NCBI GenBank assembly: GCA_029667085.1
Contig: JARUHJ010000003.1
Span: 434,001 to 498,000, forward strand
Direction of reading: 5' to 3'
DNA: 64,000 bases
Origin: Deltaproteobacteria bacterium IMCC39524
GTDB taxonomy: Bacteria; Desulfobacterota; Desulfuromonadia; Desulfuromonadales; BM103
Below are positions 1-64,000 of this stretch, one piece after another (within the stretch, counting starts at the first letter, position 1; every line of letters begins with the position of its first letter). Under the pieces are notes generated by a model. The model did not search any database. It worked only from the letters and a program-made list of their open reading frames with translations, and had not been told where the DNA came from. Both the position numbers and the translations under genes were made by a program.

Positions 1-330
1 GGAGATCATGTCCATGATCCTGGCCGGGTCCTTGATCATGATCTTACAGCCTCCGGAATGAAGCTCGTAGATGATGATATTGCACGGCATTAACAAGCCA
101 ATGTTCGGATCGGCGTTGAAAAGTAGTTGTGCGAACTCCGGATTGCAGGCGCCGATAATAATATAGCGCCCGAACTTATCGTGGTCGGAACGGCCCACAA
201 TCTCATGCAGGTTGAGCCGCGTGTAAATTTGAAAGCCCTTCTCCTGCAGTCGTTGTTCTACCTGCTCAATCGTCTCCTCAAACCTGGTGGCAACTTCACA
301 ACCGAAGCCATAGTTGCAATCAGTGGACAT
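1..330 (-). CDS. DUF302 family protein, 3' end cut by the window edge
   Basis: The minus strand reads open from an ATG at 328-330 to the window edge, 110 codons without stop. The residues include GACNPEFAQLLF, then NIGLLMPCN and IIIYELHSGG, which is the typical DUF302 pattern (NP-x-x-A...L...G-x-LLPC). DUF302 proteins are small cytoplasmic proteins of unknown function, often linked to oxidative or metal stress in this lineage. The ATG is preceded by GGAGGATCGA, a good ribosome site. The protein begins with a Cys-containing stretch (TDCNYGFGCE) and no signal peptide. The C-terminus is missing, so full length cannot be given. Confidence 0.85.
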   Translation of the reverse strand, partial: MSTDCNYGFGCEVATRFEETIEQVEQRLQEKGFQIYTRLNLHEIVGRSDHDKFGRYIIIGACNPEFAQLLFNADPNIGLLMPCNIIIYELHSGGCKIMIKDPARIMDMIS

Positions 331-531
331 TCGATCCTCCCTTGTGTTTCACTTAAAGCGTTCTCAATAGTAACTTGCGAGGACACATTATCGCTCAAAA
401 ATTACCAGCAAGCCAGTCTATTCCCACTCATAATGTGTGGATTAATATAAAGGCCGCTATCTGCTTGGCCGCATATGCTGAGTATGGCACAATACGATCA
501 ATAACTTGTTTCACCGAACAGGATCTGCGGG

Positions 532-1647
532 ATGTCCAACTTTAACGAAAATTTAAGCGAGGCTGTCGTTGAACTGCCCGCAGTGGCCTTACGGCGTATG
601 TGCAAACTGGTGCGCCTGCTCGATCGCCTCAGCCGCCATCCTGGTTATCGTTCCCATGTTTATCAAAACCTTCCCGAAACGGCCCGCTTTGATCCGGGGC
701 ACTCTGCAGTGATGATGTGTTATGACTTTCACCTGACAGGAGACATGCCGCGCCTGATTGAGGTCAACACCAATGCCGGTGGCAGCCTGCTGGCTTACCT
801 GTCTCACAACCCCAGACTCCCTATTCGACCTGAGTCGCTTGCTCCGAAGATGAAAGCTCGTCTGTTAAGAACGTTCGCCTCTGAGATGCGTCAGTTCTCA
901 GGTGGCAGCAAGCCCAGGCCGGAGCGCATCGTCATCGTTGATGAGGAGCCGACTCAACAGTATCTTTATCCTGAGATGCTGGCTTTTGCAGACCTTTTCA
1001 AAGAATGGGGTATCCCTTCTGAGATCGCTGCCCCTGAACAGCTGGAAGCCTGCGAAGAAGTTGTCTGGCTGAATGATCAAGCGGTCGATATGGTTTACAA
1101 TCGCCACTGTGATTTCTTCCTGGAGAGTGACGCCATGGCCGGATTGCGGAAGGCTTACCTGGCTGGCAAGGTCTGCCTTACTCCAAATCCTCACATGTAT
1201 GGTCTGATCGCCGACAAGCGACGTATGGTGCTCTGGACTGATCCGGTCAAGAGAGCTCCCTACCTGACGTCTGATCAGGATGCAGGCATCCTCGATGCTC
1301 TTCTGCCGACGTCAAATATTCTTGCTGAGCTTGATTTGCAGGAGGCCTGGGCGGTTCGCAAACAGCATGTTTTCAAGCCGGTCGATAGCTTTGGCAGTCG
1401 GGGTGTGCTGCTTGGCGGGAAAATTAGCCGCAAAAGATTTGATGAGTTGCCTCTTGCGACCACTCTGGTGCAGGAACTCGTGCCCCCCTCTGTGACCGAA
1501 GTCCCCAACTTTGAGCCCATGAAGACTGATTTGCGGCTCTATGCTTACCGTGACCAGATTCTCGGCGTTACGGCCCGTCTGTATCGTGGCCAGGTGACCA
1601 ACCTGCGCACGCCTGGTGGAGGATTCGCTCGCGTTAAAGTTGTTTGA
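532..1647 (+). CDS. ATP-grasp-fold protein, apparently circularly permuted
   Basis: This is a 371-residue soluble protein of unknown substrate. Near the C-terminus it has an ATP-grasp-like nucleotide segment (VFKPVDSFGSRGVLLGG, about residues 280-296) followed by DLRLYAYRDQILGVTARLYRG. The acidic E-x-N element (RLIEVNTNAGGSLL), which closes the site in ordinary ATP-grasp enzymes, lies near residue 78 instead. That order matches circularly permuted ATP-grasp enzymes such as glutathione and glutathionylspermidine synthetases. The ligase function is inferred; the substrate is unknown. The ATG at 532 has only a weak upstream GGGA. It stands alone between a divergent DUF302 gene and a membrane protein gene. 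Confidence 0.65.
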   Translation: MSNFNENLSEAVVELPAVALRRMCKLVRLLDRLSRHPGYRSHVYQNLPETARFDPGHSAVMMCYDFHLTGDMPRLIEVNTNAGGSLLAYLSHNPRLPIRPESLAPKMKARLLRTFASEMRQFSGGSKPRPERIVIVDEEPTQQYLYPEMLAFADLFKEWGIPSEIAAPEQLEACEEVVWLNDQAVDMVYNRHCDFFLESDAMAGLRKAYLAGKVCLTPNPHMYGLIADKRRMVLWTDPVKRAPYLTSDQDAGILDALLPTSNILAELDLQEAWAVRKQHVFKPVDSFGSRGVLLGGKISRKRFDELPLATTLVQELVPPSVTEVPNFEPMKTDLRLYAYRDQILGVTARLYRGQVTNLRTPGGGFARVKVV

Positions 1648-1783
1648 GTAACAACAGTTTAACTGTTTGGCAGAATTGTCGACTGCCAGTGTCGGTTTCC
1701 CTCCAAGGATTAAAGAAATTAGTTGACCAGCCAGATCAACTGCATTAGTCTGTTTTAACTATAGGGATTAAATGTGAGGGGAT

Positions 1784-2449
1784 ATGCTGTACGATCTGGA
1801 GGCTGAAACAGGTTTCCGTTCAAAACTGAAGTTGTCGCTTTCGGGCTTTGGTATTCTCAGTGCCTTGCTCTGCGCCTATGCCTTGGGTTCCAGCTATCTG
1901 GCTGTCTCCGGTTATGGCGATTGGGCGATCCCTGGGCAAGAGCTGGTCTCCTGGTTCAGCTTGCTCGGCATGATCATCATGGTTGTTGCTGTATTCGGAC
2001 TCCTCTTCAGTAAGGGCAGGTGTGCGGCCATGGCCGTACTGGTTGGCAGCGGCATGATGGTTGTCCTGAGCATCCTCTCCCTTAAATCAGCGGACTCTAT
2101 CCGCATGCAGGGCTTCGAAAGACTCTCAAAAGAAGCCGCCCCCCTCATTGCTGCAATCAATGACTATTATGAAAATTTTGGGCAGCCTCCTGAAAGCCTT
2201 AACCTGCTGAAGGTTACTTATCCTCCTGGACACGAAATCAAAGGCGGTGATCTACCAGACTTTACTTATATCCCGGGCGGGAGGGCTATAGAAAGATATC
2301 ATGGCAACCCCTGGGTCTTGGTCCTTGAAGCACCAACCGGACCTTTGCGCTGGGATAAGTTCGTCTACTATCCTCTACAGAATTATCCCTCATTGGGTCA
2401 TGGTGGCTGGTTTGAAAGCGTGGGTGAGTGGGCTTATGTTCACGAGTAA
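1784..2449 (+). CDS. Membrane protein of unknown function
   Basis: 221 residues. After a short charged start there are four hydrophobic segments in the first 110 residues (around SGFGILSALLCAYALG, LVSWFSLLGMIIMVVAVFGL, CAAMAVLVGSGMMVVLSIL). The C-terminal half is soluble and rich in Pro, Gly and Trp (YNPW-like motifs such as HGNPWVLVLEAPTG). The C-terminal part looks like a periplasmic or cytoplasmic domain anchored by the helices. I recognise no family. AGGGGAT just before the ATG at 1784 is the likely ribosome site. A hairpin terminator lies downstream. Confidence 0.7.
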   Translation: MLYDLEAETGFRSKLKLSLSGFGILSALLCAYALGSSYLAVSGYGDWAIPGQELVSWFSLLGMIIMVVAVFGLLFSKGRCAAMAVLVGSGMMVVLSILSLKSADSIRMQGFERLSKEAAPLIAAINDYYENFGQPPESLNLLKVTYPPGHEIKGGDLPDFTYIPGGRAIERYHGNPWVLVLEAPTGPLRWDKFVYYPLQNYPSLGHGGWFESVGEWAYVHE

Positions 2450-2497
2450 GAACATAGCTTTAGGGCTGTAAAGCTTTAAGGCTGTAAGGTTAGAAAT

Positions 2498-2531
2498 AAA
2501 CGAGGCCAAGAACTAAATTCTGGTCTCGTTT
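2498..2531. terminator. Hairpin terminator between convergent genes
   Basis: Arms AAACGAGGCCA (2498-2508) and TGGTCTCGTTT (2521-2531) pair over 11 positions with one G-U. T-rich runs follow on both strands. It lies between the plus-strand membrane protein gene and the minus-strand REC/J-domain gene, so it probably serves both. Confidence 0.7.
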
Positions 2532-2592
2532 CTGTTTGCGTGAAAGAGATTGTGTTTTATTTTGCCTTCTTACAGCATACAGCTTACAGCTT

Positions 2593-4569
2593 TTATTTAA
2601 ACATCCTCTTGAACAAACCCTTCTTCTGTTGCTCCTGCTGCTCTTGCAGGTTGCGCAATCCTTTTCGTGCCATAGTCAGGCGCGCATCAAGTTTGAGGGC
2701 TTTGTTGAACTCGGATTCTGCCATCGATTCCTGTCCTGCCTCGAAAAGCATCCAGCCTTTGTAAGCAAACGCCAGGGCGGTTCGTTCCATGGTGATCGAC
2801 TTGTTGAGCATCTGCTTGGCTTTATTGCGCATGGCCAGGCTGTCGGTATATTTGGGGTTGCGGTAGATGGCCCAGGCCAGGCTGGCCAGGTAGTCGCCAT
2901 TATCGGGGTCTGCATTCACCGCTTCCTGAAGTGCTCTTTCAGCGTTGTCCCACTCTTCCATTTCCAGGAACACTTTGCCTGACTCTGCCTGCACCTGGGC
3001 TTGAAAGCGATCATCGCCCTTATGGCCAAGGCCGATCTTGTCGGCTCCGAGCATCTCGTCATAACGCTCTTTTTTAACGACGTCGGTGAGGGTATCGTAG
3101 GCCGTGGCGACCTTTGATAAGATCTCCTCGACCAGCACAGCTTCTTCCCCGCCGAGCTGCATGAGAACCTCGGGTCCGAACTTGCGTGTAATGGCGAAGT
3201 AGCGTTCTTTAAGAAGGTTTATGGAGAATTTCCCCTGTTTGATGCCAAAGACTTCGTAATGATTTTTGTCTTCCAGGCTTTTGGCAATCAGTCGGACTTC
3301 CTGTGGCAGGTCGTCTTTCTCTGCCGTTGCTGCCTGGTCTTGTGTCGCTTTAACCCCTGCTCCAGAAACAGAAATGTCTTCAACGTCACTCTCATCTACC
3401 AGGTCGGAGAAGCTTTCGAAAGTTTCCTCTGCGGGAACCTCCATCTCCTCTTCTACGGCATTGAAAAGCGCACGCAGTGGCAAGTCTTCGGCTTCTGCAG
3501 AAGGGGTCGGTACTGTAGCAAAGCGTGCCATGTTCAGGTTGGTCAAGGTCAGCAGCAGTGGACCGCAGTCCGGTTCTTCAGCGATCAACTCGGCAAGTTT
3601 TCGTTGGCCGTCAAGGCCGTTTAAAAAGCGTTTTTCCGCCTCATTCAAGCGCAGGAAATTGATGTGCCGAAAATAATTCTGGTCCAGCAGAAGGTATTTG
3701 TCTTTGAAGGTCTGCCGCATCTGCAGTGCCGTTTGGCCGGCGTGCTTGTGGAACCCTTCATAGAACAGTTGTGGCACGTTGAGGGTAATCAACTGCAATA
3801 GTTCCGGGGCCGGGATAGCTTTCCACGCCGCTTGTGATTGATTGCTGCCGAACGCTGAGATGAGCTCCTGGTTCAGGTAATCCATCTCGGCTTGCAAAAG
3901 ATCGTTGTATTGCAGGCAGCCCAGTTGTACCAGGATGTCGTGTCGGTAAGCCGCTGTGGTTGTGAAGTAGTTGTATTCATCATCGGAAAGCTGACCCCGA
4001 CTACGGAGAAAATCACCAAAGTCACGATGATTGTAACCAGGACGTAACGCGACCGGAGCGCCGTTGATAAAGGTCAGCATGCGTAAAGTGTCCGGATACC
4101 TCAAAGTCAATAGACCGGAAAAACGCTTTAAGAATGCTGTCCGTAAATGTTGTGCGAAAGGGCGTGCCACAGCGGCTGGTGCCGTTGTCGCTGAGGGGCT
4201 CGGGTTGATTGCTTGCTGGATCGCTGTCATGAGGTCGGCAGCCTTAAGCGGTTTCTCCAGATAGTGATGAATGCCGAGAGTCTTGGCGGCAGTTTGGAAT
4301 TTTTCACCTTTGTAATAACCGGTGACTACAACTACGGGCAGTTTACTGGTGAGCGGGCTTTGGCGCAACTTTTTAACCAGTTCAATTCCGTGCAGGCTGG
4401 GCAGTTTGAGCTCGATCAGCAGCAGATCCGGAGGCTTGGCGGCAATAGCACGCAGAGCCGCGATGCCGTCGCACTCATGCTGGACATCAAAGCCCAGCTG
4501 CTTGAGACGACCGGAAATCGCAGCAGCCAGCTGCAGATTTTCTTCAGCCAGCAGGATGCGCATGGCCAT
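2593..4569 (-). CDS. Response-regulator receiver fused to DUF4388-like, degenerate J-domain and TPR regions
   Basis: 658 residues. Residues 1-125 are a CheY-like receiver (ILLAEENLQLAAAISGRL, phospho-acceptor region LLLIELKLPSLHG, lysine in YLEKP). The middle (about 135-240) resembles the DUF4388/PATAN-type region found in social and gliding bacteria. Around 430-510 is a J-domain-like segment, HYEVFGIKQGKFSINLLKE then YDTLTDVVKKERYDEML, but the HPD triad is replaced by GPE (TRKFGPEVL), so stimulation of DnaK is unlikely. The C-terminus has two or three TPRs. The receiver shows E where most have the first acceptor D (LLIELKLP), so phosphorylation is doubtful. It is the last gene of a plsY-mltG run, 26 bases after mltG. 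GGAAGG precedes the ATG. Confidence 0.85.
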   Translation of the reverse strand: MAMRILLAEENLQLAAAISGRLKQLGFDVQHECDGIAALRAIAAKPPDLLLIELKLPSLHGIELVKKLRQSPLTSKLPVVVVTGYYKGEKFQTAAKTLGIHHYLEKPLKAADLMTAIQQAINPSPSATTAPAAVARPFAQHLRTAFLKRFSGLLTLRYPDTLRMLTFINGAPVALRPGYNHRDFGDFLRSRGQLSDDEYNYFTTTAAYRHDILVQLGCLQYNDLLQAEMDYLNQELISAFGSNQSQAAWKAIPAPELLQLITLNVPQLFYEGFHKHAGQTALQMRQTFKDKYLLLDQNYFRHINFLRLNEAEKRFLNGLDGQRKLAELIAEEPDCGPLLLTLTNLNMARFATVPTPSAEAEDLPLRALFNAVEEEMEVPAEETFESFSDLVDESDVEDISVSGAGVKATQDQAATAEKDDLPQEVRLIAKSLEDKNHYEVFGIKQGKFSINLLKERYFAITRKFGPEVLMQLGGEEAVLVEEILSKVATAYDTLTDVVKKERYDEMLGADKIGLGHKGDDRFQAQVQAESGKVFLEMEEWDNAERALQEAVNADPDNGDYLASLAWAIYRNPKYTDSLAMRNKAKQMLNKSITMERTALAFAYKGWMLFEAGQESMAESEFNKALKLDARLTMARKGLRNLQEQQEQQKKGLFKRMFK

Positions 4570-4595
4570 AACTCTTGCCTTCCTGGTTGGTTTTT

Positions 4596-5603
4596 TCAGC
4601 GCCGCCGCAGTTGATAGCGGCGCACCGCCCGGTTGTGCTCTTTTAATGTGGCGTTGAACTCGTGGGTGCCGTCCCCTCGCGCCACAAAGTAAAGGTCTTT
4701 ACCCTCTGCAGGGTTCGCTGTTGCCTGCAGGGCAAACCCGCCTGGACTGGCAATGGGGCCCGGAGGCAGGCCACGCATGCGGTAGGTATTGTATGGGGTT
4801 GGCGTGTTCAGGTGTTTACGCGTCAGGTTGCCATCGAAATCAGCAACACCGTAGATGACAGTCGGGTCTGCTTGCAGTGGTATTCCTCGCTGGAGTCGAT
4901 TATGGAATACCGAAGATATCAGTGGCATCTCCATCAGGTTGCCGGCCTCTTTCTGAATAATCGACGCCAGTGTGATCAATTGGTGTCGATCAAGCTTCAA
5001 CGCGGCAGCGCTTTCCAGAAGTTCTGCAGTAATCTGGGAGTCAAGTTGTTCCACCATGGCGCTCAAGAGCTGCCGCGGTGTTGTCGATGACGTGTAGGTG
5101 TAGGTCTCGGGGAAAAGATACCCTTCGAGCGAGGTTGCCTCTATCCCAAGCTCTTTGATAAAAGCTTCGTCTTTACAGAGAGAGAGAAATTCCTGCGCAG
5201 AGCCGACTCCTGTTTTTTCGAGGCGGCCAGCAATCTCCTGAAGGTTAAAGCCTTCCGGGATCGTAACCTGGAACTTGCGGATATCACCGGCGACCAGACG
5301 GGCAAGGACCTGGTCTGGTGTTGCTGAGGTCTCAAAAAGATATTCGCCGGCGTGCACCTGCGCTGTGGCTTTGCGCCAACGGGCCAGCAGGGTGAAACGA
5401 CGCACGTCGTTGACAACTCCTGCTGTCTGCAGTTGTACGGCAATACGTGCAAAGGAGCTGCCTTGCTTGATCTCAATAGTTTGTGGTTCTGATGGAATGA
5501 CAGGGGTCGTAAGGAAACTTTGTAACCAGAGTCCGACACAGAGTAGAGGGAGACCGATCAGCGTGAAGATAATCAGGGTCAGGTTCCGGGTGCGTGAGGT
5601 CAT
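4596..5603 (-). CDS. mltG: Endolytic murein transglycosylase MltG (YceG-like)
   Basis: 335 residues from the ATG at 5601-5603, chosen because GGAG lies nine bases upstream; an ATG 12 codons earlier has no ribosome site. MltG cleaves nascent glycan strands at the inner membrane and sets chain length. There is one N-terminal membrane helix (LTLIIFTLIGLPLLCVGL), a LysM-like part (IEIKQGSSFARIAVQL), then the YceG domain with IIQKEAGNLMEMPLISSVFH, which contains the catalytic Glu, and GIPLQADPTVIYG, and the C-terminal TPYNTYRMRGLPPGPIASPG. Length and motifs are normal for the family. It follows plsY on the same strand by 86 bases. Confidence 0.95.
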   Translation of the reverse strand: MTSRTRNLTLIIFTLIGLPLLCVGLWLQSFLTTPVIPSEPQTIEIKQGSSFARIAVQLQTAGVVNDVRRFTLLARWRKATAQVHAGEYLFETSATPDQVLARLVAGDIRKFQVTIPEGFNLQEIAGRLEKTGVGSAQEFLSLCKDEAFIKELGIEATSLEGYLFPETYTYTSSTTPRQLLSAMVEQLDSQITAELLESAAALKLDRHQLITLASIIQKEAGNLMEMPLISSVFHNRLQRGIPLQADPTVIYGVADFDGNLTRKHLNTPTPYNTYRMRGLPPGPIASPGGFALQATANPAEGKDLYFVARGDGTHEFNATLKEHNRAVRRYQLRRR

Positions 5604-5689
5604 GAAAGGGGACTCCAGTAAAAAAAAGTTTTTTGACATCGGTACATTTTTGGAGTCTTCTCAGGAAAAGTCAAGATTTCAGGAATGGC

Positions 5690-6286
5690 TCAGGCCTTGA
5701 AACGATTCTCCGTGCCATCGAGCAAGCGTCTGATGTTGCTGTTGTGTCGCCAGATGACCAGTGCGGCGATAAAGAGCGTGGCCAGGAAAATAGGCTGCGG
5801 ATGGTTCAGGAGCAGAATCACCAAGGGTGCGGAAAGTGCTGACAATACCGAGCCAAGAGATATATATCGGGTTATTGCAACGGTCAGGATAAAGACAATC
5901 AGGGCGAAAAAGACTGCTTTGGGTGAAAGCACCAGGAAGATGCCGAGCGCTGTCGCCACGCCCTTGCCCCCTTTGAATTTGAGATAGACTGGGTAACAGT
6001 GGCCCAAAATGGCAACGGCGCTGGCAATCCCGAGTTGTGTCGGTGTTGGTTCCAGCCAGGTTTTGAGTGCCAGCAATGGCAAAAAACCTTTCAGAGTGTC
6101 GCCGACCAGTGTCAAAACACCGGCCAGTTTGCCTGCAACCCGGTAGACGTTGGTTGCCCCGATGTTGCCGCTGCCTTTTTGTCGGACGTCTTCGCCCCCC
6201 ATCAACCGTGCAAGCACAACCCCGGTAGGAATGGCGGCGATCAGGTAGATAGCGATCATAATTAAGATGAAAAGCGTGTTGTTCAT
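5690..6286 (-). CDS. plsY: Glycerol-3-phosphate acyltransferase PlsY
   Basis: 198 residues from the ATG at 6284-6286, which has GAGG five bases upstream. PlsY transfers an acyl group from acyl-phosphate to glycerol 3-phosphate, the first step of phospholipid synthesis, in the inner membrane. The three conserved motifs are visible: GSGNIGATNVYR, GHCYPVYLKFKGGKGVAT and the GT segment near HNSNIRRLLDGTENR. Five hydrophobic segments fit the family topology. It is the first gene of the plsY-mltG-REC/J-domain run. Confidence 0.96.
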   Translation of the reverse strand: MNNTLFILIMIAIYLIAAIPTGVVLARLMGGEDVRQKGSGNIGATNVYRVAGKLAGVLTLVGDTLKGFLPLLALKTWLEPTPTQLGIASAVAILGHCYPVYLKFKGGKGVATALGIFLVLSPKAVFFALIVFILTVAITRYISLGSVLSALSAPLVILLLNHPQPIFLATLFIAALVIWRHNSNIRRLLDGTENRFKA

Positions 6287-6451
6287 AACGGCCTCAAGAG
6301 AGGGGGCGGAAGCCATGTTGGCGAGAGCGTTTGCCCTGTGCCATAACGAAGCCTGATCCCTTTTCAGGGGGTCATTAGTAGAGGTTTTTTAGCATGAAAG
6401 GCTTAAAATCACAAGGTTAATCAAGGAATGGGAGTTATCCCGCGGCTCTCT

Positions 6452-7594
6452 TCAGACCCGATTTTTACGAAGCTCTGCAAGAGGGTAAAAGGTGCCACGC
6501 CAGGTGATGCCGCCTTTAACCAGGTTGCAGGTTACGCTACGAACGATGATGAAAGTGAAGAGTCCGGCCGTAAGCGGAAAGCCCAGTGCGAACCAGGGGC
6601 TGAAGCCATGAAAACGGGCGCCATCTGCAGCGATCAGGCCGATGGCAAGAACGATGAGCGCGTAGAGCAAGAGAGTGCCTCCAGAGGTGAAAAAAAGTGC
6701 GAAGAAGGGCCAGAGAATGGCGATCATGTTGAAGATAACCCCGGAGATGGCGAACCAGAGGCGGTAGTCAGTGCCGGCGAAGATATTTTTTTCAAGCCCC
6801 AGAACCAGTTCGCGGATGCTGGCGTACCATTCGACGGAGATCAAACCTGTACCGTAGATCAGTTGCTGGTGGCAACCGTTCTGCTTCAGAATCTTGCCTA
6901 ATTTAAGGTCATCGTCAGGGCGTAAGGCGATGGTTTTGTGCCCTCCGGACTGCAGGTAACTTTCTGCCTTGACCAGGTTGAAGGCACCGATGCCGGTGTG
7001 ACAGTCACTCTTGGGGTCAGGTGCTTTCCAGGGGCGGGTGAAAATACCGAAAAAGAACCCGAAGGTGACTCCGAACATGTTGAGAAATAAACTCGGCATC
7101 CTCGCTTCAGGTGTCGCGGCCAGGTGGTCGAGTTTCTCTGCTTGAAAATAGCTGACTGCACGAGCCAGGGTGTCCGGTTCCATAACCACGTCGGCATCGG
7201 TAAAGAGCAGCAAGTCGCCGGTTGCCTTCAAACTGCCCTGCCAGAGCGCATGGTTTTTGCCCAGCCAGCCCTTTGGCAGCTCCCGAAGATGAAGAATCTC
7301 GAGACGAGGATCGCCTGTCTTCATCTCATCAAGGATGTCACCGGTCGCGTCTTCGGAGCGATCGTTGACGAGGACCAACTGCAGATGGCGATAGTCGAGG
7401 GACAACAGCGATTGTAATGCAGTGCGGATATTCCGTTCTTCGTTTCGCGCCGCGACGATGATCGAAACGGACGGTAGTAAATTCTCCGAGTTCGGATTGA
7501 TGTCTCTCAGGAAACGGATTTTCCGACTCCCGATAGTAACCTCCAGCCCGACAATAAGGTAGATGAACAGTATGATGATTCCCAGCCAGAACAT
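6452..7594 (-). CDS. Membrane-bound family 2 glycosyltransferase
   Basis: 380 residues from the ATG at 7592-7594; a TTG nine bases earlier lies too close to AAGGA to be preferred. One N-terminal helix (FWLGIIILFIYLIVGLEV) is followed by a GT-A domain: SIIVAARNEERNI, LVLVNDRSEDATGDIL, the DxD element LLLFTDADVV, and RPDDDLKLGKIL. Three C-terminal helices follow. The arrangement resembles CrtQ/HpnB-type transferases that act on lipid acceptors, but the acceptor cannot be told. It stands alone, about 100 bases from the lipocalin pair. Confidence 0.85.
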   Translation of the reverse strand: MFWLGIIILFIYLIVGLEVTIGSRKIRFLRDINPNSENLLPSVSIIVAARNEERNIRTALQSLLSLDYRHLQLVLVNDRSEDATGDILDEMKTGDPRLEILHLRELPKGWLGKNHALWQGSLKATGDLLLFTDADVVMEPDTLARAVSYFQAEKLDHLAATPEARMPSLFLNMFGVTFGFFFGIFTRPWKAPDPKSDCHTGIGAFNLVKAESYLQSGGHKTIALRPDDDLKLGKILKQNGCHQQLIYGTGLISVEWYASIRELVLGLEKNIFAGTDYRLWFAISGVIFNMIAILWPFFALFFTSGGTLLLYALIVLAIGLIAADGARFHGFSPWFALGFPLTAGLFTFIIVRSVTCNLVKGGITWRGTFYPLAELRKNRV

Positions 7595-7702
7595 GAGGTT
7601 CAAATCCTTAATGAAACATGGAATTTCGAAATGAAACAGTTTGCTGTTCCTGTTTCACCTTTTCCGATGCTGAACTGGAGCGAAATGGATAAGCGGCTGT
7701 AT

Positions 7703-8155
7703 TTATTGACCAAAGCGCTCCAAAAGGCGTGCTGTGCGATAGTTGAATATCGTTTCCAGCATCTTTTTGACCCAGAGCCTGTGGACCAGAAGACCTAAAA
7801 CTCCGAAGGGAAGCTGATAGCAGACCCGGTCAATCATTCTGGTTTTTTTGTCAAAAGCGTCTATCCGGTGTTGATGATACCAGAGTTTGTAGGGCCCAAC
7901 GCGTTGTTCATCGACAAAGAAGGTTCCCGCCTCAATGTGTTTGATCTCTGTCAGCCAACGGCGTTTGCCAAAGAGGGGAATCTGGATTTCGTAGAGAATC
8001 ATCAGCCCATTGTACATTTTTTCGGGAACTTCAGAGAGAACCTGAAAGTGCAGCTCTGGAGGAGTCAGATCATTCAGATTCATCGGTGTGGAGAGAAACT
8101 CCCAGAGTGTCTCTGGATCAGTATCGAGGATGATTTCGCGTTCCAGGATGTGCAT
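7703..8155 (-). CDS. SRPBCC-fold ligand-binding protein
   Basis: 150 residues, no signal peptide. The start MHILEREIILDTDPETLWEF and the later QIPLFGKRRWLTEI, FVDEQRVGPYKLWYHQHRI and YQLPFGVLGLLVHRLWVK pattern is typical of START/Bet v1-like cyclase-dehydrase relatives (COG4276-type). These bind hydrophobic ligands; no catalytic residue can be assigned. It begins only five bases after the lipocalin stop and is probably translated from the same message, which fits a shared role in handling a hydrophobic ligand. Confidence 0.8.
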   Translation of the reverse strand: MHILEREIILDTDPETLWEFLSTPMNLNDLTPPELHFQVLSEVPEKMYNGLMILYEIQIPLFGKRRWLTEIKHIEAGTFFVDEQRVGPYKLWYHQHRIDAFDKKTRMIDRVCYQLPFGVLGLLVHRLWVKKMLETIFNYRTARLLERFGQ

Positions 8156-8160
8156 TGCAC

Positions 8161-8679
8161 CTATTCCTCTTGTTTGACCAGGATCAGCTCACTGGTGTTG
8201 AAGCCAAGGGCTTTTGCCTTAGCGATAAGAGACTCCTTGATGCCTGTGTCGAGCTTTTTGGTCCGAGCCAGAAGCCACAGGTACTTTTTGTTCGGACCGC
8301 AAATCAAGGCATAGCTGTAGTTTTCCTGGTCAAGTTCGATCACGTTGTAGCCGCCGTAGAAGGGCCAGAAAAAAGTGACCTTGAGGCGTGCGACATCGGG
8401 TTCACCGATGAAGTAGGCGCGTCCTTTGGCCTCTTTCCACTTGTTTGCCTGACTGTTGAATCCGCGATTAATAACATCAACGCCGCCGTCAGAACGTTTG
8501 CTGTAGGTCGCAGACACCTGACTGAGGCCCCGTTCAAAGCGATGGTCAAGGCGGGCGATCTCGTACCAGGTGCCGAGGTAGCGATCAAGATCAAAATTAT
8601 CAACCGGCATTATCCCCTGCGGGGCGGCAGTACATCCAGCCAATAGAAAGGTGCCAAAAAGGATAACTACAGACTTCAT
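8161..8679 (-). CDS. Outer-membrane lipocalin lipoprotein (Blc-like)
   Basis: 172 residues from the ATG at 8677-8679; GGAG lies seven bases upstream. A longer open frame upstream lacks a sensible start and is ignored. The lipoprotein signal is MKSVVILFGTFLLAGC with Cys at residue 15. Lipocalin signatures follow: DLDRYLGTWYEIARLDHRFERG near the start, then RAYFIGEP, KVTFFWPFYGGYNVIELD, and YLWLLARTKKLD. Blc-type lipocalins bind lysophospholipids or other lipids at the outer membrane. It is co-transcribed with the SRPBCC gene. Confidence 0.93.
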   Translation of the reverse strand: MKSVVILFGTFLLAGCTAAPQGIMPVDNFDLDRYLGTWYEIARLDHRFERGLSQVSATYSKRSDGGVDVINRGFNSQANKWKEAKGRAYFIGEPDVARLKVTFFWPFYGGYNVIELDQENYSYALICGPNKKYLWLLARTKKLDTGIKESLIAKAKALGFNTSELILVKQEE

Positions 8680-8854
8680 GGTGTGCTCCAAGGATTCAAA
8701 GATCCTACTTAAATTCTGCCTGTTTAATGAGACATCTGAACTTAATTGTCGCAGAATCAAATCACAAAGCAAGCAACAGAACTCTATAGTCTCCCTTTCT
8801 TCTCGTTGATTTGCTGGTAATCTTGTGTTTAACCAACTTTGAAAAGGAGTTCTT

Positions 8855-9808
8855 ATGTCGGAGGAAAAAATTCGTTTGGGAGTCAGTTCCTGCCTGCTCG
8901 GTGAAAAGGTTCGTTTCGATGGAGGACACAAGCTCGATCGGTTCCTGACCGAGACACTCAGTCGATTCGTCGAGTTCGTCCCTGTCTGTCCGGAGGTTGA
9001 GATGGGATTGCCGACACCACGAGAGACACTACGTCTGGTCGGTGAACCTGAGTCGCAGCGTCTGGTTTTTTCCAAAAGTGGCGAAGACATCACCGACCGG
9101 ATGGCAGCATGGGCACACAAACGGGTCGCCGAACTCGAAAAAGAAGAGCTCTGCGGTTTTATCTTCAAATCGAAATCACCCAGCAGCGGTATGGAACGCG
9201 TCAAGCTCTACGATCGTAATGGGGTCCCTAATAAACAAGGGGTCGGCCTCTTTGCCCGGGCATTTATGGAACACTTTCCCCTGTTGCCCGTCGAAGAAGA
9301 TGGCCGATTGCACGATCCCGGTTTGCGCGATAATTTCATTGAAACCATCTTTACTCTCAAGCGTTGGCGCGAGGCTTTACAGAAAGGAGCGACTCGCGGT
9401 GTTCTGGTGGATTTTCATACCCGGCATAAGCTGCTCCTGCTCTCCCATAGCACTGAAATTTATCGACAGATGGGAAAACTGGTTGCCGACGCCAAGGCCA
9501 TCGAAGAACAGGCACTCTTCGAGTCCTACCGGGCTTTGCTGAGCAAGGGCCTCCGTTTGAAAACCACGGTCGCCAAGCACGTTAATGTCTTGCAGCATGT
9601 GCTCGGTTATTTCAAAAAACAGCTCAGCGCAGATGAAAAGCAGGAGGTCTTGAGCGTCATTGATAGCTACCGGGCGCGACAAATTCCCCTGATCGTGCCA
9701 GTCACCCTGCTCAATCACTTTGTGCGTAAATATGATCAGGTCTATCTGCAACAGCAGGTTTATCTCAACCCGCATCCTTTGGAGTTGAAGCTGCGCAACC
9801 ATGTTTAG
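8855..9808 (+). CDS. DUF523-DUF1722 (YbgA) fusion protein
   Basis: 317 residues with AAGGAG before the ATG. The N-terminal half is DUF523 (LGVSSCLLGEKVRFDGGHK, VPVCPEVEMGLPTPRE, with several conserved Cys and a SPSSGMERVKLY segment). From about residue 200 it is DUF1722/YbgA (DFHTRHKLLLLSHS, VNVLQHVLGYFKKQLS, LIVPVTLLNHFVRKY). DUF523 proteins have been tied to thiouridine or sulfur handling, and YbgA is encoded beside photolyase in enterics. Function is therefore only suggested. Its 3' end overlaps the convergent UV-endonuclease gene by 44 bases. Confidence 0.92.
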   Translation: MSEEKIRLGVSSCLLGEKVRFDGGHKLDRFLTETLSRFVEFVPVCPEVEMGLPTPRETLRLVGEPESQRLVFSKSGEDITDRMAAWAHKRVAELEKEELCGFIFKSKSPSSGMERVKLYDRNGVPNKQGVGLFARAFMEHFPLLPVEEDGRLHDPGLRDNFIETIFTLKRWREALQKGATRGVLVDFHTRHKLLLLSHSTEIYRQMGKLVADAKAIEEQALFESYRALLSKGLRLKTTVAKHVNVLQHVLGYFKKQLSADEKQEVLSVIDSYRARQIPLIVPVTLLNHFVRKYDQVYLQQQVYLNPHPLELKLRNHV

Positions 9809-10733
9809 CTGTCGTTTCGTCACCTGGCCATGGAGGCAGGGACAATTCTTCTCTTAACTTCAGAAGCGCCAGTTCTTTGGCTTTGGCTTCAACATCGATC
9901 GTGGCCTCCAGACCATGCCACTCTGCTGGGAAATCGGCAATATCGATAAAGTCGGCATGGGGCCCCGGTTTGCCGTTCCAGCCGTGCTTCGGAGATGAAA
10001 GGTGAAAATAGGGTTCGCGTCCGAGGCGTTGCCAGCTCCGCATGCAGGCCTCGGTTGCTGCGGCGACGGTCAGGCCGTCAGGGTTGCAGCGGTGGTGATG
10101 GACATCATAGACCAAAGGGATGTCGAGCTGTTCGCAGACCGGTAAAAGATCTTCGACCGTGTAGCTGCGATCGTCGTTTTCCAGGGTCAATCGACTGCGG
10201 ATCGGTTCCGCTAACGCAGAGATCTCCTTCACCAGTCGAGACAGGGCGCTCTGCTTGTCACCGTAGACGCCGCCACCGTGGATATTGATCACATCGGCAC
10301 CGATCAGCTCAGCCAGCATCACCTGGTAGTCGAGCTCCCTGAGAGAGGCCGCTGTGACTTCGGGCCGGGGGCTGGAGAGCAGGGTGAATTGGTCCGGATG
10401 GAAGCTGAACCGGAGTTGATTTTTTTTCTTGAGAGTTTTGACCGAGCGCAAGGTTGCCGTAATTTCGCGAGCGTCGGGTAGCTCTTCCAGCCGGTAGCCA
10501 ACCTCGGGGTGGGTGTAGAGTGGTAGCAACGGCGAGGAAACCCGGAAAGAGCCGAACCCCAAACGATACACCTCTTCAACGGCGGCAACCAACGAGCGAG
10601 CATTATCGAGGCAGAGTTTGCTCAGCTTCACCAGTTGGGCAGGGCGATCAAGCGGCCTGACAAATTTGGCCGTTGCGCTTCTGAAGCGGATGGGCGCCTG
10701 ATTGAACAGGCAACATAGACCTAGACGCAGCAT
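9765..10733 (-). CDS. uvsE: UV damage endonuclease UvsE/UvdE
   Basis: 322 residues. UvdE is a TIM-barrel metal enzyme that nicks DNA 5' of UV photoproducts. Family motifs seen: MLRLGLCCLF at the start, FRVSSPLLPLYTHP, LRFSFHPDQFTLLSSP, DVINIHGGGVYGDK, LTLENDDRSYTVEDLLP, PLVYDVHHHRCNP, HLSSPKHGWNG and LEATIDVEAKAKE; these carry the His, Asp and Glu metal ligands. The C-terminus is extended by about 25 low-complexity residues that overlap the DUF523-DUF1722 gene. The ribosome site before ATG 10733 is weak. Confidence 0.95.
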   Translation of the reverse strand: MLRLGLCCLFNQAPIRFRSATAKFVRPLDRPAQLVKLSKLCLDNARSLVAAVEEVYRLGFGSFRVSSPLLPLYTHPEVGYRLEELPDAREITATLRSVKTLKKKNQLRFSFHPDQFTLLSSPRPEVTAASLRELDYQVMLAELIGADVINIHGGGVYGDKQSALSRLVKEISALAEPIRSRLTLENDDRSYTVEDLLPVCEQLDIPLVYDVHHHRCNPDGLTVAAATEACMRSWQRLGREPYFHLSSPKHGWNGKPGPHADFIDIADFPAEWHGLEATIDVEAKAKELALLKLREELSLPPWPGDETTAKHGCAASTPKDAG

Positions 10734-10888
10734 GGAGAGTTTTCCGATCTGTTAAAGTCAGTGGCTTTGGCCGCTTTACGCTTTTTCGTGTGATAAGCTG
10801 TTTACAAGTCTAACAAAACGCTTATTCTGATGTCAGCTTTCTTGACAATAATGTCTGCACTGACGAAACCGTCCAGGAAAAATTAATC

Positions 10889-12409
10889 ATGCCTCAAGAG
10901 AGAGATACAAAACCCATTTTTGTAGCCGGTGCAACCGGGTACATCGGTGCCCGTCTCGTGCCCCTTTTGCTGGATGCCGGTTATCCTGTTCGAGCTCTCG
11001 CTCGTGCCCCGGAGAAACTCCAGAACCGTCCATGGGCAGAGCACCCGAAGCTGGAAGTCGTCAAAGGCGATGTTCTCGTCAAGGCATCGCTGCAAAAAGC
11101 TCTTTCTGGCTGCCGCGCCGCCTACTATCTGGTCCATTCCATGACTCCGGGTGTCAGGGACTTTGCTTTCACTGACCGGCAGGCCGCCCGCAATATGGCG
11201 GAAGCTGCTGCAGCAGAAAAGCTGGAACAGATCGTCTATTTGAGTGGCTTGGGTGACCAAGAGAGGAAACTCAGCCACCATCTGCAATCGAGGACCGAAG
11301 TTGGAGATATCCTGCGTCATGGGCCGGTCCCTGTGACTATCCTGCGGGCAGCGATGATCATTGGCTCGGGTAGCGCTTCTTTTGAAATCCTGCGCTACCT
11401 GGTTGATCGTCTGCCGGTGATGATTACGCCGCGCTGGATCGACACCCCCTGTCAACCGATCGGAGTCAGGAACGTCCTCTACTACCTGGTCGGCTGTATT
11501 GAAGAGCCGAGAACACTCGGGGAGACCTTTGATATAGGTCAGCCTGAGGTGACCAATTATCGGGAGTTGATGGAAATCTATGCCCAGGAAGCGGGCCTGC
11601 GGCGACGACTGGTCATCCCGGTACCAGTTCTCACACCGCGCCTCAGCTCTTACTGGATTCATCTCGTGACTCCGGTGCCCGCTTCCATTGCGCGGCCCCT
11701 GGCCGAAGGCTTGAGTAACCCGGTGATTTGTCAGGAGAATCGCATTACAGAGCTTTTACCCCAAGACCTTTTTGATGCCCGTAAGGCGATTCGACTGGCG
11801 CTTGATCGTCTTCGACAACACCATGTAGAAACCTCCTGGATAGATTCTGGAGAGATTCACCCTGCAGAATGGAGTGTGCCCGGTGATCCTGGCTGGGCCG
11901 GAGGCAGTTTCTACGATGATTCGCGAAAAGTCGTTCTGGATGCAAGGCCGGAGGAGATCTGGCCAGCAGTGATCTCGATCGGTGGGGAAAATGGCTACTA
12001 CTACGCCAACTGGCTATGGCAAATCCGAGGTATCATGGATCGGCTCTGCGGCGGAGTGGGCCTGAGCCGGGGGCGTCGAAGTCAGACAGAGCTGTACCCT
12101 GGAGATGCCCTCGATTTCTGGCGGGTGGTCGACGTGCGAAAACCAGATTACCTGATGCTTTCAGCGGAGATGAAGCTGCCCGGAGAGGCGGTTCTTTCCT
12201 TCCGGATTAAGCCTTTGGAGAATGGCCAGGTAGAAGTGCAACAGGTTGCCCGGTTCTTGCCCCGAGGGTTGTTGGGACTTCTTTACTGGTATGCTGTGAT
12301 GCCGTTTCATCACTATGTTTTTAATGGCATGTTGAAAGGCATTGCAAAGGCTTCAGGAAAAACTATTCGTAGCGGCCCGGAAGGTTTCAAAACGCTCAGC
12401 GATCAATAG
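10889..12409 (+). CDS. NAD(P)-binding SDR protein with DUF2867 C-terminal domain
   Basis: 506 residues. The N-terminal 290 residues form an atypical short-chain dehydrogenase domain: PIFVAGATGYIGARLVPLL is the nucleotide-binding Gly motif, VKGDVL and YYLVHSM follow, and YLSGLGDQE takes the place of the catalytic region, as in NmrA-like proteins. The C-terminal 180 residues are DUF2867, an SRPBCC-like domain (YYYANWLWQIRGIMDRLCGG, AEMKLPGEAVLSFRI). Such fusions are common and their substrates are unknown. AGGA lies ten bases upstream of the ATG. Eighty bases separate it from the peroxiredoxin gene downstream, so joint transcription is possible. Confidence 0.88.
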   Translation: MPQERDTKPIFVAGATGYIGARLVPLLLDAGYPVRALARAPEKLQNRPWAEHPKLEVVKGDVLVKASLQKALSGCRAAYYLVHSMTPGVRDFAFTDRQAARNMAEAAAAEKLEQIVYLSGLGDQERKLSHHLQSRTEVGDILRHGPVPVTILRAAMIIGSGSASFEILRYLVDRLPVMITPRWIDTPCQPIGVRNVLYYLVGCIEEPRTLGETFDIGQPEVTNYRELMEIYAQEAGLRRRLVIPVPVLTPRLSSYWIHLVTPVPASIARPLAEGLSNPVICQENRITELLPQDLFDARKAIRLALDRLRQHHVETSWIDSGEIHPAEWSVPGDPGWAGGSFYDDSRKVVLDARPEEIWPAVISIGGENGYYYANWLWQIRGIMDRLCGGVGLSRGRRSQTELYPGDALDFWRVVDVRKPDYLMLSAEMKLPGEAVLSFRIKPLENGQVEVQQVARFLPRGLLGLLYWYAVMPFHHYVFNGMLKGIAKASGKTIRSGPEGFKTLSDQ

Positions 12410-12488
12410 CCCGCCCCTGAAAAGTTTAAAGGTTCTGGCCCGCGAGTTTTGTCCTTACGACGGATCATACAGGAGAAAGGGGTTTGCA

Positions 12489-12968
12489 ATGAAACGATTG
12501 ATTCGTGCCGGAACCGTCGCTGCGAAGGCACTTCTGGCCTCGAACGCTGGGGCTCTTCCGGTCGGTGCAGCGGCCCCTGATTTTAAGGCCATGTCGACCC
12601 GTGGGGAGTTCATCCTCAGCCAGGCCCTGGAGAAGGGGCCTGTCGTTCTCGCCTTGTACTATGCCGACTTCACCCCTGGCTGAAGCAGTGAAATGAAGGC
12701 TTTTCAAAACGAACTCGAACGTTTTGAAAAGCTCGGCGTCCAGGTTCTGGGCGTAAGTGGCGACGCTCTGGAAACCCACAAAGATTTTGTCACCAAGCTC
12801 GGTTTGCACTTTTCGTTGCTGGCCGACGACGGCACAATCCGTAAGCTTTATGGGAGCGGTCGAATCACCTACTTAATCGATTCGTCAGGTTTTATTCGCT
12901 ATGTTCATAAGGGAATGCCAGGCAACGATAAGCTGATTCAGGAAAGCGGTAAGCTGCGGTCTTCTTGA
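12489..12968 (+). CDS. Peroxiredoxin with UGA-encoded selenocysteine (candidate selenoprotein)
   Basis: I read this as one gene of 159 residues from the ATG at 12489 to the TGA at 12966, with an in-frame TGA at 12681-12683 read as Sec65. The N-terminal part has VGAAAPDFKAMSTRGEF and VVLALYYADFTPG; the next codon is TGA, then SSEMKAFQNELERFEKLGV, VLGVSGD, FSLLADDGTIRKLYG, YLIDSSGFIRYVHKG. In AhpC/TSA-Bcp peroxiredoxins the residue after TPG is the peroxidatic Cys, exactly where TGA stands. Both halves keep the same frame and family sequence. A strong hairpin starts 15 bases after the TGA (see next entry). The first 20 residues are basic then hydrophobic, perhaps an export signal. Without selenocysteine it would be a broken gene; that is the only serious alternative. 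Confidence 0.88.
12699..12732 (+). promoter_or_regulatory. Candidate SECIS hairpin of the peroxiredoxin gene
   Basis: Arms GCTTTTCAAAACG (12699-12711) and CGTTTTGAAAAGC (12720-12732) are perfect complements, 13 base pairs, closing an 8-base loop AACTCGAA. The loop begins 28 bases after the TGA at 12681-12683, inside the distance range known for bacterial SECIS elements (roughly 16-37). If the top G-C pair is open, the loop starts with G as SelB recognition prefers. The hairpin lies wholly in coding sequence, as expected for bacteria. Confidence 0.8.
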
Positions 12969-12982
12969 GTCGTGCTGGCGTA

Positions 12983-15430
12983 TTAGTCACCTGTTGGCTT
13001 TGAGCCCGCAAAAGAGGAGCGTAAGTCCTCCTCAATTGAACGCAGATGCAAGTCACGTTGCGGAAAGGGAATGGTGATCCCTTCTTCCCTGAAGTAACGA
13101 TCGACGGCCTGCCCCATATCGCTTTTAATTTTGAGCCGTTTACTGATATCGGAGACCCACACACGCAGTTCAAAGTCGATCGAGCTTTCCCCGAAGCCGG
13201 TGAAGATTGCTGAAGATTCGGGGTCTTTGAGGATGTCGGGGTGTTCTTTGGCTACTCGTATAAGAATATCCAGAACCTTGTCGAGTGGACTGCCATAAGC
13301 GACGCCGACCGTCAGGACGATTCGCGAAACGTTGGTCGTGAAAGTCCAGTTGGTTACTTTTTGTGAGATCAGGTCCGAGTTGGGGACAATGACTTCGGAA
13401 CGATCCAGGGTTTCAAAAACTGTTGAACGCATCCCTATTCGGGTGATGGTTCCCCACTGCTCATCAATGTTGATGGTGTCTCCTACTTTGACCGGGCGTT
13501 CGAAAAGCAGGATCAGGCCGCTGACGAAATTGTTGACGATGTTCTGCAGACCAAAGCCGATGCCGACGCTGAGAGCGCCGGCGATGATCGTGAACTTTTG
13601 CAGGTCGAGACCGGCCATGCTTATGGCGACAAAGAAGCCGATAGTAAAGAGGGTATAGTGCAAAAGCCTCTTCAGTGCGGCCTTAACGCCGTAGTCGATC
13701 CTTCGAGGTGTCATGTAATGGGCATCGACCAAAGCCTGAAGTAGCCATGACACCAGATTTGTCAGGTAGAGGACTAGTGTCACCATGGCGACCATGTAGA
13801 CCGAAATGTTGAAGCCGCCAATCGTATATTCGTAGCTCAAAAGAGTCATCAGGGTTTCATCAATATCATTGTAGACGCCCCATGCCACCAACAGATATAG
13901 GCCGGCATTGATCAGGATAAAAATGCGGGCAAGAGTCTTGAGCCGTTCTCCGGTGCTGATCCCCAGTTTCATGACCAACTGGCGATCCCTGACCCAGTTA
14001 AGACGTAAAAACTCGGTGATGCCGCCATCGGCCAGATGAATTGTCATGCGCACCATGAAGACGATGATGATAGTTCCGAGCACGGCTTCGATCAAGTGGA
14101 TCGAGAGAGTTGCGAAACCGAGCAGCGCAGTAAGCAGACCAACCAGGGCGACCAGGCTGATCAGGTAGAGCGAGGCCAGATATGGTCCGAATCTGTCCGG
14201 CTCCTTGTGCCGCCTGCGGCGAGCGATCAGCAGACAGGTTGGGGCGGCAATGGCGCAGAGGAGAACTTCGTAAAGCTGGTAGGCTGGTGTCGGCAGGCCG
14301 CTGACTTTGAGGACTTCCGATACCAGGTAGACAATCGCTAAGGTGACGATCAAGCGTCTGCGACGGTTGTTCTCCGCCATTGCTGCGACCAGAACCGTGG
14401 CGGCGATCGTTGCAATCGTAAGCATGAGCCAACCCCAGGAGGGCGGGATGTTTTCGTAGAGGCTGCCGGTTGCCGCAATGGTGATGAAGATTGCTCCTGC
14501 AAACGGATGTTGAAAAAGGAATCGCCAGTCTTCAGAAATAGGTTTGGGTCTTTTGCGACGTAATGAAAGCAGGCTTACCAGTACGACGGTGGAGATCAAT
14601 TCCAGGATGATAATCCAGCCGTGGCGTTGCCAGAAGCCCTCAGGAAGCCTGACCGTCGAGATGAAATTTGCGCGGTACTCTGCAAACATCTCGGGGGTCA
14701 ATTGACGGTAGAAGTCGAGGCTGAACAACGAATAGGCATTACGGCGGAAGGTCTCCTGCCGCAGCTGCTTGAGAGTTTTATCGATGAGGAGCAGTCGGCT
14801 GTCGAGAATCTCCCGCTCCGCAGAATACTCTTCCTGCATCTTGAGCAGCTTGGTCGAGGCCTCCGAGATCCGTTCAAGAATCGCGTCAATGTTCTTCTGG
14901 GCTTTGGTGAAGACGTCTTCCGGGATGTTGACTTCTGATTTGCGCAGAGCTTTCTGCCACTTCTGCCAGAAGTTTTTTTCCTCTGTCCATGATGTGCGAA
15001 GGTTTTCAAGGTCTTTGAAGAGCTCGGAAAGGACCTCGAGCTGCTGCTTCTGCTCCTGGTCGATCTGCGAATAGCGGGTCTCGACTGTCATTAGACGGTT
15101 GAGCGGCCAGTTGACGGCATCCTCCCAATTGGTGAACTGTGCTTCCACCTCCTTGATTGTGTCGGCCAGGTCGGCGAGTTTCTGCTGAACCCCATCCAGG
15201 GAGTCGGCTTGGGCAATGACGGCCTCTGCGGCAGTCAACCTGGCGCTGATTGCGTTTGCTTGAGGAATGACTTCATTGAGACCTGGGAACACGGCCTCTT
15301 CCACGGCCGTCTCTGGTGCGGGTGCCTCCTCGGCACGGGGCTGAGAGATGTCAGGGACCCAGGTCACCAGGCACAGGCACACTGTGAACTTGATGATGCC
15401 CGTGAGTATGGAGTGTTTATGGTACTTCAT
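12983..15430 (-). CDS. Large mechanosensitive channel of the MscS family (MscK/YbdG-type)
   Basis: 815 residues from the ATG at 15428-15430, which overlaps the corA stop as ATGA. Signal peptide at 1-33 ending near QPRAEE, then a long periplasmic coiled-coil region (about 40-240, with heptads such as LADLADTIKEVEAQFTNWED), about ten membrane helices, and the MscS core at 590-800: ISMAGLDLQKFTIIAGALS then GFGLQNIVNNFVSG and LFERPVKVGDTINID. The core is the pore helix and beta domain that gate on membrane tension. Length fits MscK-like channels. It ends the rimB-rimK-corA operon. Confidence 0.93.
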   Translation of the reverse strand: MKYHKHSILTGIIKFTVCLCLVTWVPDISQPRAEEAPAPETAVEEAVFPGLNEVIPQANAISARLTAAEAVIAQADSLDGVQQKLADLADTIKEVEAQFTNWEDAVNWPLNRLMTVETRYSQIDQEQKQQLEVLSELFKDLENLRTSWTEEKNFWQKWQKALRKSEVNIPEDVFTKAQKNIDAILERISEASTKLLKMQEEYSAEREILDSRLLLIDKTLKQLRQETFRRNAYSLFSLDFYRQLTPEMFAEYRANFISTVRLPEGFWQRHGWIIILELISTVVLVSLLSLRRKRPKPISEDWRFLFQHPFAGAIFITIAATGSLYENIPPSWGWLMLTIATIAATVLVAAMAENNRRRRLIVTLAIVYLVSEVLKVSGLPTPAYQLYEVLLCAIAAPTCLLIARRRRHKEPDRFGPYLASLYLISLVALVGLLTALLGFATLSIHLIEAVLGTIIIVFMVRMTIHLADGGITEFLRLNWVRDRQLVMKLGISTGERLKTLARIFILINAGLYLLVAWGVYNDIDETLMTLLSYEYTIGGFNISVYMVAMVTLVLYLTNLVSWLLQALVDAHYMTPRRIDYGVKAALKRLLHYTLFTIGFFVAISMAGLDLQKFTIIAGALSVGIGFGLQNIVNNFVSGLILLFERPVKVGDTINIDEQWGTITRIGMRSTVFETLDRSEVIVPNSDLISQKVTNWTFTTNVSRIVLTVGVAYGSPLDKVLDILIRVAKEHPDILKDPESSAIFTGFGESSIDFELRVWVSDISKRLKIKSDMGQAVDRYFREEGITIPFPQRDLHLRSIEEDLRSSFAGSKPTGD

Positions 15431-16539
15431 AACCACTTTTTCCTCTTGAAATAGATCAGCATGCCGATGATGCAGGAAATCATGACACCCCAGATTGCAA
15501 AATAACCCCAGCGCCACTTGAGCTCCGGGATGTACTCGAAGTTCATGCCGTAGATGCCGGCGATAAAGGTTAAGGGGATGAAGATCGAGGCCATGATGGT
15601 TAACACTTTCATGATCTCGTTCATGCGATTGCCGACAGCCGACATGTAGAGGTCCTGCAATCCGGAGACAGTGTCGCGAAAGATTTCTACCGTGTCGAGG
15701 ACCTGGATTGTATGGTCATAAAGGTCGCGCAGAAAGACCCGGGTGCCTTCGGCGACCAGGGGGGAGTCCTCCTTGTAAAGTTCACTAATGACTTCCCGCA
15801 GTGGCCATACCGATTTGCGCAGCAGCTGCAGCTGGCGCTTGTAGTGGTGAATCCTCCCCAGAGTGGATTGGTCAGGATAATTGAGCAGGTCTTCCTCAAG
15901 CTGCGCCAGGTGATCTCCTACCTTCTCCAGAATGTGGAAGTAGCTGTCAACGATTGAATCGACCAGTGCGTAGGCCAGGTAGTCGGGCCCGCGTTGGCGG
16001 ATTCTGCCGTGACTGCGTTGCAAGCGACCCCGCACCCCTTCGAAGACGTCACCCTCGCGTTCCTGGAAGGTGATTACGTAGTGTGGCCCGAGAATCAAGC
16101 TGACCTGTTCCGTATCGATTGACTGGGTTTTGTCATCGAAAAAAAGCATCTTCAGGATGATCAGGCTGTAGCCTTCCATCTCCTCAACTTTGGGCCGATG
16201 CTGGGTGTTGAGGATATCCTCAAGCGCGAGAGCGTGAAGTCCGAATTGCTGGCCGAACTGTTCGATGATCTTGATGTCATGTATGCCGCTCAGGTTAATC
16301 CAACTGACTGAGGGCGTCTCTTTGAAGGTCGAAACGTCCGTGAGACTGATATCCCTGCGTGTGGCGAGCTGTTGCTGGTCGTAGTCAACAAGATCAATGA
16401 CCGGTTTTTCGATCTTCTGCTTGCCGACATGAATCAGGGTGCCCGGGGGAAGACCGACCTCTTTGGCCTTGACTTGAAACAGCTCTGCGTTGAAAGGCAT
16501 CTTCAGAAAGTCGAGATTAAGTAATCGTTTTGGGTCCAT
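15427..16539 (-). CDS. corA: CorA-family magnesium/cobalt transporter
   Basis: 370 residues from the ATG at 16537-16539, which has AAGGAG ten bases upstream. A TTG ten codons further up is less likely. CorA forms a pentameric Mg2+ channel. The long cytoplasmic funnel carries VSLILGPHYVITFQE and GRIHHYKRQLQLLRKSVWP; the C-terminus has two helices, the first ending in the signature YGMNFEYIPEL, then WRWGYFAIWGVMISC and a basic tail KRKKWL. The stop overlaps the MscS start (ATGA), a sign of coupled translation; both proteins deal with ion balance. Confidence 0.96.
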   Translation of the reverse strand: MDPKRLLNLDFLKMPFNAELFQVKAKEVGLPPGTLIHVGKQKIEKPVIDLVDYDQQQLATRRDISLTDVSTFKETPSVSWINLSGIHDIKIIEQFGQQFGLHALALEDILNTQHRPKVEEMEGYSLIILKMLFFDDKTQSIDTEQVSLILGPHYVITFQEREGDVFEGVRGRLQRSHGRIRQRGPDYLAYALVDSIVDSYFHILEKVGDHLAQLEEDLLNYPDQSTLGRIHHYKRQLQLLRKSVWPLREVISELYKEDSPLVAEGTRVFLRDLYDHTIQVLDTVEIFRDTVSGLQDLYMSAVGNRMNEIMKVLTIMASIFIPLTFIAGIYGMNFEYIPELKWRWGYFAIWGVMISCIIGMLIYFKRKKWL

Positions 16540-16586
16540 TGCTGATGTGCTCCTTACGAGAGGGCTCAACTCGCAGGCGAAAGTTT

Positions 16587-17618
16587 TTATCTCTCCAGCC
16601 CGTAATCTTCTTCAGTGAGGTTCGAGGTGTAATCGTCCAGGGTGCTCTCCGCTTCATCGGGGTCCTCGACTTTAGCAAGGTTGACCAAGGCGTCCCCTTC
16701 GTGAACCAGGGGTAAGGTCAACTGGCCGATGGCGACACCGGTGAAGGGTGCATAGACAGACTCGCTCTCGTTGCCTAATGGGTCGTTAATAATCCCAAGC
16801 AGATCACCTTTTTTTACCAGGCTGCCAAGTGATACCTGTTTAAAGAAAACTCCGCTTCTGGGAGCACGAACCCAGCTGGTTTTGCTGGAGATGACCGGTT
16901 CCTGGGTGCGCGCCTTGAGGCTTTTAGGCAGCATGCCAATCGCCCGCATCACGTTGATTATCCCGCGAATTCCGGAACGGATCGCATTCTCGTTGAAGTA
17001 CAGGGCTTCGCCGGCCTCATAGAGCAGGACCGGTATGCCGTGTTCGGCAACGGCCTCACGCAGGGAGCCATCGCGAATCGCGGAGTGGATGATCATCGGC
17101 GCACCGAAGGCTTGAGCCAAGCGCAAGTTTTCTTCATCGTCGATCGAGGTGCGGATCTGCGGCAGGTTGCTGCGGTAATTCGATCCGGTGTGGATGTCGA
17201 TACCATGGGTGGAACGGCAGACGATCTCCTGCATGAACAGGTAGGCAATCCGGCTGGCCAGGGAACCTTCCGCTGAGCCCGGAAAAGAGCGGTTGAGGTC
17301 ACGCCGGTCCGGAAGATAACGTGAGCGCTGTATAAAGCCGAACGGGTTGACAACCGGCACGGCGAGCAGCGTGCCTTTCAGGCGGTTCAAGGACTTGTTG
17401 CAAAGCAGTCGTCGGATGATCTCGACGCCGTTGATTTCGTCGCCGTGGATGGCTGCGCTTATGAAGAGCGTTGGCCCCGCCTGTTTGCCGTGTACGACGT
17501 GAACCGGCAGAGTAAGCTCTGAGTGGGTGTAAAGTCTGGCCATCGGCAGGTCGATCGTCACGCGATCTCCGGCGTTAATCTCCTCACCCCCAAAAAGGAA
17601 AGATTTTTGTCGTTTCAT
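16587..17618 (-). CDS. Succinylglutamate desuccinylase/aspartoacylase-type zinc hydrolase
   Basis: 343 residues of the M14-like AstE/AspA family. The first zinc motif is [18 protein letters not shown], followed by [20 protein letters not shown] and GIDIHTGS with the second His ligand; [13 protein letters not shown] supplies the catalytic Glu. The C-terminal 100 residues form a beta-barrel like a biotinyl-lipoyl domain ([18 protein letters not shown]). The start ATG overlaps the rimK stop (GGATGA). In many proteobacteria this family sits with RimK and the RimB-like protease; it may trim the amino acids that RimK adds, but that is inference. Confidence 0.92.
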
Positions 17619-18520
17619 CCCTGACCCCGGGTTTTGGTTTTGCCTGGTTTCGATTCTTTTTCGATGAAGTTAATTATCATGCCTGCCACGTTTTTCTCCG
17701 TCGCCGCTTCTATTCCCTTCAGGCCCGGCGAGGAATTGACCTCCATAACCACTGGCCCGTGATTGGAACGAAGCAGATCGACACCGGCAACATTAAGCCC
17801 CATGATCCTGGCTGCCCGAACAGCGGTTAAGCGCTCTTCCGGGGTCAGTTTGGCAAGTGTGGCATTGCCGCCACGGTGCAGATTGGAACGAAACTCTCCT
17901 TCCCCTCCCTGGCGCTTCATCGCAGCCACAACCTTATCGCCAATCACGAAGCAACGGAGATCGGCCCCCTTAGCCTCCTTGATAAACTCCTGAACCAGGA
18001 TGTTTTCTTTCAAGCCACGGAAGGCTTCGATGACACTCTCTGCCGCTTTTCCCGTTTCCGCAAGCACCACGCCGATCCCCTGGGTCCCTTCCAGCAGTTT
18101 AATCACCAACGGTGCACCACCGGCCAGCTTGATCAAGTCTTTTGTGTACTGGGTCGAATGGGCAAATCCGGTCACCGGCAGGCCAATGCCCTTGCGGGCC
18201 AGGAGTTGTAGGCTGCGAAGCTTGTCACGCGAGCGACTGATTGCCACAGATTCATTAATGCTGTAGACATTCATCATTTCAAACTGGCGGACAACAGCCG
18301 TGCCGAAGAAGGTGATCGAGGCGCCAATCCGGGGAATGATGGCATCGTATCCGGTCAGTTCTTCGCCTTTGTAATGGATCGTCGGGCGTTGACTGGCAAT
18401 CGTCATGTAACAGCGAAGCGGGTCGATGACTCGGACCTCATGGCCCTTCGCTTTAGCCTCCTCAACCATACGGTTGGTCGAGTAAATCTTTGCATTCCTT
18501 GAGATAATAGCTATTTTCAT
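17615..18520 (-). CDS. rimK: RimK-family ATP-grasp alpha-L-glutamate ligase
   Basis: 301 residues from ATG 18518-18520, with AAGGAG nine bases upstream; the open frame continues further but without a better start. RimK adds glutamates to the C-terminus of ribosomal protein S6 and related targets. Seen: the N-terminal Rossmann-like part [59 protein letters not shown], the ATP-binding [37 protein letters not shown], and the metal-binding [17 protein letters not shown]. All family motifs are intact and the length is normal. Second gene of the operon, 16 bases after the rimB-like gene. Confidence 0.95.
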
Positions 18521-18536
18521 ATCGTTGGACTCCTTG

Positions 18537-18974
18537 TTAGTATTTGTGCCGTTTGCGACCTGTGAGGTAAGACTGGTCCGGGATGACCTGTAATCCCTCC
18601 ATCGCTGTCCGTCCAAGCAACATTCGGAACTTCATATTGTCGCGATTGGTCAGCGTCATTTCGATTTGACGGGGCAGGTCTCCAATCAGGATGGTTGTTT
18701 CTATGACGTAGCGCATCTCACGGTGGCCGCCGGAGTCGCTGACTTCACGAAAATCTTTGATCGGCGCTTCGCAGAAGATTTCAACGTCCAGCCTCTTCTG
18801 CAAGGGGTGCACGCCGAAACGGACCATCTGTCGACCCTCTCTGGTGAAGGGTTCCACAAAAAAAGCGTGTAACGCAGAGGTGCGCGCACCCGTATCGATC
18901 TTTGCCTTGATGGCTGGGACTTGGAGTTCTGGCAACGCCAGCCATTCGCGCCAACCGATTATCGTCTGATCCAT
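18537..18974 (-). CDS. RimB-like retropepsin-fold protease (ATP-dependent zinc protease family)
   Basis: 145 residues from ATG 18972-18974, which has GAGG five bases upstream. The family (COG4067) has a retropepsin-like fold despite its name; [17 protein letters not shown] carries the DTGA catalytic Asp motif and [13 protein letters not shown] the second conserved region. In Pseudomonas, RimB is encoded with RimK and controls its ligase activity on the ribosome. It is the first gene of a run rimB-rimK-aspartoacylase-corA-mscS, all minus strand with short gaps or overlaps. Confidence 0.9.
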
Positions 18975-19267
18975 CGTTGCCTCGTTCAGTGATACGCTAT
19001 TCAATTCTAACCGATTGTGCTAATTATGCACGTCTGAAGCTCTTGTACTTTTAATAGGTTATGTTGCACAAGCAGAAAAATGCAGGGGCCTGTTTTTTTG
19101 CAATAAATATCGTTCCGATACGTGTTGAGCAGAAGGGGTTGTATTTGACATGGCCTGGGCTCTGAAGTAGAAATGAAGCTCGGTTCAGTTTTTGGTTTGC
19201 CGGGTGTAAGCCCCTCATGCCCCTTCACTGTGCGTCGCTTTTAAATTGGAAGGTTGGGATCAATACA

Positions 19268-20044
19268 ATGAACGATTATTTCCCGAGTCGGTGGCAAGAG
19301 GTTTTGCGCCACAACGATCTTGATAGTTTCGAGAAGTTGTGGGCTTTGCAGCTCGAGTGGTTCGAAGAGCCCAATCAGAGACGTGGTGGCTGGAGCGGGG
19401 TGTCACGTTGTGATCTGGATTTGCCAGATGGAGGCAAGGTCGGTGTTTTCATCAAGCGGCAGGAGAACCATATTACCCGAACCCTGTTTCATCCTTTCGG
19501 CATGTCGACGTTCATCCGGGAGATAGAAAATATTCTTCGTTTTAAAGAGGCGGAGGTTCCTGCTCTTGAGCCGGTTTATTTTGCAGTGCGCAAGGTCGAT
19601 GGTGATCTGCGGGCCATTGTTTGTACGGAAGCCCTGGATGGCTATGAACCGCTGGAAAATCTTACCGAGCGCTGGTTAAAAGAGGGTTGGCCTGATAGGC
19701 AAACGCGACACCGGTTGATGAAGGCAGTCGCATCGGTTATGTCCAGAATGCATGACCACAAGATTCAGCATAACTGTTTTTACCCGAAGCATATCTTTGT
19801 CCGTTTTGCCGGGGACGAAATCAGCATCCGCATTATCGACCTGGAAAAAGCCAAGGTGAAAGTGTTTCGTCGGCACGCAAGTTTCCGCGACCTTTACGCC
19901 CTTAATCGACACGCTCAGGGTTGGAGCCGGACAGACCGGCTGCGTTTTTTTCTGCTCTACCTCGGTCAGGGTCGGCTGGATCCTGCGGCCAAGGAGCTTT
20001 GGCGCAGGATCGTGAAACGCACCATCCTCAAGGCTAAAAGCTAG
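19268..20044 (+). CDS. Lipopolysaccharide kinase (WaaP/InaA-like)
   Basis: 258 residues from ATG 19268; an upstream in-frame ATG gives a longer N-terminus unlike the family. The fold is a protein-kinase-like domain: GGKVGVFIKRQEN holds the ATP-binding Lys, FIREIENILRFKEAEVP the alpha-C Glu, HDHKIQHNCFYPKHIFV the catalytic loop with HN in place of HGD, and IRIIDLEKAKVK the metal-binding Asp. WaaP kinases phosphorylate core heptose or Kdo. It is alone on the plus strand between rimB and a methyltransferase gene and has only a weak upstream ribosome site. Confidence 0.88.
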   Translation: MNDYFPSRWQEVLRHNDLDSFEKLWALQLEWFEEPNQRRGGWSGVSRCDLDLPDGGKVGVFIKRQENHITRTLFHPFGMSTFIREIENILRFKEAEVPALEPVYFAVRKVDGDLRAIVCTEALDGYEPLENLTERWLKEGWPDRQTRHRLMKAVASVMSRMHDHKIQHNCFYPKHIFVRFAGDEISIRIIDLEKAKVKVFRRHASFRDLYALNRHAQGWSRTDRLRFFLLYLGQGRLDPAAKELWRRIVKRTILKAKS

Positions 20045-20063
20045 GTCTTCGGGCCGTGGCTGC

Positions 20064-20816
20064 TTACTGCTTGATAATCAGCACAGACCCGCTTTTGTCA
20101 GGCATGGGAACGGGCAGCTCAACTTTGTCAGCGAAGAAATCATCCACGGCTTTGCGCGCTCCGATCCAGGCGTTGTAGTCGTGAACCAGGATGATGCCCC
20201 TGGTGCTCATGCGCGGATAAAAATACTTGAGACCTTCCATGGTCGGTTCATAGAGATCGGCGTCGAGGTGGACAAAAGCGAACTTCTGCTCGGGAAAATC
20301 TGCGGGCAGGCTGTCGGGAAAGTAACCCTGGTGAAAAGTGACATTATCGTTCTGCGGAGAGATAAACTGCTTAACCTTCGGGATCGAAGTGTCAGAGAAT
20401 TTGCTGCCCTTGGTCTCGAAATCCGTATGACCTTTCTCTGCGCTGACGCTTCTGTCGGTAAAACCTTCAAAGGTGTCGAACAGGTGCAGTTGTCGTTCCG
20501 GCACGTAGTGATGAATCAGTCGTGCGGTATTCCCCTTGTAGACTCCGAGTTCTGCAAAAGCCCCCTCAATATTCTTTTCGACTAAAGTCCTCAACATGAG
20601 CGTGATCATGTCCCGGCGCGTATTGTCCCAGGGTTCCAGGTTCTTGACCTGCCGTTTGTCTTCATCCCCTTTGGGATAGAAGCCACCTGTTTCACTGCGG
20701 AGCGAAGCGTTGTTCCAACGGGACTTGGGGTTGATGTCCATTTGGCCCTGCAGGAAGAACGAACTGTTTTGAAAAAAAGGCGTAAATTTTTTTAAAATGG
20801 ACTTGGCAAGTTTCAT
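20064..20816 (-). CDS. TylF/MycF-type class I methyltransferase
   Basis: 250 residues. The SAM fold is seen in GAFAELGVYKGNTARLIHH, the acidic RQLHLFDTFEGFTD, FAFVHLDADLYEPT with the metal-binding Asp residues, and IILVHDYNAWIGARKAVDDF. TylF-family enzymes O-methylate sugars. Beside a LPS kinase it may modify a cell-surface glycan, but that is inference from position. GGGAGG lies eleven bases upstream of the ATG. The 3' ends of this gene and the LPS kinase face each other 20 bases apart. Confidence 0.88.
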   Translation of the reverse strand: MKLAKSILKKFTPFFQNSSFFLQGQMDINPKSRWNNASLRSETGGFYPKGDEDKRQVKNLEPWDNTRRDMITLMLRTLVEKNIEGAFAELGVYKGNTARLIHHYVPERQLHLFDTFEGFTDRSVSAEKGHTDFETKGSKFSDTSIPKVKQFISPQNDNVTFHQGYFPDSLPADFPEQKFAFVHLDADLYEPTMEGLKYFYPRMSTRGIILVHDYNAWIGARKAVDDFFADKVELPVPMPDKSGSVLIIKQ

Positions 20817-21130
20817 TGCTTGCGAGCCTCCCTAAGGTTTTGATTTGAATGATCTAGACGATAGCTTGAAGAGAAATGTGAATCAAGTTGAAAGGCGGCA
20901 TCAATCTAAGACAAGTGAACGGTAAAGTAAAGGCTGTCCCTGCAGTCAGATCCTCGCAATTTTTCAGGATGATAGAAGAAGTTAAGGTTTCCCTTCTGTT
21001 CAGTGGTGAGAATGTTCCCCTGCTTGCAATGAAGTAAAAGCGTTTAGCAGGTTTCTCATGACCCTGGTCTCGTGTACAATTAGGGCAGCTTTATGACGCT
21101 ATATTCATTCCTCAAGTTCAGGCCACTGTC
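20817..21130. other. Divergent intergenic region, no gene seen
   Basis: 314 bases between a minus-strand methyltransferase gene and the plus-strand hybrid kinase gene. It must hold both promoters. I see no RNA gene, no repeat and no convincing consensus box. Confidence 0.5.
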
Positions 21131-23836
21131 ATGTCAAATGAAGAGGACCGTTTCAGAAAGATGGTAGAGTCCTCCCAAGATTGGTTCTGGGAGTTTGACG
21201 AAAATGCTTGTTTTACCTATGCAAGTCCGCAAATCCGAACTTTGCTCGGCTATGACCCCAGTGAGTTGATCGGCCTGAACGCCTTCGACCTGATGGATCC
21301 TGATGAGGCCGAGCGTGTCCATGAGCACTTTGACCCAGTCGCAAAAAAATACCTGCCCTTCAATAATCTAATCAATATAAACCGCCACAAAGATGGTCGT
21401 GAGGTTGTGATTGAATCGAGTGGCACGCCTATCTTTGATGAGGAAGGTCAATTCCGCGGATATCGGGGCATCGATCGCGATATTACTGCGCGTAAGGAAG
21501 GGGCAGATGAGCTACGGGAAAGCAAAGAGAGGCTCCAAAACATCTTTGACACGTCTTCGGAGTGGATCTGGGAAATTGACCTTTCAGGACGGCATACCTA
21601 TTCAAATCAAAGTCTCTTGAATCTACTGGGTTATGACCCCGATAAAATTGTAGGGAGGGTTTACTCTGATTTCCTGCATGAAGACGATGCACAAGCGGCA
21701 AAAAAGCTTTTTCCCAAATTTGTTGCTGAGAAGCGGGGCTGGCACGGCTGGGTCTTGCGTTGGCGGCACAGGGATGGGAGTTATCGTTTTCTTGAGAGCA
21801 ATGCGACACCAATATTTAATTCAGCTGGCGAGGTTGCGGGTTTCAGGGGGGCTGATCGCGACATCACCGAGCGCAAGGAGATGGAAGAGAGCTATCGCCG
21901 ACTGGCCAGCCTCACCTCGGATTACGTTCATTACTGTACGCGGAAAGGAGATAGTCCGTTTCGGGTCCAATGGGTTGACGGCGCGATCAGTTCAATCTCT
22001 GGCTACCGCATCAAGGATGTGCTCTCGATGGGTTGCTTCCTCCCTCTGGTTCACCCGGACGACCAACAAACCGTGACCGCCTATCTCCTCAGTCTGGAGC
22101 CGGGGGATCGCAAGTCGCTCGAGTTCCGGATTGTGACACAAGAGAAGGAGATACGCTGGGTCTCTGAGAAAAGCCGATGTGAGGCGGGACAGTCTGAGGG
22201 AGAGTTGATCTTACTGGGCGCTGTTACCGATATCACCGAGCGGAAGCTGGCTGAAGAAGACTTACTAAATAGCCGGGAGATGTTGATTCAAGCTAAACAG
22301 CTTGCCCGGGTCGGTAGTTGGCATCTTGATGTTGCCAGTTATCAGTTGACCTGGTCTGAAGAGACTCTTCGCCTCTTCGGGGTTGATCCCCAAACCTTTG
22401 ATTTTAGCTATGACGCATTTCTGAAAGTTGTTCATCCCGAGGATCGTGCCGCAGTTGATGCTGCCTACTCAAATTCTCTGCGTGACGGGTGGAGTACTTA
22501 TGAGATCGAGCACAGGATCGTCAGGCAAGATACAGGTGAAGTTCGCCATGTGTATGAAAAATGTCGACATGAACGCGATGCCAACGGCGTGATCATCAGC
22601 TCCATTGGCATGGTTCAGGACGTTACCGAGCGCAAGACAAATGAAGCCGCGCTGCTGGCAGCCACGCAAGCTGCTGAGGCCGCCAACCGCGCAAAGGGCC
22701 TGTTCCTGGCAAAAGTGAGCCATGAAATCCGCACCCCCATGACGTCCATCATCGGTTTTGGTGAACTGTTGGAGGACACCGCGTTGGATCCGGAACAGCA
22801 GGAATACCTCGCAGCAATCAACTCTTCCGCTAACACCCTGTCCTTATTGATCGATGATGTGCTTGACCTGTCGAAGGTCGATACAGGAGAGCTTGCTATA
22901 AAACCGGAAGGTTTCAGACTGCATGATTTCATCCGAAAGCTCGGCTCTCTTCTGGAACAGCAGCTCTCTTTGAAGGATCTTTCCTTGAAGGTCAGTATTG
23001 ATAAGGCGGTTCCGGAACTTTTGATTGGTGATACACTGCGGATTCAACAGGTACTGCTCAATCTTCTCGGCAATGCAATCAAGTTCACGGAAAAGGGAGA
23101 GGTCGGAATTGAGGTCTCTCTGCTTGAAAAAACGGGTGCCAGGGTCCTTCTTGATGTCGCTGTCAAAGATACCGGCATCGGTATCCCGACAGATCAGCTG
23201 AAAAAAATCTTTGAGCCCTTTGCACAGGCTCCCGGAGTCAATAGCCAGACCTACGGTGGCTCAGGGTTGGGCCTGTCCATCAGTCGAAGTCTTGCCGCCT
23301 TGATGGGAGGAAGTCTACGTGTTGAGAGTCGGGTGGGGGCCGGAAGTACTTTTCACTTAATCCTCCCTTTAAAGAGAAAGACCGGCCATATCGCAGAAAA
23401 GTCTCTTGCCGGGAGCGATGTCCCATTGTGGAAAGGCCCTACTTTAAATGTCCTGCTGGCGGAGGATAATCCTGTCAATACTCAGATTATAACAACAATT
23501 CTGGAAAACCTTGGTCATAGGGTCACGCACGCCGGCAATGGCAAGATCGCCATTGATCTCTTCAAGGCGAATGTTTTTGACCTTGTGCTCATGGATATTC
23601 AGATGCCGGTGATGGATGGTGTCAATGCCCTGACTCTCTTGCGTGAACTCGAACAGCTTAAAGGAAAGCCCCAGATAGTGATCGCTCTAACCGCTTTTGC
23701 TCTCATTGGTGATCGGGAGAAATATCTGGAGATGGGTTTTGACGGTTACTTGAGCAAGCCATTCACGACCAGGGCGCTGGTGGATGAGATGCTGCGCGTT
23801 CTTCCTGATAAAGTGAATCATGTCGCAGATATTTAA
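21131..23836 (+). CDS. Hybrid histidine kinase with four PAS domains and a receiver
   Basis: 901 residues, no membrane helix, so cytoplasmic. Four PAS-PAC units follow one another (about 1-125, 130-250, 255-375, 385-505), each ending in a PAC motif of type GYRGIDRDITARK, GFRGADRDITERK, GAVTDITERK and GMVQDVTERK. The HisKA domain has the phospho-acceptor His531 in KVSHEIRTPMTSIIGFGELL; the HATPase has NLLGNAIKFTEKG, DTGIGIPTDQL and GGSGLGLSISRSLAALMGG. The C-terminal receiver has the acceptor Asp822 in FDLVLMDIQMPVMDG and the Lys in GYLSKPF. The fourth PAS is closely similar to the PAS in the kinase at 59.5 kb. No partner regulator is adjacent. Confidence 0.95.
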   Translation: MSNEEDRFRKMVESSQDWFWEFDENACFTYASPQIRTLLGYDPSELIGLNAFDLMDPDEAERVHEHFDPVAKKYLPFNNLININRHKDGREVVIESSGTPIFDEEGQFRGYRGIDRDITARKEGADELRESKERLQNIFDTSSEWIWEIDLSGRHTYSNQSLLNLLGYDPDKIVGRVYSDFLHEDDAQAAKKLFPKFVAEKRGWHGWVLRWRHRDGSYRFLESNATPIFNSAGEVAGFRGADRDITERKEMEESYRRLASLTSDYVHYCTRKGDSPFRVQWVDGAISSISGYRIKDVLSMGCFLPLVHPDDQQTVTAYLLSLEPGDRKSLEFRIVTQEKEIRWVSEKSRCEAGQSEGELILLGAVTDITERKLAEEDLLNSREMLIQAKQLARVGSWHLDVASYQLTWSEETLRLFGVDPQTFDFSYDAFLKVVHPEDRAAVDAAYSNSLRDGWSTYEIEHRIVRQDTGEVRHVYEKCRHERDANGVIISSIGMVQDVTERKTNEAALLAATQAAEAANRAKGLFLAKVSHEIRTPMTSIIGFGELLEDTALDPEQQEYLAAINSSANTLSLLIDDVLDLSKVDTGELAIKPEGFRLHDFIRKLGSLLEQQLSLKDLSLKVSIDKAVPELLIGDTLRIQQVLLNLLGNAIKFTEKGEVGIEVSLLEKTGARVLLDVAVKDTGIGIPTDQLKKIFEPFAQAPGVNSQTYGGSGLGLSISRSLAALMGGSLRVESRVGAGSTFHLILPLKRKTGHIAEKSLAGSDVPLWKGPTLNVLLAEDNPVNTQIITTILENLGHRVTHAGNGKIAIDLFKANVFDLVLMDIQMPVMDGVNALTLLRELEQLKGKPQIVIALTAFALIGDREKYLEMGFDGYLSKPFTTRALVDEMLRVLPDKVNHVADI

Positions 23837-23951
23837 TGGCGTATTTTTTATTGTTGCGGAGTTTGAAGTTTCATTCCCTGAAGATACCTATTGCGGAGAT
23901 GACCGCTTTGTATAAACCTTTTAAATTGGCCTCTGCAGCTTTGCGAAACCT

Positions 23952-24575
23952 ATGCTAACCCCAATCATACAAGGCTTCACCCTTGGTGCCAGCCTGATCA
24001 TTGCGATTGGCAGTCAGAACGCATTTGTCCTGCGCCAGGGTTTGAGGAAGGAATACGTATTCACCATCTGCAGTATCTGTTTTTTGTGTGATGCGTTGCT
24101 TATTCTCCTCGGGGTCGGCGGCTTTGGAGCTTTGGTCGCATCGTCAGAAGGTCTTATGCTGACTGCCCGCTGGGGGGGAGCCCTCTTTCTGTTCGTCTAC
24201 GGAGTGAAGTCTTTCCGATCAGCGCTTAAAGCGGAGGCCATGGAGGTTGATCCGTCAGATCAGCCGGCCTCAGGGTTAACCTGGGCCATTGCGACAACTC
24301 TCGCTCTGACCCTGCTAAACCCACACGTCTACCTCGATACGGTCATTCTTCTCGGCAGTATCGCGGGCCAGTTTCCTGAAAACCAAAGGACCTCTTTCGC
24401 CATCGGTGCTGTCTGTGCCTCAATGCTTTGGTTTTACGGCTTGGGCTACGGTTCCCGTATTCTGACGCCTCTCTTTCGTAAAAAGAGTGCCTGGAAAATC
24501 CTCGATGTATTGATTGGCGGGATCATGTGGGCGATTGCGGGAAGCCTGCTCTGGCCGATTCTGTTTGCGGCATAA
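23952..24575 (+). CDS. LysE/ArgO-family amino-acid exporter
   Basis: 207 residues with six hydrophobic segments. The start LTPIIQGFTLGASLIIAIGS-QNAFVLRQGL is the family's signature, and LTLLNPHVYLDTVILLGSIA carries the conserved NPH. ArgO exports arginine and LysE lysine; the substrate here cannot be told. No LysG/ArgP-type LysR gene is adjacent, which is unusual. It lies 115 bases after the hybrid kinase gene. Confidence 0.93.
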   Translation: MLTPIIQGFTLGASLIIAIGSQNAFVLRQGLRKEYVFTICSICFLCDALLILLGVGGFGALVASSEGLMLTARWGGALFLFVYGVKSFRSALKAEAMEVDPSDQPASGLTWAIATTLALTLLNPHVYLDTVILLGSIAGQFPENQRTSFAIGAVCASMLWFYGLGYGSRILTPLFRKKSAWKILDVLIGGIMWAIAGSLLWPILFAA

Positions 24576-24694
24576 TCCATCATTTTGCAGTAATCAAAGG
24601 CTCAAAAGTTGGATCCTAGTACAAAGACAAGGAGCGACCCTGTAGGGTCTCTCTCATGGCGTTTATGGTTGTGACGAAGCTATGTTCTCCCGCC

Positions 24695-25747
24695 TTATTG
24701 CTTAGCCAGTTCGTCCCGCACCACTTTCAAATAATCGGCACCAATTTTCTCTCCCCATTTTTCGTACATCGGCTTGGCCTGTTCTATGAGCTGATCCCTG
24801 TCTTGCAAAGAGAGTGAATAGAAGGAGACGCCGCTGGCCTTGGCAGCCTCAATCTGCTCGGCCTGTTGCTTTTGAGTCAGAGAGCGGGCAACGGCACTTT
24901 CCTCTTTAATTGTATCGAGGAGGATCTGGCGAAGGTCTTGCGGGAGTTTGTTCAGCCAGCGTGTGTTGGTTAGGTGAATATAAAGGCCCTGTGCATAGTC
25001 GAGTTGGGTATAATTCTTCGCTACATTGAATTTGCCACTGATGTTGCAAACGATAGGCGTGTGGTCAAGGCCGGTAATGACGCCCGTCTGTAACGCTTGA
25101 GGGACATCAGGCCAAGGCATTACGGTAAATTTGAGCCCCCAGGCTTTGTAGAAGTCAATGTTGACCGGAGCTTGGGCGATTCGGAAGTTGATCGATTTTG
25201 CCTCAACGATGTTCTTGACGGGGGAATTGGTTGCCCAGCCATATGAGCCATAACCGGTGACGTCTGTGACGACGATGTTTTGTTCCAGCGCAGCATCCTG
25301 AAAGGGTTGCCAGAGTTTCGGAGTTTCCCGAAAATGGTCCAGCTTCTCAAAGGTGTCAACGACATAGGGAAGATTTACGATGCCGAGTGTGTCCGCTACA
25401 TTGGCCGCGGCAACGGAAGAGCTCATCATGCCGTGAACAGCTCCCATCTGCAGTTTGCGAATGACGTCCTTCTCTCCACCCAGTTGTGAAAGGGGTCTGA
25501 AGTCAACGAAGAGACGACCATCACTTTTTTCCCAGACCTTGTCACGGATACGGTAGCCAACGCCGACACCTTCGATCGCCGGGTGTCCAACGCATGACAA
25601 CAGGTAGGTGTGTTGCGCGCCGCTCGGATCGAACTTGGGTTTCCAGTTCGCTGTCGGGTCCTTGCCTTTGGCGGCGAAAGCTGAAGTACCCGTTAAGGTG
25701 GAGAGTGCGAAGAACAGAATGAAGAATGACATTTTCAGGGCATGCAT
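24695..25747 (-). CDS. TRAP transporter periplasmic binding protein (DctP-like), orphan
   Basis: 350 residues. Signal peptide MHALKMSFFILFFALSTLTGTSAFAAKG. The DctP fold is seen in GGEKDVIRKLQMGAVHGMMSS, FRIAQAPVNIDFYKAWGLKF with the conserved Arg that binds carboxylates, MPWPDVPQALQTGVITGLDHTP, and the helical C-terminus. It binds an organic acid for a DctQM permease, but no dctQ or dctM lies nearby, so it must work with a distant permease or serve as a sensor part. AGGAG precedes the ATG. It is divergent from the cytochrome gene. Confidence 0.9.
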   Translation of the reverse strand: MHALKMSFFILFFALSTLTGTSAFAAKGKDPTANWKPKFDPSGAQHTYLLSCVGHPAIEGVGVGYRIRDKVWEKSDGRLFVDFRPLSQLGGEKDVIRKLQMGAVHGMMSSSVAAANVADTLGIVNLPYVVDTFEKLDHFRETPKLWQPFQDAALEQNIVVTDVTGYGSYGWATNSPVKNIVEAKSINFRIAQAPVNIDFYKAWGLKFTVMPWPDVPQALQTGVITGLDHTPIVCNISGKFNVAKNYTQLDYAQGLYIHLTNTRWLNKLPQDLRQILLDTIKEESAVARSLTQKQQAEQIEAAKASGVSFYSLSLQDRDQLIEQAKPMYEKWGEKIGADYLKVVRDELAKQ

Positions 25748-25903
25748 CTGTGGGACTCCTTAAATTGAGAGGTTTTTCTAGTAGCGGCCTGATGCTAGTT
25801 CATTTATGAGAAAAAATCAATGGTGAGGTGGACAGGTGGCAAGCCTTCGGGATATTCTTTCTTGGTCTTCTCTAATGGTGTCTCTCGGTAAGGAGTTTAA
25901 GGT

Positions 25904-27241
25904 ATGAAACATTTGGTCTTGTTTGTCATGTCCGTTTTCCTTTTGGTTCTATTCTGTGGAGGAGAAGGGTTGCACGCTTCGAGTGGCGCGGCACAGGCAG
26001 AGGCCGTTGCCACAGCCGATGAAACCAAAGCAGCAACACCCCAATTGTTTAAGCCTGGCGCATTTGAGGACCCCAAAGTCTGCTCTACCTGTCATCGTGA
26101 TATCTATAATGAATGGTCGAAGTCCATGCATGCTTACGCATGGGAGGACAAGTGGTATCAGCCTGATTTTCTTCTGGCTCATCAGCAGACCGACGGTGCT
26201 ACTGATGTCCTCTGTGGCGCCTGTCATGCTCCCATTGCGGCGCGCACAGGGTTGTTGCCTCCAGCAGATGGAAGCAAGTTCGATGCTGCCTCGCTTCGTG
26301 GTATCTCCTGTGACTTTTGCCACACGGTGTCAGGTGTGAGTAATATGTACAACATGGGGCATGTCTCGGCACCCGGTAACGTGAAAATAGGGCCCCGTGG
26401 AGATGGCAAATCACTTTATCACAAGGTGAAAAACACGAAAATTCATACTCAAGCAGATTTCTGCGGCTCCTGTCATATGGTCATCCATCCTGCCACCGGT
26501 ACGCATATTATTGATACTTGGGACGACTGGAAGAACAACGAATATGGCAAGCAAGGTATCCGTTGCCAGGATTGTCACATGACACCCACACCCGGGATCA
26601 CCAAATCGCCAGGTCGTGCGGCCTTGATGGGTAAACCACGCGAAAACCTCGCTTTTCACGGATTTATCGGTGGCAGCTCTTATGCTCAGGATGAGATGGG
26701 CAACCACGAGCAGGCGGAACTATCCCGGGAGTTCCTGCGTGCCGCCGCCGAGGTCAAACTTGCTGAGAAGATCACGGATGACGGAACTCTTGAGCTGACA
26801 GTGGATGTTCACAATGTTGGTGCCGGCCACAAGATTCCCACCGGAACCACATATATCCGCATCATGTGGCTGCAGATTGAGGTGGTCGATAGCGAGGGCA
26901 AATTGGTCTACAGCTCAGGAATGGTTGATGACAAAAATTACGTCGACCCGAACGCAGTCTTCTTCCGGGTTCTTTTCAAAGATGCAGAGGGCAATTTGAC
27001 GGGTAAGAGCTGGCAAGCCCATGGTATTGGCTACGACAGGCGCATTCCCGCAAAGGGCAAGGACTGCGAAACCTATCGCATCGCGTTACCGGGTAAAGGT
27101 GATTACAAGGTCACCTCACGCCTCATGTATCGATCGATGACACAAGCTTCTCTGGATGCAATTTTTGAACAGACGGGTGAAGCTTTGCCGCCGGTTGTTA
27201 GTGTTGAGATGGCCGCGGCGCAAGCGAAGGTTAAATTCTAG
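25904..27241 (+). CDS. Periplasmic five-haem cytochrome c (c-554-like)
   Basis: 445 residues with an N-terminal signal (HLVLFVMSVFLLVLFCGG). Five CXXCH haem sites: CSTCH, CGACH, CDFCH, CGSCH and CQDCH, all before residue 230, plus spaced His that can serve as distal ligands (e.g. SMHAYAWE). The pattern is that of the cytochrome c-554/multihaem Cyt_c3-like proteins used in extracellular or periplasmic electron transfer. The C-terminal 200 residues form a haem-free beta domain (ELTVDVHNVGAGHKIPTGTT). The same five-site order and HxxPxG motif occur in the large cytochrome at 40-43 kb. AAGGAG precedes the ATG. Confidence 0.93.
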   Translation: MKHLVLFVMSVFLLVLFCGGEGLHASSGAAQAEAVATADETKAATPQLFKPGAFEDPKVCSTCHRDIYNEWSKSMHAYAWEDKWYQPDFLLAHQQTDGATDVLCGACHAPIAARTGLLPPADGSKFDAASLRGISCDFCHTVSGVSNMYNMGHVSAPGNVKIGPRGDGKSLYHKVKNTKIHTQADFCGSCHMVIHPATGTHIIDTWDDWKNNEYGKQGIRCQDCHMTPTPGITKSPGRAALMGKPRENLAFHGFIGGSSYAQDEMGNHEQAELSREFLRAAAEVKLAEKITDDGTLELTVDVHNVGAGHKIPTGTTYIRIMWLQIEVVDSEGKLVYSSGMVDDKNYVDPNAVFFRVLFKDAEGNLTGKSWQAHGIGYDRRIPAKGKDCETYRIALPGKGDYKVTSRLMYRSMTQASLDAIFEQTGEALPPVVSVEMAAAQAKVKF

Positions 27242-27349
27242 CCGAATCGCTGCGATGTCGGGGGAAAGAGAAAAAGAGCAAACTTGGGCAGGCCGTTTGG
27301 ATTAATGACAAGGTTCGGCAGAGTGTTAACTGTTCGAGTTGCCGTGCAG

Positions 27350-27378
27350 AGAGCAACAGATTGTTTATCTGTTGCTCT
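27350..27378 (+). terminator. Intrinsic terminator of the five-haem cytochrome gene
   Basis: Arms AGAGCAACAGAT (27350-27361) and ATCTGTTGCTCT (27367-27378) are perfect complements over 12 pairs with a 5-base loop; a run of T with one G follows. It also faces the convergent kinase gene. Confidence 0.9.
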
Positions 27379-27395
27379 TTTTTTGTTTTGAACGG

Positions 27396-28583
27396 CTAAA
27401 GAAAATCGTCGGTGCGCTTACCGGCAGAGGCCAAACTTTTGCCCGGCCGGAGATCAGTGCAAGGGGGGGCGTCCTCGCAATCATGACCGTCGATGGTCAC
27501 CGGGAGGCGAAGTGTAATGGTTGTGCCTTCCCCTTGTTGGCTCTCCACATAGACTTTACCCCGATGTTGTTTGACCAAGTTGCTAACGATGACCATCCCG
27601 AGCCCTATACCGAAATCTTTGGTTGAAAAAAGCGGGTTGAAAATCCTTTCTTTAACTTCTTCGGGCATGCCAATGCCATTATCCTTGATTTGTATCTCAT
27701 ACATGTCCTGCAGGGGCTTTAAAGAAATGCTCATGACCTTTTGGTCTGATGTTTTCGATTCAAGAGCATGTATGGCGTTGCTGATGAGGTTGACTATAGC
27801 CTGGCGAAGCTTGTCCTGGTCAAACTGCGCTTGCAGATTCACTCCCATGTCACGTTCGACAATGATAGTTTCCGGGATCTGCTGCTCTTCTATGACATTA
27901 TTCAGCCAGAGATCAACAGAAGCTTTAGAAAGACTCAGTTTCTTAACTCGGGCATAACTCGTCAACTCTTCGATAATCTTGACACATCTATTGATGCTGC
28001 GCTCAGCTAACTCAATAGGGCGGGTTACACGTTGGCGGTCTTTGCTCTCAAGGCTTTCTTCTATAGAAAATAAGGCGGACTGGATCGTGCCTAATGGATT
28101 GCGAAGCTCGTGGCTGACCGTAGCCGTCAACTGGCCCAGGGTGGCCAGTCGCTCTTGTTGAAGTAACTCCGCTTGCGCCCCTTCAAGTTCTTGAGTGCGG
28201 TTCTTGACAAGTTGCTCAAGGTGTTCCCTATGTTCTGCCAATTCCTTTTCGGCCTCCTGTGCTTTTAACAGAGAGGGGATCATCTTATAAAAACCGACCA
28301 GAACCATGATAAACCCTAGGAGGTAGCCAGGGAGTTTTTCTAGGAACGCTTCAATGATTGTGTCGCCTATGATGACGAACCTTTCAAGCCCCGGGATCTC
28401 ATCGGTTATATCCAGAATCGTTGCAAAAGTGATCAGGGTAAAACCTATAAGGATCTGCTTCCACCCCGGGTGGCCAGCAAGTGAAGTGAGCTTGCCCCTG
28501 TAAAAGAGAATTAACAGTAATGCGATCAGAACAAAGGCTCTGATGCATTCAAGGATTAAATCGTTTGTGCTCATCATGTCCAT
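27396..28583 (-). CDS. Membrane histidine kinase, paralogue of the kinase at 30.8 kb
   Basis: 395 residues from ATG 28581-28583 (a TTG six codons earlier is possible). Three or four N-terminal helices (FVLIALLLILFYRG, ILIGFTLITFATILDI, LLGFIMVLVGFYKM) without a large sensor domain, a short coiled coil (EAEKELAEHREHLEQL), then HisKA with His158 in ATVSHELRNPLG and HATPase with NLISNAIHALESK, DNGIGMPEEV and FGIGLGMVIV. The kinase core is closely similar to that of the gene at 30.8 kb. The last ten residues are unrelated. No response regulator is adjacent. Confidence 0.92.
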   Translation of the reverse strand: MDMMSTNDLILECIRAFVLIALLLILFYRGKLTSLAGHPGWKQILIGFTLITFATILDITDEIPGLERFVIIGDTIIEAFLEKLPGYLLGFIMVLVGFYKMIPSLLKAQEAEKELAEHREHLEQLVKNRTQELEGAQAELLQQERLATLGQLTATVSHELRNPLGTIQSALFSIEESLESKDRQRVTRPIELAERSINRCVKIIEELTSYARVKKLSLSKASVDLWLNNVIEEQQIPETIIVERDMGVNLQAQFDQDKLRQAIVNLISNAIHALESKTSDQKVMSISLKPLQDMYEIQIKDNGIGMPEEVKERIFNPLFSTKDFGIGLGMVIVSNLVKQHRGKVYVESQQGEGTTITLRLPVTIDGHDCEDAPPCTDLRPGKSLASAGKRTDDFL

Positions 28584-28683
28584 GTTTGAAGCCCACCCCA
28601 AAAGAATTTATCTTGTAAGCAAAGGCCTTAACCTACAGCAAGTTAGTATTGCCGGTCAAAGAAAGATGGGTCAGACTTTTTTT

Positions 28684-28728
28684 ACAACAAAGCCCGCCAG
28701 AGAAATTCCCTCTGACGGGCTTTGTTGT
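28684..28728. terminator. Long hairpin terminator
   Basis: Nineteen-position arms at 28684-28702 and 28710-28728, both beginning ACAACAAAGCCCG when read 5' to 3' on opposite strands, with one G-U and a 7-base loop. It follows the stop of the haem protein gene on the minus strand. The T-rich arm end serves as the run of U. Confidence 0.8.
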
Positions 28729-28747
28729 TCTTCAATGTACGTGAGTT

Positions 28748-29788
28748 TTACTTGAACTTTAGAATTAAAGTGTCGTCGTGGTACAGGTGGTTGATCTGAC
28801 TGTTGTCAAAAACCGAGATGCCAAAATGGTAGAGTTTGCTCAAGTCGTCAAACTGAACGTCCTGAACATCGGCTTTATCCCCACTGGTAACCAACTTTCT
28901 GCGAATTTCCACGCTCCATAAGCCGTTGTCCCACTTGCCGCGCATCTCGATATCACCACGCGGCCCCTGGAAGGCATCGATGATTATCCCGGGGACCACG
29001 TCGCCAGGCTTGAAAATGTCGACGAACGGAGTTTTCAGGCTCGGTAGAATATAGTACTGAGCTTGCGCACTGGGAGGGTAGTTCATGTAGGCTGGAGCGG
29101 TCTTGTCTTTATTGACGTTGTTTACGTAGCCGCCGCCGGTTTTGACGTCACCTTTTCGGCCCCAGCCTTTGTTGGTTTTGCCATCACTGGTGCTGTCGAC
29201 AAATTGATCGTCAACTTGCCCCAGTGGGCTGGTCCTGACGTTCTTGACGTGCCACATGTCAATAGTTTCACCTTCTTTGTTGGTGAATTTACGACCTGCA
29301 GAGGTGTCACCTTCGATGTCCATGTGACAGGAGATCATACAACCCTCATTTGCGAAGCCATCGGTATTGATGTTCCAGAAGATGCCGACCTTGTCCTCGT
29401 AATAGGTGTTGTCGTGGCCTGTAGAGTCCTTGTTTTGCAACTGTTTCCATGTGCCCTCTTGCTGCTTGACCCAGGGGAACCGTGCCAGGCTCTCCGTGGG
29501 ATCGTCGTATTGAACTAAGAAGTAAATGTAGTCATCGTCATAGAGCGACTTCATGGTTACCGTCGTCTCTTTCATGCCGTCATAGCCGTTGCTTGGCTCG
29601 TAGGGGAGGTTGTCGAGTTTCACCGTCAGTGGGGCAGCCTTGTTCCAGACCTTGTCTGCCGTACCTGAGAGCAGAACCGGTTTATCCGTTTTTACGCTCG
29701 TCAGGGTTGTGGCTGCCTGTGCCGTTGCCCCGATGAAGAGCAGACCCGCAAGCAGGGTTAAAGATCTAATTAGATAAATTGATTTCAT
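28748..29788 (-). CDS. Ethylbenzene-dehydrogenase-related haem protein
   Basis: 346 residues from ATG 29786-29788, with AAGGGA upstream. Signal peptide ending TAQAATT. The body resembles the haem-binding gamma subunit domain of ethylbenzene/DMSO-type dehydrogenases (pfam EB_dh): VLLSGTADKVWNKAAPLTV, DDDYIYFLVQYDDPTES, DKVGIFWNIN, and DNGLWSVEIRRKL. Around residue 165 is NEGCMISCHMDIEGD, a CX3CH arrangement instead of CXXCH. Such proteins are soluble periplasmic cytochromes that may pass electrons between an enzyme and cytochrome c. No molybdenum catalytic subunit is nearby. Two related kinases flank it. Confidence 0.85.
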   Translation of the reverse strand: MKSIYLIRSLTLLAGLLFIGATAQAATTLTSVKTDKPVLLSGTADKVWNKAAPLTVKLDNLPYEPSNGYDGMKETTVTMKSLYDDDYIYFLVQYDDPTESLARFPWVKQQEGTWKQLQNKDSTGHDNTYYEDKVGIFWNINTDGFANEGCMISCHMDIEGDTSAGRKFTNKEGETIDMWHVKNVRTSPLGQVDDQFVDSTSDGKTNKGWGRKGDVKTGGGYVNNVNKDKTAPAYMNYPPSAQAQYYILPSLKTPFVDIFKPGDVVPGIIIDAFQGPRGDIEMRGKWDNGLWSVEIRRKLVTSGDKADVQDVQFDDLSKLYHFGISVFDNSQINHLYHDDTLILKFK

Positions 29789-30157
29789 GGTGTTTCCCTT
29801 GGCTGGAGTTGGTGCCTTTTTGTATTTCCGCATGTGAAAAAAGCTTACGTCTTAAAAGTGTGGCAAAAGGCGTTTGTGATTAATGGAATAGCTGCAAATA
29901 CTATCCATTTACTGGGATATAATACCATAATAGTAATAATTGAGATAGCTGTGCCTCCGCCCTTAAAATAAATCTGAAACATCAGCTCTTTACGAAACGG
30001 TTTTTGGATGCTCTCGCTGGCGATAAATAAGGAAAGTAATGCCTCAGAAAAGGGCCGGAGAATAAAAAGTGAGAGAGTCCCTGCTCTCATAGGGCGAGGC
30101 AGCAGAGAATAATGAACACGTGCCTACCTGACGGATGGGGCTTATGTTGTGGATGGC
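29789..30157. other. Intergenic region without a recognisable gene
   Basis: 369 bases. AT-rich. Short open frames lack ribosome sites. I see no hairpin terminator or RNA gene. It should contain the promoter of the haem protein gene. Confidence 0.45.
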
Positions 30158-30748
30158 TTAAATGAAAGATCTCAGCTGTTGTAAAAATCGCTGCCCTGCT
30201 GCTTCAGCGTCTGTCAAAGCTGCTTTTTCCTTTTGAATGCTTCCCGCCTCAAAGCAATTTAGAGCCTTCACTGAATCGACAACGTTTAAGCCGATATCTT
30301 TGGCAAAGTCCGTAAGGAGTGTCAGGGTGTTGCCCATACTTGCTTCCTGTTTTTGTTCACATACGGCTGCAGTCACACAGCTTTTGCCCGCCCCGTCATA
30401 TTTCCCAATCCATTCACTACGATTTTTAGGGAATTGAACAAGGCTATAGCAGCGATCAATAAAGCATTTCATGTCAGAGGTTACTGTGTACCAGTAGGTT
30501 GGCGAAGCTAGAACGATTCCGTCCGCCTCGTCCATCATCTTTATCAGCGATTGAAAGTCATCCTTGATGACACACTGCCAAGAGCTGCTGCAGCATTCGC
30601 AGCCTGTACAAGCACCTATGGTGTAATCTCCGAGGACGATAGATTCAACATGCGTCGCACTTTGCTGAAGAGGCTTCAATATTGATTGAATGAGGAAATC
30701 TGTATTACCCTTTTTCCTCCTGCTTCCATTTATCGAAATGATTTTCAA
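30158..30748 (-). CDS. NADPH-dependent FMN reductase/flavodoxin-fold protein
   Basis: 196 residues from a TTG at 30746-30748 that has GGAG seven bases upstream and reads LKIISINGSRRKKGNTDF. This is the flavodoxin-type FMN phosphate loop. ACTGCECCSSSWQCVIKDDF carries four Cys that resemble the cluster or disulfide pattern of iron-sulfur flavoproteins, and DGIVLASPTYWYTVTSDMK is the classic PxYW segment. It probably reduces a quinone or metal ion with FMN. It is the last gene of a solute-binding protein-kinase-flavoprotein operon, 43 bases after the kinase stop. Confidence 0.85.
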   Translation of the reverse strand: MKIISINGSRRKKGNTDFLIQSILKPLQQSATHVESIVLGDYTIGACTGCECCSSSWQCVIKDDFQSLIKMMDEADGIVLASPTYWYTVTSDMKCFIDRCYSLVQFPKNRSEWIGKYDGAGKSCVTAAVCEQKQEASMGNTLTLLTDFAKDIGLNVVDSVKALNCFEAGSIQKEKAALTDAEAAGQRFLQQLRSFI

Positions 30749-30791
30749 ATTCCTTCTCCATCCCTCACCAAATGTTTGTGAAATAGCTGAT

Positions 30792-32597
30792 TTATGCTCT
30801 CGAAAAGTGGAGTGGTAATCGAAGGGTGACAGTCGTACCTTTGCCTTCTTTGCTCTCGATATATATCTCACCGTGGTGCTGTTCGACAATATTCTTTACA
30901 ACCACCATGCCGAGCCCAACCCCAAACCCCTTTGTAGAATATAAGGGTTCAAATACCTTCTCTTTGATGTCTTCCGACATTCCGATTCCATTGTCACTGA
31001 AACGAATTTCATAATTGTCATCAAGAAGATGTGTGGAAATCCGCAGAAGCTTTTTCCCTGAGGTTTTATCCTGAAGAGCATGAACTGCATTGGTGATGAG
31101 ATTGACAGCGACCTGGCGGAGTTTTTCCTGGTCGAACGATGGCCGAATCCCGATGGAGAGATCCAACTCGCAGGATATCTCCTCTGGGATGCTCTGCTCT
31201 TTTAATACAGCTCTCAACCAATCGTCAATAGATGCCTCTGCAATCTTCAGTTCTTTAACACGGGCGTAGCTGTTTAATTCCTCAATGATTGCGACACACC
31301 GGCCAATACTGCGCTCGGCCAGTTCCAGAGAGCGGGTCCCTTGGGAATAATCTTTGCGCTGAAGACTGTCCTCGATTGAAAATAGTGCGGTCTGGATCGT
31401 TCCGAGGGGATTGCGGAGTTCATGGCTGACCGTGGCGGTTAATCTGCCAAGGGTGGCTAGGCGCTCCTTTTGAATCAACTCCTCTTGTGCTTCTTTTAGC
31501 TTGGTCGTCCTCTCCTCAACGAGAAGTTCCAACTGCTCGCGGTATTTTGTCAACTCGATCTCGGCAAGTTTGCGATCCGTTATATCTTTATCCGCACCGC
31601 GGTAGCCGATGAGTTTGCCTTCCTCATCAAAAAACGGGGCACCGTTTGTCAGCAGGCAGACCTTAGCTCCCCCTTTGCTGATATTCCAATTCTCCAGATC
31701 AACTATCTGTTTCTTGTTGGCAACAGTCTCAGCAAAAAGACCTCTAATCCTGACAGCTTCGTCCTCAACCATAAAATCGAATGGCGTCTTGCCTAGCATC
31801 TCCTCAGAGGTGTAGCCCAATGTGTCGACAACATTGTCCGAACAATATTTGTAAACTCCCTCTACATCTGTTTCCCATACCCAGTTTGTCATCGCGACTT
31901 GACGAAAACGTTCTGAGCTTTCGGTTAATTCAGAGATCTGTCGCTTGATCTGGTCTTCCATCTCCGTGAGTACGGTCAGCAAGGGATGAAATTCTCGATA
32001 ACTCCTCGGCATTGTGTCGAAATCCACGTGAGGCCCCTGGGCAAAGGATTTGGCGACCGCTGTAAGTTGTTCTATGGGGCGCCTGAGAAGACGGTTTATC
32101 AGGTAAACAGTGCTCAAGGAGATCGCCAAAAGAACAGCCAGAAGGATGATAACGTTGGCCCAGAGTAATTTTTCCGTTTGCAAACGCGCTGCTTCTGCGG
32201 AAAAATTTACCTGTACCGTTCCAACAACACTATCTTGATGCTCGATTGAAACGAGATGAGTCAGGGCAATGGTTCCATTGTCCTTGTGTTGTGTATAGAT
32301 AGGGTTGCCATCGGAATCCTGAATATTTACAGCACTAAGCGTTTGATCTTCCATCAGGGTCTGGCCGATCATCTTGACCGCCTGGTCATCTATCTCCCAG
32401 AGAGGGAGAGATAAGGCCCCCTGGAGATAAGTGCTTATTTGTCTGGCTTTTGCTTCAATCCGGGTTTCTTCCTTGTGGGTGGCGTCGAAATAGAACCAGA
32501 CGTCAGCCAGAAAGGTGACCACGGCAACCACTGCGGTAAGGGCCAGGGTCAGCCTGCCGGCAAGTGATATGCTTGATTTTTCTTGGTTGTTAATCAC
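30792..32597 (-). CDS. Sensor histidine kinase with periplasmic, HAMP and PAS domains
   Basis: 601 residues from a GTG at 32595-32597, four bases after the preceding stop. Helix 1 (LTLALTAVVAVVTFLADVWF), a periplasmic sensor domain of about 130 residues, helix 2 (ANVIILLAVLLAISLSTVYL), HAMP (RRPIEQLTAVAKSFAQG), one PAS-PAC (ending GYRGADKDITDRK), coiled coil, HisKA with His392 in ATVSHELRNPLG, and HATPase (NLITNAVHALQDK, DNGIGMSEDI, FGVGLGMVVV). It closely resembles the kinase at 27.4-28.6 kb. With the upstream binding protein it probably senses a periplasmic solute. Confidence 0.93.
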   Translation of the reverse strand: MINNQEKSSISLAGRLTLALTAVVAVVTFLADVWFYFDATHKEETRIEAKARQISTYLQGALSLPLWEIDDQAVKMIGQTLMEDQTLSAVNIQDSDGNPIYTQHKDNGTIALTHLVSIEHQDSVVGTVQVNFSAEAARLQTEKLLWANVIILLAVLLAISLSTVYLINRLLRRPIEQLTAVAKSFAQGPHVDFDTMPRSYREFHPLLTVLTEMEDQIKRQISELTESSERFRQVAMTNWVWETDVEGVYKYCSDNVVDTLGYTSEEMLGKTPFDFMVEDEAVRIRGLFAETVANKKQIVDLENWNISKGGAKVCLLTNGAPFFDEEGKLIGYRGADKDITDRKLAEIELTKYREQLELLVEERTTKLKEAQEELIQKERLATLGRLTATVSHELRNPLGTIQTALFSIEDSLQRKDYSQGTRSLELAERSIGRCVAIIEELNSYARVKELKIAEASIDDWLRAVLKEQSIPEEISCELDLSIGIRPSFDQEKLRQVAVNLITNAVHALQDKTSGKKLLRISTHLLDDNYEIRFSDNGIGMSEDIKEKVFEPLYSTKGFGVGLGMVVVKNIVEQHHGEIYIESKEGKGTTVTLRLPLHFSRA

Positions 32598-32601
32598 GAT
32601 T

Positions 32602-33351
32602 TTATAAACTGCATTCAGAAATCAGGTTGTTAAAGTTGTCCATGAATATGGGCTGCGAATTTAAGAATTTTTTTGAAAAATAAACGGATAGCGGTTTGTT
32701 CATATTTAAATAGATCTTCACCCGATCTTCTGCCTCATGCTTTTCCAGCAGGGCTTGCATCACATAATTGTTTGCCATAACTGCATCAACGCGTCCAGCC
32801 AGAAGCATTTTCAGTAAGCCTTCGGTATCTTTGGGCGTGGTTGTTACATTGTAGTGATGCTCCTTCATCCATTCCAGCATGTTTGCCCCCAAGAAGCCGC
32901 CAACGGTTGCTGACTCTTTAAAGGAGGGGTCTTCAGGAGACAAGGGGTTGCCTTTAAGGAGATACCAGTTCCATTTCTGATCGGCGATAATGGCAGACTT
33001 TACGGCATATTCATCCCTGGAATCTTTTTGTGACGCGGCAAAAAATCCCTCTGCAAGCCCCTGCTGAACTAGCCGTTGAGCTCTTCTCCATGGGACGACC
33101 TGAATTTCCAGAGGAATGTCCATTTTTTTAAAAACACATCGTACCCGATCGACAGCCACACCTTTAAAGGTTTCATCCGCTATCATCTTTTGTTTGTCTT
33201 CTGTTGGATAACTGCCGTAAGGGTACAAATTATGCGTCGTCAAAATCACCTTTTCTCGTGATAATGCAAAACAGCTCTCCTCTCCCCCTATTAATATTGA
33301 GCAAATAAGGATTAACAATAGAGGGACTTTGTTTCTAACTGAATTTGACAT
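32602..33351 (-). CDS. Periplasmic solute-binding protein, family 3
   Basis: 249 residues with signal peptide ending near GGEESCFALS, which could include a lipobox-like Cys. Seen: VAVDRVRCVFKKMDIPLEIQVVPWRRAQRLVQQG, GFLGANMLEWMKEHHY, LLKMLLAGRVDAVMANNYV, MNKPLSVYFSKKF. This is the small SBP_bac_3 group often paired with sensor kinases rather than with an ABC permease. The gene ends four bases before the kinase GTG, which suggests that the protein presents ligand to that kinase. Confidence 0.88.
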   Translation of the reverse strand: MSNSVRNKVPLLLILICSILIGGEESCFALSREKVILTTHNLYPYGSYPTEDKQKMIADETFKGVAVDRVRCVFKKMDIPLEIQVVPWRRAQRLVQQGLAEGFFAASQKDSRDEYAVKSAIIADQKWNWYLLKGNPLSPEDPSFKESATVGGFLGANMLEWMKEHHYNVTTTPKDTEGLLKMLLAGRVDAVMANNYVMQALLEKHEAEDRVKIYLNMNKPLSVYFSKKFLNSQPIFMDNFNNLISECSL

Positions 33352-33496
33352 GCTATTTGTCCTGCCAAAAAAGGTTCAGGAAGACTGGCATAAAAAAGTT
33401 TACATGATCCAATATGTTTTGTCGTTGAAGGAAACCCTATTTAATTCTGGCTCTCCCACGGAAAGCGACTTGTTCTACTCATTGTCAGTTAGGGCA

Positions 33497-33526
33497 GCCC
33501 ACTGGGCCGGAATCAGTCCGGTGGGC
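33497..33526. terminator. GC-rich hairpin beside the tRNA-Pro remnant
   Basis: Arms GCCCACTGG (33497-33505) and CCGGTGGGC (33518-33526) pair over nine positions with one G-U; A-rich sequence follows on the plus strand. Its role is uncertain; it could be a leftover of the tRNA downstream region. Confidence 0.45.
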
Positions 33527-33532
33527 AAAAAG

Positions 33533-33562
33533 AAAGAGCGACCCCTTAGAAGGTCGCTCTTT
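33533..33562 (-). terminator. Intrinsic terminator behind the tRNA-Pro remnant
   Basis: Arms AAAGAGCGACC (33533-33543) and GGTCGCTCTTT (33552-33562) are perfect complements, 8-base loop. On the minus strand the hairpin is followed by TTTCTTTTTG. It lies eight bases beyond the CCA end of the tRNA fragment, as in an ordinary tRNA transcription unit. Confidence 0.85.
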
Positions 33563-33570
33563 GCAAATAC

Positions 33571-33615
33571 TGGTCGGGATGACTGGACTCGAACCAGCGC
33601 CCCCTGCGCCCGAAG
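33571..33615 (-). pseudogene. 3' half of tRNA-Pro(CGG), integration-scar type
   Basis: Read on the minus strand, this has CTTCGGG (anticodon loop with CGG), a 3' anticodon arm GCGCAG, a variable region, the T arm GCTGG-TTCGAGT-CCAGT, the acceptor 3' strand CATCCCG, discriminator A and encoded CCA. The 5' half that should hold the complementary CGGGATG, the D arm and the 5' anticodon arm is absent; the sequence before it cannot pair. This is the piece that tRNA-targeting integrases duplicate. The rest of the 315-base gap (33352-33666) holds only two hairpins. Confidence 0.6.
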
Positions 33616-33666
33616 TCGGAGCGAGCCTTGGTTTATAAGAGGTCCTGGTCGTAAGCCCGCGGGAAA

Positions 33667-34947
33667 TCACTTCTGTTGTAGTTGATCTGCCACGTCTTTG
33701 ACTTCTGCACGAATCTCTTCGGGGAGTTCTCCCTGGCTCATCAACCTCTGGACCTGTTCGGAGGCTTCCTTGCGCCACCCTTTCGCCAGGTAGACTTGCG
33801 AGATGCGTAGCAGCCAGCGTGGGTTATCACGCTCCTGGCGCATCGCCCCTTTAAAGGATTCGAGAGCCCGGTCCAGGTTCTTGCCACGGCGAAGCCAGAA
33901 TTCTGCCAACAGGGGGTGCGCCCCTCCGCCACAGCCGCCGCCCGGCATACGCATCAGTAAGTCTTCGGTTTCATCGAAGCGTTCCGCCTGCTCCTGGAGT
34001 TGAGCACAAAGCGAGATCAGGCCGGGGTCCACGATACCTTCGTCGAGGGCTTTGAGCCCAGCCGCCAGGGCCGGTTCCAATTCTCGCCGCTGAGCATGCA
34101 ATTCAGACAGACGGGCCCACGAGTAGCCGACAAAACGCTCTGCAGCCAGGTTCTGTTTAAGAGCGCGCTCCATTTCATCAATGCGACCTGTTGCGGCCAG
34201 CACGTCAACCAGGGCCTCGAACGCCGGGAAAAGGTCTGGCTCGATAGTCAAGGCCGCCAGCAGGTCTTGATGGGCTTTTTTGAGCTGCCCTGCGCGGATC
34301 ATCAGCGCGCCGCGCTCAAAGAGGAAGAGGCCATTGCGTTCTGCTTCCGGAACCTTTGCCAGCAGCTCCAGGGCACGTTTGTCTTCACTGTCCTGAACAG
34401 CCAGCCACGCTTGACGAAATTCCATGCCGGCAGTCATGTAGCGCTCTGCGAGTTCGGCGGGCATGGTCGCCAACAGTAACTCCAGGCGGGCTTCTTCATC
34501 AAGATCGATTTCCTGAGGGTCAATTTCCGGACCTGTCGCTGTCGAGCAGCTACTGTTGCAACCGGCATGGATGGCAGGACTTTCGATGGCTTCCGGTTCT
34601 TTTTCTTTCGGCAGCTCACCACGTTCCAGGGCGATCAACGCATCTTCGGCGCTCTTGCGCAGCTCGACTGATCGGGCCTGGCCAATCGCCAGCTGGTAAT
34701 CTTCACGAGCACGCAACAGATTCCCCGACTTTTGTGCCCAGGTTCCTTCTTCAAGGTTGAGCTTAGCTAGAGCATCGCCGGCCCGCTCTTCCCACTTGCC
34801 GATCTCGGCAAGGACGGCGTCCTCCAGCTCAATACGATCAAGCTTTTTTGCTGCACTCAATACACCCGCCCAATCCTGACGGGCAAAGAGTTGACGCATC
34901 TCCTCTACAGGGTTTTTCTTGCTGAACATCTTCTTTAAAAAACTCAT
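33667..34947 (-). CDS. TPR-repeat protein of unknown function
   Basis: 426 residues, no signal peptide, with a basic start FLKKMFSKKNP. From residue 165 on it consists of tetratricopeptide-like helical pairs (ERGALMIRAGQLKKAHQDLL, WARLSELHAQRRELEPAL, LLAEFWLRRGKNLDRALESF, LLRISQVYLAKGWRKEASEQ). Two Cys clusters stand out: AGCNSSCSTATG near 130 and the Gly-rich GGGCGGGAH near 345. It resembles the HemY/LapB class in layout but I cannot assign it. AGGTCAGGATAA precedes the ATG. It is divergent from ettA. Confidence 0.75.
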   Translation of the reverse strand: MSFLKKMFSKKNPVEEMRQLFARQDWAGVLSAAKKLDRIELEDAVLAEIGKWEERAGDALAKLNLEEGTWAQKSGNLLRAREDYQLAIGQARSVELRKSAEDALIALERGELPKEKEPEAIESPAIHAGCNSSCSTATGPEIDPQEIDLDEEARLELLLATMPAELAERYMTAGMEFRQAWLAVQDSEDKRALELLAKVPEAERNGLFLFERGALMIRAGQLKKAHQDLLAALTIEPDLFPAFEALVDVLAATGRIDEMERALKQNLAAERFVGYSWARLSELHAQRRELEPALAAGLKALDEGIVDPGLISLCAQLQEQAERFDETEDLLMRMPGGGCGGGAHPLLAEFWLRRGKNLDRALESFKGAMRQERDNPRWLLRISQVYLAKGWRKEASEQVQRLMSQGELPEEIRAEVKDVADQLQQK

Positions 34948-35172
34948 TTATCCTGACCTCTCGATGGATTTTTACCGATGATTGAACTCCTTCAGGAAGA
35001 AAGTGTCAACCTTGTAAACCAAAAACAGGAATTAACGCTGCGAAAGGGTTCGAGGGGACATTGGTCACCGGTTCTCTGATAACCGGGCGAATCTGCCTGT
35101 GGACCTTGCTCCCAAGCCGCAGATGGTGTATAAGCCGATGATTCAACAACACTTTAATCAGGAATTAACCTT

Positions 35173-36849
35173 ATGAGCGAAGATACCAAAAAAATCATCT
35201 ACTCGATGATGGGCGTCAACAAGAGCTACAACAGCCAGAAAATCATCAAGGACATTTCCCTTTCCTACTACTACGGCGCCAAAATCGGCGTCCTCGGTCT
35301 TAACGGCTCGGGTAAGTCGACCTTGCTCAAGATCATGGCGGGCATCGATAAGGAATACAATGGCGAGACCATCCTCTCCGAGGGGTACAGCGTCGGCTTC
35401 CTCGAGCAGGAGCCGTTGGTTGATTGCGACAAGACCGTTCGTGAAGTGGTCGAAGAGGGCGTTCAGGAAACAGTCGATCTGCTCAAAGAGTTTGAAGAAA
35501 TCAACGCAGCGTTTGCTGACCCTGATGCCGACATGGAAAAACTCTGTGATCGTCAGGCGGTGGTGCAGGACAAACTCGATGCACTCGATGCCTGGGAGCT
35601 TGATTCGAAACTTGACCATGCTATGGACGCCCTGCGCTGCCCTCCGGGAGACACCAGGGTGGGTGTCCTCTCCGGCGGTGAAAAGCGACGTGTCGCACTC
35701 TGTCGACTCCTGCTGCAAAAACCTGACATCTTGCTTCTTGATGAGCCGACTAACCATCTTGATGCCGAAACTGTCGGCTGGTTGGAGCAGCACCTGCAGC
35801 GTTATGAAGGCACCATTATTGCGGTCACCCACGATCGCTACTTTCTCGATAACGTGGCCGGCTGGATTCTTGAACTCGATCGTGGTCACGGCATCCCCTG
35901 GAAAGGCAACTACTCCAGCTGGCTGGAGCAGAAGCAGGAGCGCCTGCGTAAGGAAGAGAAAGCTGAAAGCAATCGTCAGAAGACTTTGCAGCGCGAGCTC
36001 GAGTGGATTCGCATGAGCCCCAAGGCGCGCCATGCTAAGGGCCAGGCCCGTATCAACTCCTACGAGAAGCTGCTTGGGCAGGACGCTGCAGATCGTGAGA
36101 GCGAAATGGAGATCTACATTCCGCCGGGACCACGTCTTGGCAACATCGTTGTCGAAGCGAATGACGTTGCCAAGGGCTATGGTGACAGACTGCTCTATGA
36201 GCATCTTAACTTCATGCTACCTCCCGGCGGGATCGTCGGCATCATCGGAGCCAACGGTGCCGGTAAAACCACACTGTTTCGCATGATTACCGGCCAGGAG
36301 CAGCCCGATAGCGGCAGTTTCAAGGTCGGTGATACGGTTAAACTCGCTTACGTTGACCAGGACCGCCCGCTTGATGGCGACAAGACGATCTTTGAGGAGA
36401 TTACCGGTGGCCAGGATCAGATGATGCTTGGCAACAAGCTGGTCAATTCCCGCGGCTATGTTGCCCGCTTCAACTTCTCCGGGGGGGATCAGCAGAAGAA
36501 GGTTGGTGTCCTCTCAGGCGGTGAGCGCAACCGCGTACACCTCGCCAAGATCATGCGTGAAGAGTCGAATGTGTTGCTGCTTGACGAACCGACCAATGAC
36601 CTTGATGTCAATACGCTACGCGCTCTGGAAGAAGCTGTTGAAAACTTTGCCGGTTGCGCTGTTATTATCAGCCACGATCGCTGGTTCCTTGACCGCATCG
36701 CCACGCATATCCTTGCCTTTGAAGGAGACTCCCAGGTGGTCTGGTTCGAAGGGAACTATTCCGAGTACGAAGAGGATCGCAAGAAACGCCTCGGCAAAGA
36801 TGCCGATCAGCCGCACCGGATTCGATATCGCAGCCTTACCCGACAGTAA
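35173..36849 (+). CDS. ettA: Energy-dependent translational throttle protein EttA (ABC-F)
   Basis: 558 residues with two ABC domains. First: Walker A LNGSGKSTLLKIMAG, signature LSGGEKRRVALCRLLL, Walker B ILLLDEPTNHLDAETVGWL. The linker carries the P-site tRNA-interacting motif region (ELEWIRMSPKARHAKGQARI). Second: Walker A GANGAGKTTLFRMI, signature LSGGERNRVHLAKIM, Walker B VLLLDEPTNDLDVNTLRALE. The arm insertion of EttA is present in the first domain. EttA binds the ribosomal E site and regulates the first elongation steps according to ATP/ADP. Length and motifs are normal. Confidence 0.97.
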   Translation: MSEDTKKIIYSMMGVNKSYNSQKIIKDISLSYYYGAKIGVLGLNGSGKSTLLKIMAGIDKEYNGETILSEGYSVGFLEQEPLVDCDKTVREVVEEGVQETVDLLKEFEEINAAFADPDADMEKLCDRQAVVQDKLDALDAWELDSKLDHAMDALRCPPGDTRVGVLSGGEKRRVALCRLLLQKPDILLLDEPTNHLDAETVGWLEQHLQRYEGTIIAVTHDRYFLDNVAGWILELDRGHGIPWKGNYSSWLEQKQERLRKEEKAESNRQKTLQRELEWIRMSPKARHAKGQARINSYEKLLGQDAADRESEMEIYIPPGPRLGNIVVEANDVAKGYGDRLLYEHLNFMLPPGGIVGIIGANGAGKTTLFRMITGQEQPDSGSFKVGDTVKLAYVDQDRPLDGDKTIFEEITGGQDQMMLGNKLVNSRGYVARFNFSGGDQQKKVGVLSGGERNRVHLAKIMREESNVLLLDEPTNDLDVNTLRALEEAVENFAGCAVIISHDRWFLDRIATHILAFEGDSQVVWFEGNYSEYEEDRKKRLGKDADQPHRIRYRSLTRQ

Positions 36850-36969
36850 TTCTGAGTTTGTGGAGAGTTGCTGGAACAAGCGTGAGAAGGAAGCCGGCAG
36901 TAGGGTTGTGGAGGCTGCTTGAAGGTTAGCTCAAAAGAAGTTTACAAAATGTTTATCCTGCCTTGCAGG

Positions 36970-37002
36970 AAAGGCCATCAGGGGCGAACCCTGGTGGCCT
37001 TT
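36970..37002 (+). terminator. Intrinsic terminator after ettA
   Basis: Arms AAAGGCCATCAGGG (36970-36983) and CCCTGGTGGCCTTT (36989-37002), 14 positions with one T-G pair and loop GCGAA, then TGTTTTG. The arm core GGCCAxCAGGG matches the hairpin of the repeats at 57-63.6 kb. Confidence 0.88.
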
Positions 37003-37079
37003 GTTTTGTCGTTACCTGTAGGAAGAAGATGCCGGACATCACCAAGCAGCAAAAGAGGCTTGGCCCCCGGCAATACCAT

Positions 37080-37256
37080 TTACACGTTTGTCCTCTTGGA
37101 AAAAAACACAAACAGGAGAGCAAAAGGTCCGACAAGGAAGCCCATCATCGCCCAAAAGTTCTTGTTTGCTCCTCGCTTCCTGGCAATAAGATAAAGGATC
37201 CCGGCAAAAAAGAGGGAGGCTGCAATCGTTATCCCCCACAGAAAGACTTGTTCCAT
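37080..37256 (-). CDS. Small two-helix membrane protein
   Basis: 58 residues from ATG 37254-37256, with AAGGA six bases upstream. Two hydrophobic stretches, FLWGITIAASLFFAGILYLI and AMMGFLVGPFALLFVFF, are separated by the basic RKRGANKNF. The end is FSKRTNV. I know no family name. Similar short proteins that pair RKRG with a second helix are widespread, so it is likely a real gene. Confidence 0.7.
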   Translation of the reverse strand: MEQVFLWGITIAASLFFAGILYLIARKRGANKNFWAMMGFLVGPFALLFVFFSKRTNV

Positions 37257-37342
37257 ATCCAATCCTTAACCATCTACTGAGATTTCACCAGCCTACACTT
37301 GAACGGGGGTTTAGGCAAAAGACGTCCCTCGTGACTCTGTGT

Positions 37343-37849
37343 TTAATGCGGTCGGATCGGGACGTCAATATATTGGGTCGTCGGCTGCACTCCCTTTGGC
37401 AAGGAGGCTGGTGCTGGCGTCCCTTTCGGACCGAGATACCTGATAAATCTGTAGATTGCCCGCAGGTCCTGATCCGCAGTCTCGGGCAGCATGACATCAG
37501 CCATCACCGACCCCTCACGCATCTTCTTGGCGAGGATCAACCAATCCTTTTCTGACATGTTCCAAACCGCTAGCCGCAGGTTGGTTGGGTAAGTCGTACC
37601 GAAATAACCGCGGAACCCCAGGGTACTCCCAACCAACCAGTCTTCTGCCGGGAGGTTAGACCTTCTAACCAGGTAGCCTGGGGTATGACAGTCATTGCAA
37701 CCCATTATTTCAACCACATAACGGCCACGCTCTACATCGGTCATTTGTTGGCGTAGACTCTCGATGTCAGACAGCGGCTTATCAGGTTCTGCGCAGCCGT
37801 AGGCCAGGATGAGCATGACTATAAGCGAGACAATAAGCTTGTAATACAT
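37343..37849 (-). CDS. Monohaem c-type cytochrome lipoprotein
   Basis: 168 residues. MYYKLIVSLIVMLILAYGC is a lipoprotein signal, Cys at 19. One haem site, MGCNDCHTPGYLVR, is followed by a later Met (REGSVMADVMLPETA) that can be the sixth ligand. RGRYVVEIMGCNDCHTPG and LRAIYRFIRYLGP are typical of class I cytochromes of the diheme-like c group with one haem kept. It probably carries electrons on the periplasmic face of a membrane. A ribosome site AAGGAAAG precedes ATG 37849. No enzyme gene is adjacent. Confidence 0.88.
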   Translation of the reverse strand: MYYKLIVSLIVMLILAYGCAEPDKPLSDIESLRQQMTDVERGRYVVEIMGCNDCHTPGYLVRRSNLPAEDWLVGSTLGFRGYFGTTYPTNLRLAVWNMSEKDWLILAKKMREGSVMADVMLPETADQDLRAIYRFIRYLGPKGTPAPASLPKGVQPTTQYIDVPIRPH

Positions 37850-38096
37850 CTAACTTTCCTTAGCTCCTCACTGATGTCAAAATTCCGGGTGTTTTCTATG
37901 TCACCTGATAATGAAGATCAGGTCTGCGGAAGCTCTACTGGAAATGATCTGGCGTTTTCATCGACGGCCTGAATATCACTCGCGAATTGAATTTGCGGCG
38001 ACCAATAAGAAATCGTTTTTCCTCGCACATATCGTGCAAGGCTAAGAAATGGCCCATCCATAGGATAACAGGCCATTTCTTATGATCTCTCTCTTT

Positions 38097-38363
38097 TTAG
38101 TGAGCGCCCTTGGTTCCGACACCTTTTGGCCCAGCTACCGCTGCGGCCTGTTCGCTGTTTTTCTTGAGAATTTCTTCCCGAACCTTGGAAAACTGTTCCG
38201 CCATCTGCATAAACGCCTCAAAGGGAAGGGCAAGACGTAAAGAAGGCGACATTGTTACTTGTTTTTTCTCGGCATTAATATTTTCAACCCTTACAAAATC
38301 AAGACGGGCGACCCCATCGGCAATGTTCAGGTTCGCGAAACGGTCAACAAAAAAGTCACGCAT
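38097..38363 (-). CDS. Small conserved-looking protein of unknown function
   Basis: 88 residues, soluble. FFVDRFANLNIADGVARLDFVRVE, then MSPSLRLALPFEAFMQMAEQF and a short Lys-rich helix; the C-terminus AGPKGVGTKGAH is low complexity. The pattern resembles small DUF3467-type proteins, which often share the line ARLDF...L..P...F. AAAGGAAC precedes the ATG. The 247 bases before the next gene at 37849 show no other gene. Confidence 0.7.
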   Translation of the reverse strand: MRDFFVDRFANLNIADGVARLDFVRVENINAEKKQVTMSPSLRLALPFEAFMQMAEQFSKVREEILKKNSEQAAAVAGPKGVGTKGAH

Positions 38364-38491
38364 TTAATGTTCCTTTCTATCGGTTTAGATTTTTATTCAA
38401 TTCTGCCATACCCTAAAGTTATGCTATCGAATTTCAGTTGTCAATTTCATCTGATTCGGGGTGTGAGCCAGAACGACGGCATTACAAGAAA

Positions 38492-38519
38492 GACCGCCGG
38501 GGATCGAACCCTGGCGGCC
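38492..38519 (-). terminator. Hairpin terminator with TTCGATC loop
   Basis: On the minus strand it reads GGCCGCCAGGG, loop TTCGAT, CCCCGGCGGTC, then TTTCTTG. It follows the small lipoprotein gene at 38648. The sequence matches the hairpins in the 57-63.6 kb repeats. Confidence 0.75.
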
Positions 38520-38647
38520 ATAAATTTGCTTAATAACGAGGAGCCTGAAGCTCGCTGCAATAAGAAGTGAGCTTCCTCTCCTGGGCAGAGCCTAACGAAG
38601 AAGACTGTTGGCCTGAAGATTGAGGACCAGGCTTTTAACACCTTCCG

Positions 38648-38878
38648 TTACGGTTGATCCGTCGAAATATTAATCCAAGCCATCATGCGTGAAACGTGAC
38701 GCTCGCTTGCGAGCTCTTTTTTACTGTTTTTACCCTGAAATTCAAAACTAGTAATCGCTCTATTTCCCTGATCAGAAATCGATAGTGGCTCTGGATGGGG
38801 TTCTTTTCCCGGAACGATTCCCATGCAACCCGATAACGCAACAGACAGTCCAAGGGCAATTAAAAATTTAATTTTCAT
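38648..38878 (-). CDS. Small lipoprotein, paralogue of the one at 39.8 kb
   Basis: 76 residues from ATG 38876-38878, GGAG seven bases upstream. Lipobox ALGLSVALSGCMG with Cys at 18. The mature part ends RHVSRMMAWINIS, which resembles QRTNRMLAWIELS at the end of the lipoprotein at 39774-39992. Both probably sit in a membrane facing the periplasm. Function unknown. Confidence 0.75.
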   Translation of the reverse strand: MKIKFLIALGLSVALSGCMGIVPGKEPHPEPLSISDQGNRAITSFEFQGKNSKKELASERHVSRMMAWINISTDQP

Positions 38879-38981
38879 GTGCATACTCCATTTGAAATCG
38901 CATATAAGCATATAGAAAATTAAACAGGTGGTGTAAGTATTCTGTTGTATGAATACCTACCGTGAAATTTCAAAATTATAT

Positions 38982-39446
38982 TCATAAGATCGAGGCCGCG
39001 TCTTTCCATACGCCGTATTTGTTTTTTTTGGCAACCCTCTCTAAATGGCTCAGCTCAGGATCGGAGCTATAATAACTGTCCTGCAGGGCATATCCTTTTG
39101 AGACCAGGAGTTCTCCCAAGCTCGACCCATCGGACAGAAAAACCTTGCAAACAATTCTACCGACAACATCTGTCGCCCAAAATTCTAAGGTAACTTCCTT
39201 TCCAGAAGTCACTTCCAGGAGAAATTCTTTTGCCTGCTCTTTGCAACTGATGGAACCAAACCTTATGTTCGGACTAATGATTTCAGCCAGACGGACAAGC
39301 TTTACCTCATCATCAACAAGAACTTTAAGCGTGTAATCATTGACCACCTCCACGACATGTCCCGTAAAAAAATTTGCACAGGCTTGACTGGCGAAAATCA
39401 GTATTATGAAAGTCAAACAAATGGAAAGTTTAGATAAGCATTTCAT
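38982..39446 (-). CDS. Secreted staphylococcal-nuclease-like protein
   Basis: 154 residues with signal peptide MKCLSKLSICLTFIILIF-ASQACA. SNase fold: HVVEVVNDYTLKVLVDDEVKLVRLAEI, EQAKEFLLEVTSGKEVTLEF, VVGRIVCKVFLSDGSSLGELLVSKGYAL, and KNKYGVWKD at the end. The Arg-Asp-Glu active-site set of true thermonuclease is not clearly kept (RLAEIISPN in place of the usual RLxGIDxPE), so nuclease activity is uncertain. It stands between the two paralogous lipoprotein genes. Confidence 0.88.
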   Translation of the reverse strand: MKCLSKLSICLTFIILIFASQACANFFTGHVVEVVNDYTLKVLVDDEVKLVRLAEIISPNIRFGSISCKEQAKEFLLEVTSGKEVTLEFWATDVVGRIVCKVFLSDGSSLGELLVSKGYALQDSYYSSDPELSHLERVAKKNKYGVWKDAASIL

Positions 39447-39525
39447 GCCGAGGCCCTTTAACGAGAAAACCTGAAACAGATAAATGATTGGTCCACCGTG
39501 TTATGACCAATTCCCAAAATAAAAA

Positions 39526-39556
39526 AGCTGCCAATACATTTAATGTTTTGGCAGCT
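39526..39556 (-). terminator. Intrinsic terminator, minus strand
   Basis: Arms AGCTGCCAA (39526-39534) and TTGGCAGCT (39548-39556) pair perfectly; on the minus strand TTTTTTATTTT follows. It ends the transcript of the lipoprotein gene at 39774. Confidence 0.88.
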
Positions 39557-39773
39557 CGGCTATCTTCAGCAGGAAAAGATGCAAGACCCGTGGCTTTCCG
39601 TCCCTGCCTCACGGCAGGTTTGGCTATTTCTACTCAGCTTGACGAATAGTGGATTAAAGATAACATTTAATCCGCGAACGTAAACCAATTTTAATCAATT
39701 GCTGTAGTCTGCGTTTTTTTACCTCATATGGGTGGCCTTGAGTCGACTTGAAGAATTCTTCTCAGCTAAACAT

Positions 39774-39992
39774 TCAGTTCCTGGACAGCTCAATCCACGC
39801 CAACATGCGGTTAGTGCGCTGATCGCTTTTCCCTTTGGTGTGATAGTGCTTTTTTGTAAGAGAATGATTCATTATTAAGTGCTTAATCGCTTGTTCCTTG
39901 TTTGCAGAGGGTTCATTTATTACTCTCATCCCTCCGGTACAGCCTGCCAATGCGAGGAGAAGTGCCAAATAAAGAAGAGCTTTAACGTTCAT
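39774..39992 (-). CDS. Small lipoprotein, paralogue of the one at 38.7 kb
   Basis: 72 residues. Lipobox LALLLALAGCTGG with Cys at 18. The end, RTNRMLAWIELSRN, is shared in pattern with the lipoprotein at 38648-38878 (R-x-x-R-M-x-A-W-I-x-I/L-S). The middle is Lys/His-rich (KKHYHTKGKS). GAGGA lies very close to the ATG. Function unknown. Confidence 0.75.
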   Translation of the reverse strand: MNVKALLYLALLLALAGCTGGMRVINEPSANKEQAIKHLIMNHSLTKKHYHTKGKSDQRTNRMLAWIELSRN

Positions 39993-40205
39993 TTCCTCAG
40001 GCGTTCCTCTTTAAGAATGACAAGACCTTGAACAAAAAGCTGCCAAAGTATCAGATGCTTTGGTTCATCATGGAATTAATTTATAGCATATGCCTCTCAA
40101 AAATATCTCATAGACCTTTTAAGGAGTCTGGCCTTTGGATCGAAAGAGATTTCTTTTTTATCCTCGCATTTTCTTGATGCCACTAGATTCACAGAAATGC
40201 CAAAA

Positions 40206-40238
40206 AAACGGGGACAGATCATTGATCTGTCCCCGTTT
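40206..40238 (-). terminator. Intrinsic terminator of the large cytochrome gene
   Basis: Arms AAACGGGGACAGATC (40206-40220) and GATCTGTCCCCGTTT (40224-40238) are perfect complements over 15 pairs; on the minus strand a run of T follows. The 297-base gap 39993-40289 holds nothing else that I recognise. Confidence 0.92.
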
Positions 40239-40289
40239 CTCATCTTCAGGTGTCGCCAGTTATCGTCACTGGCAACTATTTGGTTTGAA

Positions 40290-42917
40290 CTATTGCAGGG
40301 TAAACGCTGTGGTCGTCATGACACCATCCCAGGTATAACCTGATGCCGTCACATCGGTGGTCGTTGCCGTATAATTACCAGGCGTCGTACCTCCCTGTCC
40401 TTTCCGATTCGGCGCCTGCGTCTGCCAGGTTGCCTCAGCAACACCATTGCTATCGCTTGGCCCGGTCGTTAAGGAGGCTGCCTGCGGACCGCTGATGTCG
40501 ATATTAACCGTCGCATTGGGAACAGGTAGCCCTGTCGCCTCATCGAGTACGGTAGCGCGAAGGATTACTCCATCACCCACGGAGAAGATCGTTGTGGTCA
40601 CAAATGTAATGACCTTGGTCTTGCCCTTACCCGTGGTCTCATACCGACCGGTGGCTAAAGTTGCTTCAAGGTTGTTCTGGCCGGGATTATTAGGGATCGC
40701 GCAAAGGATATTGCTGAAATCCGACTCACACTCGGCGGTATATGAGGAGACCTTGTAGCAGTATTCCGAGCTATTAGTCAGGCCTGTATCCGTAAAGGAG
40801 GTCGCAGCCCCAACATCGGCGACCAATTGCGATTTGCCGGCCTGATCATAGTAAACCTTGTAACCATCGACGCCGGCTTCAGCTGTCCAGTTCAAGCTGA
40901 CCTGAGCGTTGCCTGGTGTGGCCGACTCAAGTGTCGGTGCCGTCGCGTTACATTGCGGCGGGGCACTCCCCCAGGTTGCAGAAGCCATGACATACGGCTC
41001 GGCCATGCCGGTGTTGAGCCAGGCTTCGAGCATGTAGGCGCCTTCATTGGCGAGGAAGCTCCCGGGCTCCAGGGTGTTGGCAAGGTCAAGGAACTGGATG
41101 TATTCCCAGCTGGTCGGCTGGTAGAGCAGCTCGATGGTTGCGCTGGTCGCCCCCTGTGGCGGGTTCAGAGCGACGGTATCGAAGTAGTCATAGGTCTTGC
41201 CCGGGCCACCATTATACTGGTCAGCGGGAACCGGGAGGGCGTTGCGCAGTCGCGCTGCCTCGTAGTCCATACCGTAGGGTGGGATCCGGTTGTCCTTGTG
41301 CACCACGTTGTTGATCACGAAATGGAAGGTCTCAAATGCGGTGCCAACAGGGGCCGCTGCCAGCTCACCGAGGGTATGCTCAACGGCACCGTTCGTACGG
41401 TCAAATCCAAGGGGAAGATCCGCTGGATAACCGAGGTCGATAAGCTGTGCCGCCCACCCCTGATCGAGGCCGTAATGCGCTTCGTAAATCTTGGTGTTCG
41501 GATCGTCCAGGTCCTTGATCGAGCGAACCTGCACGCCGTTGACGGTAACACCGATCTCGCCATAGTCGCCATCGGTTCGAACGACAGTGTCGCTGGAGTC
41601 CATCCAGGTAATCTTCAGCCACATACGGCGACCTTCGGGGTAGCCGGAGATCAGTTTGTGCCCCGTGTGATTGACCACCTTGACAGTATGTGCATTGTTA
41701 TCGACCGTCAGGGAACCTGCCAGGTTCAGTTGTTCTTTGGCGCGCAGTGCGCCGGCATCCAGCGCCGCAACCTGGAGGCTGTTAAGTCCGCCGCCAAGAC
41801 GCAGTTTGTCCTGGGTATCGAGGTACTTGATGGCTTGCGGCATCCAGTAATTGCCACCGGTCATATCATGCAGGGGCAGGTCGTTGCGGAACGGCGGGTT
41901 CTTGTTGCAACCCTGGCCGAAGACCGGGCGCATGTGACAAGTCTGACAGCTGTAATAACGGGGGTCGCCATCGGCGTAGTTGCCGCTCTTGGTGCCGAAG
42001 TCCGTCGCCGCTTCATAGATTGCCTTTAAAGCCCCGCCCTGAAGGTCCGTCGGCAGGTTGGGATAATCATCGACCAGGGTTTGGGAAACTAGCCCCGCCT
42101 TATATTCGCTGAAGGTCCTTTCGACAACACCGTACTGGTAGGGCTTGTTGTTGAAAGCGGTTTTGCTCGTATAATTCTTGGGGCTTTCGTTCGGCGATAT
42201 ATCCTGAACGAGTTTAGCTTTCTCTGTAGCAAGGAATTCCGGCTGGGCACCAAAATTATGGGCCAGATTACCGACCGCTGGGTTGGAAACATCGTGACAG
42301 GTTCCGCAGAAATCGACCGAACGGATAAAGTCGTTCTTCATGAACTGATGTCGTGCTTCAGCATCGCTGTAGGGGCCGAGTTTTTCGGACCCGCCCCAGA
42401 TGGATGACATGCCACTGCCATAGAAGGGCTCGCCGTTAAGCTGGTCATTGGCAGTAAAGGGGGCGGCCATGACACCCTTAAGGATCGGGTCGGTGTTGCT
42501 TGGATCGGTCATCTTGTGGCAGAAGTCGCATTCCACACCATCCGAATCTCCCGCGGCCAGACCTGATCCATCGGTCGGAGTGGAGCGTCCACCCAACCAG
42601 CCCGCCGTGCTGTGACAGCGGATACATAAGTCGCCCGCGCCATCGAAGTCCTGTTCGGCTACTGCCAGAGTGGCCCAAAAAATTGGATCTCGACCGGCGT
42701 TGGCCATCATGCTTCCTCGCCAGTTGAAAGCGGGTTCGGTCGCAGTATTGTAGCCGCCATGACAATTGTCGCATTTATCTGGCGACTCAAGGTTGCTGAC
42801 CTCCTGCGGTTGAGTGCCCGGTTGATCAATCGCCGATGGCACAACGTCGGCAGTAAAGCCATAAGTGACAAAGCAACTGACAAACAACAACGACAGCAAA
42901 AGAGCCCTTCTCATCAT
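40290..42917 (-). CDS. Large five-haem cytochrome c with fibronectin III and Ig-like domains
   Basis: 875 residues from the ATG at 42915-42917, preceded by GGAGGTGTA. Signal peptide MMRRALLLSLLFVSCFVTYG. Haem sites: CDNCH, CIRCH, CDFCH, CGTCH and CQTCH, all in the first 380 residues. A haem-free beta domain with HKLISGYPEGRRMWLKI follows, like that in the smaller cytochrome. Residues about 665-750 form a fibronectin type III domain (PGNAQVSLNWTAEAGVDGYKV) and 755-875 an Ig-like domain (VLDEATGLPVPNATVNI). The C-terminal domains suggest exposure outside the cell and contact with a surface or partner. GGAGG precedes the start. Confidence 0.92.
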   Translation of the reverse strand: MMRRALLLSLLFVSCFVTYGFTADVVPSAIDQPGTQPQEVSNLESPDKCDNCHGGYNTATEPAFNWRGSMMANAGRDPIFWATLAVAEQDFDGAGDLCIRCHSTAGWLGGRSTPTDGSGLAAGDSDGVECDFCHKMTDPSNTDPILKGVMAAPFTANDQLNGEPFYGSGMSSIWGGSEKLGPYSDAEARHQFMKNDFIRSVDFCGTCHDVSNPAVGNLAHNFGAQPEFLATEKAKLVQDISPNESPKNYTSKTAFNNKPYQYGVVERTFSEYKAGLVSQTLVDDYPNLPTDLQGGALKAIYEAATDFGTKSGNYADGDPRYYSCQTCHMRPVFGQGCNKNPPFRNDLPLHDMTGGNYWMPQAIKYLDTQDKLRLGGGLNSLQVAALDAGALRAKEQLNLAGSLTVDNNAHTVKVVNHTGHKLISGYPEGRRMWLKITWMDSSDTVVRTDGDYGEIGVTVNGVQVRSIKDLDDPNTKIYEAHYGLDQGWAAQLIDLGYPADLPLGFDRTNGAVEHTLGELAAAPVGTAFETFHFVINNVVHKDNRIPPYGMDYEAARLRNALPVPADQYNGGPGKTYDYFDTVALNPPQGATSATIELLYQPTSWEYIQFLDLANTLEPGSFLANEGAYMLEAWLNTGMAEPYVMASATWGSAPPQCNATAPTLESATPGNAQVSLNWTAEAGVDGYKVYYDQAGKSQLVADVGAATSFTDTGLTNSSEYCYKVSSYTAECESDFSNILCAIPNNPGQNNLEATLATGRYETTGKGKTKVITFVTTTIFSVGDGVILRATVLDEATGLPVPNATVNIDISGPQAASLTTGPSDSNGVAEATWQTQAPNRKGQGGTTPGNYTATTTDVTASGYTWDGVMTTTAFTLQ

Positions 42918-43071
42918 TACACCTCCGAAAGTAACATTGCCGGGCTGTTTCAAAAGCAGCACCGAGATAATTATGGGTGAAACAAAACCTGCTTAGGTCG
43001 ACTTAAGTCACGCTGACGAACAGGAAGCGTCTCAAAACAGGATAATAGTACTCTTAATTAGAGAATTGATC

Positions 43072-43158
43072 ATGGTCGTAATTGCTTGTTTCTTGGCGAT
43101 AATTGCTTTTAATCTCAAGAAGAAGAGAGGGGAAGCTACAAGAGAGCGCCTACAGTAA
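43072..43158 (+). CDS. Possible 28-residue membrane peptide
   Basis: ATG 43072 to TAA 43156 encodes VVIACFLAIIAFNL followed by KKKRGEATRERLQ: one hydrophobic helix and a basic tail. There is no good ribosome site, so the call is weak. It lies between the cytochrome start and the AraC-type regulator stop. Confidence 0.3.
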   Translation: MVVIACFLAIIAFNLKKKRGEATRERLQ

Positions 43159-43163
43159 CAGAA

Positions 43164-43928
43164 TCAGAACAGCCTTGCGCGATACTGGCTGGGCGTGCAG
43201 CCTTCGATGTTTTTAAAATTCTTATTAAAGTTGCTTACATCCTGGAACCCGACCCGATGCGCGGCTGACAGTACGGACAGATCTGCCCTCTTGAGCAGCT
43301 CCTTGGCTCTCTGTATGCGTACGAACTTCAGATAACGAACCGGGCTCATGCCGGCCTCGCGCCTAAAAAGCCTGACAAAATGGTACTTGCTCATGCTTGC
43401 CAGGGTGGCCATCTGGTCCAGACTGATCGCCATATGATAGTTTGACTCGATGTGACAAACCACTTTCATGATAGAAGGCTGAAGGACCCCGATCTGGCAA
43501 AGAGTGCCGTTTGCTGGCTGCTCGCTCTCGCTAACGGTGGGAACTCGTAGATGTTCTCGCACCTCACGTTTGGCTTTCAGCAGTTCCATAGTGGTACGGC
43601 TCACATTGAATACCGACAAAGGTTTTTGAAAGAAATCCCGGGCGCCGAGCTTGAATGCCCGAAGGATAATCTCCTCTGAGCTCTGTCCTGTCACAAACAG
43701 AATGGGAACACTAGAGAAACGCGCCTTGAAATCTTCCAGCAGTCGCAACCCCAGCCGGGGATCAAAGCCACAGTCGAGTATTATCAGGTCAATCTCTTGA
43801 AGCAGGACAGAGCAGAAGGCCTGGCCATAATGAACAACCTGGAGCTCCTCACTGGGCAAGGGGAAATTGCGGTAAAATGAAACGTCTTCTGGTGCGCAAG
43901 CAATAATAATCGGGAATTTACGGATCAT
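43164..43928 (-). CDS. Receiver-AraC response regulator
   Basis: 254 residues from ATG 43926-43928; longer starts exist, and no ribosome site decides. Residues 1-120 are a receiver: IDLIILDCGFDPRLGLRLL with the acceptor Asp, VPILFVTGQSSEE, and FKLGARDFFQKPL with the Lys. Residues 155-254 are an AraC/XylS DNA-binding domain of two helix-turn-helix units (SLDQMATLASMSKYHFVRLF and LSAAHRVGFQDVSNFNKNFK). No kinase is adjacent. Upstream, 410 bases run to the selenoprotein gene and contain no other gene that I can support. Confidence 0.9.
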   Translation of the reverse strand: MIRKFPIIIACAPEDVSFYRNFPLPSEELQVVHYGQAFCSVLLQEIDLIILDCGFDPRLGLRLLEDFKARFSSVPILFVTGQSSEEIILRAFKLGARDFFQKPLSVFNVSRTTMELLKAKREVREHLRVPTVSESEQPANGTLCQIGVLQPSIMKVVCHIESNYHMAISLDQMATLASMSKYHFVRLFRREAGMSPVRYLKFVRIQRAKELLKRADLSVLSAAHRVGFQDVSNFNKNFKNIEGCTPSQYRARLF

Positions 43929-44340
43929 CTGGTAAGGCCTGTTTCCTTGGTTGAGTAACACAATCTGTATTCTCAGAAAGCTATACAAATAAAGTGATGC
44001 CAATTATACCTGGTCAGGATTTGAGGTCAAAGAAAAGGGGTGTCCCTTAATTATAGGGACCATCCCTTATATTATTTAGCCCTCAACGCCGTGCTCGAAC
44101 ATGGGACAAGATGTTGATACCCTTTCATATTCAGTCTAAACTAAAGTTATGACATTTTTTTACAATCTATTGACCTCCCCATGACGACACGAAAACAGGC
44201 GAATGCTTTACTGGGTGTATCAAAAGAGCCCGGCTTCGCCACAGTTCTTGCTCACGGTACATGGGGTCCGAAACAAGTATTATCCATAGGCTTTTCCCCG
44301 CACCATGAGTCACATGGTGGCCAACTAAAAGGAGACCGAA

Positions 44341-44679
44341 ATGAACATTGATTGGGCCTATTTGAGAAAAGGTTGAACGTCTTGTAAAAATGCTCAGGAG
44401 TTTCTTGAGACAAAGCAGGTGAGCACCAGTGAAGTTGTTGATGCGAGAAAAACTCGAATTGATGAGGAAGAGGCCTGGACTTTACTGAAAACCGCAAATT
44501 CAGTAATCGTCGCCAAGGGCAAGAAGGTACAGACTTTTACAACGGGTTCTGAAGAGAAAGAGGCCCTCCTTCAACAGGCGATGGGGCCGAGCGGCAACTT
44601 GCGGGCACCAACCTACAGAATCAAGGATCAATTCGTAATCGGCTTCAACGCCGACCTTTACGAAGATACGTTTAAGTAG
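44341..44679 (+). CDS. ArsC/Spx-like thioredoxin-fold protein with UGA-encoded Sec in a U-x-x-C site (candidate selenoprotein)
   Basis: I read one 112-residue gene from ATG 44341, where AAGGAG lies seven bases upstream, to the TAG at 44677. Codon 12 is TGA (44374-44376): MNIDWAYLRKG, then TGA, then TSCKNAQEFLETKQVST and EVVDARKTRIDEEEAW. In Spx and ArsC-type proteins the motif at this place is C-x-x-C or C-x5-R, with YxxPxCTSCRKA as the usual form; here it is U-T-S-C-K-N-A. If TGA were a stop there would be only an 11-residue peptide, while 101 codons of typical ArsC family sequence follow in frame. A hairpin of SECIS type begins 16 bases after the TGA. ArsC-like selenoproteins are known. The 3' end overlaps the convergent permease gene by 8 bases. 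Confidence 0.88.
44393..44409 (+). promoter_or_regulatory. Candidate SECIS hairpin of the ArsC-like gene
   Basis: Arms CTCAGG (44393-44398) and CTTGAG (44404-44409) pair over six positions with one G-U, loop AGTTT. The loop begins 22 bases after the TGA and has G as second base, in line with bacterial SECIS rules. A few further pairs (TGC/GCA) can form outside. Confidence 0.65.
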
Positions 44680-45721
44680 CTCTGCCGCGGGAGAGGTAAA
44701 ACGCTCTTGCAATCAGGGCTAGCAGAACAATGGCCGCAAAGGTGTGCCAACCGCCGGCAGAGTGATCCTCTGCCGGTGCAACCCAGCGGCTGATATCGAT
44801 ACCTGCCCAGGCGTAGAATTCGTTAGTCAGCCAACCAAGAGAAAGTGAGCAGCAGGAGATTACGGCAAGATACACCATGGTTGCCTTTCTTCCCCAGAAA
44901 CGTGCAACAACCGTCAAGGTGGCCGCGTTGGTCGCCGGCCCGGCGAGCAAGAAGACGAGAGCGGCCCCGGGCGACAGTCCTTTGAGAACCAGTGCTGCGG
45001 CAACCGGAGTCGAGGCACTGGCGCACATGTAAAGAGGGATACCCACCAGCAACATCAGCACGAGAGACGCGGCCTGATGCTCAAAGAGCAGGGCAAAGAA
45101 ATCGTCCGGTAAAAGCGTCGCCACCAACCCGGCAACCAGTACACCGATCAGTAACCAACCACCGATATCTTTCAGTAATTCACCAAAGGCGTAATGAACA
45201 CCAGCAGCCATGCGTCTGGCCAAGGGCGCCTCAGCATGAGACTCTGATTCACAACAGGAGCTCTGGCATCCGCAATCATTCTGCTCAACGTCAAGTTCCG
45301 TGGTCTCTTCCGGCAATAGATTGATCAGGATACCGGTTAGGGTTCCGGTAATAAACGCAGCAATGGGGCGTATGACCGTCATCACCGGATCGAGCAGCGC
45401 CCAGGTGATGGCAATTGAATCAACCCCCGACTCCGGAGTCGACACCAGGAAAGCAGCCGAGGACCCCCGCCCCGCCCCCTGTTTGCGTAAACCGATCGCG
45501 GCCGGGATCACACCGCAGGAGCAGAGCGGCAGAGGTATGCCAAAGAGAGAAGCCTTGATAACCGCCATGGTTGAACGACCACCCAGATGCCTGGCGACGG
45601 CATCTTCGGGTACGATGGCCTTGATTACGCCGGCGGCAAGAAAGCCGAAGATGACATAGGGGGCGGCTTCGGTGAAAATACGCCAGGTCTCAATCAGCTG
45701 ATGTTGGAAAAACTCTATCAT
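44672..45721 (-). CDS. Permease of the SO_0444/YraQ type (metal or metalloid efflux)
   Basis: 349 residues with eight to ten helices. The family signature IPLPLCSCGVIPAAIGLRKQG is present, as is the duplicated P-x-y-M-C-A-S-A-S-T-P-V-A-A half (PLYMCASASTPVAAALVLKG). Between the two halves is a Cys-rich loop, DCGCQSSCCESESHAE, a probable metal-binding site. Related proteins move Cu, Zn or organoarsenicals. It is followed upstream by a small membrane protein in the same direction. Next to an ArsC-like selenoprotein it could be part of metalloid defence, but that gene is on the opposite strand. Confidence 0.9.
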   Translation of the reverse strand: MIEFFQHQLIETWRIFTEAAPYVIFGFLAAGVIKAIVPEDAVARHLGGRSTMAVIKASLFGIPLPLCSCGVIPAAIGLRKQGAGRGSSAAFLVSTPESGVDSIAITWALLDPVMTVIRPIAAFITGTLTGILINLLPEETTELDVEQNDCGCQSSCCESESHAEAPLARRMAAGVHYAFGELLKDIGGWLLIGVLVAGLVATLLPDDFFALLFEHQAASLVLMLLVGIPLYMCASASTPVAAALVLKGLSPGAALVFLLAGPATNAATLTVVARFWGRKATMVYLAVISCCSLSLGWLTNEFYAWAGIDISRWVAPAEDHSAGGWHTFAAIVLLALIARAFYLSRGRAT

Positions 45722-45731
45722 TACCTAGCCT

Positions 45732-45971
45732 TCAGTTCTCATTTGCTGGTGTATTGTTGCGCACGATAAGAAGTTTAGCAAAAGCCAGCAATATGGGCCC
45801 GCCGTGCATAAACAGATCAAAGATATCCACAGGGCGAGTCAGCAGGCCATTGGCAAGCATGCGTAATTTCTCAACCAAGTGGGGTTCAGGTTTGAAAGGC
45901 GTCAGGGCCAGAAGGATTGCCACAGGCAGCAGAAATGTCCAGGGTATGGCGTTGAAAAACTTTCTGATCAT
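45732..45971 (-). CDS. Small membrane protein upstream of the permease
   Basis: 79 residues. Two hydrophobic segments: AIPWTFLLPVAILLALTPF and HGGPILLAFAKLLIVRN. Its stop lies ten bases before the permease ATG, so the two form one unit. Homologues of this type are often annotated with RND or permease genes, but I cannot name a family. Confidence 0.72.
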   Translation of the reverse strand: MIRKFFNAIPWTFLLPVAILLALTPFKPEPHLVEKLRMLANGLLTRPVDIFDLFMHGGPILLAFAKLLIVRNNTPANEN

Positions 45972-46097
45972 ATTTTACCCTTCTCCTCTCCGGTTTTGTC
46001 GATTGCTATCATGCATGATTGAACAGTCCTGTCAAACAGGTTAAGCTGTGATATTGAATCACCCTTTAAGCCTCAACCTTATGAAAGGCACCTCTCA

Positions 46098-46562
46098 ATG
46101 AAAGTATATCTGATGCAGCATGCGCTTGCCTACTCTTCGGAAGAAGATCAGGCAAGACCCCTCAGTCCGGCGGGTATTAATCAGGCAAAAGCTGCCGCAA
46201 AGGGTATCAAGCGTCTCGGCCTGACCTTTGACCTGATCGTGACCAGCCCCAAACGGCGCGCGCACCAGACGGCAGCGCTGATTGCCGAGGGAGTGCGTTT
46301 CCCGCATAGTGACATCCTGACCACGGAGGCCGTGTTGCCGCAGAGCCAACCGCAAGAGCTTCTCGACCTGCTACAGAAAGAGTCGCCACAAAGCAGCGTC
46401 CTGGTCGTTGGTCACATGCCCCAGCTGGGGAGATTGAGTTCGCAGCTATTACAGGGGGGAGAGATGCATTTCGAAAATGCCGGTCTGGCCTGCTTCGAGA
46501 TCTCTTCCTCACACCCCGCCCGCCTGGAATTTTCGCTTACCACACAACAGCTGGCCGTCTGA
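46098..46562 (+). CDS. sixA: Phosphohistidine phosphatase SixA
   Basis: 154 residues of the histidine-phosphatase branch. VYLMQHALAYSSEEDQARPLSP has the variant RHG motif as MQHA, where R is replaced by Q; the second catalytic His is in SVLVVGHMPQLGRL; TSPKRRAHQTAALI gives the conserved Arg. SixA dephosphorylates phospho-His of phosphotransfer domains or of NPr. QHA in place of RHG occurs in SixA relatives of this lineage. Upstream ribosome signal is weak. Confidence 0.9.
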   Translation: MKVYLMQHALAYSSEEDQARPLSPAGINQAKAAAKGIKRLGLTFDLIVTSPKRRAHQTAALIAEGVRFPHSDILTTEAVLPQSQPQELLDLLQKESPQSSVLVVGHMPQLGRLSSQLLQGGEMHFENAGLACFEISSSHPARLEFSLTTQQLAV

Positions 46563-46592
46563 TCGGGCCCCTTATATCAGGAGATTTTCATC

Positions 46593-47165
46593 ATGACCAA
46601 GCGACCACTTTTTTTGCTATTCCTGTTTCTGGTCTTCACAGCCGGAAGCATGGCCTCGACCGTCTCTGCTGCAGGCAAAGGCTTCTATGACGATGGACAG
46701 ACCAAATGGGAGTATCTTTTTGAAGAGGGTGTCATTAGTGAAGCCAGGTGGTATAGCGAGACCGGTGAACTGATCTCTCGAGAGACCTACGTTGCCGGAC
46801 AAGCGGATAAAACGGAAGGGTATCGTGCCGACGGTTCCGTGGAGTGGCAGGTCAAACCGCTCGAAGAGGGGCGTCAGGAAGTCACCCGTTTTGACCTGGA
46901 AGGTCAAAAGACAGAACTCTACCAGACCGTTGCAGGTCAGGTTGATGGTGTCTATACGACCTTCTACGGAACGGGTCAGGCAAAGCAGATGGTCACCTAC
47001 AGCCAAGGTGTTCTCAATGGCCCCGCAACAACCTTCTTTCCCTCAGGACAGGTGGAGCATGAATTCTCTTACAGCAACGGCGAAGTGGATGGCCTCTATC
47101 GCACCTATTCAGAAGAAGGAAAGCTTCTCTCTGAATACACTTTTTTATCTGGACAACTGCAATAA
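46593..47165 (+). CDS. Exported MORN/YwqK-type repeat protein
   Basis: 190 residues with signal MTKRPLFLLFLFLVFTAGS and cleavage near SAAGKG. The body is made of MORN-like beta units: YDDGQTKWEYLFEEG, YSETGELISRETYV, YGTGQAKQMVTYSQG, FPSGQVEHEFSYSNG, YSEEGKLLSEYTF. This family is often called 'toxin-antitoxin system YwqK family antitoxin', but here the repeats and signal peptide suggest a periplasmic or surface protein; no toxin is adjacent. CAGGAGA precedes the ATG. Confidence 0.82.
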   Translation: MTKRPLFLLFLFLVFTAGSMASTVSAAGKGFYDDGQTKWEYLFEEGVISEARWYSETGELISRETYVAGQADKTEGYRADGSVEWQVKPLEEGRQEVTRFDLEGQKTELYQTVAGQVDGVYTTFYGTGQAKQMVTYSQGVLNGPATTFFPSGQVEHEFSYSNGEVDGLYRTYSEEGKLLSEYTFLSGQLQ

Positions 47166-47244
47166 TGTTATTGAGTTACAACAGCTTTCTGCTGTGGCAA
47201 GCGTCAATAGAATAACGTTTTGTTTTAAAGTCTATTGTTGTATA

Positions 47245-47280
47245 AAGGACGTTGCTTCGAAAATTTGAAGCAACGTCTTT
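47245..47280 (+). terminator. Intrinsic terminator of the YwqK-type gene
   Basis: Arms AAGGACGTTGCTTC (47245-47258) and GAAGCAACGTCTTT (47267-47280), 14 positions with one G-T, then a GACGTTTTTT run. Confidence 0.88.
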
Positions 47281-47343
47281 GACGTTTTTTATGGTCTGGT
47301 TTCGATTGGGTTGGTTGTTTTCGGTACATAATCAGGAGGTGAC

Positions 47344-49383
47344 ATGATGAATCTGCAAGGGTTGAAGAGTCACGGCCGGCTGGGGGTTGTTCTGCCCGTT
47401 CTGCTGGCAATGCTTTGTGGAACTCCGGCAGCGGCGTTCCAGTTCGATTTTGGCGAGGTGGAGGGTAGTCTCGACAGTACAATTTCCTACGGTATGAGCT
47501 GGCGGATGTCAGATCAGGATAAGGATATTGTCGGCTTGGCCAATGGCGGACGAGCTTATTCCGTTAACGGTGACGACGGCAATTTGAATTACGACAGGGA
47601 CGACGCGTTCAGCAGTCTCGCTAAAATCACCAGTGATCTGGACCTCAGGCATGACAATTTTGGCCTCTTTTTACGTGGTTCTGCTTTCTACGACTTCGAA
47701 AACTATGATGAAGATCGGGAAAGAACCCAACTGAGCGATGACGCTAAAGACCTGGTCGGTAAGGACGCAGAACTTCTTGATGCCTATATCTGGGGGAACT
47801 TCGAACTCGGTGATATGCCTGCTCAACTTCGCGTTGGTGACCAGGTCCTGAGTTGGGGTGAAAGTACTTTCATTCAGAATGGCATTAACATCATCAACCC
47901 CTTTGATGTTAGTAAACTGCGTGTTCCCGGCGCTGAACTCAAAGAGGGTCTTGTGCCGGTCGGCATGGTCTCGGCCTCAATCAGCCCGACAGAAAACCTG
48001 ACCTTTGAAGGTTTTTACCAGTACGACTGGGAAAAGGTCGAGATTGACCCCACCGGTTTCTACTGGAGTAGCAACGATATTCCCGGTGAAAGTGGTGACA
48101 GGGTCCTTCTCGGTTTTGGTGACTGGTCGGATCTCGGTACCAGTTGGCAGGGGGGAGTAATACCGTTTGAAATCACAGATGATCGCTTCATGATGGTTCC
48201 TCGTGCCGGAGATGAAAAACCCTCCGATGACGGTCAGTATGGTTTAGCGATGCGTGTCTATGCACCGGGCCTGAATGACACAGAATTCGGGTTTTACTTC
48301 ATCAATTATCACAGCCGACTGCCGACCCTGAGTGGCGTGACGGGAACTCAAACTGGCTTCGCCAAAGCTACGGGGGCGTTGACTGGAATTGGGACTTTTG
48401 CCGCTGTCTATGACCCGAATAATCCAGCATCCATTCCTCCTGCGGTTACAGCTGGTATAACGAACGGAACGTTGGCGGGTATTGGTGAAGGGCTTGACCC
48501 TGCTGAGGCCCAAGCGGTTGCAACAGGCGCGGTCAATGCGGCAACAACTGGCAACGCTAGCCTAGCAAACGCTTATATCGTCAACGAGTATGCCCAGACG
48601 GCAAAATACAAGGTTGAATACCCGGAGGACATTAAAGTTTACGGAGTGAGCTTCAATACGGCGCTGGACAGCATCGGCGCTTCCTTGCAGGGTGAGTACT
48701 CGTATCATAAGGACGCGCCATTACAGGTTGATGATGTTGAATTGTTGCTGGCCGCCCTGAGCCCTCTAGGGGATATTAATCCGTTGTTCCCCTTTTCAGA
48801 CAATCAGCTCACAAATGGTGGGAATCTAGGACTTGACACTTATGTCCGTGGTTATGAAGAGAAGGATGTCTCTCAACTACAGATGACCATGACTAAACTT
48901 TTCGGCCCGACCTTTGGTGCGGATCAGTTCGTAATGGTGGGTGAAGCCGGTGTGACCCATGTCCATGGGATGCCCAGCAAGAGCGATATGCGCTTTGAAT
49001 CGGCGGGCACATACGTAACAGGTAATCCCGATCAGGCGGCTGCCGGAGGAGCGCATGCGGGCAAGTCAGCTGAATCATCAGACGTCTTTGCAGATGCGAC
49101 CTCATGGGGCTACCGCGCGGTTGCTAAGATGGATTTTAATAACGCGGTAGGTGCAGTCACCCTCTCTCCCCGGATCGCTTGGTCACACGACGTCGATGGC
49201 AACACTCCAGGTCCGGGAGGCAGCTTCATTGAAGATCGCAAAGCGGTCACTTATGGTATTGGAGCGAGCTACCAGAGCACCTGGTCTGCAGACCTGAGCT
49301 ATACAAATTATTTTGGTGCAAGTCGCTATAATTTGTTGAATGATCGCGATTTCGTTGCCCTCAATATTAAGTATTCCTTCTAA
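47344..49383 (+). CDS. DUF1302 family outer-membrane protein
   Basis: 679 residues with signal peptide ending PAAAFQF. The body starts with FDFGEVEGSLDSTISYGMSW and DLDLRHDNFGLFLRGSAFYD, has the DUF1302 core LRVGDQVLSWGESTFIQNGINIINPFD, and ends in an antiparallel-strand terminal YNLLNDRDFVALNIKYSF with C-terminal Phe, which fits an outer-membrane beta barrel. DUF1302 is nearly always encoded before DUF1329. GGAGGTGAC precedes the ATG. First gene of an operon of four or five genes. Confidence 0.93.
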   Translation: MMNLQGLKSHGRLGVVLPVLLAMLCGTPAAAFQFDFGEVEGSLDSTISYGMSWRMSDQDKDIVGLANGGRAYSVNGDDGNLNYDRDDAFSSLAKITSDLDLRHDNFGLFLRGSAFYDFENYDEDRERTQLSDDAKDLVGKDAELLDAYIWGNFELGDMPAQLRVGDQVLSWGESTFIQNGINIINPFDVSKLRVPGAELKEGLVPVGMVSASISPTENLTFEGFYQYDWEKVEIDPTGFYWSSNDIPGESGDRVLLGFGDWSDLGTSWQGGVIPFEITDDRFMMVPRAGDEKPSDDGQYGLAMRVYAPGLNDTEFGFYFINYHSRLPTLSGVTGTQTGFAKATGALTGIGTFAAVYDPNNPASIPPAVTAGITNGTLAGIGEGLDPAEAQAVATGAVNAATTGNASLANAYIVNEYAQTAKYKVEYPEDIKVYGVSFNTALDSIGASLQGEYSYHKDAPLQVDDVELLLAALSPLGDINPLFPFSDNQLTNGGNLGLDTYVRGYEEKDVSQLQMTMTKLFGPTFGADQFVMVGEAGVTHVHGMPSKSDMRFESAGTYVTGNPDQAAAGGAHAGKSAESSDVFADATSWGYRAVAKMDFNNAVGAVTLSPRIAWSHDVDGNTPGPGGSFIEDRKAVTYGIGASYQSTWSADLSYTNYFGASRYNLLNDRDFVALNIKYSF

Positions 49384-49401
49384 TCCGAAGGAGGGAGAAT
49401 T

Positions 49402-50763
49402 ATGAAAAAAACAATTTGCAAATTATCGATATTTCTAATGGCCGGCCTGCTTTTGACCAGCCAGGGCTTTGCGGCGGTTTCTGCCGACGAAGCCGCTCGA
49501 CTTGGCAAGGACCTCACTCCGATGGGTGGCGAAAAAGCCGGCAACGCCGATGGCACCATTCCTGCCTGGGACGGTGGCATCACCACACCACCAGCCAGCT
49601 ACGAGAAGGGCATGCATCATCCTGACCCTTATGCCGCCGACAAGATTCTCTTTACCGTTACAGCCGACAACATGGGCCAATACGCCGACAAACTGACGGT
49701 CGGGCAACAAGCCATGCTCGAGGCTTACCCGTCGTACAAGATGAATGTCTACCCGACCCATCGCAGTGCAGCAATGCCACAACGCATCTACGATGCAACC
49801 AAAGCCGTTGCGGTAACAGCAACGCTGGCAGAGGGTGACAACGGCGTGAACGGAGCCATCAACGGCATTCCTTTCCCGATTCCGGAGAAAGGGGTCGAGG
49901 TCATCTGGAATCATATCCTGCGTTGGCGCGGCAATGCTTTCGATCGTAACTTCGGCCTTGCACCGATGACTCGCGGTGGTGATTTCACCATGGTCGAGTT
50001 CAATGAAAAGGGTGATTTTCGTTACAGCCATGAAGGGATGACGGAAGAGAAGTTCAACAACACTATCGCCACCTTCAAGCAGGAGATCTTCGCTCCCGCC
50101 CGTGTCGCCGGGCGCATCCTGCTAGTCCATGAGACACTTGACCAGAACAAGGAAAACCGTCGTGCCTGGCTCTATAATCCCGGTCAGCGTCGTGTGCGTC
50201 GTGCTCCAAATGTTGCTTTCGATAATCCAAAAGAGGGCGGCGATGGCCTGACCACCAGCGATACGGTTGACATGTACAACGGCAGCCCCGAGCGCTATAA
50301 CTGGGAGCTGGTTGGCAAAAAAGAGATCTATGTTCCTTACAACAGCTACCTGCTGCACAGCGACAAACTCAAGTACAAGGATATCCTCACTCCCTTGCAC
50401 CTGAACCCCGACTACCTGCGCTACGAACTGCATCGTGTCTGGGTGGTTGAGGCAACGCTCAAGGAAGGCACCAGCCATATCTACAAAAGGCGGACCTTCT
50501 ATGTTGACGAAGACACCTGGCAGATTCTGGCCATGGACCAGTACGACAGCCGCGATCAACTCTGGCGTGTTTCCGAAGGTCATTGCATCAACTACTACGA
50601 AGTACCGACCTTCTGGTCGACAGTTGAGACTCATTACGACCTGCAATCGGGACGTTATATTGCAATTAATCTCAACAATGAGCACTCAATGTACAATTTT
50701 GATGTAAAATTCAGTGGTAAGGAATTTACAGCCTCGGCATTGCGTCGTTCCGGCAAGCGCTAA
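49402..50763 (+). CDS. DUF1329 family periplasmic protein (LolB-like fold)
   Basis: 453 residues. Signal peptide MKKTICKLSIFLMAGLLLTS, cleavage near GFAAVSADE. The family motifs LGKDLTPMGGEKAGNADGTIPAW and WNHILRWRGNAF, DLYSLTS-like NYYEVPTFWS are present. DUF1329 proteins have a LolA/LolB-like fold and probably carry a hydrophobic compound between membranes to or from the DUF1302 barrel. Its start is 18 bases after the DUF1302 stop, with GGAGGGAG upstream of ATG. Confidence 0.94.
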   Translation: MKKTICKLSIFLMAGLLLTSQGFAAVSADEAARLGKDLTPMGGEKAGNADGTIPAWDGGITTPPASYEKGMHHPDPYAADKILFTVTADNMGQYADKLTVGQQAMLEAYPSYKMNVYPTHRSAAMPQRIYDATKAVAVTATLAEGDNGVNGAINGIPFPIPEKGVEVIWNHILRWRGNAFDRNFGLAPMTRGGDFTMVEFNEKGDFRYSHEGMTEEKFNNTIATFKQEIFAPARVAGRILLVHETLDQNKENRRAWLYNPGQRRVRRAPNVAFDNPKEGGDGLTTSDTVDMYNGSPERYNWELVGKKEIYVPYNSYLLHSDKLKYKDILTPLHLNPDYLRYELHRVWVVEATLKEGTSHIYKRRTFYVDEDTWQILAMDQYDSRDQLWRVSEGHCINYYEVPTFWSTVETHYDLQSGRYIAINLNNEHSMYNFDVKFSGKEFTASALRRSGKR

Positions 50764-50782
50764 CAGCGTATAACCTTAGCTG

Positions 50783-50810
50783 AAACGGCCGGGCTCAGGC
50801 CCGGCCGTTT
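50783..50810 (+). terminator. Internal terminator between DUF1329 and YCF48-like genes
   Basis: Arms AAACGGCCGGGC (50783-50794) and GCCCGGCCGTTT (50799-50810) pair perfectly with loop TCAG, then TACTTTTTAG. It would lower expression of the transporter genes behind it relative to DUF1302/DUF1329. Confidence 0.92.
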
Positions 50811-50832
50811 TACTTTTTAGAATGGAAATTGC

Positions 50833-51900
50833 GTGAAAAAGCTTTTTTCAGCATTTTTGCATTTACTCCTCAGGTCAATCTTGATGACAGGATTGATTCT
50901 CCTCCTCACGTTTTGCCTGATTCCAAATCCTGCCCTTGCTGTAAACAGTCAAATTCTGCCCCTGGCGGAGAAATCATTGCTGCTCGATGGACAGGTTCTT
51001 GGAGACCGCATCATTGTCGTTGGAGAGCGTGGTCATATCCTGATCTCTGAAGATCAAGGCGTTTCCTGGCAACAGCAGGAGGTGCCGACACGAGCGAATC
51101 TGACCAGTGTGTTCTTTGTCGACCCCGCCAACGGTTGGGCAGCAGGGCATGACAGCGTTATTTTACAAACCAGCGACGGTGGCCACCACTGGCAGCAGGT
51201 CTACGCCGACCCCGAGGACGAACGACCGATTCTCGACCTCTGGTTCCGAGATATAACCCATGGTTACGCCGTGGGCGCTTATGGCCTTTTCCTGTTCACC
51301 GAGGATGGTGGCAAGAGTTGGCAGCCTTTCGATTTTAATCCGGCAACCCTTAGGGCGAATGGCGATGGCGTCGGCGAAGACCGGGCTGACGGTCTCGAAG
51401 AAGAGTCCTGGGGAATTGATTTTCATCTCAACCAGATATCTGCAACACCTAATGGCCGAATCCTGATCACTGCCGAAGCAGGCAACATTTATCGTTCCGA
51501 CGATGGCTGCCGCTCCTGGCTTAGCTTACCCTCGCCCTATGAAGGCTCCTTTTACGGCAGTCTTCCTCTCTCGCAAACCAGCCTTCTGGCTTTTGGTCTG
51601 CGCGGGCACCTGTTTCGTTCAGAGGATACCGGTAACTCCTGGCAGCCGGTTGCTTCAGGGACCCAGGCTACCATCAATGACGGCATCCGTTTGCGCGATG
51701 GTCGCATCGTCCTAGCCGGACTGGCCGGAACCCTCCTGATCAGCAACGATGGGGGACACAGTTTTAGCTTGCACCCCCAGGCAGGCCGGGCAGGAATCGC
51801 TAAAATTCTGCAGGCCGATGAGCAAAGTTTGATCCTGATTGGCGAACATGGAGTCAAGCGTTTGAACCTCACGGTTGCAGAAGAGGAGGTCGGACAATGA
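50833..51900 (+). CDS. YCF48/BNR-repeat beta-propeller, periplasmic
   Basis: 355 residues from GTG 50833. Signal sequence with hydrophobic MTGLILLLTFCLIPNPALA, then repeats with the BNR-like SxDxGxxW pattern: LISEDQGVSWQQQEV, LQTSDGGHHWQQVY, LFTEDGGKSWQPFD, YRSDDGCRSWLSL, FRSEDTGNSWQPV, LISNDGGHSFSLHP. That gives about six blades. It is like photosystem II assembly factor HCF136 in fold, but here it sits with a MMPL transporter. The TGA overlaps the next ATG (ATGA). Confidence 0.92.
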   Translation: MKKLFSAFLHLLLRSILMTGLILLLTFCLIPNPALAVNSQILPLAEKSLLLDGQVLGDRIIVVGERGHILISEDQGVSWQQQEVPTRANLTSVFFVDPANGWAAGHDSVILQTSDGGHHWQQVYADPEDERPILDLWFRDITHGYAVGAYGLFLFTEDGGKSWQPFDFNPATLRANGDGVGEDRADGLEEESWGIDFHLNQISATPNGRILITAEAGNIYRSDDGCRSWLSLPSPYEGSFYGSLPLSQTSLLAFGLRGHLFRSEDTGNSWQPVASGTQATINDGIRLRDGRIVLAGLAGTLLISNDGGHSFSLHPQAGRAGIAKILQADEQSLILIGEHGVKRLNLTVAEEEVGQ

Positions 51901-54215
51901 TTTCCAATCTCCTTGATCGAATAGAAAACTTTATTTTCGGAGTTCGTCCTCTGATCGTTGGCATATTTGTCATCATCACCCTGATCATGGGCTACGGTCT
52001 GACCAACCTGCACGTTGATGCCGGTTTCTCCAAACATTTGCCATTGCAGCACGAATACATGCGAACGTTTATGGAGTATCGCAACGAGTTCGGCGGCGCC
52101 AACCGGGTTTTGGTTGCCCTGCGTGCCCGTGATGGCAACATGTTCAGCGCTGAATTTTTCAACGCCCTTAAACAGGCCACCGACGAGGTTTTCTTCCTCG
52201 ACGGTGTTGATCGCAGCCGGGTCAGTTCACTCTTCACACCGAACGTTCGCTTTACCGAGGTGGTCGAGGATGGTATCGCCGGTGGCAACGTGGTCCCGGC
52301 TGATTTCCAGCCCACGGCAGAGGGCCTTGATCAGGTCCGTAAAAACATTCTCAAGTCGGGCATTGTCGGTCGTTTGGTTGCGAATGATTTCTCGGCTGCA
52401 ATCATCAGTGCCGAGTTGATCGAGTTCGACCCTCAGACCGGCAAGAAGGTCGACGTCATAGAAGTCGGTCATCAGCTGGAAGCCCTGCGGGAAAAAATCG
52501 AGAACGACCAGATCGAAGTCAATATCATCGGTTACGCCAAGGTCATCTCTGATATTGCCGACGGCGCCAAACGCGTTGTGCTCTTCTTTGTCGTCGCCTT
52601 TTTCATCAGCGGTCTTCTGGTCTATCTTTTTACCCGCTCGCACCGGGTGACAGCGATGGCCCTGATCTGCTCGCTCATTGCCGTCGTCTGGCAACTTGGC
52701 TTGCTCACCTATCTCGGCTTTGGTATCGATCCGATGGGCATCCTGGTGCCCTTCCTGATTTTCGCCATCGCGGTCAGTCACGGTGTGCAGATGATCACAG
52801 CCAATCGGGCCGCTGTCTTTAACGGTGACGATGGCCTGACTGCGGCACGCAGCAGCTTCCGCAGCCTGCTGGTGCCGGGAGGTGTCGCTCTGATCTCAGA
52901 CACCATCGGCTTTATTACCATCATGCTGATCGACATCGAAGTGATCCAGCAGATGGCGATTACCGCAAGTCTCGGGGTGGCGACGATTATTTTCACCAAT
53001 CTTATGTTGCTGCCGATCCTGCTTTCCTACATCGGTTTCCCGAAAGACTACAAGCAGCGCCTGCGCGAAAGTATCGAGAAAATGGATCGTTTCTGGATGC
53101 GCGTGTCGCGAACCGCAAAGCCTTGGCCTGCTGCGGCGCTGATCATCTTTGCTACAGGGTTGATGATCTTCGGCGCCATACGTGGCAGCGAGATCAAGAT
53201 TGGCGACCTGCACCAGGGGGTTCCGGAGCTACGGCCGACGTCGCGCTACAATACTGACAGCAAAACGGTCACCGAGCACTTCTCGATTGGTGTCGATATC
53301 CTTAATGTTATCGTCGAAACGGTTGACGATGGTTGTATCGACTACGAGGTTATGGAGAACATTGATAACTTTGCCTGGCAGATGACCAACACCAAGGGTG
53401 TGCAATCCGTTATCGGTTTGCCGGGAATCGCCAAGGTCATTAACGCCGGATGGAGCGAGGGTGCTCTCAAGTGGCGGGTTTTACCACGTAACCGCCAGGT
53501 TCTGGTCGAAGCGGTCCAGTACATTCCGACCAGCAGCGGCCTGCTCAACGCTGACTGCTCGGTTATGCCGGTGATGATCTTTACCGCGGATCACAAGGCG
53601 GAGACCATCTCCCATGTTGTTGATACGATCAAGAGCTATCAATCCGAGAATGGTACGGAAAAGGTCAAGTTCCGTCTCGCAACCGGCAATGTCGGGGTTA
53701 TGGCGGCTACCAACGAAGAAGTCTCAGCGGCACAGTTCCCGATTCTCATTTACGTCTTTAGCGCAATTATCATTCTCTGTCTGCTGACTTTCCGTTCCCT
53801 GCGCGCGACCCTGGCGATCACCCTGCCGCTTGGCCTGGTTTCGTTGCTGGCGTATGCATTGATGACGCAACTGGAGATCGGGTTGAAGGTTTCGACTTTG
53901 CCGGTTGTGGCTCTTGGTGTCGGTGTCGGTGTCGATTACGGCATCTACATTTACAGTCGTTTCCAGTCTCACCTCGACGAAGGCATGACGATTTACCAGG
54001 CCTATCACGAAACCCTCAAGGTCACCGGCAGCGGCGTGCTGGTCACCGGGATTACCCTGGCCATAGGAACGGCGACCTGGATCTTTTCTCCACTGCAGTT
54101 CCAGGCGGACATGGGCATCTTGTTGACCTTCATGTTCCTGCTGAACATGCTTGGCGCCCTGCTGCTATTGCCGGCTCTTGCGAGTTGGCTGCTCAGGCTC
54201 GGAAAGCGCACCTGA
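51897..54215 (+). CDS. RND/MMPL-family exporter
   Basis: 772 residues with twelve helices in two halves of one plus five. N-terminal helix IVGIFVIITLIMGYGLTNLH is followed by a periplasmic loop of about 190 residues, then helices 2-6 with LICSLIAVVWQLGLLTYLGF and PMGILVPFLIFAIAVSHGVQM; the second half repeats this with VVALGVGVGVDYGIYIYSRF (the conserved GxxxDY). This class moves lipids and hydrophobic molecules with the proton gradient (MmpL, HpnN). The gene overlaps the YCF48-like gene by four bases; together they look like a secretion unit. Confidence 0.93.
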   Translation: MISNLLDRIENFIFGVRPLIVGIFVIITLIMGYGLTNLHVDAGFSKHLPLQHEYMRTFMEYRNEFGGANRVLVALRARDGNMFSAEFFNALKQATDEVFFLDGVDRSRVSSLFTPNVRFTEVVEDGIAGGNVVPADFQPTAEGLDQVRKNILKSGIVGRLVANDFSAAIISAELIEFDPQTGKKVDVIEVGHQLEALREKIENDQIEVNIIGYAKVISDIADGAKRVVLFFVVAFFISGLLVYLFTRSHRVTAMALICSLIAVVWQLGLLTYLGFGIDPMGILVPFLIFAIAVSHGVQMITANRAAVFNGDDGLTAARSSFRSLLVPGGVALISDTIGFITIMLIDIEVIQQMAITASLGVATIIFTNLMLLPILLSYIGFPKDYKQRLRESIEKMDRFWMRVSRTAKPWPAAALIIFATGLMIFGAIRGSEIKIGDLHQGVPELRPTSRYNTDSKTVTEHFSIGVDILNVIVETVDDGCIDYEVMENIDNFAWQMTNTKGVQSVIGLPGIAKVINAGWSEGALKWRVLPRNRQVLVEAVQYIPTSSGLLNADCSVMPVMIFTADHKAETISHVVDTIKSYQSENGTEKVKFRLATGNVGVMAATNEEVSAAQFPILIYVFSAIIILCLLTFRSLRATLAITLPLGLVSLLAYALMTQLEIGLKVSTLPVVALGVGVGVDYGIYIYSRFQSHLDEGMTIYQAYHETLKVTGSGVLVTGITLAIGTATWIFSPLQFQADMGILLTFMFLLNMLGALLLLPALASWLLRLGKRT

Positions 54216-54254
54216 TTGCGTCAGATGGCAACTTCAATAACAGGGTAACTCTGA

Positions 54255-56168
54255 ATGGTAAGTTCCTCCAACTGGCAACCACGTTCTCCTTCGGTGATCG
54301 CAGCGATCATGGCGACCTGCGCGAAATTCCCCGATCGGCCGGCATTTGTCTACCGGGTCGCCAAGCAGGAATTTACCGTCGATTACGCCAAGCTGCGTGA
54401 AGACGTCATCCTGCTGGCCAGGGCCTTTGAAGAACGCAAGGTCACTCGCGGCTGCCGTGTCATGTTGCTCTCTGACAATCGCTATGCCTGGATTGTTACC
54501 GACCTTGCGCTCATGGCGCTCGGCGCGGTCAGTGTGCCGCGGGGCAGTGAAACGCCGACCCAGGAGCTGGAATTCATCCTCAATCACGCCCGCTGCTCTT
54601 TCATGGTTGTTGAGACCGATGCCTTGCTGGCCCGTCACCAGGAAATGCTCAGTACTCACAAGGAAGTCAAAACCCTGTTCATCATCGAGGGCAGTCAGAA
54701 ACACACCCTTTTCAATCGTCTTTACGCCTACAACGATATTCTCAAAGACCGCACCCTCAGCGATGATGATTTCAAACGATTTGATCGCATGGTGGCTAAA
54801 ATCACCCAGAAAGACCTAGTAACGATCATCTTTACCTCAGGCACCACTGGCAAGCCTAAAGGCGTCATGCTTAACCACCGCAACATTCTCTTTAACACGG
54901 AAACCCTGCCGCCGATAATCGCCATCACCGAAAAAGATGTATGGGTTTCCATCCTGCCCAGCTGGCATATTTTCGAGCGGGCCCTCGAGTTGCTGGCTTT
55001 GAGTAGCGGCAGTTGTATTGTTTACTCAAACCTGAAAACCTTCTCCAATGATCTGGTGACTTATCGTCCGACCCTTGTGGCAACGGTACCGAGGCTGTGG
55101 GAGTCGCTCTACACCAAGGTCACAGCCACCATTTTGGAGAAGGGTCCCCGTGCTTTTGCAATTTTCAACCTGCTGGTCAAAACTTCAGTCAGGTTTCGTC
55201 ATGCCCGCCGCCACCTGGCTGGTCATTTGCCGCAGTTCAGTCGTTCAAACCTGCTCGTGCGAAGCTGGCGAAACCTGGTTGCTCTGGTCGAGATGTCTCT
55301 TCTCGCCTTGCCCTACTGGTTAGCGCAGAAGAAGCTTAAGCCCCTGCGGGATAAATTCGGCGGCCAGTTGCGAATGGCTGTGAGTGGCGGCGGAACCTTG
55401 CCGACCTACCTGGAAAGCTGGCTCGATGCCATCGGCATTCGCATTGTCAACGCCTACGGCATGACCGAGTGCGCGCCAGCCATCGCCGGGCGTGGCTACA
55501 ACAGTAAAATTTTCGGCACCCTGGGGCGACCGGTCGGCGTCACGGAACTGCGCATTGTTGACGGTGAGGACCAAGAGGTTGGTCCCGGTATCGAGGGCAA
55601 TATTGAAGTGAGAGGGCCGCAGGTCTTTGACGGTTATGACGATAACGACGAAGAAAATCGTAAGTCGTTTACCGCTGATGGGTTTTTCCGTACCGGTGAT
55701 CTCGGTAAGCTGACGATTTCGGGAGAACTGGTCCTGACCGGACGCTCCAAGGAGATTATTGTCCTTGCTAGCGGCGAGAATATCGACCCGTCTCGCATTG
55801 AAGGTGCCATCGGTCAGTTGCCTTTCGTCAACGACGCGGTTCTTGTGGGCCAGGATCGTAAAGGTCTGGGCGCACTGATTGTGCCGGACTGGGACAAGCT
55901 GAAGGATTTCATGACCGAGCATTTCGGGCACACCACTGAGACCTCCGAAGAGCTGCATGATGATCTGGCCATGCGCGATCGAATCAAAAATGAGATCAAC
56001 CGCTTGCTGCAGGCCAAGAATGGTTTTAAGCCTTACGAGAAGTTACAGAAGATCGATTTCCTCAAGCATGAGTTTACCGTTGGTGAGGAGTTGACGAATA
56101 CTTTCAAGAAGCGGCGGCATGTGATTGAGAAGAAGTATCGGGAGTTGATTGATCGGTTGTTTAAATAA
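54255..56168 (+). CDS. Long-chain fatty-acid-CoA ligase
   Basis: 637 residues of the AMP-forming adenylate family. VTIIFTSGTTGKPKGVMLNH is the P-loop, NAYGMTECAPAIAGRG the A5 motif, DGFFRTGDLG the A7/A8 Asp, and GRSKEIIVLASGENIDPSRIE leads to the hinge; the basic tail is FKKRRHVIEKKYRELI. It activates a long-chain acid to acyl-CoA. It begins 39 bases after the RND gene and no terminator lies between, so it may serve the same lipid route. Its own ribosome site is weak; a start at MATCAKF (about 54309) is possible. Confidence 0.93.
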   Translation: MVSSSNWQPRSPSVIAAIMATCAKFPDRPAFVYRVAKQEFTVDYAKLREDVILLARAFEERKVTRGCRVMLLSDNRYAWIVTDLALMALGAVSVPRGSETPTQELEFILNHARCSFMVVETDALLARHQEMLSTHKEVKTLFIIEGSQKHTLFNRLYAYNDILKDRTLSDDDFKRFDRMVAKITQKDLVTIIFTSGTTGKPKGVMLNHRNILFNTETLPPIIAITEKDVWVSILPSWHIFERALELLALSSGSCIVYSNLKTFSNDLVTYRPTLVATVPRLWESLYTKVTATILEKGPRAFAIFNLLVKTSVRFRHARRHLAGHLPQFSRSNLLVRSWRNLVALVEMSLLALPYWLAQKKLKPLRDKFGGQLRMAVSGGGTLPTYLESWLDAIGIRIVNAYGMTECAPAIAGRGYNSKIFGTLGRPVGVTELRIVDGEDQEVGPGIEGNIEVRGPQVFDGYDDNDEENRKSFTADGFFRTGDLGKLTISGELVLTGRSKEIIVLASGENIDPSRIEGAIGQLPFVNDAVLVGQDRKGLGALIVPDWDKLKDFMTEHFGHTTETSEELHDDLAMRDRIKNEINRLLQAKNGFKPYEKLQKIDFLKHEFTVGEELTNTFKKRRHVIEKKYRELIDRLFK

Positions 56169-56276
56169 CCTTTCCATGGCCGGCAATGCTCATTGCAAAC
56201 AATTCTATTCTACCTGCGCTTGTATTGGCTTAATCCCGAAAACTCTCTATTACCTTGAGTCCTAAGGCTTTTCTTA

Positions 56277-56360
56277 AATTCCAGGGTCAGTAAGAATTAT
56301 GCGCTTTGGCCAATCTGAAGCCTTAAAATTAATGTGAGAGGACAAATAAGAATTACGGCT
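56277..56360 (+). repeat. Composite repeat, B half only
   Basis: Contains CAGGGTCAGTAAGAATTATG and further on TGTGAGAGGACAAATAAG. Related segments lie at about 57055, 59065, 61060, 62367 and 63606. It sits in the 346-base gap after the acyl-CoA ligase gene, where I find no gene. Confidence 0.75.
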
Positions 56361-56514
56361 CTTTGACCTTAACTCTTCCTTGATGTAAATTGGCATTGTC
56401 TTATTTATATACCTATTTGATTAACTGTTGTCAGGAGGAAGCGAGCAGTATGTTCAAAACCACTCTTGTAGAAATGTGATTTTTAATGGGGAAAACGCAG
56501 TTGGGGGAATGCAG

Positions 56515-56868
56515 ATGAAAAGATTGTTTTGTTTAGCTGTAATCGGTCTTTTTTTATTCAATGCGAACTGCTGGGCAGAGTTCACATATAAAGAGTTGCA
56601 GCATATTTATGGGACATCTGAAAAAGGCTCTATTCGTGTAGTAGATGACTACCTCATGGGACTATATGAGGGGATTAATGCTGCTAGCCTTGCAACCTAT
56701 ATGCAAACTAAGCGGCCTCTTTTCTGCAAACCGAACAATTTTGATCTGAATACCAACGACATCAGATCAATTATAAAAGATGCCCACGTTGCTCATAATT
56801 CCAAGGGTACGATCCCAGTGTCATATCTGTTGTTCGTAGGTCTCACAAAAACTTTCCCCTGCCTCTGA
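56515..56868 (+). CDS. Exported Rap1a/Tai-like immunity-domain protein
   Basis: 117 residues from ATG 56515-56517, with GGGGGA six bases upstream. A signal peptide, LFCLAVIGLFLFNANCWA, ends near residue 20. The rest, VDDYLMGLYEGINAASLATY, RPLFCKPNNFDLN, then AHVAHNSKGTIPVSYLLFVGL and a last Cys, fits the Rap1a/Tai domain with two Cys (immunity to type VI amidase effectors, but also found in many small periplasmic proteins). No effector gene is adjacent. First small gene of the repeat-rich region. Confidence 0.75.
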   Translation: MKRLFCLAVIGLFLFNANCWAEFTYKELQHIYGTSEKGSIRVVDDYLMGLYEGINAASLATYMQTKRPLFCKPNNFDLNTNDIRSIIKDAHVAHNSKGTIPVSYLLFVGLTKTFPCL

Positions 56869-56945
56869 AAAATGATTTAAAAAAAAGGAAAGTTGTTAGG
56901 TGAAGTTTAGTTCTAATGATACGTGGGGGAATGTATCTCGAAAGT

Positions 56946-57188
56946 CACGACTTCCGAGAAGAAAACCGGCTTATTATTGATAGAGGTATTCAGTAAGCTC
57001 TTTAATACACAAATCTATGGCCACCAGGGTTCGATCCTTGGTGGCCTTTTTTACTGGAATGCAGGGTTTCTAGTAAACACCTCAAACACGCCTCTTCTTA
57101 TCATCAAAACAATGCAAGAGGACTTTTAGTAAACATCTCACATTTACTGCAGAGCCCAATATATTTAACAGATCCATTCTTAAATACC
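56946..57188 (+). repeat. Composite repeat, full copy 1 (A and B halves)
   Basis: A half: CACGAC, GAAGAAAACCGGCTTATTAT, AGAGGTATTCAGTAAGCTCT, TTAATACACAAA. It ends in the terminator-like hairpin GGCCACCAGGG/loop TTCGAT/CCTTGGTGGCC then TTTTTT (57019-57054). B half: ACTGGAATGCAGGGTTTCTA and CAATGCAAGAGGACTTTTAG. End at CATTCTTAAATACC. It fills most of the 386-base gap behind the Rap1a-like gene. Confidence 0.88.
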
Positions 57189-57254
57189 GTGTTCAGTAGG
57201 AATCTCTAATCTTAGGAGTAGTGACAATGCGCCCTCAACTTCTCAGTGTTTTTT

Positions 57255-58157
57255 TTATGGCAAAGCCACAGAATATTGGTCCGACTTGCGCCCGTCTGGA
57301 TTGAAAACTTGTAGCCCCAGGTCTTTTGTCCGTGAAGTGAGGTAACGGTAATAGATCAAGGTCTGGCAATCAACATAGACCAATCGATTCCCTTGCGGCG
57401 AGATGTTAACCTGTGACATGGCACTTTTGGGGGACAAGGAGGAGAGTCGCTGATAGGTCTGCCCGAGGGCGCTGTCTTCCGGTTCCTTGACCACAAGGGT
57501 TGAATTGAGGAGGAAATTCTTCCCATGAATGATTACTTCATAATGATTTACGAAGTCAGCACCCCGTTCGACACTATTGATTTCAGGGGTGCTATTAACC
57601 CAAAGAGAATGGGGCAGAGACGTCGCACCATCCCGGTTTCTAACCGAAACGCCATACACTCCTGGTTTCTGGAATCCCGGCAGTTGAACGTTAATAGTGG
57701 TTGAGCTTATGACGCGGCTCGGCACTACACGGTCGTCCACTAACAGGACAGCACCCTGCAGAAAATTGCGTCCATTGATTTGTAGCTGATTTAGGGGGTC
57801 CATGGAGCAGGCATCGAGGATGCTCGGATTTATATCGGTCACCTGAGGTGTCGGAGACATCACCTCGAATTGATAGGGTTGCGCTGCAACCATGGTGTTG
57901 TCTTGGACCGTCAGGGTATAATTACCTGGTGGTAGATTGGGAACCGTGAAGTCCATGTAGTTTTCTGAGATTATTCGAGGGGCGACATACCTCTCACCCA
58001 GAAAAGTTTGGGTCTTTGGTGAAAATGGGCCTCCACTGATGCCCACCTGCGTCCCTGGTGTGCCGCGTATAGGAGCGAGAGAAGTAACCTCGAGGGCGAG
58101 TGTTTGCCCTGTTATTAGAGCTATACAGGCAAAAGTTACCCATTGAATTTTTTTCAT
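57255..58157 (-). CDS. Exported protein with three IPT/TIG domains
   Basis: 300 residues. Signal peptide MKKIQWVTFACIALITGQTL ending near ALEVTS. Three immunoglobulin-like IPT/TIG domains are visible from VTSLAPIRGTPGTQVGISGGPF, VTDINPSILDACSMDP with INGRNFLQGAVLLVDDRVV, and INSVERGADFVNHYEVIIHGKNF. Such domains bind proteins or sugars at the cell surface. It is the only sizeable minus-strand gene of this region and has GAGACGAAG upstream. Confidence 0.85.
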   Translation of the reverse strand: MKKIQWVTFACIALITGQTLALEVTSLAPIRGTPGTQVGISGGPFSPKTQTFLGERYVAPRIISENYMDFTVPNLPPGNYTLTVQDNTMVAAQPYQFEVMSPTPQVTDINPSILDACSMDPLNQLQINGRNFLQGAVLLVDDRVVPSRVISSTTINVQLPGFQKPGVYGVSVRNRDGATSLPHSLWVNSTPEINSVERGADFVNHYEVIIHGKNFLLNSTLVVKEPEDSALGQTYQRLSSLSPKSAMSQVNISPQGNRLVYVDCQTLIYYRYLTSRTKDLGLQVFNPDGRKSDQYSVALP

Positions 58158-58403
58158 CTTCGTCTCCGCAGTTCTCAGATGCTTAACTTTAACAAAGTAA
58201 TTCCCATCTTGCAGAAAAGGGAGACGCCTTACTTGCTTTTATTGTGAGAGGTTTGATGATTAGAGATATAGCTAAATATCGGTAGCGGTGCGTAGGTACA
58301 CTGGCTGGGTTCGTTTGTGGGTAACGCGACAGCGCAAGCAGTCGGTGTGACTAAAAATATTTTCGGGAGTTTTCCCTCCTATGAAGACTGGAATTAAAGA
58401 CTA

Positions 58404-58605
58404 ATGCCTTATTCCATCGGTATCTTAACGCTTTCAGAATAGGTACAAGGTAGGTTGTGAAAAGTGGACTAAAACTGATGATGAAAGGTATTATGAGAAA
58501 TTAGTAGCAAATGGTGACTCATCAACTGAAACACGAGTCGTCTCTGGTGCTAATTCCAAGCGAATCATTGTAATTAAGATTCGCGGTTTTCAAGGAGATT
58601 ATTGA
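58404..58605 (+). pseudogene. Probable frameshifted small gene
   Basis: ATG 58404 starts PYSIGILTLSE then stops at TAG. Shifting one base at CTT-T-CAG near 58431-58435 gives QNRYKVGCEKWTKTDDERYY and on through RVVSGANSKRIIVIKIRGF to TGA 58603, which reads like true coding sequence but has no start of its own. The gap 58158-58403 shows nothing else. Confidence 0.4.
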
Positions 58606-58606
58606 T

Positions 58607-58765
58607 ATGCATAGAACGGTGAAAAATTCAAACGAAAGGTACTTAAATAGGGCTGTTGCTGGCGGAGCGAAAGGTGAACCACCTGTGAAGTCGCATCCAC
58701 AAAAAAATCATGACACTTTTGTCGAGGATATCGCTGGGTATTTTTGTTGGTTAAGCAGAGAATAA
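58607..58765 (+). CDS. Small protein of 52 residues, unknown
   Basis: AAGGAG nine bases upstream of ATG 58607 gives a strong start; the ORF begins one base after the stop of the broken gene. It reads MHRTVKNSNERYLNRAVAGG, then KGEPPVKSHPQKNHDTF and ends VEDIAGYFCWLSRE. It is basic and Asn-rich and matches no family I know. Confidence 0.55.
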   Translation: MHRTVKNSNERYLNRAVAGGAKGEPPVKSHPQKNHDTFVEDIAGYFCWLSRE

Positions 58766-58961
58766 GAGACATGTAGCAAATAATGTTTTTTTGTTTTTGC
58801 GTAAATTGTCACAAAAGGTTGCATTTTGGTTGCAAGCTTCGGAGTCTTCAGACAACTAAACTTCTGCCAACTTTTTCATGATTCCGGAGGATTATTTGTA
58901 GAGGGGGGGATTACGTGTATAAGGGCCTCATAAAGGAAGAGGTGACTCCATTCTTATAAAT

Positions 58962-59202
58962 AACGACATATGAGAAGAAAACCGGCTTCTTATTGATAGA
59001 GGTATTCAGTAAGCTCTTTAATACACAAAATTATGGCCACCTGGATCAACTCTGGGTGGCCATTTATTATTTATCAGCGTTTGCAGTAATTCCACATTTC
59101 TGACCAATATTCCCATCCAAAACAATTCAAGAGGACTTTTAGTAAATATCTCCACTTCACCGCTGAACACTACAGCTCCCACAGGTGCATTCTTAAATAT
59201 CA
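58962..59202 (+). repeat. Composite repeat, full copy 2
   Basis: AACGACATATGAGAAGAAAA, CCGGCTTCTTATTGATAGAG, AGTAAGCTCTTTAATACACA, hairpin GGCCACC...GGTGGCC (59035-59063), then B half with CAAGAGGACTTTTAGTAAAT and end at CATTCTTAAATATC. It lies in the 693-base gap between 58765 and 59459. The rest of that gap holds a T-rich run after GTGGCCG near 59282-59297 and no gene. Confidence 0.88.
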
Positions 59203-59458
59203 AGGTTTATAGAACACTGGAAATTTGGAGAGACAATATCTCCAGGCTAGAAATAGTAGGACCTTTAGGACGATCATTTTGTGGCCGTTTTTTTTGTTGC
59301 TGGGGGGGGGCTACAGTCTCTCGTTTGTCTTTGTGAGCAGTAAATTTAAGGACTTCCCTTAGTGACCCTATTGTTGCAAAGTGATATATAAATAGAAATA
59401 CGGCTATTTAAGACTTGTCTTTGCATAATGTAATGCTTAATGAAGGAGGAGTTCTGTT

Positions 59459-60901
59459 GTGTCTACTCAGCCTCAGAAAATCATAAGTGACATCGAGATG
59501 TTGCCTGAGGAAAACCCATGTCCTGTATTGCGTATTGACGGAGGTGGCATCTTATTATTTGCCAACCATGCTTCGAGAGACCTTTTGACACAGTGGCGAT
59601 GTGCCGTCGGCGAGGCTGTGCCTGGTTTCGTTTGTAATAAACTCTCTCTGGCTCTGGCAAGTGGTCTCAGGCAGGAGTTAGAGGCGGTTTGTGGAGAACA
59701 GACAATCTCATTGGCAATGGTTGCTGTCGCTGAACGTGGTTATGTCAATTTATATGGTAGCGACATAACACAACGGAAGAGGATTGAAGAGCAGCTTGCT
59801 AAAAGCGAAGAGAGGCTTAAACGTGCTCAGGAAATTGCCAGTCTTGGCAGTTGGGAACTCAACTTGGCTGACAATAGCCTCAGTTGGTCGGAAGAAGTTT
59901 ATCGATTATTTGGTTTGCAGTCAAACGAGTTTGAAGCTTCATACGATGCATTTTTAGCGGCTGTGCATCCAGAAGATCGTGATGCGGTAAACGAGGCGTA
60001 CACAAACTCACTCAGCGAAGGACGAGACTACTATGAAATTGAGCACCGAATCATACAACAGGGGTCAGGAAAAGTCCTATACGTTCATGAAAAATGTGAG
60101 CATGTTAGAGATGAAACCGGCAAAATAGTTCGCTCGTTCGGCATGGTTCATGACATTACGATTCGCAAACAAAAACAAATGGAAGTTGAGAGGCTCAATT
60201 CCGAATTAGAAGATCGAGCGAGGGAGCTAGAAAACATAAATAGAGAACTAGAAGCATTTAACCATATGATTGCACACGATTTGCGTAAACCGCTGACTGT
60301 AATCGGTGGATATAGCCAAATTCTACAGGATTTATTAACTGACAAACTTGATCCCCAGGCGATTGATTATCTCAGAAGAATCACCAACAGCACCTTCAAC
60401 ATGAGTCATCTTATCAATGCCCTATTGGACTTTTCGCGTCTTTCACATACTGAGCCGAAGCTAGAAAAAGTCAACATTACTGACTTGGCAAATTTGGTTA
60501 TTACAGGATTGCGATTAGCTGAACCCAGCCGTAATGTGACATTCCGAGTTGAGGAGAACTTGGTCGCCAGTGTTGACAAGGTGCTTATTGAAGCCGTTCT
60601 GACAAATCTCTTTGAAAATGCGTGGAAGTTCACTGTAAATCAACATGAATCTATCATTGAATTTGGAATGAGCAAAAGGGATGGGAAGAAGGTATTCTTC
60701 ATTTGCGACAACGGTATTGGTTTTTCTATGGAGGAGTCTCAAAGACTGTACGAACCGTTCCAGCGGCTTCGTGGTGCCGATGGTTTCACTGGGTTTGGTG
60801 TTGGATTAGCTACAGTTAAGCGTATTATACATCGGCATAGAGGGGAGGTCTGGGCTGAAGCCTCTCCCGGTAATGGAGCGACGTTCTACTTTAGCTTGTG
60901 A
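59459..60901 (+). CDS. PAS-domain sensor histidine kinase
   Basis: 480 residues from GTG 59459, with GGAGGAG seven bases upstream. No membrane helix. A first degenerate PAS-like part (LRIDGGGILLFANHASRDLL), then a PAS fold at about 120-230 with SLGSWELNLADNSLSWSEEV and HPEDRDAVNEAY, closely similar to the fourth PAS of the hybrid kinase at 21 kb, coiled coil, HisKA with His273 in NHMIAHDLRKPLTVIGGYSQ and HATPase with NLFENAWKFTVNQ, DNGIGFSMEE and TGFGVGLATVKRI. AHDLRKPL marks the phytochrome-like HWE-free class. No response regulator is adjacent. Confidence 0.93.
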   Translation: MSTQPQKIISDIEMLPEENPCPVLRIDGGGILLFANHASRDLLTQWRCAVGEAVPGFVCNKLSLALASGLRQELEAVCGEQTISLAMVAVAERGYVNLYGSDITQRKRIEEQLAKSEERLKRAQEIASLGSWELNLADNSLSWSEEVYRLFGLQSNEFEASYDAFLAAVHPEDRDAVNEAYTNSLSEGRDYYEIEHRIIQQGSGKVLYVHEKCEHVRDETGKIVRSFGMVHDITIRKQKQMEVERLNSELEDRARELENINRELEAFNHMIAHDLRKPLTVIGGYSQILQDLLTDKLDPQAIDYLRRITNSTFNMSHLINALLDFSRLSHTEPKLEKVNITDLANLVITGLRLAEPSRNVTFRVEENLVASVDKVLIEAVLTNLFENAWKFTVNQHESIIEFGMSKRDGKKVFFICDNGIGFSMEESQRLYEPFQRLRGADGFTGFGVGLATVKRIIHRHRGEVWAEASPGNGATFYFSL

Positions 60902-60940
60902 TTGAATCAAGCACGACATACTCCACATTTTTTCTATAAA

Positions 60941-61130
60941 TCACGACATATAAGGCGAAAACGAGCTTCTTATTGATAGAGGTATTCAGTAAGCTGTTTA
61001 ATACACAAAACTATGGCCACCAGGGGACGATCCTTGGTGGCCTTTTCTTATTTGTCAGGGTCAGCAAGAATTTCGTGTTTTTGCGAATTTGGAGACTTCA
61101 AAGCAATGCGAGAGGATAAATAAGAAAGAT
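60941..61130 (+). repeat. Composite repeat, copy 3
   Basis: CACGACATATAAGGCGAAAA, CTTCTTATTGATAGAGGTAT, TTAATACACAAAACTATGGC, hairpin GGCCACCAGGG...CCTTGGTGGCC, then B half CAGGGTCAGCAAGAATTTCG and CAATGCGAGAGGATAAATAA. It lies 40 bases after the kinase stop and probably ends that transcript. Confidence 0.86.
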
Positions 61131-61323
61131 AATCCTCTGAAGGAAACCTGACGCCATCAAGATAAAAATTATCAATTTGTAGTAGATAATTAGAATCGGT
61201 TGACAACTTTGCTTATAGAGTTAACGTGAACAGCACAGGTAACAGTTTCCCGACAAAGCCAACCTTCTCGCAAGAGTGGTCGGAAAGTGGCGGATCTTTA
61301 CTCCTCAAAAACGACACGAAGAT

Positions 61324-61367
61324 GGCCGAGCCGCTGAAGGATATTTGTCCTTATGGTGGAGTCGGTC
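61324..61367 (+). terminator. Long hairpin with U run, possible leader or RNA terminator
   Basis: Three nested stems pair: GGCCGA/TCGGTC, CCGCT/GGTGG and AAGGA/TCCTT, with a loop ATATTTG-like. The run TTTTTGTTTTTG follows at once. This explains the open frame 61226-61435, which is therefore not taken as a gene. It may end a short untranslated RNA starting near 61200. Confidence 0.7.
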
Positions 61368-61447
61368 TTTTTGTTTTTGACCTCCGATCATTTTCAGAAG
61401 GAGGTGATATTAAAAGCAGAGTTACAAACATGTGATTGTCTAGAACA

Positions 61448-61474
61448 CTGGTGGTGATTCATATCAACCGCCAG
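61448..61474 (+). promoter_or_regulatory. Hairpin just upstream of the GYD gene
   Basis: CTGGTGGTGAT and ATCAACCGCCAG pair with one bulged A and one T-G, loop TCAT. It ends 18 bases before the GGAGGAGG ribosome site of the GYD gene and may affect its translation. Confidence 0.45.
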
Positions 61475-61503
61475 AACACATCTACTACTGGAGGAGGAAG
61501 ACT

Positions 61504-61794
61504 ATGGCAACGTTTGTTACCCTTATAAATTTCACCGATCAAGGCATTCGGAACGTGAAGGATTCACCGGCACGACTTGAAGCATTCAGGGCGTTGGTGG
61601 AAGCTCAGGGCGGTACAGTCAAGAGCGCTTATTGGACTCTGGGTAATTACGACTTGGTGGTTACCGTCGAGGGGACCGAGGAAGCCGCAATGACTACATC
61701 CCTGACGGTTGGCTCGCTCGGCAACGTGCGCACACAGACATTACGTGGCTTCTCTGCGGATGAGATGAAGAGCTTTATTAGTAAAATGCCTTGA
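61504..61794 (+). CDS. GYD-domain protein
   Basis: 96 residues. ATFVTLINFTDQGIRNVKDS and AQGGTVKSAYWTLGNYDLVV are the GYD signature (the name motif reads GNYDLV here), and VRTQTLRGFSADEMKSFI ends it. GYD proteins have a small ferredoxin-like fold of unknown function and are frequent in Geobacter-type genomes. The GGAGGAGG ribosome site is very strong. A composite repeat begins within a few bases of the stop. Confidence 0.93.
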   Translation: MATFVTLINFTDQGIRNVKDSPARLEAFRALVEAQGGTVKSAYWTLGNYDLVVTVEGTEEAAMTTSLTVGSLGNVRTQTLRGFSADEMKSFISKMP

Positions 61795-61796
61795 GC

Positions 61797-61905
61797 ATTA
61801 CGACATATGAGATGGAAACAGCCTTATTATTGATAGAGGTACCCAGGAAGCTCTTTAATACGCAAAACTATGGCCACCTGGTCTCAACCCTTGGTGGCCT
61901 TTTGT
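61797..61905 (+). repeat. Composite repeat, A half, copy 4
   Basis: ATTACGACATATGAGATGGA, CCTTATTATTGATAGAGGTA, AGCTCTTTAATACGCAAAAC, hairpin GGCCACCTGG...CCTTGGTGGCC and TTTT. It acts as the terminator position of the GYD gene. No clear B half follows. Confidence 0.86.
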
Positions 61906-62020
61906 ATAGCCAAACATCGACTCAATTAGTGCTCAAAACTAATAAAAACCAAATAACCAGTGCTATGCCCATGGTAAAAATACTCAAGTTTCAAAGTTAA
62001 GCACTAAGGAAATGTCATCT

Positions 62021-62242
62021 TCAAAAGGTGCTTAACCGTCCAGTGTTTTTGGTTTTCTCCACATCGATTTCTTTACACTTCGCCATTGGCCAAACCTCCT
62101 CACCACCTTCAACCTTCACGTTGAAGTAACCATGGCGACACATATCCACTTTACCAACTACGTTTCTCTCGATGTTCAGAACCATGTGTTCGACACCTGA
62201 CTCGACATCTTTGACAATTTTTTCGTATTTATAGGTATCCAT
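62021..62242 (-). CDS. Small protein of unknown function
   Basis: 73 residues from ATG 62240-62242, with AAAGGAG seven bases upstream. Charged and soluble: MDTYKYEKIVKDVESGVEHM, VVGKVDMCRHGYFNVKVEGG, and MAKCKEIDVEKTK. I recognise no family. It lies on the opposite strand between two repeat copies. Confidence 0.7.
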   Translation of the reverse strand: MDTYKYEKIVKDVESGVEHMVLNIERNVVGKVDMCRHGYFNVKVEGGEEVWPMAKCKEIDVEKTKNTGRLSTF

Positions 62243-62366
62243 GACGTTACTCCTTTCTTCCCATAGGCACATTCTCATTTTATCATGCTTATCTACTTCC
62301 TTTAAAGTGGCTAAAACTAACATGATCATTATTCCTAATTATGACGACTAGCTGGAAGCTTTTCGC

Positions 62367-62457
62367 TTTACTGGAATACAGGGTTAGCAAGAACTTTGCG
62401 CTTCTACTAATCAAGTTCACTTAAAACAATATGAGAGGATTTACGAGCAAGCACACA
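62367..62457 (+). repeat. Composite repeat, B half only
   Basis: ACTGGAATACAGGGTTAGCA, ACAATATGAGAGGATTTACG and AGCAAGCAC match the B halves elsewhere. A degenerate A-like ATGACGACTAGCTGGAAGCT precedes it. The rest of the gap 62243-62601 shows no gene. Confidence 0.75.
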
Positions 62458-62601
62458 TTTGATTTCAACTCCCAAACGTTGTAGATTAGCCGTGACTTAT
62501 TTGTATGGACTTCTGAGAATGGTAAGGGATTTAAATAGGGTAAATGCTTTATCATTTTCTTGGCCAAGTAATGGCCTAAAATTTAACCGAAGGGATCACC
62601 G

Positions 62602-63054
62602 ATGAAGAACGAAATTTAATTTGACGATGATCGAAAAATTATAGGTTGCTCTTTAGAGGGAGAGCTAGATATTGATAAATCAATTGTTTTATCGAAAGAT
62701 CTTCGCAAGAAGGCATCAGAATTAGGCTTTAATGTGTTTTATGATGCACGGAAGCTATATCTAAATTACAAAACCTTGCCTGATGATTTTACAACTAAGC
62801 TCTCCACGCTTATTGAAAAGCTCTCCAATCTTCTTGAAATTCCTAGCCAACGTATTGTTAGGGGCGCTATCCTTTACGAGATGGGCAAATATGAAGAGTA
62901 CTGGAGGTTCTACGAGGCTGTGGCTTTTAACAGGGGGCTGACAGTCAAGATTTTTACAAACAAGGAAGAGTCAATAAAATGGTTGTCTAATGCGACGTTC
63001 ATAAACCACCGCTGTCGAGACAAAAACGGGCGTGTGATTGATAAAGACATTTGA
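62602..63054 (+). pseudogene. Small gene interrupted by TAA at codon 6
   Basis: ATG 62602 follows AAGGGATCACCG and reads MKNEI, then TAA, then FDDDRKIIGCSLEGELDID in the same frame to TGA 63052, about 150 codons. Later parts are VLSKDLRKKASELGFNVFYD, TLPDDFTTKLSTLIEKLSNL and EMGKYEEYWRFYEAVAFNRG. The body looks intact and resembles small unknown proteins of metal-reducing bacteria. Either the TAA is a nonsense change or translation begins downstream, e.g. at GTG 62734. It is TAA, so selenocysteine cannot rescue it. Confidence 0.55.
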
Positions 63055-63108
63055 GAGGCTCTTTAATCCAAACGAAAATGGCCACCTGAAAATGGGTGGC
63101 CATTTACT
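63055..63108 (+). repeat. Composite repeat, short copy 5
   Basis: GAGGCTCTTTAATCCAAACG and hairpin ATGGCCACCTG/CTGAAAATGGGTGGCCAT. Only the end of the A half is kept. It follows directly on the stop of the interrupted gene. Confidence 0.78.
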
Positions 63109-63161
63109 ATTTCTAGAGTTAAAGGCTTGAGGTGTGAGGGCTGATTGAGCGCCACAGTTCT

Positions 63162-63407
63162 TTATTTTTTCTCCATATGTGGATCAACAACACAATATGG
63201 GCAATGAACATCGGTTCCTACAAAGTAATCCATGCACTCACGGTAGATACTTTCCACATCTGGAGATCCTATCGTTTTTTCCGCATGTTCTTTGCAGTGG
63301 GCATCATACTTATCATACAAGGATGTGATTCTGGCATCTTCTTTAACTGGTGCGCATGCTGTCAGAATCAGAGCCAATGCTATGAGGCTACTGACTAAGA
63401 TCTTCAT
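63162..63407 (-). CDS. Small Cys-rich lipoprotein
   Basis: 81 residues; AAGGAGGTG precedes ATG 63407. Lipobox MKILVSSLIALALILTACAP with Cys at 18. The mature part holds DAHCKEHAEKTIG, SIYRECMDYF and DVHCPYCVVDPH, with a CPYC motif and four or five Cys. It is probably a periplasmic or outer-membrane lipoprotein; function unknown. Confidence 0.78.
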   Translation of the reverse strand: MKILVSSLIALALILTACAPVKEDARITSLYDKYDAHCKEHAEKTIGSPDVESIYRECMDYFVGTDVHCPYCVVDPHMEKK

Positions 63408-63504
63408 GAATATACACCTCCTTTTTTGGCCTTACACCTCTTGCTTATACATTAGCACCCACTAAGACTATTTCAATCCTGGCGCTATATTTAGTTCTTA
63501 GATG

Positions 63505-63660
63505 TCACAACTTCTGAGAAGAAAACCGGCTTCTTATTGATAGAGGTCTTCAGTAAGCTAATACTATGGCCTCCAGGGTTCGATCCTTGGTGGCCATTTC
63601 TCCCTTGGCAGATTCAGTAAGAATCATGCCTTCCTGCAAACTTAGACAACTGAAATAATC
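63505..63660 (+). repeat. Composite repeat, copy 6 with B-half start
   Basis: CACAACTTCTGAGAAGAAAA, CCGGCTTCTTATTGATAGAG, TCTTCAGTAAGCTAATACTA, hairpin GGCCTCCAGGG-TTCGAT-CCTTGGTGGCC, then CAGATTCAGTAAGAATCATG of the B half. The A half lacks about twelve bases (CTTTAATACACA) seen in copies 1-4. Confidence 0.84.
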
Positions 63661-63708
63661 CAGGAAAATTATGATATATTTTTAGTCAAAGAACAGGAGC
63701 AGAATATC

Positions 63709-64000
63709 TTGAAAACGACTTCAAACCCTCCAAATGAAAGCACAAACATTAAGTTTCAGGATTTATTTGATCTTGATGAAATCCAGAGTCTTCAAGACGC
63801 TTTTGCCAAGGCATCAGGGGTCGCTTCCATAATAACTAATACTGATGGACGCCCAATCACAAAGCCCAGCAATTTTTGCCGACTTTGCATAGACATTATC
63901 CGCAAAACAGAGAAAGGCCTGAATAATTGCATGACTTCCGACGCCTTATTGGGGAGGGGCAACCCTAATGGGCCAACCATGCAACCCTGTTTAAGCGGTG
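63709..64000 (+). CDS. PocR-type ligand-sensing domain protein, cut by window end
   Basis: From TTG 63709, with AGGAG nine bases upstream, 97 codons run to the window end. FQDLFDLDEIQSLQDAFAKA, SGVASIITNTDGRPITKPSN, NFCRLCIDIIRKTEKGLNNC and MQPCLSG are the PocR sensory-domain pattern (a PAS-like fold with Cys pairs, often fused to kinases or AraC regulators). Output domain lies outside the window. Confidence 0.85.
   Translation, partial: MKTTSNPPNESTNIKFQDLFDLDEIQSLQDAFAKASGVASIITNTDGRPITKPSNFCRLCIDIIRKTEKGLNNCMTSDALLGRGNPNGPTMQPCLSG

Follow-up and report, generated by a model that had tools for sequence, protein, structure and literature searches.

Within the window, the 64,000-nucleotide stretch of the Deltaproteobacteria bacterium IMCC39524 genome analyzed here, a peroxiredoxin-like gene on the forward strand starts at an ATG (position 12489), ends on a TGA (12966-12968) and contains a single internal stop, a TGA at residue 65 immediately following a TPG motif (Table 1). 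The encoded protein matches the Pfam AhpC-TSA family with 95.8 bits (cut-off 26) over residues 25-139, a span that covers both sides of the internal TGA and bears out an earlier, sequence-only reading in which family sequence continues across it; that reading had also put the TGA at the place of the peroxidatic Cys, as our alignment with 85 Cys-containing homologues confirms. The sequence context of the predicted selenocysteine (Sec, U) is UxxE, and the chain is devoid of Cys. An AlphaFold model of the joined chain (pLDDT 88.6, pTM 0.81) adopts a peroxiredoxin (thioredoxin-type) fold, whose structure matches are of the Bcp/AhpE type, with Z scores of 22.7-23.4 (3drn, 5enu, 5epf, and 1xxu). Purine-rich stretches precede most of the listed starts in the Sec peroxiredoxin family, and an NmrA/DUF2867 gene precedes the gene studied here, a pairing kept in five genomes of the genus (loci L009-L013, with L066 the same place as L013).

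Table 1. Features of the peroxiredoxin locus, in window coordinates
Feature	Coordinates	Strand	Basis
Ribosome-binding-site-like AGGAGAAAGGGG	12471-12482	+	Sequence
Predicted selenocysteine peroxiredoxin CDS, 159 aa with TGA read through	12489-12968, stop included	+	Frame, Pfam, homologues
N-terminal stretch, signal-peptide-like in most relatives, weak here	12489-12551	+	Hydropathy; low pLDDT at residues 1-19
Tyr58 at the motif-proline place of PxxxT(S)xxC	12660-12662	+	Alignment with Cys homologues
Thr62 of the TxxU motif	12672-12674	+	Thr or Ser in 56/56 Sec-clade rows
UGA codon of predicted Sec65, peroxidatic position	12681-12683	+	Aligns with the Cys of 85/85 Cys homologues
SECIS-like hairpin	arms 12699-12711 and 12720-12732, loop 12712-12719	+	Sequence, fold, codon and pairing tests
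Arg125, catalytic Arg position, preceded by short loop	12861-12863	+	Arg in 56/56 Sec-clade rows

Eight TGA-interrupted frames, this one included, remained in the window after filtering, and by eye no other one shows a single family on both sides of its stop. Among them, 45879-46562 was rejected as a recoded frame, as by eye it seems to be a SixA-like gene that starts past its TGA.

The in-frame TGA among homologues

In a search of 195 genomes, comprising the organism's own and those of relatives, all 55 homologous places scoring at least 97.6 bits, spread over 41 genomes, carry the in-frame TGA, and homologues in other genomes have it from 92% identity downward. One-by-one inspection of 49 of these places found TGA, and not TAA or TAG, at the Sec site of every one; locus L037 was left out of the counts, giving 48 family rows. 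This locus has no Met at the usual start, leaves the family after ~110 residues and is broken or mis-assembled. The best stop-free place among the matches listed in the same search reaches 70 bits. Across 395 genomes drawn from the phylum, TGA is found in 12 of 12 places of at least 98 bits, half of them (six) in genomes not hit in the 195-genome search, and the best TGA-free place scores 84.1 bits, as against at least 97 bits for members of the clade described below. Both searches were run with Cys substituted for Sec in the query, so Cys versions would have scored equally well.

Four genes of the Sec peroxiredoxin type are present in the organism's own genome. From a scan of named genomes, the best 80 of 564 loci were taken and comprise 11 Sec loci (L066-L076) and 69 Cys loci at no more than 43% identity, a ratio that favors Cys forms because one of the two search patterns contained Cys; nine of the 11 Sec loci had already been counted in the genome searches. 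The 11 stem from Desulfuromonadales or Deltaproteobacteria records, including isolate IMCC39146, Geomobilimonas luticola, one Desulfobulbaceae, and one Nitrospirae. The clade member in the Nitrospirae-titled record (L076), the other named ones being Desulfobacterota-type, would reflect either horizontal transfer or a binning error. The scanned viral contigs yielded no relative. TAA or TAG codons inside some matches (L029, L032, L041, L044, and L050) were considered as a second recoded stop and dismissed as alignment run-on beyond natural stops.

Selection upstream and downstream of the TGA

A single in-frame stop in an otherwise ordinary family is also what would be seen if a defunct Cys peroxiredoxin had acquired an ordinary nonsense mutation. 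Against such decay stand the unanimity of TGA in the 55 close matches and its identity in the 49 inspected, the distance of the stop-free matches (70 and 84 bits at best), and the evidence for selection on the 3' part. In all seven pairs compared, the parts before and after the TGA both have a dN/dS ratio below 1; in four pairs of relatives of the window gene it amounts to 0.17-0.36 for the 3' part and 0.12-0.52 for the 5' part, and the least clear pair, L040-L043, gives 0.51 and 0.80 on few changes. As judged from these ratios, purifying selection acts on both sides of TGA 12681. A nonsense pattern with 3' decay in close relatives, the outcome that the sequence-only reading had set against its own proposal, is contradicted both by the low 3' ratios and by retention of the catalytic Arg in 56 of 56 clade members. 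We accordingly give a pseudogene next to no credence.

A hairpin downstream of the UGA

The perfect 13-bp stem with an 8-base loop that had been noticed 15 bases past the TGA is present as described: it consists of 13 Watson-Crick pairs, and its loop lies 28 bases from the UGA, with the stem-loop just downstream of the codon, as is characteristic of bacterial SECIS elements. In the folding check, the segment 12672-12745 folds at -24.6 kcal/mol compared with a mean of -17.05 for shuffled sequences (z -2.51), a value reached by one of 200 shuffles.

Silent codon choice was compared in 46 non-identical Sec rows, with codons elsewhere in the same genes as background. Ala codon 6 is GCT in 39 of 43 rows versus 106 of 632 codons elsewhere, Phe codons 7 and 14 are TTT in 40/46 and 39/42 versus 110/257, Gln 8 is CAA in 33/45 versus 54/268, Glu 15 is GAA in 32/35 versus 176/336, and Lys 16 is AAG in all 27 rows versus 186/345; at each of these six codons, the preferred silent base is the one that completes a Watson-Crick pair in the stem. 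In the same 46 sequences, 88.3% of the stem cells are paired, as opposed to 26.6-59.5% when the register is slid by one to three columns, and the numbers of paired cells and double-change cells as well as the covariation score exceed those of 500 out of 500 shuffles, although the corresponding p-values are nominal because the Sec rows are related by descent. Pairs with double changes and further pair types show no clear excess (58 and 46 of 500 shuffles as high, respectively), and both are higher in the register slid by -1 than in the true one (7 vs 5 and 18 vs 17); the RNAalifold consensus over the 46 sequences is weak (-1.5 kcal/mol). Taken at the level of sequence comparison, the codon and pairing tests support a hairpin beyond what conservation of the protein would entail. 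An Rfam search of 12480-12980 returned no family at an E value of 1 or better, in a collection that may be without a bacterial SECIS model.

At the place of the hairpin, the 48 Sec rows form on average 11.54 of the 13 pairs and fold at a mean of -17.0 kcal/mol, compared with 5.51 pairs (range 1-11) and -10.9 kcal/mol in 85 Cys rows, a difference that is not corrected for composition, the Cys controls having been taken from other genomes, which differ in base composition. In eight more distant Sec rows, which lie outside the stem definition (mean 7.88 pairs, range 6-9; -18.8 kcal/mol), the exact 13-bp register does not apply, and the hairpin that they keep differs in its inner shape; four Sec rows of other types give 5.75 pairs and -15.2 kcal/mol. 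Under the bSECISearch rule for bacterial SECIS elements, a G opens the apical loop. All 46 rows have a G in column 31; it closes the stem in the window gene, and it is at the same time codon position 1 of a residue that is well conserved. As 14 of the 46 rows have no base that pairs with it, this G may act as a loop base.

The location of the hairpin, where a SECIS element would be, also bears on a reading in which the UGA terminates a 64-residue peptide, as two genes or by regulated termination, with a restart at ATG 12693 yielding a 91-residue protein. The position of that ATG, nine bases past the TGA, would suit such a restart, but the Met is absent from several family rows (e.g., L033, L035, L042, and L045), and the joined chain is modeled confidently as one fold that neither half would be expected to hold whole. 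Separate products are, in our estimation, highly unlikely.

Selenocysteine machinery of the genome

The genome (3.78 Mb, 19 contigs, 99.99% complete) encodes a tRNA-Sec with anticodon tca (75.3 bits, cut-off 47), and its selA (620.6 bits), selB (405.5 bits), and selD (361.8 bits) genes are grouped at C2:158492-162931 (L059, L062, and L063). The full set that the sequence-only reading had proposed to look for is present, and the absence of selB and selC, which it had named as the finding that would count against a selenoprotein, does not apply. The selD gene itself has one in-frame TGA, so SelD too is probably a selenoprotein. A second tRNA-Sec family match (C2:215095-215171, L002), 77 bases long and at 48.2 bits just above the cut-off, is probably an ordinary tRNA. 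Among the 41 clade-carrying genomes, 39 have selA, the exceptions being G004 (59% complete) and G095 (96% complete). Co-occurrence with selA was set aside as proof of Sec usage: it is weak evidence because the gene is common in the group, being present also in 128 of 154 non-carriers.

The sequence of this single gene, taken alone, would be compatible with UGA being decoded as another amino acid, either Trp or, by near-cognate read-through, Cys. Yet UGA is the terminal stop in 26 of the 48 family genes, including the one in the window (TAA in 15 and TAG in 7, the internal stop being TGA), and the genome has the full Sec trait alongside the hairpin evidence, all of which leaves such decoding very improbable. 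We infer, on strong indirect evidence, that Sec is inserted at UGA 12681; the selenoprotein assignment of the earlier reading gains support from the Sec genes, the invariable TGA in close matches, selection on the 3' part, and the hairpin tests.

A Sec-only clade with a modified active-site motif

In a tree of 106 proteins (56 Sec rows of the clade, 4 other Sec rows, and 46 of the 85 Cys homologues, including 30 picked at random among the 69 of named genomes), the 56 Sec rows fall on one side of a branch of length 0.8 with support 100/100, the tree being midpoint-rooted and its bootstrap not fully settled. Four other Sec peroxiredoxins of the phylum (L165, L168, L170, and L172) are placed among the Cys proteins, which suggests repeated origins of Sec within this fold.

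An alignment of 145 proteins sets the clade apart at several active-site positions. All 85 Cys rows have Pro seven residues before the Sec/Cys, compared with 8 of 56 clade rows, where its replacements are Tyr (32), Phe (15), and Ile (1); each of the 56 retains Thr or Ser at -3 as well as the Arg. No clade member has a resolving Cys at +5 from the peroxidatic position, whereas 45 of the 85 Cys homologues carry a Cys there, and 46 of the 56 chains are Cys-free. The loop running from Tyr121 to the Arg measures 4-5 residues in the clade versus 10-18 in the 85 Cys homologues. By alignment and search, the clade is Sec throughout, has no Cys version among the genomes searched and has mostly lost the motif proline.

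N-terminus and gene neighborhood

A home-made hydropathy rule for signal peptides (threshold 1.6) is passed by 34 of the 48 family rows. The window protein fails it with 1.40, having a Lys within the hydrophobic core, and its nearest relative (L010) likewise stays below the threshold; L028, L053, and L054 fail probably because the chosen start lies too far downstream. Most clade members would therefore appear to be exported, and the window copy doubtfully so. The rows of lowest N-terminal hydropathy (L041, L044, L047, L049, and L050) all have the motif Pro but form one branch; it is found in 3 of the 43 remaining family rows. On the branch without a hydrophobic N-terminus, L041, L044, L050, and L072 adjoin a frame that by eye resembles a serine recombinase/resolvase.

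Among the neighbors of clade members are an MsrA gene beside L048 (tested) and L015 (by likeness to the L048 neighbor), an MsrB-MsrA fusion gene beside L032, a ferritin-like gene beside L026, L040, L043, L046, and L070 (the last being the same place as L043, and the one tested), and a pyridoxamine-phosphate-oxidase-like gene beside eight loci (L070 tested). The MsrA/B and ferritin neighbors fit a role in oxidative defense. A diverged sub-branch with the motif YTPAUKTTT (L042, L045, L053, and L054) has a divergent neighbor of one cluster at all four loci, which at L042 comprises an FMN-binding domain after membrane-like segments and is a possible electron donor.

The active-site data leave some room for a selenoprotein other than a peroxidase. 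Pfam AhpC-TSA includes non-peroxidase relatives too, and the loss of the Pro in 48 of 56 members together with the absence of Cys from 46 could indicate another thioredoxin-fold enzyme, such as a selenol-based reductase of a different substrate. The retention of Thr/Ser and Arg in all 56, the peroxiredoxin identity of the nearest solved structures listed, and the oxidative-damage genes adjoining some relatives all speak against it, and we consider it unlikely, if less so than the alternatives above.

Proposed mechanism and implications

Taken together, the gene very probably encodes a selenoprotein in which UGA 12681 is decoded as Sec by SelB, tRNA-Sec, and the hairpin, and which would function as a 1-Sec peroxidase with an outside reductant. 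In the proposed mechanism, SelB and tRNA-Sec(UCA) would recognize the mRNA hairpin at 12699-12732 and deliver Sec at the UGA; within the thioredoxin-fold peroxiredoxin, the selenolate of Sec65, aided by Thr62 and Arg125, would attack peroxides, and the resulting selenenic acid would depend for its reduction on a thiol or another reductant from outside. As the chain has no Cys, an internal or intersubunit selenenylsulfide would not form and an outside reductant would be needed. The peroxidase activity, the reductant, and the place of action of the Sec65 protein are all presumptive. More tentatively, and with considerable doubt, we suggest that the clade could be obligately Sec, Cys-free, and mainly exported, with selenium making the Pro dispensable and a donor other than thioredoxin, e.g., a cytochrome or flavin system of these bacteria, re-reducing the enzyme outside the cytoplasm.

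Sec enzymes usually have close Cys cousins. The clade contrasts with this pattern, in that no TGA-free match above 84.1 bits was found among the 195 and 395 genomes. An all-Sec clade, mostly without Cys and the motif Pro, would lend itself to testing the role of selenium in peroxiredoxin chemistry and the way in which a Cys-free selenoperoxidase is recycled. Ordinary annotation would probably split the window gene at its internal stop; clade members may be annotated as fragments, and their loss in routine annotation is plausible, since the window protein stays below every NCBIfam cut-off.

Comparison with known peroxiredoxins and selenoproteins

PrxU (NCBIfam NF040737), a selenoprotein, in line with the title of a 2001 work by Sohling, is likewise an AhpC/TSA-type peroxiredoxin. 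Its model covers 233 positions, compared with 159 residues of the Cys-free window protein, which at 44.9 bits falls short of the cut-off of 270. Bcp/PrxQ and AhpE, the latter a 1-Cys type according to its structure-entry title, share the fold, the Thr, and the Arg; they differ in having Cys rather than Sec, Pro at -7, a longer loop ahead of the Arg and, in 45 of the 85 Cys homologues, a Cys at +5. The PrxQ/Bcp equivalogs are not reached by the window protein (NF006960, 56.5 vs 140; NF053650, 46.1 vs 260).

In the excerpted literature, Sec peroxiredoxins with a TxxU motif and PF00578 constitute a published family (PMC13188914, PMC1794560, PMC1088965, PMC2398784), known in Deltaproteobacteria including Geobacter metallireducens and Anaeromyxobacter dehalogenans (PMC1794560). 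The window gene shares with it the UGA at the peroxidatic position, PF00578, and the Thr ahead of the Sec, and therefore belongs to a known kind. PxxxTxxU is termed highly conserved in Sec peroxiredoxins in the excerpt of PMC13188914, whereas Tyr, Phe, or Ile replaces the Pro in 48 of our 56 clade members, and the window gene keeps TxxU without the Pro. A clade that is Sec throughout, mostly without the motif proline, and mostly Cys-free is not described in the excerpts of PMC13188914, PMC1794560, PMC1088965, PMC1914089, PMC1242214, and PMC2398784, and it may be published. The peroxiredoxin-like thiol:disulfide oxidoreductase selenoproteins, as excerpted from PMC1088965 and PMC13188914, have PF00578 and Sec in common with the window protein but carry the motif UxxC, in contrast to the UxxE of the Cys-free chain described here.
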